Source: Anaerolineae bacterium
GTDB taxonomy: Bacteria > Chloroflexota > Anaerolineae > B4-G1 > SLSP01
Assembly: GCA_026991395.1 (NCBI GenBank)
Contig: JALXBP010000142.1
Span: 1 to 35,061 of the forward strand
Length of the DNA stretch: 35,061 nucleotides
Reading direction: 5' to 3'
This document shows positions 1-35,061 of the stretch, piece after piece (position 1 is the first letter of the stretch; every line of letters begins with the position of its first letter). The notes beneath the pieces are model-generated. The model was given only the letters and a program-made list of their open reading frames with translations. It did not search any database and was not told the DNA's origin. A program made the position numbers and the translations under genes.

Positions 1-250
1 CTTCTACCTGACCGGCCTCTCGTTCCACCTCAGCGAACGGCTGACCCTCGCCCTCTTCACCACCGGGGGCAAGGCGGCGCGGTGGAGCGCCTCCGTCGGC
101 CCCTGGACATCGTCGTAGGGGAAGGTGCGCATCGCGGCGGCCTTCTCCGCTTCCAGGGCCGGGAGCACGAGCGCCGCCTTGCCCCCGGTGGTGAAGAGGG
201 CGAGGGTCAGCCGTTCGCTGAGGTGGAACGAGAGGCCGGTCAGGTAGAAG
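1..250. repeat. Perfect 80-bp inverted repeat (arms 1-80 and 171-250) with 90-bp loop at the window edge
   Basis: Bases 1-80 are the exact reverse complement of bases 171-250. The match stops sharply at 80/171, because base 81 no longer pairs with base 170. The left arm reads on the plus strand as the same peptide (FYLTGLSFHLSERL) that the minus-strand peptidase gene encodes in the right arm. An exact coding-sequence fold-back lying flush with the end of the window is typical of a chimeric read or hairpin at a contig end rather than of a natural element. No microhomology is visible at the junction. Confidence 0.95.
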
Positions 251-333
251 AGCGACGGCCCCGGCACGAGGATCACTCCCCTCAGGCCGCGCGCGGCGGC
301 CAGATCGAGCAGGCGTTGCAGGCGTTCGGTCAT
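4..333 (-). CDS. Truncated Xaa-Pro peptidase-like protein (N-terminal fragment, chimeric end)
   Basis: The first ~84 residues look like the N-terminal (creatinase_N-like) domain of M24 Xaa-Pro dipeptidases/aminopeptidases, with ILVPGPSLFYLTGLSFHLSERL followed by an Ala/Leu-rich strand, as in PepQ-type proteins. The metal-binding catalytic domain is absent. After about base 81 the frame runs into the inverted copy of its own sequence and stops at 4-6, so the last ~25 residues are artefactual. The ATG overlaps the stop of the upstream epimerase (ATGA at 330-333), so this is the third gene of a recJ-epimerase-peptidase operon. The family call rests on the N-terminus alone and is moderate. The truncation is certain. 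Confidence 0.6.
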   Translation of the reverse strand: MTERLQRLLDLAAARGLRGVILVPGPSLFYLTGLSFHLSERLTLALFTTGGKAALVLPALEAEKAAAMRTFPYDDVQGPTEALHRAALPPVVKRARVSRSLRWNERPVR

Positions 334-1307
334 TCGACCTCCTCCTTGCGTGAGCTATCGGCGGTCGGGAAGGTCTCGCGGTACCAGGCGCAGAAGCGCC
401 GCATCCCCTCCTCGATGTCGATCTGCGGCTCGTAGTCGAGGTGCGTGCGGGCCAAGGTGATGTCGGCGTAGGTGATCGGCGGTTCGCTGGGCGGCGCGGG
501 GGAGGTTTCGATCTGCGCCCTGCGTCCCGTCAGCCGCTCGACGATGCGCACGAAATCGGCCATACGGACCGGCGCACCGCGTCCCAGGTTGATGCGCCGG
601 TAGCCCAGAGGGCGGTCGGCGGCGCTGAGGATGCCGCGCACGATGTCGTCGATGTAGGTCCAATCGCGCCACATCTCCCCGCCCTCGTAGAGCGTGAAGG
701 GCTGCCCGCGGACGATGCGGTCGGTGACGATGAAGGGCATCATATCGGGGCGTCCGCGGGGGCCGTAGACGCTGAAGAAGCGCAGCGCGGTGAAGTTCAG
801 TCCGTGGAGGTTGTGGTAGGTGTAACCCAGCAATTCCCCTGCGATCTTCGTCGCCGGGTAGGGGGCCAGCGGCGCTCCGAGGGGGTCGTCCTCGCGGAAG
901 GGAAGTCGGCGGCTGCGCCCGTACACGGAGGAGGTGGAGGCGAAGATGACCTGCGGTACGCCCCGCAGGCGCACCGCCTCCAGCACGTTGACCGTGCCGG
1001 TGATGTTCACCGCCGTGTAGAGGGGGGCGCGTCCGATGGAATAGCGCACCCCGGCCATCGCCGCCAGGTGGATGACGAGATCGACGCCCTCGACGGCGCG
1101 TTGCACGGTCCGGGGATCGCGCAGATCGCCCTCGATGAGGCGGCAGCGCGGCGAAGGGCACAGCGGCTCGACGTTGGCCCGTTTGCGGGCCGGATCGTAG
1201 TAATCGTTGAAGTTGTCCAAGATGGTAACGCGGTCGCCGCGGCGCAGCAGCGCCTCTGCCACGTGGCTCCCGATGAAGCCTGCTCCACCGGTAACCAGGA
1301 CGCGCAT
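330..1307 (-). CDS. NAD-dependent nucleotide-sugar epimerase (UDP-glucuronate/UDP-glucose 4-epimerase-like)
   Basis: This 325-residue protein of the extended short-chain dehydrogenase family starts with the Rossmann motif GGAGFIGSH (residues 7-15). An acidic residue ends the second strand (ILDNFNDYYDP), followed by the NAD-binding HLAAMAGVRYS region, the catalytic Ser/Thr segment STSSVYG and the YPATK Tyr/Lys pair. The NDYYDPxRK stretch after the first beta-alpha-beta unit resembles UDP-glucuronate 4-epimerases more than GalE. The likely reaction is C4 epimerisation of a UDP-sugar in the cytoplasm for surface polysaccharide. The exact sugar cannot be read from sequence. The start codon overlaps the recJ stop (TGATG) and the stop overlaps the next gene, so translation is coupled. 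Length is normal for the family. Confidence 0.88.
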   Translation of the reverse strand: MRVLVTGGAGFIGSHVAEALLRRGDRVTILDNFNDYYDPARKRANVEPLCPSPRCRLIEGDLRDPRTVQRAVEGVDLVIHLAAMAGVRYSIGRAPLYTAVNITGTVNVLEAVRLRGVPQVIFASTSSVYGRSRRLPFREDDPLGAPLAPYPATKIAGELLGYTYHNLHGLNFTALRFFSVYGPRGRPDMMPFIVTDRIVRGQPFTLYEGGEMWRDWTYIDDIVRGILSAADRPLGYRRINLGRGAPVRMADFVRIVERLTGRRAQIETSPAPPSEPPITYADITLARTHLDYEPQIDIEEGMRRFCAWYRETFPTADSSRKEEVE

Positions 1308-3028
1308 CAGGCCCTCCCCGCGGGGACGATCGCCTTGACGTCCAGTTCCAGATCGACCCGCCCGCGCCAGACGTTGCGGTTGAGCGTGTAGGCCAGATCG
1401 ACGCGATCCCCCAGCCGCGCGGCCTGGGCGCTCTGGCCGAAGGCGATGCCGTTCCAGAGGTGGCCTTCCTCGTCGGCCAGCCGCAGCTTGAGGTGGGCGC
1501 GTTCGCGGCCAACCGGTCGCGCTTCGAGGAGCCGCAGGCCGCGGCTGGCGAGGAGGGGGACGGGGTTATCGACGCCGAAGGGGGCGAGTTGCAGGATGGC
1601 CTCGTAGAGCGGCCAGGAGAGGCTTGCCAGGGCAACCTCGGCCTCGACGTCGAGGCGGGGCCGCTCCTCGGTGGCGGGGCTATTCTGCACCTGTTCCAGC
1701 AGGCGGCGTTCCAGTTCGGGCAGGTCCGCCGTGCGGACGGTGAAACCGGCGGCTGCCGCGTGTCCGCCGTAGTGGAGCAGCAGGTCATCGGCGGCGGCGA
1801 GGGCCTGGGTGATGTGGAAATGGGCCGGTGAGCGGCACGAGCCGACGGCCACCTCCTCCCCGCGGTGGACGATCACGACGGGGCGGCGGTAGCGGTCGAG
1901 GAGGCGGCTTGCCGCCAGCCCAAGGATGCCGGGCGGGAAGTCGGGGTGGGCGACGAAGAGGAGCGGCGGCAGCGGGTCGAGGTCGGCGACGGCGGCCTCG
2001 GCCATCTGCTGCACGCGCCGCGTCCAGTCGCGCCGCCGTCGGTTGAGCTGTTCGAGTTGACGGGCGCGGGTCATCGCCTCCTGCGGCTCATCGGCCAGGA
2101 GAAGGGCGAGGGCCAGGTCGGCGTGCTGGAGCCGACCGGCGGCGTTCAGCCGCGGGGCGATCTGGAAGGCGATGGTCTCCTCGTCGAGCGCCTCGTCGCC
2201 GTTGCGGCGTGTCAGGAGCGCCTCCAGGCCGGGGCGCGGGGCTTCGTTGAGGCGCTGCAGGCCCTGCTTCACCAGCGCGCGGTTGTCGCCGCGCATCGGC
2301 ACTAGGTCGGCAACGGTGCCGACGGCCACGAGGTCGAGCAATTCGGCGGGGTCGAGCGGGTGGCTTCCCCGTCGTCGAGGGGCCTGCCGTTCCGCAAGGA
2401 GCAGCGCTTCGGCCAGGTGGTAGGCGACGCCGACACCGGCGAGGTGCTGCGCGGCCACCGGCGTCCCCTCCCGCCGCGGATTGAGGATCGCCTGGGCGGG
2501 CGGGAGGCGTTCGCCTAAGTGGTGGTGGTCGGTGATGACGATCTGCATGCCCAGTCGGCGGGCCTCGGCGACCTCCGCTACGGCCCGAATGCCGCAATCG
2601 ACAGTTACGAGGAGGCCGACGCCCTCCGCGGCCAGTTTGCGCAGGGCGTCGAGGTGCAGGCCGTACCCCTCATCGATGCGGTCGGGGATGTAGGGGATGA
2701 CCTTCGCGCCGAGCGAGCGCAGGGTCAGCGTGAGGAGCGCCGTGGCCGTAACGCCATCGGCGTCGTAGTCGCCGTACACGGCGATCGTGCGGCCCGCCGT
2801 GAGCGCCGCGCGGATGTGGCGGACGGCTGCGGACATATCGGGCAGGGCGAAGGGGCTGTCGAGGGTGCGTTGCTCACCGTCGAGGAAGGCGCGGACTTCG
2901 GCCTCGTCGGTCAGCCCGCGGTTGTAGAGGAGCTGCACCAGCAAGGGAGGCAGGTCGGCGAAGCGCTCGAAGAGCCGAGCGGGGGCGCGCGGGGCGATCC
3001 TCCATGGAGGCGGGCTGTCCTTTGTCAT
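1307..3028 (-). CDS. recJ: Single-stranded-DNA-specific exonuclease RecJ
   Basis: This 573-residue DHH/DHHA1 phosphoesterase is close to the length of typical RecJ. RecJ degrades single-stranded DNA 5' to 3' in RecF-type recombination, mismatch repair and base-excision repair. Visible motifs are YGDYDADGVTATALL (motif I, about residues 85-99), VTVDCG, the eponymous ITDHHHLGERLP, DLVAVGTVADLVPM and the DHHA1 glycine loop GGHAAAAGFTV. An OB-like C-terminal domain ends with KLRLADEEGHLWNGIAFG. The ATG at 3028 has an AGGTG-type ribosome site about 11 bases upstream. The gene leads a three-gene overlapping minus-strand operon with the epimerase and the peptidase. Confidence 0.97.
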   Translation of the reverse strand: MTKDSPPPWRIAPRAPARLFERFADLPPLLVQLLYNRGLTDEAEVRAFLDGEQRTLDSPFALPDMSAAVRHIRAALTAGRTIAVYGDYDADGVTATALLTLTLRSLGAKVIPYIPDRIDEGYGLHLDALRKLAAEGVGLLVTVDCGIRAVAEVAEARRLGMQIVITDHHHLGERLPPAQAILNPRREGTPVAAQHLAGVGVAYHLAEALLLAERQAPRRRGSHPLDPAELLDLVAVGTVADLVPMRGDNRALVKQGLQRLNEAPRPGLEALLTRRNGDEALDEETIAFQIAPRLNAAGRLQHADLALALLLADEPQEAMTRARQLEQLNRRRRDWTRRVQQMAEAAVADLDPLPPLLFVAHPDFPPGILGLAASRLLDRYRRPVVIVHRGEEVAVGSCRSPAHFHITQALAAADDLLLHYGGHAAAAGFTVRTADLPELERRLLEQVQNSPATEERPRLDVEAEVALASLSWPLYEAILQLAPFGVDNPVPLLASRGLRLLEARPVGRERAHLKLRLADEEGHLWNGIAFGQSAQAARLGDRVDLAYTLNRNVWRGRVDLELDVKAIVPAGRA

Positions 3029-3065
3029 CGTGAGCTTTCACCTGCCGGGTTTCCTTCGCTGGAGG

Positions 3066-3094
3066 AGTATAGCATCGCCTCCCACAAAGCAAAA
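3066..3094 (-). promoter_or_regulatory. Candidate sigma-70 promoter for the recJ operon
   Basis: Read on the minus strand, TTTTGC (3089-3094) and TATACT (3066-3071) are separated by 17 bases, and the -10 is preceded by TGC (extended -10). The -35 lies inside the tail of the upstream terminator. The same hexamer pair with the same spacing occurs before the GNAT gene (13983-14011), which supports both calls. Confidence 0.5.
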
Positions 3095-3118
3095 CGGCCC
3101 CGTCGCGGGGGCCGTTTT
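3084..3118 (-). terminator. Rho-independent terminator after the DUF4870 gene
   Basis: Arms 3091-3101 and 3108-3118 pair perfectly over 11 bp (AAAACGGCCCC) around a 6-base loop. On the minus strand the stem is followed by a T-rich stretch (TTTTGCTTTG). It lies 17 bases past the stop of the 3135-3482 gene. Confidence 0.85.
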
Positions 3119-3134
3119 GTCGGTCTCGATGGGT

Positions 3135-3482
3135 TTAGATCCAGCCCTGGCCTTTGAGGAAGCCGGTTATGCCGGGTACTTCGACCCACTTGCCCTGGTA
3201 GGCCATAATGGCCATGTAGATCTGATAGACGAAGACGGCAACGCCGGTGAAGCAGCCGATAACGACGGCACTGAGGATGCCGCTGATGACCCAGCCGATG
3301 ATGACAACGGCCAAGGCGTTCATCGCGTGGAACTTGATGAAGGGACGGTTTTTCTTGTCCTCCATCACGAGCACGATGATGGGCACAATCGGCGACAACA
3401 GCCAACTGAGCAAGGCCCATAACTTGTCGTCCTCGGTAACTTCCGGCTGAGTGACTTCGACTTTGACCTCGGGATTCTCCAT
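3135..3482 (-). CDS. DUF4870 (Tic20-like) membrane protein
   Basis: This is a small integral membrane protein of about 115 residues. The N-terminus is acidic and soluble (ENPEVKVEVTQPEVTEDDK). It is followed by LWALLSWLLSPIVPIIVLV, a short charged loop with the DUF4870 signature KNRPFIKFHAMNAL, a second hydrophobic segment (AVVIIGWVISGILSAVVIG) and a third (VAVFVYQIYMAIMAYQGK). The family is widespread and its function is not established. Two ATGs are adjacent (3485 and 3482). The second sits 6 bases after GGAGG and is preferred over the first, which sits only 3 bases away. The gene is monocistronic, with its own promoter and terminator. Confidence 0.85.
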   Translation of the reverse strand: MENPEVKVEVTQPEVTEDDKLWALLSWLLSPIVPIIVLVMEDKKNRPFIKFHAMNALAVVIIGWVISGILSAVVIGCFTGVAVFVYQIYMAIMAYQGKWVEVPGITGFLKGQGWI

Positions 3483-3529
3483 CATGCACCTCCGTTTCTG
3501 TGCGTTGGGATTCTGACCCCTCTTGCCTA

Positions 3530-3557
3530 ATCATACGTGGATTTCCGCTGTAGGCAA
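3530..3557 (-). promoter_or_regulatory. Candidate promoter for the DUF4870 gene
   Basis: On the minus strand, TTGCCT (3552-3557) and TATGAT (3530-3535) are separated by 16 bases. The predicted transcript starts about 40 bases before the start codon. Confidence 0.45.
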
Positions 3558-3631
3558 GGATGTCTTCCTTAGCTTTCTACGCCCTTTCGCGATGCCGGTT
3601 GCGTGCTTTCGGGAAGCACCGGATGCTCCGC

Positions 3632-3659
3632 TTTTCAGATGGGACGAGTGTGGTACAGT
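3632..3659 (+). promoter_or_regulatory. Weak candidate promoter for the sigma-FecR-cyclase operon
   Basis: TTTTCA (3632-3637), a 16-base spacer and TACAGT (3654-3659) preceded by TGG resemble a degenerate sigma-70 promoter 65 bases upstream of the sigma factor gene. An ECF-type autoregulatory promoter could equally be present here. No other gene lies between 3486 and 3723, where open frames lack a plausible ribosome site. Confidence 0.3.
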
Positions 3660-3723
3660 TAGCACAGGGCCTGCTTTGTTGCGTCGTGCTTCTGCCCTGA
3701 TCTTGCTATGGAGAGAATGCGAA

Positions 3724-4353
3724 ATGAGCGTCATCGTCCGTCAGGAAAGGCCGTTCTGGCGCAGGATTTTTGCCTTCGCACGCGACAAAGTAAAAGAGGG
3801 AAAGAGAGCGAATTCCTCTGAAGTTGCCTTGATGGGGCGGTTGGCCGAGGGCGATCCCGATGCTGCCGAGAAGTTCGTAGCCGACCATGCCGATGCCCTC
3901 TATCGTTTCGTCTATCATCAGGTCGGCGGCGTTGTCCAGGATGCGGAAGATATCGTTCAGGAAACGTTCCTCGCCGCCGTGCGTCAGGCCGGGCGATTCC
4001 GTGGACAGAGCCGCTTGCGCACGTGGCTGTTCTCCATTGCTTCCCACAAGGTTGCCGATCACTGGCGGCGTCAGCGGCGCTACGCAGAGCTTCCACTTCT
4101 GACCGAGCAGCAGGTTGCGGATGGCGGGGTAACACAGGAGATGTCCATAGAGCAGATGGAGATGTGTCAGGTGGTGCGTCAGGGTCTGTTGCATTTGCCT
4201 CCTCATTATCGGACGGCCTTGATTTTGCGTTATGTCGAGGGCTTTTCCGTGGCGGAGACGGCGCGCGTGATGCAGCGCAGCGTCAAGAGCGTGGAATCGA
4301 TCCTCGTTCGCGCCAGGCGAAAGCTGGCAGAAGTCTTAAGGGGGGTGGCGTGA
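3724..4353 (+). CDS. ECF-type RNA polymerase sigma factor
   Basis: The 209-residue sigma-70 family protein has only regions 2 and 4. Region 2 spans ALYRFVYHQVGG, AEDIVQETFLAAVR and RTWLFSIASHKVADHWRR. Region 4 spans LHLPPHYRTALILRYVEGFS followed by the helix-turn-helix ETARVMQRSVKSVESILVRARRKL. It would direct RNA polymerase to a small regulon. The ATG at 3724 has GGAGAG 8 bases upstream. A longer in-frame TTG reading from 3523 has no ribosome site and an unlikely N-terminus. The stop overlaps the GTG start of the FecR protein. No HxxxCxxC anti-sigma is encoded next to it, so the FecR-like protein is the natural candidate regulator. Confidence 0.93.
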   Translation: MSVIVRQERPFWRRIFAFARDKVKEGKRANSSEVALMGRLAEGDPDAAEKFVADHADALYRFVYHQVGGVVQDAEDIVQETFLAAVRQAGRFRGQSRLRTWLFSIASHKVADHWRRQRRYAELPLLTEQQVADGGVTQEMSIEQMEMCQVVRQGLLHLPPHYRTALILRYVEGFSVAETARVMQRSVKSVESILVRARRKLAEVLRGVA

Positions 4354-5645
4354 ACGGTGCTGAAGAGACGAAGAATGTGGAACGATGGCTGCGAAAATTA
4401 GCGTCGGAGAAGGTAGCGGCTTCCCGGGCCTTCAAATCGCGTTTGGTGCGCGTCGTGCGGGAGGCCGTTTTGCGTTATCGCAGGCGGCGGTGGGGGATAG
4501 CCTTGCGGTGGGCGACGGCGCTGGTCGTTCTGCTGGGCTTGATCTGGCTGGTTTACCCGCGCCGCACTACCGTTGCCCTGCTTACCGTGCGCGAGGGCAA
4601 GGCGACGGTTCATTGGCAAAAGCGAATCCTCTTCCTCTTCTCCTACGATGGAGAGGAAGAGGTGCGGCATGGAGGGACGATCTCGCTCTCCAACGGCGAT
4701 CACGTTGTCCTCAGTGAGGATGGCGCGGCCGTCATTGCCTTTCAAAATGGGACGGTGCTCGAGTTGCAGCCGGGCACCGATCTCGTCCTCTACCAGACGG
4801 CCCGGACGATGGTAACCCGCATCTACCTGAGTGCGGGAGAGCTGTGGGCGCAGGTTGTTCATCTCCTCGATGCCAGCGGACGTTTCGAGATTCAGACGCC
4901 TGCCGCCGTTGTGAGCGTGCGGGGCACCGTCTTCCGCACACGGGCGCAGGATACCCGCTCGACTTACAGTGCTACGGACGAAGGGACGACCGAGGTTACC
5001 CTCCTCGATGCCGAGCAGGGTAACCCTGCCGTGGAGGTGCCCGCCGGTTACGAAGTCGAAGCGGTGATCGGAGAGCCGCTCGTCGTCCGTCCCCAGGCCC
5101 CCCATATCGAAAGCCTCAATCTCGACGGCAAAGAGACGAAGCTGGCCGAGGGTGAGACGATCGCATCCTCTTCGCCTGATTTGTCGATCTCCGGTCAGAC
5201 CGAACCGGGCGTGGATGTCGTCTTGCTGTTCCTCCTCGACGGTAAGGAGATCGACCGCGCTCACGTCGAAGCGGATGGCACCTTCACGCTGGCCTTTCAC
5301 CCGCCGGAAGAGGGGGACTATGCGCTCTGTCTGGCTGCCGAGGATGAGAACGGTCGGCGCAGCGACTGTGTGGATTTCGTCTTTCGCTACGACCGAACGC
5401 CACCGACGACGCTCCGACTGTTGGAGCCCACGGAGCCGGAGGTGGATCGCGCGCAGATTACGCTGAAGGGGCTGACGGAGGCGGGGGCCGTGCTCACCCT
5501 CAACGGCGAGCCGGTGCCCGTGGCCGATGACGGCCATTTCGAAGTGCCGCTCTCACTCGAGCCCGGCGCTAACCCCTTGACGCTGGAGAGTTGTGATGCA
5601 GCGGGGAACTGCACCCGCCTGGCATTCACCATCACGCGCCGATAA
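4350..5645 (+). CDS. FecR-domain membrane protein with C-terminal Ig-like domains
   Basis: From the GTG at 4350 the protein has 431 residues. It has a basic cytoplasmic N-terminus of about 50 residues and one membrane helix (about 51-69, ALRWATALVVLLGLIWLVYP). An extracytoplasmic FecR domain follows (about 105-235) with the family strand IQTPAAVVSVRGTVFRT. Two Ig-like, glucodextranase-B-type beta domains (about 260-431) end in GANPLTLESCDAAGNCTRL. AAGGGGGG precedes the GTG, which overlaps the sigma stop by four bases. By analogy with FecR, the cytoplasmic segment could bind the sigma factor, but no TonB receptor is present and Chloroflexota generally lack one, so the input signal would differ. 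A long in-frame extension upstream to 4023 lies inside the sigma gene and is rejected. Confidence 0.85.
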   Translation: MNGAEETKNVERWLRKLASEKVAASRAFKSRLVRVVREAVLRYRRRRWGIALRWATALVVLLGLIWLVYPRRTTVALLTVREGKATVHWQKRILFLFSYDGEEEVRHGGTISLSNGDHVVLSEDGAAVIAFQNGTVLELQPGTDLVLYQTARTMVTRIYLSAGELWAQVVHLLDASGRFEIQTPAAVVSVRGTVFRTRAQDTRSTYSATDEGTTEVTLLDAEQGNPAVEVPAGYEVEAVIGEPLVVRPQAPHIESLNLDGKETKLAEGETIASSSPDLSISGQTEPGVDVVLLFLLDGKEIDRAHVEADGTFTLAFHPPEEGDYALCLAAEDENGRRSDCVDFVFRYDRTPPTTLRLLEPTEPEVDRAQITLKGLTEAGAVLTLNGEPVPVADDGHFEVPLSLEPGANPLTLESCDAAGNCTRLAFTITRR

Positions 5646-7449
5646 GCGGACGGGCTGGCTGGGGCTGTTGGTCGGCCTCAGCGTCGGCCTGGTGCTCTCG
5701 CTGGCGCTGTTGGCCGGTGTCTTCAGTACCTGGCGGCTGCGGGCGATGGACCTGCTCTATCGTCCGTTGGACGCTCATTCGCCGGTCGCCATCATCGCCA
5801 TCGATGACGAGACGCTGATACGCTACGGGCGTGTGGGCAGTTGGTCGCGCAAACGCTACGCCGATCTCATCGAGGCGCTACGGTCGTGGAATGCGCGGGT
5901 CATCGTCATCGATGTGCTCCTGGCCGAGCGCGGTGCAGGCGATGATGCGCTGGAGGCCGTCCTGGATGATGATGTCATCCTGGCGACGGCGGGTGTCGGC
6001 GTCCCCCGCCCGGAAGCGGGGGTGATCCAATTCCCGATGCTTCTCAAACCCGTCGTCGAGGGCGGGCGCGTAGGGCACGTGGATATTCTGCCCGATGCCG
6101 ACGGCGTTTTACGTCGTCTGCCGCTCTGGGTGCAGGGCGAAAACGATCCCCCTGTGCCAGCGATGGCGTGGCAAGCGCTCTCGGCCTACCTCGGCGTTCC
6201 CATTCCCGACAAGCCTTCGACACGACCCTTCCGTTGGGCTGGGCGCGAGATGCCCGTCGATCGGCATGGCCAGGTCATCGTCCGCTACCTGGGGCCCTCC
6301 GGCTCGGTACCCATCTACTCCTTCGGCGACGTGATGGACGGCAACCTCCCCGCCGGAGCGCTCGACGGGCGCATCGTCTTCATCGGCGTAACGGCGGTGG
6401 GGATGCCGGATGTCTATTCGGTGCCTATCGGCGGGAGAATGAACGGCGTGGAGTTGCACGCGCAGATGGCTGCGGCGCTCCTCGCCGGACAGATGCTCGA
6501 GCCGCCCTCGGTGTGGCTTTCCATCGTGCTGACCATCGTGATGGCTTCGCTGGCAGGATGGTCGATTGCCCGTCTCCGTCCTTCCATCTCCGCCGGGATC
6601 GTCATCTTCTCGGCGCTTCTCTTGCTGCGTGTGGCGACCGTGGCCTTTGCCCACGGCTACCTGGTCGATTACCTCTTCGCCCTGCTGGGGATGCTTGGGG
6701 CCTACGTGGGGGTCGGCTTGTGGGCGCTGGAGCAGGAACGCTGGAAGCGGGCCAGCATCACCAGCCTCTTCGCCGGGCGAGCCTCGCCCCAGGTCGTGGC
6801 CTACCTGCAGGAACTGTCGCGACGCAATGCCCTCACCTCTGCGGAAACGCGCTTCATCGTCGCCCTCTTTGCCGATGTGCGCGGTTACACTGGCTTCACC
6901 GAACGCGAAGACCCGCGGCGTGTCCAGAGCGTGATCAATGCCTACCTTGCTGCCTTCGCCGAGGCCGTCATCGATGCCGAGGGCGTGGTCACGAAGTACG
7001 TCGGCGACCGCGTCGTGGCTCTCTTCAATGCCCCTTACCACGTCGAGGACCCGGTCGAGCGGGCTTTGGAGGCCGCCATCGACGGCCTGCAGCGACTGGA
7101 GCGGCTGTGGGAGGACCCCGATATGCCCCGTTTGTCGATGGGCGTCGGGGTCAATGCCGGTATGGCCATTGTCGGGCTGGTCGGTTCGCCGAAGCGGTAC
7201 GATTACGATGCGCTGGGCGATGTCGTGAACGTGGCTTCGCGGCTGTGCGACCTGGCTCCCGCGGGGGAGGTGTACGTTACCGAGGCCATCGTCGCCTTGG
7301 CCGACGAGCGGTGGGAGGTAGAGATGATCGGCTCGCTCGTCCTCAAGGGGCGACGCGAGCCTGTCGTAACCTATCGTCTGAAAGCAGCCTTGGCCCTCGA
7401 TGAAGATGAAGAAGAGGAGCCGATCTTGTCCACGATGGGGGAACGATGA
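5596..7449 (+). CDS. CHASE2-domain class III adenylate cyclase
   Basis: The 617-residue membrane cyclase has a first helix (~20-45), an extracellular CHASE2 sensor (~48-300; AMDLLYRPL, AIIAIDDETLIRYG, GRIVFIGVTA), three further helices (~307-380) and a cytoplasmic cyclase domain (~418-597). Metal-binding Asp427 (FADVRG) and Asp471 (YVGDRV) are present. Lys467 and Asp538 (YDYDALGD) match the adenine-specifying pair, and Asn545 and Arg549 match the transition-state residues. This points to cAMP from ATP rather than cGMP. The ATG at 5596 follows GGAGAG by 5 bases and overlaps the FecR gene by 50 bases. A GTG at 5593 is an alternative. The tight overlap implies co-translation with the FecR protein. 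Confidence 0.93.
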   Translation: MQRGTAPAWHSPSRADKRTGWLGLLVGLSVGLVLSLALLAGVFSTWRLRAMDLLYRPLDAHSPVAIIAIDDETLIRYGRVGSWSRKRYADLIEALRSWNARVIVIDVLLAERGAGDDALEAVLDDDVILATAGVGVPRPEAGVIQFPMLLKPVVEGGRVGHVDILPDADGVLRRLPLWVQGENDPPVPAMAWQALSAYLGVPIPDKPSTRPFRWAGREMPVDRHGQVIVRYLGPSGSVPIYSFGDVMDGNLPAGALDGRIVFIGVTAVGMPDVYSVPIGGRMNGVELHAQMAAALLAGQMLEPPSVWLSIVLTIVMASLAGWSIARLRPSISAGIVIFSALLLLRVATVAFAHGYLVDYLFALLGMLGAYVGVGLWALEQERWKRASITSLFAGRASPQVVAYLQELSRRNALTSAETRFIVALFADVRGYTGFTEREDPRRVQSVINAYLAAFAEAVIDAEGVVTKYVGDRVVALFNAPYHVEDPVERALEAAIDGLQRLERLWEDPDMPRLSMGVGVNAGMAIVGLVGSPKRYDYDALGDVVNVASRLCDLAPAGEVYVTEAIVALADERWEVEMIGSLVLKGRREPVVTYRLKAALALDEDEEEEPILSTMGER

Positions 7450-8264
7450 AGGGGAATGCCTTGCGAGTATTCAGTTGGACGGTCGCGATGGCCGTTATCC
7501 TGGCGATGGGGATGGGGCTGACGGCGGTTGTTGCCGTGCCCGTCGCGGCGGGCTTCACACCGACGCCGACTCCCGCCCCGCCGACACCGACGATGACGCC
7601 ACGACCTGCTACACCGTCGCCGCCGCCACCGCCGCCGACGGCGACGCCGCTTCCGAGCGAAACGCCGCCTCCTACCTTGACGCCGACCCCGTGGTGCTAC
7701 ACCGTAACGCCTGGCCCGCCGCCGACCGAAACCCCGGCTTACGCGGTGCACATCGTCGTCGATGTGCAGATGACCCCCGCCGTTGCCGATCCCGGCGATC
7801 ACGTGCGAATGACCGTAACCATCCGCAACGAGGGGAACGCTCCGGCGACCCATCTCGTGATGCGGACGACGCTGGCCGATGAACTGCTCCCCTTTGCCGT
7901 GCAGACGCCGAGGGGCATACCGGCCGTCAACGGACAGGACATCAGCGTGGCCCTGGGAACGCTGGACGGCGGCGAGGAGGTCGTCATCACGATCGAATCC
8001 GTCGTGCGTTCCGGTGTTGCGCCCGGCCAGGGGATGCACGCCACCGTCTCCGTAACCTACGACGGCGGAGAAGCCGGCGGCACCTTCCCGCCGCCCCCGC
8101 CGACCCCTGTGCCGCCGACGCTCGACCGTCCGATCTGTCCCTTCCTCCCGGAGTCGGGAGGGCATTCGGCACCATCGTCGCTGTGGAGCGATCTGCTCTT
8201 CGCATCGGCGACCGTGCTTTTCATCGTCGGTGCGGCCCTCTGGCGGCGGACGCGCCGCAGTTGA
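7446..8264 (+). CDS. Surface protein: signal peptide, Pro/Thr linker, DUF11-like domain, LPESGG sorting-type tail
   Basis: The 272-residue protein begins with a signal sequence or membrane anchor (MKGNALRVFSWTVAMAVILA). A Pro/Thr-rich linker of about 65 residues follows (TPTPTPAPPTPTMTP). Next is a DUF11/CARDB-like beta domain (about 100-210; VVDVQMTPAVADPGDHVRMT, IRNEGNAPATHL, LGTLDGGEEVVITI). The C-terminus has LPESGG (234-239), a hydrophobic segment (LLFASATVLFIVGAALW) and a basic RRTRRS end. This order matches a sortase substrate, with Ser at the usual Thr position of LPxTG. The ATG overlaps the cyclase stop (ATGA), so it closes the sigma-FecR-cyclase operon. It may be the module's surface effector or ligand. 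No function can be assigned. Confidence 0.8.
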   Translation: MKGNALRVFSWTVAMAVILAMGMGLTAVVAVPVAAGFTPTPTPAPPTPTMTPRPATPSPPPPPPTATPLPSETPPPTLTPTPWCYTVTPGPPPTETPAYAVHIVVDVQMTPAVADPGDHVRMTVTIRNEGNAPATHLVMRTTLADELLPFAVQTPRGIPAVNGQDISVALGTLDGGEEVVITIESVVRSGVAPGQGMHATVSVTYDGGEAGGTFPPPPPTPVPPTLDRPICPFLPESGGHSAPSSLWSDLLFASATVLFIVGAALWRRTRRS

Positions 8265-8268
8265 GGCG

Positions 8269-8296
8269 TTGACACCGACGCCCTCTGTGGCATAAT
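8269..8296 (+). promoter_or_regulatory. Sigma-70 promoter of the ileS T-box transcript
   Basis: A perfect TTGACA (8269-8274), a 16-base spacer and CATAAT (8291-8296) place transcription start near 8303, at the beginning of the T-box leader. Confidence 0.8.
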
Positions 8297-8302
8297 CCAG
8301 AC

Positions 8303-8566
8303 GAAAGGCGTTGATGGAGACGAGTAGGCACGACGCCAACGCTGCAGCGAGTTCGGGGTGGTGGAAGCCGAGCGCCGAGGCCGTGCCGAAAATCCCTCCG
8401 GAGCTTCCCGCCGAAAGGCCACAGGCCGAGTAGATCGGGACGGTCGGCCCGCCGTTATCGGGGCGCAGCGGTGATGGCCGCTGGACGAGCGGTCCCGCGA
8501 TGCGGGACAAGCAGGGTGGTACCGCGAGAGCCGAGGCTCCCGTCCCTGTGGGGATGGGAGCCTTTT
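8303..8566 (+). promoter_or_regulatory. T-box riboswitch, isoleucine-specific (specifier ATC)
   Basis: The leader contains the hallmark T-box sequence AGGGTGGTACCGCG at 8513-8526, which pairs with the uncharged tRNA acceptor end. Stem I shows the expected pieces: GACGAGTA, CAGCGAG followed by GGGGTGGTG, and a specifier region in which ATC (8392-8394) sits just before CCTCCGGAG. ATC is an Ile codon, matching the downstream ileS. A competing terminator closes the leader. Known behaviour of the class is readthrough when uncharged tRNA-Ile binds. Stem boundaries were judged by eye. Confidence 0.95.
8535..8566 (+). terminator. T-box terminator hairpin
   Basis: GGCTCCC (8535-8541) pairs with GGGAGCC (8556-8562), with an inner CCC/GGG, and is followed by TTTT. 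It is the off-state terminator that competes with the T-box antiterminator upstream of ileS. Confidence 0.9.
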
Positions 8567-8591
8567 CAATTCTGTGGATAAAGGAGGTACG

Positions 8592-11500
8592 ATGAGCACG
8601 TCATCCTCTCCCGCCTTCGAGCCGGTGAGCACGCAGACCGATTTCATCCGCCAGGAGCACGAAATCCTCGACTTCTGGAAGCGCAGCCGCGCCTTCGAAA
8701 AACTGCGCCAACTGCGCAAGGGCGGCCCGCACTGGTCGTTCATCGATGGCCCCATCACCGCCAACAACCCGATGGGCGTCCATCACGCCTGGGGCCGCTC
8801 CTACAAGGACCTCTGGCATCGCTTCTGGGCGATGCGCGGCTACGAGGCGCGCTACCAGAACGGCTTCGATTGCCAGGGCCTCTGGGTGGAGGTCGAGGTG
8901 GAGAAGGCCAAGGGCTTCACCTCCAAGCGGGAGATCGAAGCCTACGGGCTGGCCAACTTCGTCCTCGACTGCAAGGCGCGGGTGCTGACCTACGCCGCCC
9001 GCCAGACGGAGCAATCGATCCGCCTCGGCTACTGGATGGACTGGAACGACCCCGACCTCCTGCGCGAGCTGGCCGAGCGCCTCAAGGAGGACCCGCAGCA
9101 GACGATCACCATCGATGGGCCGATGGGGCCGGTTACCGACAGCGTCGAGCAGATCGTCGGACGGCTGGGGCTGCCCGAACTGGGCGGCTCCTACTTCACC
9201 TTCTCCAACGAGAACAACTACACCATCTGGACCTTCCTCAAGAAGGTCTGGGAACGTGGCTGGCTCTACAAGGGCACCGACGTGATGCCGTGGTGCCCGC
9301 GCTGCGCGACCGGCATCAGCCAGCACGAGATCGTAACCGACGGTTACCGCGAACTGACGCACGAGGCGGTCATCGTTCGCTTCCCGCTGCGCGGACGCGA
9401 CCGCGAGGCGCTCCTCGTCTGGACGACGACGCCCTGGACGCTGACGAGCAACGTCGCCGCCGCCGTCGGGGCCGATCTGGACTATGTCAAGGTCAAGGCG
9501 GCGGATGGCTGGACCTACTACCTGGCCGAGGCGACCGCGCCGCGCGTCCTCAAGGGCAAGTACGAAGTCGTCGAGCGCCTCAAGGGCGAGGCGATGGTCG
9601 GCTGGAGCTACGACGGCCCCTTCGACGAACTCCCCCGCATCCACGAGATGGGCGTGCCGGAGGCGCACCGCGTCCTCCCCTGGGAGGAGGTCGGCGAGGA
9701 GGAGGGGACGGGCATCGTCCACATCGCGCCCGGCTGCGGTGCGGAGGATTTCCAGCTCGGCAAGGAGCACGGCCTGCCCGCGCCTGCCCCCCTGGACGAC
9801 GAGGGGCATTACATCGACGGCTTCGGCTGGCTGACGGGGCGCTACGTCCACGACGTGGCGCACGACATCTTCCACAACCTGGAGGAGAAGGGCATCCTCT
9901 ACCGCGTCGATCCCTACACCCACCGCTACCCCGTCTGCTGGCGCTGCGGGACGCCGCTCGTCTTCCGTCTGGTCGATGAGTGGTTCATCAGCATGGGGCC
10001 GACCTACGACAAGCCGCGCGAGGAACTGACGGAAGCAGAGAAGGAAGCGAGCCTCCGCTACCAGATTATGGACGTGGTGGACGAGATCAAGTGGATTCCA
10101 GAGTTCGGCTACGACCGCGAGATGGACTGGCTGCGCAACATGCACGACTGGATGATCTCCAAGAAGCGCTACTGGGGGCTGGCGCTGCCCATCTGGGTCT
10201 GCGAAAACCCCTCCTGCGGCCATCACGAGGTCATCGGCGACGAGCACGAGTTGCGCGAACGCGCCGTCGAGGGGTGGGAGACCTTCGAGGGACATACGCC
10301 CCATCGCCCCTACGTGGACGCCGTCAAGCTGCGCTGCCCCAAGTGCGGCGGGCTGATGAGCCGCATCCCCGACGTAGGCAACCCCTGGCTCGATGCGGGC
10401 ATCGTCACCTACTCGACGCTCCAGTACCGCACGAACCGTGCCTACTGGGAGCAGTGGTTCCCCGCCGACTGGATCAGCGAATCCTTCCCCGGCCAGTTCC
10501 GCAACTGGTTCTACAGCCTCATCACGATGAGCACGGTGATGGAACGCCGCCCGCCGACGAAGATCGTCCAGGGCTACTCCACGCTCTGGGCCGAGGATGG
10601 CCGCCCGATGCACAAATCGTGGGGCAACGCCATCTGGTTCGACGACGCGGCGGAGAAGATGGGCGTGGATACGATGCGCTGGCTCTACCTCAACCAGCCG
10701 CTCGACCAGAACCTCCTCTTCGGCTACACCCGCGCCGATGAGACGCGGCGGCGCTTCCTCATCCCGCTGTGGAACGCCTACGCCTTCTTCGTCAACTACG
10801 CCCGCATCGACGGCTGGCTGCCGCCGGAGCCGCTGCGCCGTCATCCCAGCCGCCGCGAGGAGGGCTTCCCCCGTCTCGATGCGCCCTGGACGGCGGAGGC
10901 CGCACCCACCGAACTGGATCGCTGGATCGTCGCCCGCCTCAAGGAGACGATCGAGGCGATGACGGCGGGGCTGGAAAGCTACGTGCCGGTGCGCGTCGCC
11001 CAGCCTGCCGAAAGCTTCCTCGATGATCTGAGCAACTGGTACATCCGCCGCAGCCGTCGCCGCTTCTGGTCGGCCAAGGGCGAGGAGAACGCCGCCGACA
11101 AGGAGGCCGCCTACCAGACACTCTACACCGTCCTGACGACCTTCGTCAAGCTCCTCGCGCCGACCATCCCCTTCATCACCGAGGCGATCTACCAGAACCT
11201 GGTGCGCGCCGTCGTCCCCGATGCGCCGGAGAGCGTCCACCACTGCCTCTGGCCGGAGGCCGCGCCGCTCACCGAGGCGGAGCGCGATCTGCTGGAGGCG
11301 ATGGCCGCCGTCCGTCTGGCGGCCAGGCTGGGGCACTCGGTGCGGGCCGGGCACAATCTGAAGGTGCGCCAGCCGCTGGCGAAGGCGCTCATCGCCACCG
11401 ACCCGCGCCATCGGCGCGAGCTGGAGCAACTCCTCGGTCTGCTGGCCGACGAGCTAAACGTCAAGGCGGTCGAGTTCGTCGAGGAGGAGGGCGATCTGGT

Positions 11501-12035
11501 AACCTACCGCCTCCTGCCGCTCAACCGTGTGCTGGGGCCGAAGTTCGGGCGTCGCTTCCCGCTGGTGCGCAAGGCGCTGGCCGGGCTGGACGCCGCCGAG
11601 GCCGTCGCCCGTCTCCAGGCGGGCGAGCCGCTCACGCTCACCCTGGCCGACGGCAGCGAAGCCGTCCTCTCGCCGGAGGAGGTGCTCGTCCAGAGCCAGC
11701 CGCGCGAGGGCTACGGTGTCGCCGGTGAGGGCGGGATCGTCGTCGCACTCGATACGCAGCTCACGCCCGACCTGCGGCAGGAGGGGCTGGCGCGGGAGGT
11801 CATCCGCCGCGTGCAGGCGCTGCGCAAGGAGGCCGACTACGAGCTGACCGACCGCATCGTCGTCCGCCTGCGCGTGGAGGGCGACCTTGCCGAAGCCGTT
11901 GCCCGCTTCCGCGACCTCATCGCCGCCGAGACGCTGGCCGAGGCCGTCGAGGAGGTCGCCGAGCCGCAAGGCGATCGCCGCCTGGAGGAGCAGATCGCCG
12001 GGACGCCGGTCGTCATCGCCGTCGAGCGGCGATGA
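8592..12035 (+). CDS. ileS: Isoleucyl-tRNA synthetase with GxHH signature motif
   Basis: This 1147-residue class I synthetase charges tRNA-Ile in the cytoplasm. The usual HxGH signature is replaced by Gly62-Val-His-His65 (NNPMGVHHAWGR, codons 8775-8786), a first/third residue swap. The KMSKS loop reads PMHKSWGN, keeping the second Lys (about residue 675). The CP1 editing domain is intact, with WTTTPWTLTSN and GTGIVHIAPGCGAEDF, so proofreading of valine should work. Zinc-type Cys pairs occur in CPRCATG, CWRCG and CPKCGG. A C-terminal anticodon-binding region follows (LDRWIVARL, LSNWYIRRSRRRFW). The ATG at 8592 follows a perfect AAGGAGGT. A GTG at 8574 is less likely. Expression is controlled by the Ile T-box. 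Confidence 0.97.
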   Translation: MSTSSSPAFEPVSTQTDFIRQEHEILDFWKRSRAFEKLRQLRKGGPHWSFIDGPITANNPMGVHHAWGRSYKDLWHRFWAMRGYEARYQNGFDCQGLWVEVEVEKAKGFTSKREIEAYGLANFVLDCKARVLTYAARQTEQSIRLGYWMDWNDPDLLRELAERLKEDPQQTITIDGPMGPVTDSVEQIVGRLGLPELGGSYFTFSNENNYTIWTFLKKVWERGWLYKGTDVMPWCPRCATGISQHEIVTDGYRELTHEAVIVRFPLRGRDREALLVWTTTPWTLTSNVAAAVGADLDYVKVKAADGWTYYLAEATAPRVLKGKYEVVERLKGEAMVGWSYDGPFDELPRIHEMGVPEAHRVLPWEEVGEEEGTGIVHIAPGCGAEDFQLGKEHGLPAPAPLDDEGHYIDGFGWLTGRYVHDVAHDIFHNLEEKGILYRVDPYTHRYPVCWRCGTPLVFRLVDEWFISMGPTYDKPREELTEAEKEASLRYQIMDVVDEIKWIPEFGYDREMDWLRNMHDWMISKKRYWGLALPIWVCENPSCGHHEVIGDEHELRERAVEGWETFEGHTPHRPYVDAVKLRCPKCGGLMSRIPDVGNPWLDAGIVTYSTLQYRTNRAYWEQWFPADWISESFPGQFRNWFYSLITMSTVMERRPPTKIVQGYSTLWAEDGRPMHKSWGNAIWFDDAAEKMGVDTMRWLYLNQPLDQNLLFGYTRADETRRRFLIPLWNAYAFFVNYARIDGWLPPEPLRRHPSRREEGFPRLDAPWTAEAAPTELDRWIVARLKETIEAMTAGLESYVPVRVAQPAESFLDDLSNWYIRRSRRRFWSAKGEENAADKEAAYQTLYTVLTTFVKLLAPTIPFITEAIYQNLVRAVVPDAPESVHHCLWPEAAPLTEAERDLLEAMAAVRLAARLGHSVRAGHNLKVRQPLAKALIATDPRHRRELEQLLGLLADELNVKAVEFVEEEGDLVTYRLLPLNRVLGPKFGRRFPLVRKALAGLDAAEAVARLQAGEPLTLTLADGSEAVLSPEEVLVQSQPREGYGVAGEGGIVVALDTQLTPDLRQEGLAREVIRRVQALRKEADYELTDRIVVRLRVEGDLAEAVARFRDLIAAETLAEAVEEVAEPQGDRRLEEQIAGTPVVIAVERR

Positions 12036-12045
12036 TCGGGTAGCC

Positions 12046-12073
12046 TTGCCACAGGCTCCGAAGATCGTATAAT
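12046..12073 (+). promoter_or_regulatory. Promoter of the FmdB-type gene
   Basis: TTGCCA (12046-12051), 16 bases and a perfect TATAAT (12068-12073) lie about 37 bases upstream of the start codon. Confidence 0.7.
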
Positions 12074-12110
12074 TGCCGCGTTGCAGAACTGGCCGGCAGG
12101 AGGTGAAGAG

Positions 12111-12398
12111 ATGCCGCTCTATGAATATCGGTGTACGGTATGCGGCTTGCGTTTCGAGCGCCGTCAGCACTTCGACGATCCCCCGATCGAGGTCTGTCCG
12201 GAGTGCGGCGGCAAAGTGGTGCGTCTCATCCAACCGGCGGGCGTGATCTTCAAGGGATCGGGCTTCTACGTAACCGATAATCGGGCCAAGTCCTCCATCT
12301 CGACGCCCGGAAGCCGCAAGGAGAAGGGCGAAGGAAAGGCCAAGGCGACCTCCGGGGAGAAGAAGGGGGGCAAAGAAAGCGTCGAAAAGCCCGCCTGA
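12111..12398 (+). CDS. FmdB family zinc-ribbon protein
   Basis: This is a small 95-residue protein. The N-terminal zinc ribbon MPLYEYRCTVCGLRFE carries Cys8 and Cys11, and CPECGGKVVRLI carries Cys29 and Cys32. It continues with the family's conserved IFKGSGFYVTDNR. The last 30 residues are a Lys/Gly/Glu-rich disordered tail. The family is named for a regulator of formamidase genes, but most members have unknown roles, possibly nucleic-acid or protein binding. The ATG at 12111 has AGGAGGTGA 4 bases upstream. An in-frame TTG at 12081 has no ribosome site. The gene is monocistronic with its own promoter and terminator. Confidence 0.92.
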   Translation: MPLYEYRCTVCGLRFERRQHFDDPPIEVCPECGGKVVRLIQPAGVIFKGSGFYVTDNRAKSSISTPGSRKEKGEGKAKATSGEKKGGKESVEKPA

Positions 12399-12410
12399 GG
12401 GGGTTGCGAT

Positions 12411-12444
12411 ACGAGAGGGAGCGTCGATCGACGCTCCCTCTCGT
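12411..12444. terminator. 34-bp perfect palindrome, bidirectional terminator between convergent genes
   Basis: The whole 34-bp segment equals its own reverse complement (arms ACGAGAGGGAGCGTCGA). It lies 12 bases from both the FmdB stop and the oxoamine synthase stop. The T-runs after the stem are poor on both strands, so it may stop transcription weakly or protect 3' ends. Confidence 0.7.
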
Positions 12445-12456
12445 GCTTTGTCGGCT

Positions 12457-13638
12457 TTAGATGATCTCCAGTGCCTTGCCGACCTTTTCCATCACCTCCA
12501 GAACGCGGTCGAGATGTTCGCGCGTGTGGGTGGCGATGTAGCTGGTGCGCAGCAGGGAGAGCTTGGGCGGGACGGCGGGCGGGAGGACGGGATTGGTATA
12601 GACGCCGTTGTCGAAGAGCATCTTCCAGGCCATGAGCGTCTTGTTATCGTCGCCGATGATGATGGGGATGATGGGGGTTTCCGAATGGCCGATGTTGAAG
12701 CCCATCTCGCGATAGCGGCGGCGCATATAGGCCCCGTTTTCATTGACCCGCGCGATGCGTTCCGGCTCCTCCTTCATCACCTGGAGGGCGGCGAGGGCTG
12801 CTGCGGCGTTGGCCGGAGGGATGCTGGCGCTGAAGATGAAGGATCGGGCGGTGTGCTGAATGTACTCGATGACCTCCTGGTCCCCGGCGATGAAGCCGCC
12901 CAGGGAGGCGAAGGACTTGCTGAAAGTCCCCATAATCAGATCGACCTCGTCGGTCAGGCCGAAGTGGGCTGCCGTGCCTCGCCCGCCGCCGAGGACGCCA
13001 ACCGAGTGGGCGTCATCCACCATCAGGCGCGCGCCGTACTTCTTGCAGAGCCGGACGAGTTCCGGCAGAGGCGCGATATCCCCGCCCATGCTGAAGACGC
13101 CGTCAACGACGACGAGGCGGCCTCCCTTCTCCGGCAGCGAGGCCAGTACCCGCTCGAGGGAGTCCATATCGTTGTGGATGAATCGCTTCATCGTGCCGTA
13201 GGAAAGGCGGCAGCCATCGATGATGCTCGCGTGATCCTCCTTGTCGGTGATGACGAAATCGTCCCGCTGGATGAGGGCGGAGATCGTCCCCACGTTGGTC
13301 TGGTAGCCCGTGCTGAAGACCAGCGCCGCCTCCTTGCCGACCCAGTCGGCCAACTGCTTTTCCAGCTCCAGGTGCATCTCCAAGGTGCCGTTGAGGAAGC
13401 GCGAGCCGCTGCAACTGGTGCCGTAGGTGCGTATGGCGTCGATGGCCGCCTGGCGCACCTTCGGATGTGTGGTGAGGCCGAGATAGTTGTTGGAGCCGAT
13501 CATGATGAGCGTGCGATCGCCGAACGATGAGACCGCGCCCTCGTTGTTGGTGAGCGGTATGAAGTAAGGGTAAAGGCCGGCACGCCGCGCTTCCCTGACA
13601 CGTTCCATGCCACCACGAGTCTTCGAGAACAAGTCCAT
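12457..13638 (-). CDS. Alpha-oxoamine synthase, serine palmitoyltransferase/KBL-like
   Basis: This 393-residue fold-type I PLP enzyme condenses an amino acid with an acyl-thioester and releases CO2. PLP-binding Lys241 lies in GTFSKSFASLGGF. His136 (DHASIIDG) and the Asp/His of MVDDAHS are in place. Within the family, GSRFLNGTLEMHLELE and the C-terminal NPVLPPAVPPKLSLLRTSY look more like bacterial serine palmitoyltransferases than KBL (GTRFICGT) or BioF (GSRLVSGY). Its product could be 3-ketosphinganine, 2-amino-3-ketobutyrate or another aminoketone. An acyl carrier or sphingolipid partner is not visible nearby. AAGGAGGT precedes the ATG by 8 bases. The gene follows the GNAT gene by 44 bases and is probably co-transcribed with it. 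Confidence 0.8.
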   Translation of the reverse strand: MDLFSKTRGGMERVREARRAGLYPYFIPLTNNEGAVSSFGDRTLIMIGSNNYLGLTTHPKVRQAAIDAIRTYGTSCSGSRFLNGTLEMHLELEKQLADWVGKEAALVFSTGYQTNVGTISALIQRDDFVITDKEDHASIIDGCRLSYGTMKRFIHNDMDSLERVLASLPEKGGRLVVVDGVFSMGGDIAPLPELVRLCKKYGARLMVDDAHSVGVLGGGRGTAAHFGLTDEVDLIMGTFSKSFASLGGFIAGDQEVIEYIQHTARSFIFSASIPPANAAAALAALQVMKEEPERIARVNENGAYMRRRYREMGFNIGHSETPIIPIIIGDDNKTLMAWKMLFDNGVYTNPVLPPAVPPKLSLLRTSYIATHTREHLDRVLEVMEKVGKALEII

Positions 13639-13682
13639 AGCTCAACCTCCTTGATGAAAAAATGAAAGCGACTTCGACAGCC

Positions 13683-13949
13683 TCAGCTTGCGAACTCGGG
13701 ATGTCGCCGGAGATAGGCGACGACGAAAGAGCAGCGTGCATCGATAGCATAGCCGTGGTCGCGGGCATAGGTCAATCCGGCACGCACCAGGGCCGAACCG
13801 ATGCCGCGTCCTTCCAGAGCCGGAGGGACGCCGGTGTGGGCGAAAATCATCGTCCGACCGCGCAGGTGATAGTTCAGCACAGCCACCTGCTCTCCGACCT
13901 CGATCTGGAAGCGCTGCAGAGCCGTGTTGTGGACGATCGACCACGCCAT
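13683..13949 (-). CDS. GNAT-like N-acetyltransferase (YjdJ/COG2388 type)
   Basis: This is a short 88-residue acetyltransferase-fold protein. It shows the minimal GNAT layout: QVAVLNYHLRGRTMIFAHTGVPPALEGRGIGSALVRAGLTYARDHGY, in which the GRGIGSAL loop would bind acetyl-CoA, then a Cys-containing strand (DARCSFVVAYLRRHPEF). The ending YLRRHPEF is typical of this small subfamily, whose substrates are unknown. The ATG at 13949 follows AGGAGGT closely. A longer start at 13994 would precede the ribosome site and lie close to the promoter. It is the first gene before the oxoamine synthase. Confidence 0.88.
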   Translation of the reverse strand: MAWSIVHNTALQRFQIEVGEQVAVLNYHLRGRTMIFAHTGVPPALEGRGIGSALVRAGLTYARDHGYAIDARCSFVVAYLRRHPEFAS

Positions 13950-13982
13950 ATGACCTCCTCTCCGGCACGCTGTGATAGTTCG

Positions 13983-14011
13983 AGTATAGCGCAACTATCT
14001 GAAAGGCAAAA
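13983..14011 (-). promoter_or_regulatory. Candidate promoter for the GNAT-oxoamine synthase operon
   Basis: On the minus strand, TTTTGC (14006-14011) and TATACT (13983-13988) are separated by 17 bases. The element is back-to-back with the rpoC promoter. Confidence 0.55.
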
Positions 14012-14037
14012 GCCCTTCTCCCCGAGCCGATAGATTG

Positions 14038-14065
14038 TTGACTTTTGCGCCGCTCGTAGTATGAT
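14038..14065 (+). promoter_or_regulatory. Promoter of rpoC
   Basis: TTGACT (14038-14043), 16 bases and TATGAT (14060-14065) form a good sigma-70 promoter, giving an untranslated leader of about 100 bases. Confidence 0.65.
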
Positions 14066-14095
14066 GCAGGGGCCCATGTCGATCTTGTGTCTGCC

Positions 14096-14132
14096 AGAGA
14101 AGCGCTGGGAGGAAGCTCCCAGTTGCTTCTCT
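14096..14132 (+). promoter_or_regulatory. Long hairpin in the rpoC 5' leader
   Basis: AGAGAAGC (14096-14103) pairs with GCTTCTCT (14125-14132). CTGGGAG (14105-14111) pairs with CTCCCAG (14116-14122) around a GAAG loop. One unpaired G on one side and TT on the other separate the two helices. No T-run follows, so it is not an ordinary terminator. It ends 38 bases before the rpoC ATG and could act in transcript stability or autoregulation. Confidence 0.6.
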
Positions 14133-14170
14133 TGTGTTGTCAAGGCGTTATCTTGCTTCAAGGGGGAGCA

Positions 14171-18466
<4,296 letters not shown>

Positions 18467-18477
18467 ACGGAAGCGAT

Positions 18478-18506
18478 GGGGGCGGCCAGAAGGTCGCCCC
18501 CTTTTT
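18478..18506 (+). terminator. Rho-independent terminator of rpoC
   Basis: GGGGGCGGCC (18478-18487) pairs with GGTCGCCCCC (18492-18501) with one mismatch around AGAA, followed by TTTTT. It lies 11 bases past the rpoC stop. Confidence 0.93.
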
Positions 18507-18535
18507 GCAACCTGCGTTCGCTTTCGACGTATAAA
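18505..18535 (+). promoter_or_regulatory. Candidate promoter of the second sigma factor operon
   Basis: TTGCAA (18505-18510) overlaps the T-run of the rpoC terminator. TATAAA (18530-18535) follows after 19 bases, a long spacer, so the call is tentative. Confidence 0.4.
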
Positions 18536-18564
18536 AAGCGCAAGTAGGAGGGCAGGCCAACGTT

Positions 18565-19152
18565 ATGGACATACGTCTTTTCCAGGCGGCAAAACGGGGA
18601 GAAGAGACGGCTTTGGAACAGATCATCACGCAGTATCAGCGCCCCGTTTATGCCCTTTGCTACAGGATGCTCGGCAATGCTGCTGAGGCGGAGGATGCGG
18701 CGCAGGAGGTTTTCATCAAGATGATGACGAAGATACACACCTACGACCCTTCACGGCCCTTTGCTCCATGGCTCTTCCGCGTGGCGACGAATCATTGCCG
18801 GGATCGTCTGCGGCGACGCAGGCCGGTCTTTTCGTTGGAGGAGGGAGGAGAGGAAGGGGCTTGGGAGTGGATGCCGGGCAATGCGGTCAACCCGGAAGCC
18901 GCCGTCGAGGCCAAGGAGGAGGCCGAGGCCGTGCGGCGGCTCCTGGAGTGCCTGTCGCCGATGGATCGCGCGCTGGTAACGCTGTTCTACTGGCAGGGCC
19001 TTTCCTACGCGGAGATGGCAGAGGCGACCGGGTTGACGCTCTCGGCGGTCAAATCGCGCCTTTTCCGCGCACGCCGTGAGATGGCCCGTCATCTGCGTCG
19101 GGAGATTCTGCAACCGGAGGTTTCGCATGCAGCACAACCACGCCCAAGATGA
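18565..19152 (+). CDS. ECF-type RNA polymerase sigma factor (SigE/RpoE-like)
   Basis: This is a 195-residue two-domain sigma factor. Region 2 contains QYQRPVYALCYRMLGNAAEAEDAAQEVFIKM and the promoter-melting FAPWLFRVATNHCRDRLRRR. Region 4 contains LSPMDRALVTLFYWQGLSYAEMAEATGLTLSAVKSRLFRARREM. The 10-residue acidic linker is normal. AGGAGG lies 13 bases before the ATG, a long spacing. Its last 26 bases overlap the next gene, which encodes a membrane protein with the zinc anti-sigma motif, so this is a standard sigma/anti-sigma pair with a membrane-held off state. Confidence 0.94.
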   Translation: MDIRLFQAAKRGEETALEQIITQYQRPVYALCYRMLGNAAEAEDAAQEVFIKMMTKIHTYDPSRPFAPWLFRVATNHCRDRLRRRRPVFSLEEGGEEGAWEWMPGNAVNPEAAVEAKEEAEAVRRLLECLSPMDRALVTLFYWQGLSYAEMAEATGLTLSAVKSRLFRARREMARHLRREILQPEVSHAAQPRPR

Positions 19153-19675
19153 GTTCTGGCACAGTGATGGGTGGTGGATGCGCCTGAGCGAAGGGCGCAT
19201 CTCGGCGGACGAAGCACGGGCCTGGCAGGCCCATCTCCGCCGCTGCCGGCTTTGCCGCGAGGAATGGCGCGCCTGGCAGGAGATGGAGCGCCTCCTGACC
19301 GCGGCTCCTCTCCCCCGGCCTTCCTCCACCTTCGTCGAGGCTACGGTGCAGCGCTGGTCGGCGCACCGTCGGCGGAGACGGTGGTGGATGGCAGGAGCCA
19401 TCCTGTTCATCGTGCCCCTCTCGGCGATGGCCTACACCGTGCTGATGGGCGGGACGTTCCTGCAGGCGGTGGCGTTGGTCCAGAAGCTGTGGGCCTTCCT
19501 CGGCTTGCTCGTTCCGATGCTCGTGCGGGCTTTGGTTACCTTGAGCATGGCCTTCGGCACGGCCTTGCCCTGGATCGCAGCGACATTTGCCCTCCTGCTG
19601 ATCTTTGTGGCGCTGCTGGACGGCACGCTTTTGGCCGGAAGCGCCGTTTTCATGCAGCGGCGATCCCGCCGTTAA
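19127..19675 (+). CDS. Membrane zinc anti-sigma factor
   Basis: The 182-residue protein has an N-terminal ZAS-type anti-sigma domain with His36-x3-Cys40-x2-Cys43 in AWQAHLRRCRLCREEW, the motif by which such proteins bind zinc and hold an ECF sigma factor. After a basic stretch (AHRRRRRWW) there are about three membrane helices (AGAILFIVPLSAMAYTVLM, LWAFLGLLVPMLVRALVTL, LPWIAATFALLLIFVALL). The end is cytoplasmic and basic. The ATG at 19127 follows CGGAGG by 7 bases and overlaps the sigma gene, which implies translational coupling. A start at 19076 would extend it into the sigma helix-turn-helix without a ribosome site. Confidence 0.88.
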   Translation: MQHNHAQDEFWHSDGWWMRLSEGRISADEARAWQAHLRRCRLCREEWRAWQEMERLLTAAPLPRPSSTFVEATVQRWSAHRRRRRWWMAGAILFIVPLSAMAYTVLMGGTFLQAVALVQKLWAFLGLLVPMLVRALVTLSMAFGTALPWIAATFALLLIFVALLDGTLLAGSAVFMQRRSRR

Positions 19676-19701
19676 CACGCGAGCGTAAGTGAGGTGAAAC
19701 G

Positions 19702-20766
19702 ATGAATACGCGCAGAATGCTCAGTTTGGTGATGGTAGCTCTGCTCTTCCTGGTATGGGCACCATCGGCTTTGGCCGCCGGGACGGAAGGGGGCGGCGTT
19801 CACTTTGGCCCGTACACGCTGGCCGCCGGTGAGAGCATCAGCGGCGACTTGCTCGTCATCGGCCCCGTGGTCATCGAAAGCGACGCGACCTTCGATGGCG
19901 ATCTCTCCGTCTTCGGCCCCTTCACGATGGAGGAAGGGGCGCTTCTCGATGGCGATCTCTCCGTCTTCGGCGACGCGACCATTGCCGGTACGGTTACCGG
20001 TGATTGCGCTATCGCCGGTCCGGTCGTCCTTCGCAGTACCGCCGTCATCGAGGGCGACCTCGCCGTCGCCGGCAAATCGCTGGTGCAGGAGGACGGGGCC
20101 ACGGTCTACGGCGACATCGAAGAGGAGAGCGGCGACGGGGTGAGCGTCGATGTGCCCTACGCAGGCACTTTCGAAGTCGATGCGCACGAGGGGCGCGGGG
20201 GCTTTGCGCTGCGCCTTCTCTGGACGCTGATGAAGTCGGGGCTGCTGCTCGTTGTAGCGCTCCTCTTCACCGTGATGATCGTCACGCTTTGGCCCAAGGA
20301 GGTGGAGACCATCGGGGAGACCATTGCCGCCGCGCCGCCGATCACCTTTGCCATCGGCCTGGCGGTGTTGATCGCCGCCGCCCTCGTGATCCTCCTGCTG
20401 ACCCTGACCGTCTGTCTGATACCGCTGGCCTTCGTCGTCGCCGTCGCCGTCGGTGTGGGCGTGGCGGTAGGCTGGGTGGCGCTGGGAGCGCTGATCGGCA
20501 GGAAGCTGCTCGATCTCGTCCAACTGAAGAAGCGCCCTTCGCCGGTCGTGGAGGCACTGATAGGCACCTTCTTCATCACCAGCATGGCCGTGCTGATCAA
20601 CATCGTCAGTGATTGCCTCGTCGTCATCCTCGTCTGGCCGCTGGCGGCGTTAGGGACGGGGGCCGTGCTCCTGACCCGCTTCGGGACGATGCCCTATCTC
20701 GGGGGGCCGATCTTCACATCTGCGGAGGAGGGGGAATCGTTGCCCGTCCCCTCTTCGGAAAGCTGA
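19702..20766 (+). CDS. Polymer-forming (bactofilin-like) domain membrane protein
   Basis: The 354-residue protein has a signal peptide (to about residue 25, ALA-AG). It is followed by a right-handed beta-helix of short repeats of the form GDLSVFGxxTxxxGAxxxGDL (about 35-135), typical of bactofilin/polymer-forming domains. A linker leads to several membrane helices (about 170-330; LLWTLMKSGLLLVVALLFTVMIV, ITFAIGLAVLIAAALVILLLTL, and a Val/Gly-rich helix). The beta-helix would lie outside the cell, unlike cytoplasmic bactofilins. It is the third gene of the sigma/anti-sigma operon, 26 bases downstream, with AGGTG before the ATG. This suggests an envelope-stress role. Its biochemical function is unknown. 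Confidence 0.82.
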   Translation: MNTRRMLSLVMVALLFLVWAPSALAAGTEGGGVHFGPYTLAAGESISGDLLVIGPVVIESDATFDGDLSVFGPFTMEEGALLDGDLSVFGDATIAGTVTGDCAIAGPVVLRSTAVIEGDLAVAGKSLVQEDGATVYGDIEEESGDGVSVDVPYAGTFEVDAHEGRGGFALRLLWTLMKSGLLLVVALLFTVMIVTLWPKEVETIGETIAAAPPITFAIGLAVLIAAALVILLLTLTVCLIPLAFVVAVAVGVGVAVGWVALGALIGRKLLDLVQLKKRPSPVVEALIGTFFITSMAVLINIVSDCLVVILVWPLAALGTGAVLLTRFGTMPYLGGPIFTSAEEGESLPVPSSES

Positions 20767-20781
20767 ACGGGCCGACCGCGC

Positions 20782-20817
20782 AAGGGGCCATCCTGACCGG
20801 GATGGCCCCTTTGCTTT
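20782..20817 (+). terminator. Rho-independent terminator after the bactofilin-like gene
   Basis: AAGGGGCCATCC (20782-20793) pairs perfectly with GGATGGCCCCTT (20800-20811) and is followed by TTTGCTTT. Confidence 0.92.
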
Positions 20818-20865
20818 GGGCGGAGCACGGCGGGAGGAGAAGTCCGCGCCGAGGAGGCCCCTCGC

Positions 20866-20893
20866 TTGTCTTGCCCGTGAGGCCAAGGATAAT
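20866..20893 (+). promoter_or_regulatory. Promoter of the beta-propeller gene
   Basis: TTGTCT (20866-20871), 16 bases and GATAAT (20888-20893) lie about 30 bases before the ATG. Confidence 0.5.
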
Positions 20894-20922
20894 GGGGCAT
20901 CACGAATCGGAGGTGGGCGACG

Positions 20923-22479
20923 ATGAAGGGGCTGCTGCGCTGTGTGGTGTTGGTCTTGACCCTGCTGGTGGCTGCGGCAGCGGTGCGGGGCGTAGAGGCG
21001 GCCAAGACGCCGCCCTACGTCGTGGCCGTGCAGGATACCGGCGTGAGTTCCCCCTACGATGTGGCCGTCGATCCTGTGCGTGGCCTCACCTATGTCGGGG
21101 ATGAGCTGCAGAGCAGGGTATGGGTGATGGCGGGCAAGAGGCTGACGGCGACGATTCCCGCGGCCCGCCCCTATGCCATCGGCGTCGATCCGGGAGGATT
21201 GGCCTTCGTGACGACGCAGGGAGGAACGTCGATCACCGTCATCGAGGGGAAGACGAGGGCCGGTACGGTGGATGTGGGCGCGCTCAGCGGCGCGGTCGAT
21301 GTGCTCACGACGACGCACACCGCTTACGTTGCCTTGCCCACCGTCGATAAGGTCGCCCTCGTGCAGGGGACGACGCTCGTGGGGCTTGTCGGCGTGGGCG
21401 ACGATCCGCGGGCCGTCCTGGCCGTGCCGCAGCGGAACGAGGTCTACGTCGCCAACGGGCAGGCGGGCACGCTTTCCGTGCTCCAGGGTGCGACGGTCGT
21501 CGCCACCATCACCGTGGGCAGTCACCCCGCCGCGATGACCTACAACCCGTTGAACGATCGCCTCTACGTGGCCAACGCGGGCGACGATACCGTGTCGGTC
21601 ATCGCGGGGCACAGCGTGGTCGCGACGATAGCCGTCGGTGTCGCTCCCGCCGCGCTGGCCGTCAACGAGCGGCTCGGCTACGTCTACGTGGGCAACGGCG
21701 GCTCTCCGACCGATCCGGGGTCGGTGAACGTCATCAGCGATACCTCGATCGTGGCGACGCTCGCCATCACCGCGCCGCGGGCCATTGCTGTGAATCCGCA
21801 GAGTGGCTATGCCTACGTGGCCTCCGGGCTGGATGAGGAAGGACGTGTAGGCATCATCAGCTACACGACGATGATCGAGACCTTCCTCCCCGTGGGGCAC
21901 TCCCCGCGCGATGTGGACGTCGATCCCTCCCTCGATCTGGCCTACGTTTCGCTCTACAAGGCGGGCAGCGGTGACAACAACGGGCGCATCGTTGTCCTTG
22001 GGCGGACGGAGGCCGACTACATCGAGATAGGCCCCGGAGAGGGCGGTACCCTCGACTGCGATCTGGCCCATCTGCGCGTTGAGATCCCCGTCGGGGCGGT
22101 CGATGCCGACACGACGCTGCTCTGCACCGACTGGGAGCCGACGCCGCCGCCGAACTATCTCTTCCTGGGGCGGGGGTTCATCCTCAAGGCTTACCGCGCG
22201 GGCATCCACCAGCCGGGCTTTGCCTTCCACCATCCGCTGACGCTGACGCTGAACTACGACGAGGCGGATTTCGTCGTTGCGGAGGATCAAGGGTGGCTCT
22301 ACACCGGCTACATCGGCGGAACGTGGGATGAGGAGGGCTTGACCTTCATCGCCCGTGATGAGCCGCTGGACCTCATCACCTACACGCTGACCCATCTCCC
22401 CCATCTTTCGCAGTCCGGCTATGCGCTCCTGGCCGCCTATCCGCGCGTCTATCTGCCCCTGGTGCTCAAAGCGCCCTGA
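20923..22479 (+). CDS. Secreted YVTN/YncE-type beta-propeller protein with ZU5-like domain and LPLV tail
   Basis: The 518-residue protein has a signal peptide (VLVLTLLVAAAAVRGVEAA). About eight beta-propeller repeats of roughly 40 residues follow, of the form PxxVAVxPxxxxxYVANxxxGTVSVI (e.g. NEVYVANGQAGTLSVLQG, DRLYVANAGDDTVSVIAG). A C-terminal beta domain (about 365-500) begins GPGEGGTLDCDLAHLRVEIPVGAV and looks ZU5-like. The last residues are VYLPLVLKAP. The same kind of tail ends the unrelated protein at 34418. The propeller family has no single function and often mediates protein or ligand binding outside the cell. GGAGGTG precedes the ATG. The gene stands alone. Confidence 0.85.
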   Translation: MKGLLRCVVLVLTLLVAAAAVRGVEAAKTPPYVVAVQDTGVSSPYDVAVDPVRGLTYVGDELQSRVWVMAGKRLTATIPAARPYAIGVDPGGLAFVTTQGGTSITVIEGKTRAGTVDVGALSGAVDVLTTTHTAYVALPTVDKVALVQGTTLVGLVGVGDDPRAVLAVPQRNEVYVANGQAGTLSVLQGATVVATITVGSHPAAMTYNPLNDRLYVANAGDDTVSVIAGHSVVATIAVGVAPAALAVNERLGYVYVGNGGSPTDPGSVNVISDTSIVATLAITAPRAIAVNPQSGYAYVASGLDEEGRVGIISYTTMIETFLPVGHSPRDVDVDPSLDLAYVSLYKAGSGDNNGRIVVLGRTEADYIEIGPGEGGTLDCDLAHLRVEIPVGAVDADTTLLCTDWEPTPPPNYLFLGRGFILKAYRAGIHQPGFAFHHPLTLTLNYDEADFVVAEDQGWLYTGYIGGTWDEEGLTFIARDEPLDLITYTLTHLPHLSQSGYALLAAYPRVYLPLVLKAP

Positions 22480-22513
22480 GGGATCGCCGAAACCTTTCCG
22501 AGGAGGTGTCGCG

Positions 22514-23665
22514 TTGGCCGACTTTGACTTCGATCGCCTCATCGAGCGTCGTGGCAGCGACAGTATGAAGTGGGGTGCTTGCGCCGAGGGGGAGCTTCCC
22601 CTCTGGGTGGCGGATATGGATTTTGCCGCGCCGCCCGCCGTGACGGAGGCGCTCCGCCGCCGTGTCGAGCACCCCGTCTACGGCTACGGGGAGGCTCCGC
22701 CGCGCCTGCGTGCGTTGATCGTCGAGCGACTCGAACGCCGCTACGGCTGGAAGGTCGAACCGGAGGCGATCGTCTTTATGCACGGCGTCGTCCCCGGCTT
22801 CCACTTCGCGCTGCGGGCGCTGCTCCGGCCCGGCGATGCGATGCTCATCCAGCCGCCTGTCTATCCGCCCATCCTCAACGCGGCCCCCGCGTGGGGGCTG
22901 CGTGCGCTGCACAATCCGCTGCGGCAGGGCGAGGATGGCCGCTACGAGGTGGACTTCGACGACTTCGCGGCCAAGGCGGCGCAATCTGACCTCTTCCTCC
23001 TCTGCAATCCCCACAATCCGGTCGGGCGGGTCTTCCGCCGCGATGAACTGGCGCGTATGGCGGAACTCGCGCTGCGTTACGGGCTGCCCATCGTCTCCGA
23101 CGAGATTCACGCCGACTTCGTCTACCGCGGCCACGAGCACCTGCCGATCGCGGCGCTGGACGAGGCCGTCGAACGGCGGACGATCACGCTGATGGCTCCG
23201 AGCAAGACGTTCAACATCGCGGGGCTGGAGACCTCCTTCGCCGTCATCCCGGACGAGGCGCTGCGCAGCCGCTACGAGGCGGCGATGACAGGGCTGACGC
23301 GCGGCGCGAATATCTTCGGCTTCGTCGCGGCACAGGCCGCTTACGAGGCGGGGGAGCCGTGGCTGGCAGCGCTGCTCCGCTACTTGGAGGCCAACCGCGA
23401 CTTCGTGGCTGACTTCGTCGGGCGGCGGCTGCCGGGGGTGAAGCTGAGCAAGCCGGAAGGGACCTTCCTCGCCTGGCTGGACTGTCGGGAGGCCGACCTG
23501 CCGGAACCGCCGGGGGCCTTCTTCCGACGGCAGGCCGGGGTGTGCTTGAACGAGGGGACGCTCTTCGGAGCCGAGGGGCGCGGTTTCGTGCGCTTGAACT
23601 TCGCCGCGCCCCGCACCCGCCTCCGCGAGGCGCTGACGCGCATGGAGCGTGCGCTGCAGCGATGA
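22514..23665 (+). CDS. MalY/PatB family PLP-dependent aminotransferase / cystathionine beta-lyase
   Basis: The 383-residue fold-type I PLP protein has the MalY/PatB start (ADFDFDRLIERRGSDSMKWG, then LPLWVADMDF). Further family motifs are GYGEAPPRLRALI, PVYPPI, NPHNPVGRVF and SDEIHADFVYRGHEH. PLP Lys231 lies in MAPSKTFNIAGLETSFAVIP. MalY/PatB enzymes cleave C-S bonds of cystathionine or cysteine conjugates, giving homocysteine or thiol, pyruvate and ammonia. Some members are mainly transaminases. The TTG at 22514 is chosen because AGGAGGTG (22501-22508) lies 5 bases upstream and the family N-terminus begins there. An ATG at 22565 would remove conserved residues. Confidence 0.9.
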   Translation: MADFDFDRLIERRGSDSMKWGACAEGELPLWVADMDFAAPPAVTEALRRRVEHPVYGYGEAPPRLRALIVERLERRYGWKVEPEAIVFMHGVVPGFHFALRALLRPGDAMLIQPPVYPPILNAAPAWGLRALHNPLRQGEDGRYEVDFDDFAAKAAQSDLFLLCNPHNPVGRVFRRDELARMAELALRYGLPIVSDEIHADFVYRGHEHLPIAALDEAVERRTITLMAPSKTFNIAGLETSFAVIPDEALRSRYEAAMTGLTRGANIFGFVAAQAAYEAGEPWLAALLRYLEANRDFVADFVGRRLPGVKLSKPEGTFLAWLDCREADLPEPPGAFFRRQAGVCLNEGTLFGAEGRGFVRLNFAAPRTRLREALTRMERALQR

Positions 23666-23671
23666 GACGCG

Positions 23672-23700
23672 GAAAGCGGGGAGCGCGTCTCCCCGCTTTC
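23672..23700. terminator. Hairpin terminator between convergent malY-like and thioredoxin genes
   Basis: GAAAGCGGGGAG (23672-23683) and CTCCCCGCTTTC (23689-23700) form a perfect 12-bp stem with a 5-base loop. It is shared by the two convergent genes. T-tails are weak on both strands. Confidence 0.75.
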
Positions 23701-23713
23701 GCTGTCGTCTGCG

Positions 23714-24037
23714 TTAGAGGTAGGGCTGCAAATCCTTCAACAGGCGCTTCTTGCTGCGATTGCCGATGATCCGTTTGACCTCCTCGCCGTCCTTGAAGAG
23801 GATCAGCGTGGGGATATTCATCACGCCGTGGCGCATAGCCAGCGCCTGTTCGGCCTGCACGTCCACCTGGACGATCTTCAGCCGCCCGTCCAGTTCCTCC
23901 GCCAGGGCTTCCAGGGTGGGATGGAGCTTGCGGCAAGGGGTACACCATTCCGCCCAGAAATCCACCAACACCGCCGTCGGGGATTGCAGGACGACGATGT
24001 CGAAACGTTCTTCGTCCACTGCAGATAGATGACTCAT
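23714..24037 (-). CDS. trxA: Thioredoxin with WCTPC active site
   Basis: The 107-residue single-domain thioredoxin carries [23 protein letters not shown] with redox Cys32 and Cys35. The usual Gly-Pro is Thr-Pro. The cis-Pro loop [15 protein letters not shown] and the C-terminal helix are normal. It should reduce protein disulfides in the cytoplasm. The WCTPC variant is known in some bacterial thioredoxins and may shift redox potential or partner preference. The ATG at 24037 has AAGGAGT 7 bases upstream. Any longer reading to 24421 runs into the lepA gene. It is transcribed divergently from lepA. Confidence 0.93.
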
Positions 24038-24071
24038 CTTCCGTACTCCTTGTCTGGATTCTGACAGGGGT

Positions 24072-24099
24072 AGTATCGCGGATTCTCCACCGCTGTCAA
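24072..24099 (-). promoter_or_regulatory. Promoter of the thioredoxin gene
   Basis: On the minus strand, a perfect TTGACA (24094-24099), 16 bases and GATACT (24072-24077) lie about 35 bases from the start codon. Confidence 0.7.
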
Positions 24100-24110
24100 C
24101 AGCCTGTCCA

Positions 24111-24139
24111 TTGGCGATTTCGGCAAAGTTGGGTACCCT
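24111..24139 (+). promoter_or_regulatory. Candidate promoter of lepA
   Basis: TTGGCG (24111-24116), 17 bases and TACCCT (24134-24139) sit 37 bases before the lepA ATG, back-to-back with the thioredoxin promoter. Confidence 0.4.
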
Positions 24140-24176
24140 ATGGATGCGCAATCCACTCGGAGCGGAACGGAGCACG

Positions 24177-25988
24177 ATGGAACCATCACGCATTCGCAAT
24201 TTCAGCATCATCGCCCACATCGACCACGGCAAATCGACGCTGGCCGACCGGCTGCTGGAGGTTACCGGCACGGTCGATCGCCGCCTGCTCTCCTCCCATT
24301 CGCAGGTGCTCGATACGATGGACCTGGAGCAGGAGAAGGGCGTTACGATCAAGGCCTCGGCGGTGCAGATGCACTGGACGGCCTCCGACGGGCTGGAGTA
24401 CGAACTCAACCTCATCGACACGCCGGGGCATGTCGATTTCGCCTACGAGGTGAGCCGGGCGCTGGCCGCCTGCGAAGGCGCACTGCTCGTAGTGGATGCG
24501 ACGCAGGGCATCGAGGCGCAGACACTGGCCAATCTCTACCTGGCGCTGGAAAACGACCTGGAGATCATCCCCGTCGTCAACAAGATCGACCTGGCGACGG
24601 CGCAGGTGGAGAAAGTGACGCGCGAGGTGGCCGAACTGCTCGGCGTGCCGGAGGAGGAGGTCATCCCCGTCTCGGCGAAGGAGGGGACGAATGTCGAGGC
24701 GGTGCTGGAGGCGGTCGTGCGCCACATCCCCCCGCCCGCCGAGGCCGACGCGGAGGCCCCGCTGCGGGCGCTGATCTTCGATTCGCACTACGATCCCTAC
24801 AAGGGCGTCATCGCCTACGTCCGCGTGCGGCAGGGCAGGGTCAACCGCGAGACGCCCTTGCTGATGATGGCAACCGGTGCGCGGAGCACGCCTGTGGAGG
24901 TCGGCGTCTTCGCGCCGGAGATGGAGCCGGTCGAAGGGCTTTCGGCGGGCGAGGTGGGCTACATCGCGACCGGCCTGAAGACGGTGCGCGAGGCCCACGT
25001 CGGCGATACGATCACCGATGCCCGCAACCCCGCCTCGGAGCCGCTGCCCGGCTATCAGCCGCCCAAGCCGATGGTCTTTGCCAGCCTCTACCCCTCCGAC
25101 CCGGATGACTATCCCGACCTGCGCGATGCGCTGGAGAAGCTCCAGCTCAACGACGCGGCGCTCACCTTCGAGCCGGAGACCTCGCAGGCGCTCCGTTTCG
25201 GCTTCCGCTGCGGCTTCCTCGGCCTCTTCCATATGGAGATCGTCCAGGAGCGGCTGGAGCGCGAGTACGGGCTGGACCTGGTCGTTACCGCGCCGAGCGT
25301 CGCCTACCAGGTGGTGTTGAAGAGCGGCGAGGTGATCGAAATCCACCGCCCCTCCGACCTGCCCGATCCGGCGACGATCGAGGAGGTGCGCGAACCGTGG
25401 ATGAAGGTGCAGGTCATCACGCCGACGGAGTACATCGGCGCGGTGATGGAGATCTTCCGCAAGAAGCGCGGCGAGTTCCTCCTCACCGAGACGCTGGACA
25501 GCCGCCGCGCGATGCTCACCTTCGACGTGCCGCTGGCCGAGATGGTGGTGGACCTGCACGACCGGCTCAAGTCGGCCACGCGCGGCTACGCCTCGATGGA
25601 CTACACCTTCGACGGCTATCGGCCCGACGATCTGGTGAAGGTGGATATCCTCGTCAACGGGGAGCCGATCGACGCGCTGGCGATCATCGTCCACCGCGAC
25701 GAGGCCTACCGCAAGGGATCGCTCCTCATCCGCAAGATGAAGGAGGTCATCCCCCGACAACTCTTCGAGGTGCCGATCCAGGCGGCGGTGGGCGGGAAGA
25801 TCATCGCCCGCGTCAACGTCAAGGCGCTGCGCAAGGACGTGCTCGCCAAATGCTACGGCGGCGACGTAACCCGCAAGCGCAAGCTGCTGGAAAAGCAGAA
25901 GAAGGGCAAGAAGCGGATGAAACAACTGGGCAACGTCATCATCCCGCAGGAGGCTTTCCTGGCGATGCTGCGCCTGGATGAGGAGTAG
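24177..25988 (+). CDS. lepA: Elongation factor 4 (LepA) GTPase
   Basis: The 603-residue translational GTPase has the length expected of EF4. The G1 loop is [11 protein letters not shown] (residues 11-21), G2 follows in GVTIKAS, G3 is DTPGHVDF, G4 is NKIDL and G5 is SAKEG. EF-G-like domains II, III and V follow, ending with the LepA-specific C-terminal domain ([24 protein letters not shown], then IPQEAF). EF4 acts on the ribosome, back-translocating or helping assembly under stress. The ATG at 24177 follows CGGAG by 4 bases. An in-frame start at 24111 adds 22 residues foreign to the family and overlaps the promoter. Confidence 0.98.
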
Positions 25989-25996
25989 GAGGCGGT

Positions 25997-27166
25997 ATGA
26001 CGACGCTCTACGATGCGTGGACGCGAATCCCCAAGCGGCGGCGGATGCTCTTCTCTCTGCTGGGCGGAACGCTGCTCTTGCTCATCTGGCTGCTGTGGCG
26101 CACGCGGAGCGTCCTCTACCCCTACCTCTTCGGCCTTGGCCTGGCCTACATCCTCAGCCCGATGGTCAACGCCCTGGAGCGCGGCGGGCGCTGGCTGGCC
26201 CGTCGGCGCGGCCTGGGCTTCCTGCGCCGCGCCGCGCGGCCTGTTGCCGTGGTGCTCACCTACATCTTCTTCGTCTCGCTGCTCGTTGGCTTCTTCTCCC
26301 TCGTCGTCCCCTTGCTGGGAGAGCAGGCCCGCACGCTGTGGGAGGAGGCTCCCGCGCTCTGGGAACGGGTCTCGCAGTGGGGGGACAGCATCGTCCAGCA
26401 GTACCGCCTCCTTCCGCCGCAGGTACAGGCGCAGATCGAGAAGTCGATGGGCGAGCTTTCGGCGCAGGTGGGGGAGATCATCCGCCAGGCGCTGGAGGGC
26501 ACGGCCATCGCCATCTCCTACACCATCAGCCTCCTGTTGAGCATCTTCATCGTGCCCTTCTGGAGCTTCTACGTCCTCAAGGATGCGCCGCAACTGCGCC
26601 GCTCGCTGCTCAACAGCCTGCCGCCGGCAGCCCGTGAGGATGCGGTGCAGATCGCTCGCTTGCTGGACGGCGTCTTCAGCGCCTACCTGCGCGGGCAGAT
26701 CTTCCTCGGCTTGACCATCGGTATGACCTACTATGTCGGCCTGATGATGCTCGGCGTCAACTTCAGCGCCCTTCTCGGCCTCTTCGCCGGAGTCTTCGAG
26801 TTAGTGCCCAACATCGGCCCCGTCATCGGCGCGATCCCCGCCGCGCTCGTCGCCTTGACGCAGGACCCTTCGCTGGCGTTGTGGACGATCGTCTTCGCTG
26901 CCGCCGTCCAGCAGGTGGAAAATCTCTTCCTCACGCCGCGTGTCCTGGGACAGACGATCAATCTCCATCCGGCGGTAACGATGGTCGTCCTCGTCATCGG
27001 CAGTGAATTGGGCGGCATCTTCGGCCTCTTCCTCGCCCCGGTGATGACGGCGATGGCCCGCGACCTCTTCCGCTACCTCTACTTCCGCACGGCGGAGACC
27101 CCTCTTTCGCCTGCCGAGGCTCTGCGCCGCGTGTGGAGCGACAAGCCCTTTGTGCTGGAGGTGTGA
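25997..27166 (+). CDS. AI-2E family transporter (PF01594-type permease)
   Basis: The 389-residue multi-spanning protein has an N-terminal pair of helices (LLGGTLLLLIWLLWRT, YPYLFGLGLAYILSPMVN) and another helix (AVVLTYIFFVSLLVGFFSLVVPLL). A long amphipathic segment (about 110-170) is followed by the conserved core. The core contains ILPFWSFYVLKD-like IVPFWSFYVLKDA, AYLRGQIFLGLTIGMTYYVGL and the family hallmark FELVPNIGPVIGAIPAALVAL, then QQVENLFLTPRVLGQTINLHP. Members export autoinducer-2, Na+/H+ or unknown solutes, so the substrate is open. AGGAGG precedes the ATG, 8 bases after lepA, so the two are probably co-transcribed. Confidence 0.9.
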   Translation: MTTLYDAWTRIPKRRRMLFSLLGGTLLLLIWLLWRTRSVLYPYLFGLGLAYILSPMVNALERGGRWLARRRGLGFLRRAARPVAVVLTYIFFVSLLVGFFSLVVPLLGEQARTLWEEAPALWERVSQWGDSIVQQYRLLPPQVQAQIEKSMGELSAQVGEIIRQALEGTAIAISYTISLLLSIFIVPFWSFYVLKDAPQLRRSLLNSLPPAAREDAVQIARLLDGVFSAYLRGQIFLGLTIGMTYYVGLMMLGVNFSALLGLFAGVFELVPNIGPVIGAIPAALVALTQDPSLALWTIVFAAAVQQVENLFLTPRVLGQTINLHPAVTMVVLVIGSELGGIFGLFLAPVMTAMARDLFRYLYFRTAETPLSPAEALRRVWSDKPFVLEV

Positions 27167-27168
27167 TG

Positions 27169-28020
27169 ATGGAATTCCTCGATCGCATTCTCTGCGGCGA
27201 CTGTGAAGAAGTACTGAAGGAGATGCCGGATAACACCGTCGATCTGATCTTCACCTCGCCTCCCTACGCGGACCAGCGGAAGAAGACCTACGGGGGGATT
27301 CGTCCGGATGCCTACGTCGAATGGTTCCTCCCCAAAGCCGAGCAATTCTTCCGCGTTTTGAAGCCGACGGGCACCTTCATTCTGAATATCAAAGAACGAG
27401 TCGTGAATGGCGAGCGACATACCTACGTACTCGAATTGATCCTCAAATTACGCGAGCAAGGGTGGCTGTGGACGGAGGAATTCATCTGGCACAAGAAGAA
27501 CTCCTACCCCGGCAAGTGGCCCAATCGCTTCCGGGATGCCTGGGAGCGCCTTCTGCAGTTCAACAAACAACGGCGCTTCAAAATGTATCAGGAGGCGGTG
27601 ATGGTGCCCATCGGTGACTGGGCGCAGGAGCGCCTGGCTCGTCTCAGCCCAACCGACTGGGTGCGGGATGAATCCAGGGTTCAAAGCGGCTTCGGCAAGA
27701 ACGTCTCCAACTGGCTGGGGCGGAAGCTCGTCTATCCCGACAATGTCATCCATATGGCCACCGAATGCTCGAATCGAGGACACAGTGCTGCCTTCCCTGT
27801 GGACCTGCCGCGTTGGTTCATCAAACTCTTCACGGCGGAAGGGGATATCGTGCTCGATCCCTTCATCGGCTCCGGCACGACGGCGGTAGCGGCCAAGGAA
27901 CTGGGACGGCATTACGTGGGCATCGATATCAATGCAGACTACTGTCGGCTGGCGGAGACGCGGCTGCAGGAAGTTCAGCCGCGTCTCTTCGATACGCTTC
28001 GTGTGGAGGAACGACGATGA
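27169..28020 (+). CDS. Type II DNA methyltransferase (beta class, probably N4-cytosine)
   Basis: The 283-residue SAM-dependent DNA methyltransferase has motif order IV, then target recognition, then I, the beta-class arrangement. The catalytic TSPPY motif (29-33) is typical of N4-cytosine enzymes. The SAM-binding DPFIGSGTT is at 230-238, followed by GRHYVGIDIN. It would protect host DNA from the adjoining endonuclease. Two ATGs occur (27166 and 27169). The second has better spacing from GGAGGTG. The reading overlaps or abuts the AI-2E stop. The stop overlaps the endonuclease ATG. G+C is visibly lower than in flanking genes, consistent with acquisition by transfer. Confidence 0.9.
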   Translation: MEFLDRILCGDCEEVLKEMPDNTVDLIFTSPPYADQRKKTYGGIRPDAYVEWFLPKAEQFFRVLKPTGTFILNIKERVVNGERHTYVLELILKLREQGWLWTEEFIWHKKNSYPGKWPNRFRDAWERLLQFNKQRRFKMYQEAVMVPIGDWAQERLARLSPTDWVRDESRVQSGFGKNVSNWLGRKLVYPDNVIHMATECSNRGHSAAFPVDLPRWFIKLFTAEGDIVLDPFIGSGTTAVAAKELGRHYVGIDINADYCRLAETRLQEVQPRLFDTLRVEERR

Positions 28021-28784
28021 AGCCGCTCGACCTGGATCGCGTCCGCACCTACGTCAACGAGCATATTGTCAATTTTCACCAGCGTCGCATTGCTTCACTG
28101 GAGCAACTTTCCCTCAACCGTCTGCTGCGCAAGAACCCCTATCTCTTTAGAGCCAAGCACATCACCACGGCGGGTGAACTCATCGGCGGCTTGTTAGATG
28201 CCTTCCTCTCGTCCTCGGAAGAAAAGCATTTCGGCGATTTTCTGGAAGGTCTGGCGATCTTCGTGGCCTCCGAAACTTGCGGGGGGTACAAATCGGCGGC
28301 TCCGGGCGTGGACCTGGAATTCGTCAATCGCGACGTCCATTACGTCGTCTCCATCAAGTCCGGGCCAAACTGGGGAAACAGTTCGCAGCACAAGCGTCTG
28401 GCTCAGGACCTGCGCAACGCCGTCATTCGGCTGAAACAGGCCGGCACATCGTTGAAAGTACAGCCTGTACTCGGCATCTGCTACGGGAAGACCCGCACGT
28501 CTTACACGCGAGACGGCTACTTGAAAGTAGTTGGGCAGAATTTCTGGTACTTGATCAGTGAGAACAAGCAGCTTTACACGGAGATCATCGATCCCATCGG
28601 CTATCGCGCACGCGAGCACAACGATGCCTTTCTGTCCGCACGCGCGAAGGTCGAGAACCGGTTCACGCAGGCATTCATCGAGCGTTTCTGTCGGGCCGAC
28701 GGCGCGATCGATTGGGAGGCGCTGGTGAGGTTCAACAGCGGAAACTACGATATGGACCGCTTTTCCCACTCCCTTTCCGCGTGA
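28017..28784 (+). CDS. PmeII/EcoO109I-like type II restriction endonuclease
   Basis: The 255-residue protein matches the PmeII/EcoO109I-type endonuclease family as I know it. The N-terminus is LDLDRVRTYVNEHIVNFHQRRIASL, with NPYLFRAKHITTAGELIGGLLDAFLSSSEE and FGDFLEGLAIFVA following. The PD-(D/E)xK-type core is GVDLEF (Asp99) and YVVSIKSGPNWGNSSQ (Lys114). The usual acidic residue two before the Lys is Ser112, as I recall for this branch, so another acid (Glu77 or Glu101) may complete the site. ATGA overlap with the methyltransferase couples the pair. Recognition sequence is not readable from the protein. EcoO109I itself cuts RGGNCCY. In 28081-28140, 34 of 60 bases are G or C, against 51 of 60 in 30121-30180. 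Confidence 0.85.
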   Translation: MKPLDLDRVRTYVNEHIVNFHQRRIASLEQLSLNRLLRKNPYLFRAKHITTAGELIGGLLDAFLSSSEEKHFGDFLEGLAIFVASETCGGYKSAAPGVDLEFVNRDVHYVVSIKSGPNWGNSSQHKRLAQDLRNAVIRLKQAGTSLKVQPVLGICYGKTRTSYTRDGYLKVVGQNFWYLISENKQLYTEIIDPIGYRAREHNDAFLSARAKVENRFTQAFIERFCRADGAIDWEALVRFNSGNYDMDRFSHSLSA

Positions 28785-28806
28785 AGCCCTCTGAAAAGGA
28801 GCCGCA

Positions 28807-30045
28807 ATGACGACCGTTGAACTCAGACTCGATGCTTTGGCGCACGGCGGGGAGGCACTCGGCCGCTACGAGGGGCGTGTCATCTTCGTCCCCTACGCCA
28901 TTCCGGGCGAGGTAGTGCGCGCCGAGATCGTCGAGGAGAACCGCCGCTTCGCCCGCGCCCGCCTCGTCGAGGTGGTGGAGCCGTCGCCCGTGCGGATCGA
29001 GCCGCTCTGCCCCTATTTCGGCGCGGGGAAGTGCGGCGGCTGCCATCTGCAGCAGATCGCCTACCCTGCGCAGGCGCGGCTGAAGGGACTGGTCGTCGTC
29101 GATCAGTTGCGGCGCATCGGCAAGTTCGAGGAACCGCCCGTCCTGGAGCCGATCCCCGATGCAAGCGGCTGGGAATACCGCAACCACGCCCGCCTCCACG
29201 TGGATGCGGAGGGCCGCCCCGGCTTCGTCGCCACCGACGGGCAACGCATCCTCCCCATCGAAGAGTGCCCCATCCTCCACCCTAACCTGCGCGAACTGCT
29301 GGCAGCGCTGGATATGCGCCTGCCCTACGTCGAGTGGCTGGAACTGCGCACCGGCACGGCGACCGGCGACCTGATGCTCGTCCTGCAGACGGTCGGTGAG
29401 GAGCCTCCCGCACTGCAGGTCGATGCGCCGCTTTCCATCGTCCAGGTGCGCCACGACGGGGCGCTCGCCCCGCTCATCGGCCTCGACTACATCGAGGAGC
29501 GCTTCCTGGGGCGCACCTTCCGCATCTCCGCCACCAGCTTCTACCAGGTCAACACACCGCAGGCCGAGCGGCTCATCGAGTTGGTAACCGAGGCGCTTGC
29601 CCTCGAGGAGGGGGAAGCGGTGCTCGACGCCTACGCCGGGGTAGGGATGTTCACCGCCTTCCTCGCCGAGAGCGGAGCCTACATCACCGCCATCGAAGGG
29701 AGCCACCTGGCCGTGGTCGATGCCCGTCACAACCTGGCCGACTTCGAGCGCGTGCGCGTGCTGGAGGGGGCCGTCGAGAGCGTCCTGCCCGACCTGGAGG
29801 CCCGCTTCGACGCCGTCCTCGTCGATCCGCCCCGTGCAGGGCTGGCGCGGGAGGTCCTCGACGCCATCGTCGCCGCCGAGCCGAGCCGCATCGCCTACGT
29901 CTCCTGCGATCCGGCGACGCTGGCCCGCGATGCCCGCCGCCTGGCCGCGCAGGGATACGCGCTCCGCTGGGTGCAGCCGGTCGATCTCTTCCCGCAGACC
30001 TACCACATCGAAAATGTCGCCCTCTTCACCCCGGAGGCAGGCTGA
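28807..30045 (+). CDS. 23S rRNA/tRNA m5U methyltransferase, RlmD/TrmA family
   Basis: The 412-residue RNA uridine-C5 methyltransferase begins with a TRAM domain (about 1-58, VELRLDALAHGGEALGRYEGRVIFV). A [4Fe-4S]-type cluster follows with Cys68, Cys76, Cys79 and Cys154. The SAM-binding motif is LDAYAGVGMFTAFLA. DPPRAGL precedes the catalytic YVSCDPATLARD (nucleophile Cys367). The end YHIENVALF supplies the conserved Glu. All catalytic residues are present, so it should be active. RlmD, RlmC and RlmCD cannot be told apart without comparison. AAAGGAG precedes the ATG. It begins a three-gene run with rnhB and a glycosyltransferase. Confidence 0.92.
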   Translation: MTTVELRLDALAHGGEALGRYEGRVIFVPYAIPGEVVRAEIVEENRRFARARLVEVVEPSPVRIEPLCPYFGAGKCGGCHLQQIAYPAQARLKGLVVVDQLRRIGKFEEPPVLEPIPDASGWEYRNHARLHVDAEGRPGFVATDGQRILPIEECPILHPNLRELLAALDMRLPYVEWLELRTGTATGDLMLVLQTVGEEPPALQVDAPLSIVQVRHDGALAPLIGLDYIEERFLGRTFRISATSFYQVNTPQAERLIELVTEALALEEGEAVLDAYAGVGMFTAFLAESGAYITAIEGSHLAVVDARHNLADFERVRVLEGAVESVLPDLEARFDAVLVDPPRAGLAREVLDAIVAAEPSRIAYVSCDPATLARDARRLAAQGYALRWVQPVDLFPQTYHIENVALFTPEAG

Positions 30046-30677
30046 TGCCGACCGTCGAGGTGGAGCAGGGCTTCTGGGCGCAGGGGCTGCGCTACGTCGC
30101 CGGGCTGGACGAGGCCGGACGCGGCGCGTGGGCCGGGCCGGTCTTCGCCGCCGCCGTCGTCCTCCCCGCCGGGGACGAGGCGGCCCGGCAGGCGCTGGCC
30201 GAGGTGCGCGATTCCAAGAAGCTGACCCCGCGCCGCCGGGAACTGCTCCTGCCGCTCATCGCCGTCCACGCGCTCACCTTCGCCGCCGGTCGGGCCTCGG
30301 CTGCGGAGGTGGATGCGTTGGGCATCGTCCCCGCCACGCGGCTGGCGATGCGCCGCGCCCTCGAGGCGCTGGAGGTGCGCCCGCAGGCGCTCATCCTCGA
30401 TGCGATCACGCTCCCCTCGCTCGAACTGCCGCAGCGGGCCTTCCCCCGTGCCGATGCGCGCTCCCTCTCCGTCGCCGCCGCGAGCATCGTCGCCAAGGTG
30501 CTCCGCGACCGCTGGATGGCCGAGCGGGCCGACCGGCTCTACCCTGGCTACGGCTTCGCCCGCCACAAGGGCTACGGCACGGCACAGCACCGCGAGGCAC
30601 TGGCCCGACTGGGGCCTTCGCCCATCCATCGCCGCACCTTCCGCCCCGTCGCCGAGCGGATGCGCGAGGGGGATTGA
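30045..30677 (+). CDS. rnhB: Ribonuclease HII
   Basis: The 210-residue RNase HII cleaves the RNA strand of RNA/DNA hybrids and single ribonucleotides in DNA. The catalytic motif GLDEAGRGAWAGPV includes Asp22 and Glu23. The third carboxylate lies in LILDAITLPS, and ARSLSVAAASIVAKVLRDRWM and YPGYGFARHKGYGTAQH are family-typical. Length is normal. The start overlaps the stop of the RNA methyltransferase (TGATG). Confidence 0.97.
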   Translation: MPTVEVEQGFWAQGLRYVAGLDEAGRGAWAGPVFAAAVVLPAGDEAARQALAEVRDSKKLTPRRRELLLPLIAVHALTFAAGRASAAEVDALGIVPATRLAMRRALEALEVRPQALILDAITLPSLELPQRAFPRADARSLSVAAASIVAKVLRDRWMAERADRLYPGYGFARHKGYGTAQHREALARLGPSPIHRRTFRPVAERMREGD

Positions 30678-30679
30678 CC

Positions 30680-31849
30680 TTGCGGCTCGTCTTCGTCGGC
30701 CCCTTCGGGATGCGTCCGCGCGGCACGATGGCCGTCCGCGCCCTCCCGCTGGCGAAGGCCCTCGTGCGGCGCGGCCACCGTGTTACGATGCTCCTCCCGC
30801 CGTGGCAGAACCCCGAGGATGCCGGGCGCACCTGGGAGGAGGAAGGGGTGCGCATCGAGAATCTGAAGCTGCCGCGCGGCCTGCCCGGCTACTTCCATCT
30901 CCGCCTCACCGCTGCGCTCGTGCATCGCACCCGCGCCCTGCGCCCCGACGTCGTCCACCTCTTCAAGCCGAAGGCCTACGCCGGATTGACCCACTTCGCG
31001 CTGGCGCACCTGCCCCGCCCGCCCAGGCTGGTCGTCGATAGCGACGATTGGGAGGGACGCGGCGGCTGGAACGCGCTGGCCCCCTATCCCGCCCCGCTGC
31101 GGGCCTTCTTCGCCTGGCAGGAGCGCTGGGGAATGCGCCACGCCGACGCGCTGACCGTCGCCAGCCGGGCACTGCAGACGCTGGCCTGGGCGCAGGGCGT
31201 GGCTCCGGAGCGGCTCCACTACCTGCCCAACGGGGTCGCGTGGAGCGGGCCGGTCGTCGTCCCCGCCGCGCACGCACGCCCCACCCTCCTCCTCTACACC
31301 CGCTTCTTCGAGTTCGATTTGGCGCGGCTCTGGCGCATCCTCGCTGCGGTGAAGGCGGCGCTCCCCGACCTGCAACTGCGCCTCGTCGGACGGGGCCTCT
31401 TCGGCGAGGAGGCACGCCTGCGCGAGATGGCCCGTCGGGCCGGATGGCGCATCGCTCCCGACGGCGACCTCGTCGATCTGGGATGGGTCGAACCGGCACG
31501 CCTGCCCGAAGCCTTCGCGCAGGCCGACGTGGCGCTCTACCCCTTCGACGATACGCTCGTCAACCGCACCAAGTGCCCCGTCAAGCTCCTCGATCTCCTC
31601 GCCGCCGGGATGCCGGTCGTCGCCGAGGCTGTGGGGGAGATTCGCGAGATGATCCGCACCGGGGAAAGCGGCCTCCTCGTCCCGCCGGGCGACGAAGCGG
31701 CCTTCGCCGAGGCCCTCCTCGCCCTCCTGCGCGATGCACCGCGCCGCCGCGCGCTTGGACGGGCCGCCGCCGAGGATGTCCGCCGCCGCTTCACCTGGGA
31801 TCGGCTGGCGGCGACCGCCGAACGCGCCTACGCCGTCGGTCGCGGCTGA
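30680..31849 (+). CDS. GT4-type glycosyltransferase
   Basis: This 389-residue GT-B fold enzyme begins MRLVFVGPFGMRPRGTMAVRALPLAKALVRRGHRV, the usual N-terminal Rossmann domain. DVVHLFKPKAYAGL and LVVDSDDWEGRGGW follow. The C-terminal nucleotide-sugar domain contains LRLVGRGLFGEE, LGWVEPARLPEAFAQADVALYPF and the E-x7-E segment AEAVGEIREMIRTGESGLLVPPGD. It should transfer an activated sugar to a lipid or polysaccharide precursor. Substrates are unknown. TTG at 30680 is taken as start, 8 bases after GAGGGGG and 2 bases past the rnhB stop. No ATG fits the fold's first strand. Confidence 0.85.
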   Translation: MRLVFVGPFGMRPRGTMAVRALPLAKALVRRGHRVTMLLPPWQNPEDAGRTWEEEGVRIENLKLPRGLPGYFHLRLTAALVHRTRALRPDVVHLFKPKAYAGLTHFALAHLPRPPRLVVDSDDWEGRGGWNALAPYPAPLRAFFAWQERWGMRHADALTVASRALQTLAWAQGVAPERLHYLPNGVAWSGPVVVPAAHARPTLLLYTRFFEFDLARLWRILAAVKAALPDLQLRLVGRGLFGEEARLREMARRAGWRIAPDGDLVDLGWVEPARLPEAFAQADVALYPFDDTLVNRTKCPVKLLDLLAAGMPVVAEAVGEIREMIRTGESGLLVPPGDEAAFAEALLALLRDAPRRRALGRAAAEDVRRRFTWDRLAATAERAYAVGRG

Positions 31850-31861
31850 GTCCGCCGCGCG

Positions 31862-31889
31862 TTGCCCTTCTTCCGCCCCGTGCTATACT
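31862..31889 (+). promoter_or_regulatory. Promoter of the cobalamin-riboswitch transcript
   Basis: TTGCCC (31862-31867), 16 bases and TATACT (31884-31889) with an upstream TGC place transcription start near 31896, just before the aptamer. Confidence 0.7.
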
Positions 31890-31919
31890 GACGCCGCTCG
31901 TTGACATTCCCCATAGCCA

Positions 31920-32045
31920 CGGTCGAGGTGCCCTCTCCCCTGCGGGAGATGGCTCAAAGCGAGGAAGTCCGGTGCAAGTCCGGCGCTGTCCCGCAACGGT
32001 AACCCTTCGGGGAAGCCCGACACTCCGCCTCGGTCGGTGCGCATC
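31920..32045 (+). promoter_or_regulatory. Cobalamin riboswitch aptamer
   Basis: The conserved cobalamin-riboswitch string is readable in order: GAGGTGCC near the 5' end, GGAAGTCCGGTGCAAGTCC (about 31960-31981), GCTGTCCCGCAACGGTAA (about 31985-32002), GGGGAAGCCCGACA and CCGCCTCGGT as B12-box region. The usual CTGTAA appears as CGGTAA. It lies on the transcript of the two secreted proteins at 32184 and 34418 and is followed by an intrinsic terminator, so B12 is expected to switch the operon off by termination. Ends of the aptamer are approximate. Confidence 0.92.
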
Positions 32046-32071
32046 ATCCTTCGCGGAAAGGAGGTGGCACG

Positions 32072-32092
32072 ATGACAGGCGTCGAGCGCTGA
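32072..32092 (+). CDS. Possible six-codon leader peptide (MTGVER)
   Basis: A strong ribosome site (AAAGGAGGTGG, about 32057-32067) precedes ATG ACA GGC GTC GAG CGC TGA, a complete six-codon frame between the aptamer and the terminator, ending 4 bases before the terminator stem. The strength and placement of the ribosome site suggest it may be translated. Alternatively, the GGAGG is part of the expression platform. Nothing supports a peptide function. Confidence 0.35.
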   Translation: MTGVER

Positions 32093-32096
32093 AGCC

Positions 32097-32133
32097 GACC
32101 CTCTCCACGTGTCGCGGAGAGGGTCTTCTTTTT
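32097..32133 (+). terminator. Riboswitch expression-platform terminator
   Basis: GACCCTCTCC (32097-32106) pairs perfectly with GGAGAGGGTC (32116-32125) and is followed by TTCTTTTT. The octamer CCCTCTCC also occurs inside the aptamer (31931-31938), so the 3' arm (32116-32123) could have two alternative partners. Confidence 0.92.
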
Positions 32134-32183
32134 GGCGTAGAGCACGATGAGCCGGTGAGTTTTCGAGCACGAAAGGAGCGATG

Positions 32184-34418
32184 ATGAAGAGACGATGGCG
32201 TGCCGGATTTCTGGCACTTGCGGCAGCGATGTCGCTGCTTGCCCTTTTCTGGATGTTGACCTCGGCGGGCGCGGTGCGGGCGGCGATTCCTTCGCCCAAT
32301 GCTCCCGACCACACGGCGGCGATCACGCGGGCGATCGCCTACCTGCGCACGCAGCAGTTGGCCGACGGCAGCCTGCCGGGTTTCGGGGGGACGCCCGATC
32401 CCTTCACGACGATCAAGGGGGTGATCGGCCTGGCCGCCGCCGGAGCGCCCTCCACGGCGCTGCAGACGGGCGGCGGGGCGACGATGCTGACCTACCTGGC
32501 CGACGAGGCGATCACCTACACGCACGACGTGAGCGGGCTTCTCCTCCCCGGACGTGCGGGGATGTTGGCCGTGGCGGTGGTTGCTGCCGATGCCGACCCC
32601 TTCGATTTCGGCGGGATGAGCCTCATCGATGAACTGTCGGCGACCTACCACACGGCGACAGGGGCCTACAGCACAACCGCCTCCGCCGGGTGGAGCACGG
32701 GGGCGGCGAGTGCGGTCAACCAGGCGTGGGCGATGCTGGGACTGAGCGCCGCCGAGCAGCCGGTGCCGCTCAGCGCTACGCTCTACCTGCTCGCGCTGCA
32801 GGAAAGCGACGGCGGCTGGGGATACGCGCCCGGCTCCGGCGGGGACGTGGACACGACGGCGTTGGTCGTGCAGGCCTTGCTCGCAGGCGGGCAGGTTACG
32901 CCGACCCATCCGGCGCTCGTGGCGGCGGAGCGGTTCTTCCGCAGCGAGCAGGACGAGGCCGGTTCGTGGGGCTACAGGTGGGGTGGCACGTACACGCCCA
33001 GCGCCGACTCGACCGCCGCCGTCATCCAGGCGCTGGTGGCGATGGGCTACACACCGGCGACCTACGCCTGGGAAACGGCGCAGGGAGGTGATCCCCACAC
33101 GGCGCTGGCCGCGATGCAGGGCGCGGATGGGGCTTTCGTCAATGCACTGGGCACGGCGCACGCGCTGGCCGGTCTGGCCGAAGCGCCGCTGCCGGTCTTC
33201 GGCGTGCGGGCGCGGGCGCGGCAGGCGCTTGGCCGCCTCGCGGCGGTGCAGTCGAGCGATGGCGGATGGCCGGGCTGGTCGGGGAGCAGCGACGCCGGGA
33301 CGACAGCGGATGCGGTCCTCGCCTTCGCCGCCGCCGGTTTCGATCCGCACACGGTGAGCGCGGGCGGCCCCTCGGCGATGGCCTACCTGTCGGCGACGGC
33401 GGCCTCCTACGCCGCCGGAGGGCCTGATGCGGCGGGCAAGTTGGCGATGGCCGTCGCCGCGGCGGGCGATGATCCGCACGTCTTCGGCGGCGTCGATCTG
33501 GTCTCGATCATCACGGCGAGCTACAGCGAAAGCGGCACCGTGGGCGGCTACGGCACGCTGACCAACACCTGGCATCAGGCGCTGGCCATCCTCGGACTGC
33601 GGGCGGCGGGGGAGCCGGTTCCGATAACGGCGACGCGCACGCTCAGTTCGCTGCAGCAGGGCGATGGCGGCTGGAAGTACGATCTTTCGTCGGCCTGGTG
33701 GAACGGGACGACGCCCGACAACACGGCCATCGCGGTCGAGGCGCTCATCGCCGCCGGGGTGCCGCGCGAGGCGGGGGTGATTACCCGCGCGGTGGCTTTC
33801 CTCGAGGCGCGGCGCACGGCGACGGGCGACTGGGGGAATCCCAACAGCACCGCCTACGCCATCCAGGCCCTCCTCGCCGCCGGGGAGCCGCTGGACGAGG
33901 CCCCTTGGGTCGTGCACGAGCGCTGGCCGATCGCGCTGCTGGAGCGCTACCAGAAGCCGGAGGGGACGTTCTACTACGGGGGATGGAGCGGCGAGGCGGA
34001 CAACGACTTCGCCCTGCGGCAGGCGATTCCGGCGTTGACGGGCGCGCCTTTCCCGCTCGCGCCGACGGTGCTGCGCCCCTGGCACGCGCCTTCCCCCCTT
34101 CCGGACTCCGATCGCTTCGTCGTCGGCCCGGCGCGTTACGCGCTGGAGGGGCGGCGGCTGACCCTCGGCTACGGCAGCGACCTCAACCAGAACGCGGTGG
34201 TGACGATCAGTTGGCGCCCGTCGGGCGTCACTGCGTGGAGCGAGCCGGTAACGGTCGAGCATCGCGCGCCCGTCTCGATCTCGGTCGGTTATCCCGTCTC
34301 GGCGGGCGGCGCGGAGATTCGCATCGTCGTCGCCGATCCCGACGGGGTGCAGGGTGAAGCGGAGCAGCGCCTCCGGGTGTACGGGGTGATGCTTCCGCTG
34401 GTGATGCGGGGGCCGTGA
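32184..34418 (+). CDS. Secreted alpha/alpha-toroid (prenyltransferase/squalene-cyclase repeat) protein, putative corrinoid-binding
   Basis: The 744-residue protein has a signal peptide (to about residue 34). About eight toroid repeats follow, each with a QW-like turn: AYLRTQQLADGSLPG, LLALQESDGGWGY, FRSEQDEAGSWGY, AAVQSSDGGWPGW, SSLQQGDGGWKYD, EARRTATGDWGNP. DxTAxxxxAL helices alternate. The true cyclase acid motif DxDD is absent (nearest DVDTT, from residue 221). A C-terminal beta domain (about 640-735) ends in VYGVMLPLVMRGP. Repeats of this kind form the alpha6/alpha6 barrel of intrinsic factor and transcobalamin. With the B12 riboswitch upstream and a DUF4430-type gene overlapping downstream (TGATG), a role in B12 capture is inferred. 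The second of two ATGs (32181/32184) has better spacing from AAAGGAG. Confidence 0.85.
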   Translation: MKRRWRAGFLALAAAMSLLALFWMLTSAGAVRAAIPSPNAPDHTAAITRAIAYLRTQQLADGSLPGFGGTPDPFTTIKGVIGLAAAGAPSTALQTGGGATMLTYLADEAITYTHDVSGLLLPGRAGMLAVAVVAADADPFDFGGMSLIDELSATYHTATGAYSTTASAGWSTGAASAVNQAWAMLGLSAAEQPVPLSATLYLLALQESDGGWGYAPGSGGDVDTTALVVQALLAGGQVTPTHPALVAAERFFRSEQDEAGSWGYRWGGTYTPSADSTAAVIQALVAMGYTPATYAWETAQGGDPHTALAAMQGADGAFVNALGTAHALAGLAEAPLPVFGVRARARQALGRLAAVQSSDGGWPGWSGSSDAGTTADAVLAFAAAGFDPHTVSAGGPSAMAYLSATAASYAAGGPDAAGKLAMAVAAAGDDPHVFGGVDLVSIITASYSESGTVGGYGTLTNTWHQALAILGLRAAGEPVPITATRTLSSLQQGDGGWKYDLSSAWWNGTTPDNTAIAVEALIAAGVPREAGVITRAVAFLEARRTATGDWGNPNSTAYAIQALLAAGEPLDEAPWVVHERWPIALLERYQKPEGTFYYGGWSGEADNDFALRQAIPALTGAPFPLAPTVLRPWHAPSPLPDSDRFVVGPARYALEGRRLTLGYGSDLNQNAVVTISWRPSGVTAWSEPVTVEHRAPVSISVGYPVSAGGAEIRIVVADPDGVQGEAEQRLRVYGVMLPLVMRGP

Positions 34419-35061
34419 TGCGCGGGGTGGCACGTGTCGCGGCGGTCGTCCTGCTCGTCGTCGGGGCGGGGATGGTGCTGCTGAGGGGCGGGGAGCCTGC
34501 CGCAGCGGAGGAGGCGACGCACCACGCGGGGCTGGTCGTCGATTTCGGCGGCGGGACGGTCATCACGCGCTGCGTTGGCTTCGAGGAGACGACGATCAGC
34601 GGCTACGAGTTGCTCCAGCGTGCCGGGCTTGCGCTGGAGGTGGCGGTGGGCGGTCCCGGCGCGGCCATCTGCGCCATCGAGGGGACGGGGTGCCCGTCCG
34701 ACGATTGCTTCTGTCAGTTTCCGCCTCTCTACTGGTCCTACTGGCACCTCGTCGATGGGCAGTGGCAGTACGCCGACACGGGGGCCGAGGGGTACGCGGT
34801 GAGCGACGGGGCGGTCGATGGATGGCTGTGGGGCGATGCCTCGGCCCCGCCGCCGGTCATCGCCTTCGAGGCGATCTGCGCCCCTGCGCCGACCTCGACG
34901 CCGACGGCGACGCCCGTACCACCGACCTCGACACCGACGCCGCTTCCGCCGACGGCGACGCCCGTACCGCCGACCTCGACGCCGACCTCGCCTCCGCCGA
35001 CGGCGACGCCCGTGGTGCCGACCTCGACGCCGACCCCGCCGCCGCCGCCGGCGACGCCCGT
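34418..35061 (+). CDS. Secreted DUF4430-type protein with Pro/Thr repeat tail, putative corrinoid-binding (partial, runs off window)
   Basis: At least 214 residues are encoded before the window ends. There is a signal peptide (VAAVVLLVVGAGMVLL, to about residue 30). A compact domain (about 35-153) follows with LVVDFGGGTVITRCV, ISGYELLQRAGL, a Cys-rich CPSDDCFCQ, YWSYWHLVDGQWQY and VDGWLWGD. The pattern matches DUF4430, the family of the C-terminal beta domain of intrinsic factor and transcobalamin. Paired Cys residues suggest disulfides. A Pro/Thr-rich repeat tail (from residue 158) would span the cell wall, so a membrane or wall anchor probably follows. The ATG overlaps the stop of the toroid gene, so both share the B12-riboswitch transcript. 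Confidence 0.85.
   Translation, partial: MRGVARVAAVVLLVVGAGMVLLRGGEPAAAEEATHHAGLVVDFGGGTVITRCVGFEETTISGYELLQRAGLALEVAVGGPGAAICAIEGTGCPSDDCFCQFPPLYWSYWHLVDGQWQYADTGAEGYAVSDGAVDGWLWGDASAPPPVIAFEAICAPAPTSTPTATPVPPTSTPTPLPPTATPVPPTSTPTSPPPTATPVVPTSTPTPPPPPATP
34889..35061 (+). repeat. 48-bp coding tandem repeat (PTSTPT...PPTATPV)
   Basis: Units begin at 34889 (11 codons), 34922, 34970 and 35018. The full units are 16 codons long and encode PTSTPT plus variable residues plus PPTATPV. The array continues past the window end. It is the wall-spanning linker of the DUF4430-type protein. Confidence 0.9.

Follow-up and report, generated by a model that had tools for sequence, protein, structure and literature searches.

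Introduction

The right end of an Anaerolineae contig raises the question of what two secreted proteins, encoded in overlapping genes behind a cobalamin riboswitch, do for the bacterium that makes them. That exported toroid and beta-grasp proteins might scavenge B12 is already known as an idea: Burroughs et al. predicted such scavengers in 2007 in other bacteria, ones that lack B12 synthesis, mainly low-GC Gram-positives together with some archaea (PMC1796856). What is new here is the link to a riboswitch, the occurrence of forms with separate chains and with toroids in tandem, and the distribution of the system across Chloroflexota. The window analyzed, at 35,061 nucleotides, is one whole contig, and its second gene runs past the contig end inside a Pro/Thr tail, so that any anchor or downstream gene is invisible in it.

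A Riboswitch and Two Overlapping Genes for Secreted Proteins

Table 1. Features of the locus (window coordinates)
Feature	Position	Strand	Basis or detail
Promoter-like site, TTGCCC-16 nt-TATACT, TG before the second hexamer	31862..31889	+	consensus match only, 9/12
Cobalamin riboswitch aptamer, RF00174	31909..32046	+	54.4 bits, E 5.2e-11, full model length (1-189)
Intrinsic terminator, 10-bp stem and T-run	32097..32133	+	hairpin 32097-32125, then TTCTTTTT
Ribosome-binding site cgaaaggagc before ATG 32181	32170..32179	+	sequence
Secreted tandem-toroid protein, 745 aa	32181..34418	+	hydrophobic N-terminus, about residues 1-34
Toroid 1, residues 49-338	32325..33194	+	self-alignment, domain boundaries
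Toroid 2, residues 347-625	33219..34055	+	self-alignment, domain boundaries
C-terminal part of toroid protein, ends MLPLVMRGP	34056..34415	+	no Pfam match
Secreted beta-grasp protein, overlaps preceding stop (TGATG), cut by contig end	34418..35061	+	
Transcobalamin-type beta-grasp (SLBB/DUF4430-like) domain with invariant Cys	34517..34864	+	AlphaFold model, Foldseek, conservation
Pro/Thr-rich tail, probably a stalk	34883..35061	+	sequence; in relatives the tail leads to a C-terminal membrane helix

The original prediction had read a promoter, a cobalamin aptamer, a terminator, and two overlapping genes for secreted proteins into this region, and all of these readings held up (Table 1). The promoter-like site is one found where 0.1 would be expected in shuffled sequence. 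The aptamer passes the RF00174 gathering threshold of 31.5 bits over the full model, and is the sole match to this family across the 2.46-Mb genome to which the contig belongs. A 55-nt region around the terminator folds with an energy of -30.8 kcal/mol (z -4.9); a simple terminator scan of the window returned none, the loop probably being above the limit of the scan. Terminator-like hairpins follow the riboswitch core on its 3' side at 46 of 47 loci (the window and its named relatives), compared to 21 of 235 shuffled controls, and the terminator is likely the expression platform of the riboswitch. Both reading frames begin with hydrophobic N-termini, that of the beta-grasp protein being judged by eye.

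The Upstream Protein Is a Tandem Toroid

Self-alignment resolves the upstream protein into an in-register duplication of two toroids of ~290 aa each (34% identity, E 6e-39), with about 12 repeats when counted by eye, and we thus reject the earlier count of about eight repeats. The window toroid scores 13.3 bits against PF01122, under the cut-off of 25, and weak matches to the same family occur in 14 of the 74 rows of a combined MAFFT alignment of toroid and beta-domain slices from selected rows (best E 1.6e-4; no row misplaced, and only 8 of the rows from beta domains). Pfam gave no match to residues 640-745, beyond the toroids. An LPxx ending recurs in 22 of 72 toroid proteins, as against 3 of 867 other open reading frames.

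The Downstream Protein Carries a Transcobalamin-Type Beta-Grasp Domain

The second protein had been described as DUF4430-type. At the level of Pfam this description fails, since PF14478 matches neither the window protein nor anything else in its genome, and in relatives is found in 0 of 20 and 2 of 72 (best E 0.029), but the predicted fold is indeed of that type. The AlphaFold model (pLDDT 95; elements E4-11, E17-24, H31-37, E42-46, E51-56, E74-81, E84-87, E96-98, and E102-108) shows a beta-grasp fold that includes the hairpin insert of transcobalamin, placed after the helix as in the transcobalamin-like clade of the SLBB superfamily (PMC1796856). A Foldseek search of the PDB with this model fills ranks 1-19 with beta domains from transcobalamin, haptocorrin, and intrinsic factor, together with bacterial RUMGNA_00854 (E 3e-4 to 0.02, probability 1.00; next best 0.14), with TM scores of about 0.6-0.67 and 8-18% identity for the animal carriers. 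Searches of the PDB by sequence, with the single sequence and with a 20-sequence profile, did not find transcobalamin, and thus the link to the carriers rests on predicted structure. The invariant residues of the domain (C54, C61, C66, C68, W75, Y77, W85, G91, and G100) sit in or near the insert hairpin, the next strand, and the connector, which are the elements that contact B12 in transcobalamin (PMC1796856). Anchoring of this protein at the cell surface, also proposed earlier, draws its support from relatives, 66 of 85 of which have a C-terminal membrane helix where the window is cut.

In Chloroflexota Relatives the Genes Usually Belong to ECF Importer Operons

Relatives were picked by the beta domain alone, and lie on 80 named Chloroflexota contigs; culturable bacteria among them include Herpetosiphon aurantiacus DSM 785 and Thermomicrobium. 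Their usual gene order is riboswitch, toroid(s), beta protein(s), and then ECF importer, with a cobalamin riboswitch in at least 52 of the 61 loci with room upstream (42 plus 10 more), and in 18 of the 20 loci of a first, overlapping set, in which the remaining two are cut inside the toroid gene. ECF genes follow no more than 6.5 kb downstream in 50 of 54 loci, with EcfS, EcfT, and EcfA all present in 34 of these. The downstream genes match the ECF S component (PF12822, 4.8e-12), CbiQ (1.7e-14), the ECF ATPase (1.4e-101), and PduO (9.6e-61), the last lying inside the operon at 6 of the 80 named loci. The predicted connection to B12 is therefore upheld by the riboswitch, ECF, and adenosyltransferase genes that are conserved beside these genes.

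Domain fusions are found in 15 relatives, 14 of them in the order beta-toroid and one, at locus L102, in the animal order toroid-beta; this arrangement, an alpha6/alpha6 toroid followed by a beta domain in one chain, is absent from the window and unique to L102 among the relatives. The L102 fusion lies under a cobalamin riboswitch of its own (65 bits), and the six best PDB matches of its model are transcobalamin, spanning both domains. We note that, in this model (pTM 0.63), each domain matches transcobalamin with the relative orientation differing (rmsd ~18 Å). Together with the Foldseek matches of the beta domain, the natural fusions in both orders bear out the proposal of an intrinsic factor/transcobalamin-type domain pair.

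The claim that a corrinoid transporter is encoded past the right edge divides: it is well supported in relatives, and for this genome it is unproven, because EcfS and EcfT of the operon type are present on other contigs. A search for the continuation of the window with its last 121 bases returned just low-complexity Pro/Thr matches. One of these, C27, continues into an open frame that is unrelated and by eye resembles an L,D-transpeptidase, so we do not claim a join. The genome encodes B12-binding domains and one PduO; CbiC is absent from it, and it is thus probably without de novo corrinoid synthesis.

A Proposed Route for Corrinoid Capture and Its Alternatives

The anatomy of the locus suggests that, when adenosylcobalamin is scarce, the riboswitch would let transcription pass the terminator and both genes would be expressed, and that, when it is plentiful, the terminator would form. 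Both proteins would be exported, and the beta protein would be tethered by its Pro/Thr stalk, which in relatives ends in a membrane helix, so that the pair is probably held at the cell. Toroid(s) and beta-grasp domain, the two domain types with which transcobalamin and intrinsic factor clamp B12, would then most likely act jointly in capturing corrinoids outside the membrane, and would hand them over to an importer formed by EcfS, EcfT, and EcfA, after which a PduO-type enzyme would adenosylate them. We have good confidence in this explanation as a whole, in which binding is inferred, and extracellular corrinoid capture that feeds an ECF importer is very likely.

How the corrinoid would be held is a finer point. 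A putative two-subunit clamp, with B12 between toroid and beta domain, is plausible. That the toroid alone binds the corrinoid, with the beta-grasp protein docking or anchoring to the ECF importer or the surface and no B12 sandwich being formed, strikes us as possible though rather unlikely: such an arrangement would fit the independently varying numbers of toroids and beta domains (2:1 in the window; 1:2, 2:2, and 3:2 elsewhere), the second, divergent beta-grasp protein encoded in many operons, and the departure of the L102 model from transcobalamin packing, but sits poorly with the fusions in both orders, which are expected if the domains work together, and with invariant beta-domain residues in or near the B12-contacting elements. 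The broader proposal, of a Chloroflexota-wide class of ECF importers with a dedicated extracellular module in the form of a two-chain B12 clamp (tandem toroid and beta-grasp lid), and thus a separable transcobalamin/intrinsic factor, appears to us evenly balanced.

We consider it improbable that the scavenged substance is not a corrinoid but, for example, cobalt ions (the CbiQ-like gene then belonging to a cobalt importer) or another cofactor. EcfT does belong to the CbiQ family, EcfS did not come out as a known B12 S-component, its best NCBIfam match being a weak one to the folate family (E 0.004), and Burroughs et al. allow for other metabolites in archaea (PMC1796856). However, the S component falls into ECF_trnsprt, a family of the vitamin type, PduO stands in some of the operons, a riboswitch is present as a rule, and the fold is one specific to proteins that carry B12; moreover, cobalt import for corrinoid synthesis would make little sense in a genome without CbiC. 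We regard it as very improbable that the toroid has nothing to do with B12 and acts instead as a secreted enzyme of the terpene cyclase or prenyltransferase-like kind. Pfam assigns SQHop_cyclase domains to the toroid protein above cut-off, and the L102 toroid has cyclases among its top fold matches, but the DxDD motif of class II cyclases occurs in 0 of 89 toroid domains, on which ground we rejected the terpene cyclase reading; in addition, the N-terminus resembles a signal peptide, the riboswitch and ECF neighbors suggest B12, and the fused L102 protein as a whole finds its best fold matches in transcobalamin.

Capture of corrinoids by these proteins, if true, would account for B12 acquisition in many Chloroflexota, uncultured ones included, and assign a function to gene families that currently take their names from cyclases or from unknown proteins. 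ECF importers have generally been described with membrane-embedded S components, not soluble binding proteins, and would gain an extracellular capture step that extends this scheme. The existence of both split and fused versions would also open the evolution of the animal B12 carriers to testing. If the two-chain clamp is true as well, then single-chain forms such as L102 would be a bacterial equivalent that keeps the domain order of the animal proteins.

Comparison with Known Systems

In the literature outside subscription journals, our search turned up no experimental work on a bacterial protein of this kind. The best named sequence families for the window proteins are those of SCO2321 and SCO2322 (NCBIfam NF053823 and NF040672), whose names state no function and whose cut-offs lie far above the scores obtained (127.2 bits vs 300, and 34.5 vs 85, respectively). 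The systems of Burroughs et al. have in common with the present one a secreted beta-grasp with the hairpin insert, an alpha/alpha toroid in either order, a second paralogous beta-grasp gene, and CbiO/CbiQ-type ABC genes (PMC1796856). They differ in that the Chloroflexota domains are usually on separate chains, and that two or three toroids may stand in one protein; furthermore, that paper mentions neither riboswitches nor Chloroflexota, whereas the Chloroflexota operon is riboswitch-controlled. The riboswitch is evidence for the ligand that is independent of what the 2007 prediction drew on.

The B12 transporter ECF-CbrT likewise combines an ECF module with an S component, with PduO nearby as in L. 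delbrueckii, but was characterized without an added extracellular binding protein, of which the Chloroflexota operon carries one or more (PMC5997447). BtuG of Bacteroides likewise captures B12 at the surface for an importer, but has an unrelated fold, being a beta-propeller lipoprotein that works with BtuB (PMC6143338). With animal transcobalamin, intrinsic factor, and haptocorrin, finally, the system has its two domain types in common, and L102 also their order in one chain; in contrast to these carriers, the window system is split into two chains, with two toroids and a conserved Cys set, relatives add a membrane anchor, and a bacterial ECF importer takes the place of the receptors CD320 and cubilin.

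Control Region and Gene Pair

All of the elements that the original prediction had read at the right end of the window, namely a promoter-like site, a cobalamin riboswitch, a hairpin and two overlapping genes, were recovered by our analysis and are listed in the table below. The window is one complete contig of 35,061 bases in a genome of 2.46 Mb in 153 contigs, and its riboswitch is the only RF00174 match in that genome. Comparison of the contig-end sequence with the genome's other contigs gave low-complexity tail matches only, and no continuation was found beyond position 35061. We note that the table also includes a T-box leader followed by a synthetase gene, as well as two genes that, judged by their Pfam families, form a Type II restriction-modification pair.

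Features of the window, the remainder of its genome and related loci (L)
Feature	Position	Strand	Remarks
T-box leader RF00230	8302-8550	+	94 bits, barely over cut-off 93
Isoleucyl-tRNA synthetase gene	8574-12035	+	by eye; 3' of T-box
N6/N4 DNA methylase	27133-28020	+	PF01555, 6e-45; overlaps restriction endonuclease gene
EcoO109I-type restriction endonuclease	28014-28784	+	PF14511, 1e-68
Promoter-like site	31862-31889	+	5' of riboswitch
Cobalamin riboswitch RF00174	31909-32046	+	54.4 bits (gathering 31.5), E 5e-11
Strong hairpin and T-run	32097-32133	+	3' of riboswitch; z -4.9
Toroid gene	32181-34418	+	745 aa; good ribosome-binding site
Toroid protein C-terminus MLPLVMRGP	34389-34415	+	
Beta-protein gene	from 34418	+	start inside preceding stop (TGATG); contig end cuts Pro/Thr tail
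EcfT and EcfS homologues, own genome	C91:15011-15991 and C100:4449-4943		unlinked to pair
Tandem cobalamin riboswitches	L048:6307-6450 and 6599-6767	-	ahead of single operon
Three predicted tandem toroid domains per protein	L130:937-3700 and L087:3047-4576		
Beta-grasp domain and EcfS	L159:9737-12355		single 873-codon open frame
Short second beta-grasp protein	L046:9799-10380		C-terminal PEP-CTERM sorting motif

The Toroid Protein

Pfam assigns squalene-hopene-cyclase-type alpha/alpha repeats to the toroid protein (E 5e-16 and 2e-11), while its Cobalamin_bind match (E 0.041) is below threshold. Self-alignment of residues 50-339 with 348-626 (34% identity, E 6e-39) indicates an in-register tandem duplication, and therefore two predicted toroids of about 290 aa each. 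With about six repeats per toroid, counted by eye, the total would be about 12, rather than the eight originally proposed. Pfam gave no match for the protein's last ~106 residues. The class II cyclase DxDD motif occurs in none of 89 related toroid domains, and in the combined toroid/beta-domain alignment, 14 of 74 rows (mostly toroid slices) weakly match the Pfam eukaryotic cobalamin-binding family (best E 1.6e-4). An LPxx ending of the LPLV type is found in 22/72 related toroid proteins versus 3/867 other ORFs, and is perhaps an undescribed sorting signal.

The Beta Protein

The second gene had been labeled DUF4430-type. By sequence, this label does not apply: Pfam finds DUF4430 neither in the window's beta protein nor elsewhere in its genome, and in only 2/72 relatives (best E 0.029), such that a structural test of the label was needed. 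The AlphaFold2 model of the beta domain, built on a 72-sequence alignment (pLDDT 95, pTM 0.88), has the element order strand-strand-helix-hairpin-strands; by the definition of Burroughs et al. 2007 (PMC1796856), in which a hairpin comes after the helix, this is a transcobalamin-type beta-grasp. The top 19 Foldseek matches in the PDB are beta domains of transcobalamin, haptocorrin or intrinsic factor, or the bacterial protein RUMGNA_00854 (E 3e-4 to 0.02, TM 0.58-0.67, probability 1.00; next match E 0.14). The invariant residues of the alignment (C54, C61, C66, C68, W75, Y77, W85, G91, G100, G104 and W107) appear to lie largely in or near transcobalamin's B12-contact elements, that is, the insert hairpin, the following strand and the connector. 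In 66/85 relatives the beta protein has a C-terminal membrane helix, which would act as a tether together with the Pro/Thr stalk; tails of this type are usual among the paralogues, and the PEP-CTERM protein in the table differs from them.

Conservation of the Operon

We examined 20 regions from the same class as the window, and 80 named Chloroflexota loci (Anaerolineae, Thermoflexia, Ardenticatenia, Herpetosiphon, Thermomicrobium and others) from species genomes scanned with the beta-domain alignment alone; the second set overlaps the first, and the two are not independent. Matches in 127/199 genomes of the same-class scan overstate the family, as many weak ones are to the low-complexity tail only. 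A cobalamin riboswitch adjoins the pair in 18/20 regions of the first set, the remaining two being cut within the toroid gene. In the second set, 42 of the 61 loci with enough upstream sequence have the conserved riboswitch core, and an Rfam scan of 13 of the 19 core-less loci found a riboswitch in another 10. Terminator-like hairpins follow the core in 46/47 loci, versus 21/235 mononucleotide-shuffled controls.

ECF genes lie downstream in 50 of the 54 second-set loci with enough sequence, with EcfS, EcfT and EcfA complete in 34; representative matches are ECF S (4.8e-12), CbiQ (1.7e-14), ECF ATPase (1.4e-101) and PduO-type cobalamin adenosyltransferase (9.6e-61), with PduO present in 6/80. 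The window's own genome encodes operon-type homologues of EcfT (47% identity) and EcfS (44-46%), whose neighbors, by eye, are an esterase-like and a uvrA-like ORF, with no toroid/beta pair adjacent. This genome also encodes several B12-binding domains and one PduO, and because CbiC is absent, de novo corrinoid synthesis is unlikely.

Fusions and Proposed Mechanism

Beta-toroid fusions occur in 12 proteins and beta-toroid-toroid fusions in two, among the named loci. The animal order, toroid-beta, occurs in one protein (L102, "Chloroflexi bacterium 44-23"), which has a C-terminal membrane helix and is encoded directly 3' of a 65-bit cobalamin riboswitch and 5' of EcfS, EcfT and EcfA. Its AlphaFold model, with each domain well predicted (toroid mostly >90, beta domain 82-94) but a pTM of 0.63, gives transcobalamin as the top six Foldseek matches, with 430-464 aligned columns spanning both domains, which supports both domain identities. 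The rmsd of ~18 Å, however, means that the modeled domains are placed differently relative to each other than in transcobalamin, and the model does not support a pocket shared by both. Toroid and beta-domain numbers also vary across loci (1:1 in 33, 1:2 in 21, 2:1 in 9 and 2:2 in 8), and this speaks against a clamp with a fixed 1:1 ratio. In L159, an extracellular binder is possibly fused directly to the S component.

The best-supported sequence of steps is capture followed by ECF import, for which the switch, the domain types and the operon are provided by the data. Low adenosylcobalamin would relieve the riboswitch, and the toroid and beta proteins would be exported, the latter tethered through its Pro/Thr stalk and C-terminal helix. 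We infer that the two would act as a complex, binding corrinoid outside the membrane and handing it to the ECF importer, after which PduO would adenosylate it.

Comparison with Known Systems

Within the library that it covered, our literature search turned up no experimental work on a bacterial protein of this kind. Sun et al. 2013 (PMC3766115) noted that Herpetosiphon aurantiacus has a B12 transporter under riboswitch control, and in this species we find a toroid gene and a beta gene behind a riboswitch (L147). Burroughs et al. 2007 predicted B12 scavenging by bacterial beta-grasp and toroid proteins, and transfer to animals, and do not mention riboswitches or Chloroflexota. Given these precedents, what is new here is the split chains, the tandem toroids, the riboswitch control and the phylum-wide spread. 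The pairing of beta-grasp and toroid, fusions in both orders, CbiO/CbiQ-type neighbors, second paralogues and missing B12 synthesis genes had all been reported for bacteria by Burroughs et al.
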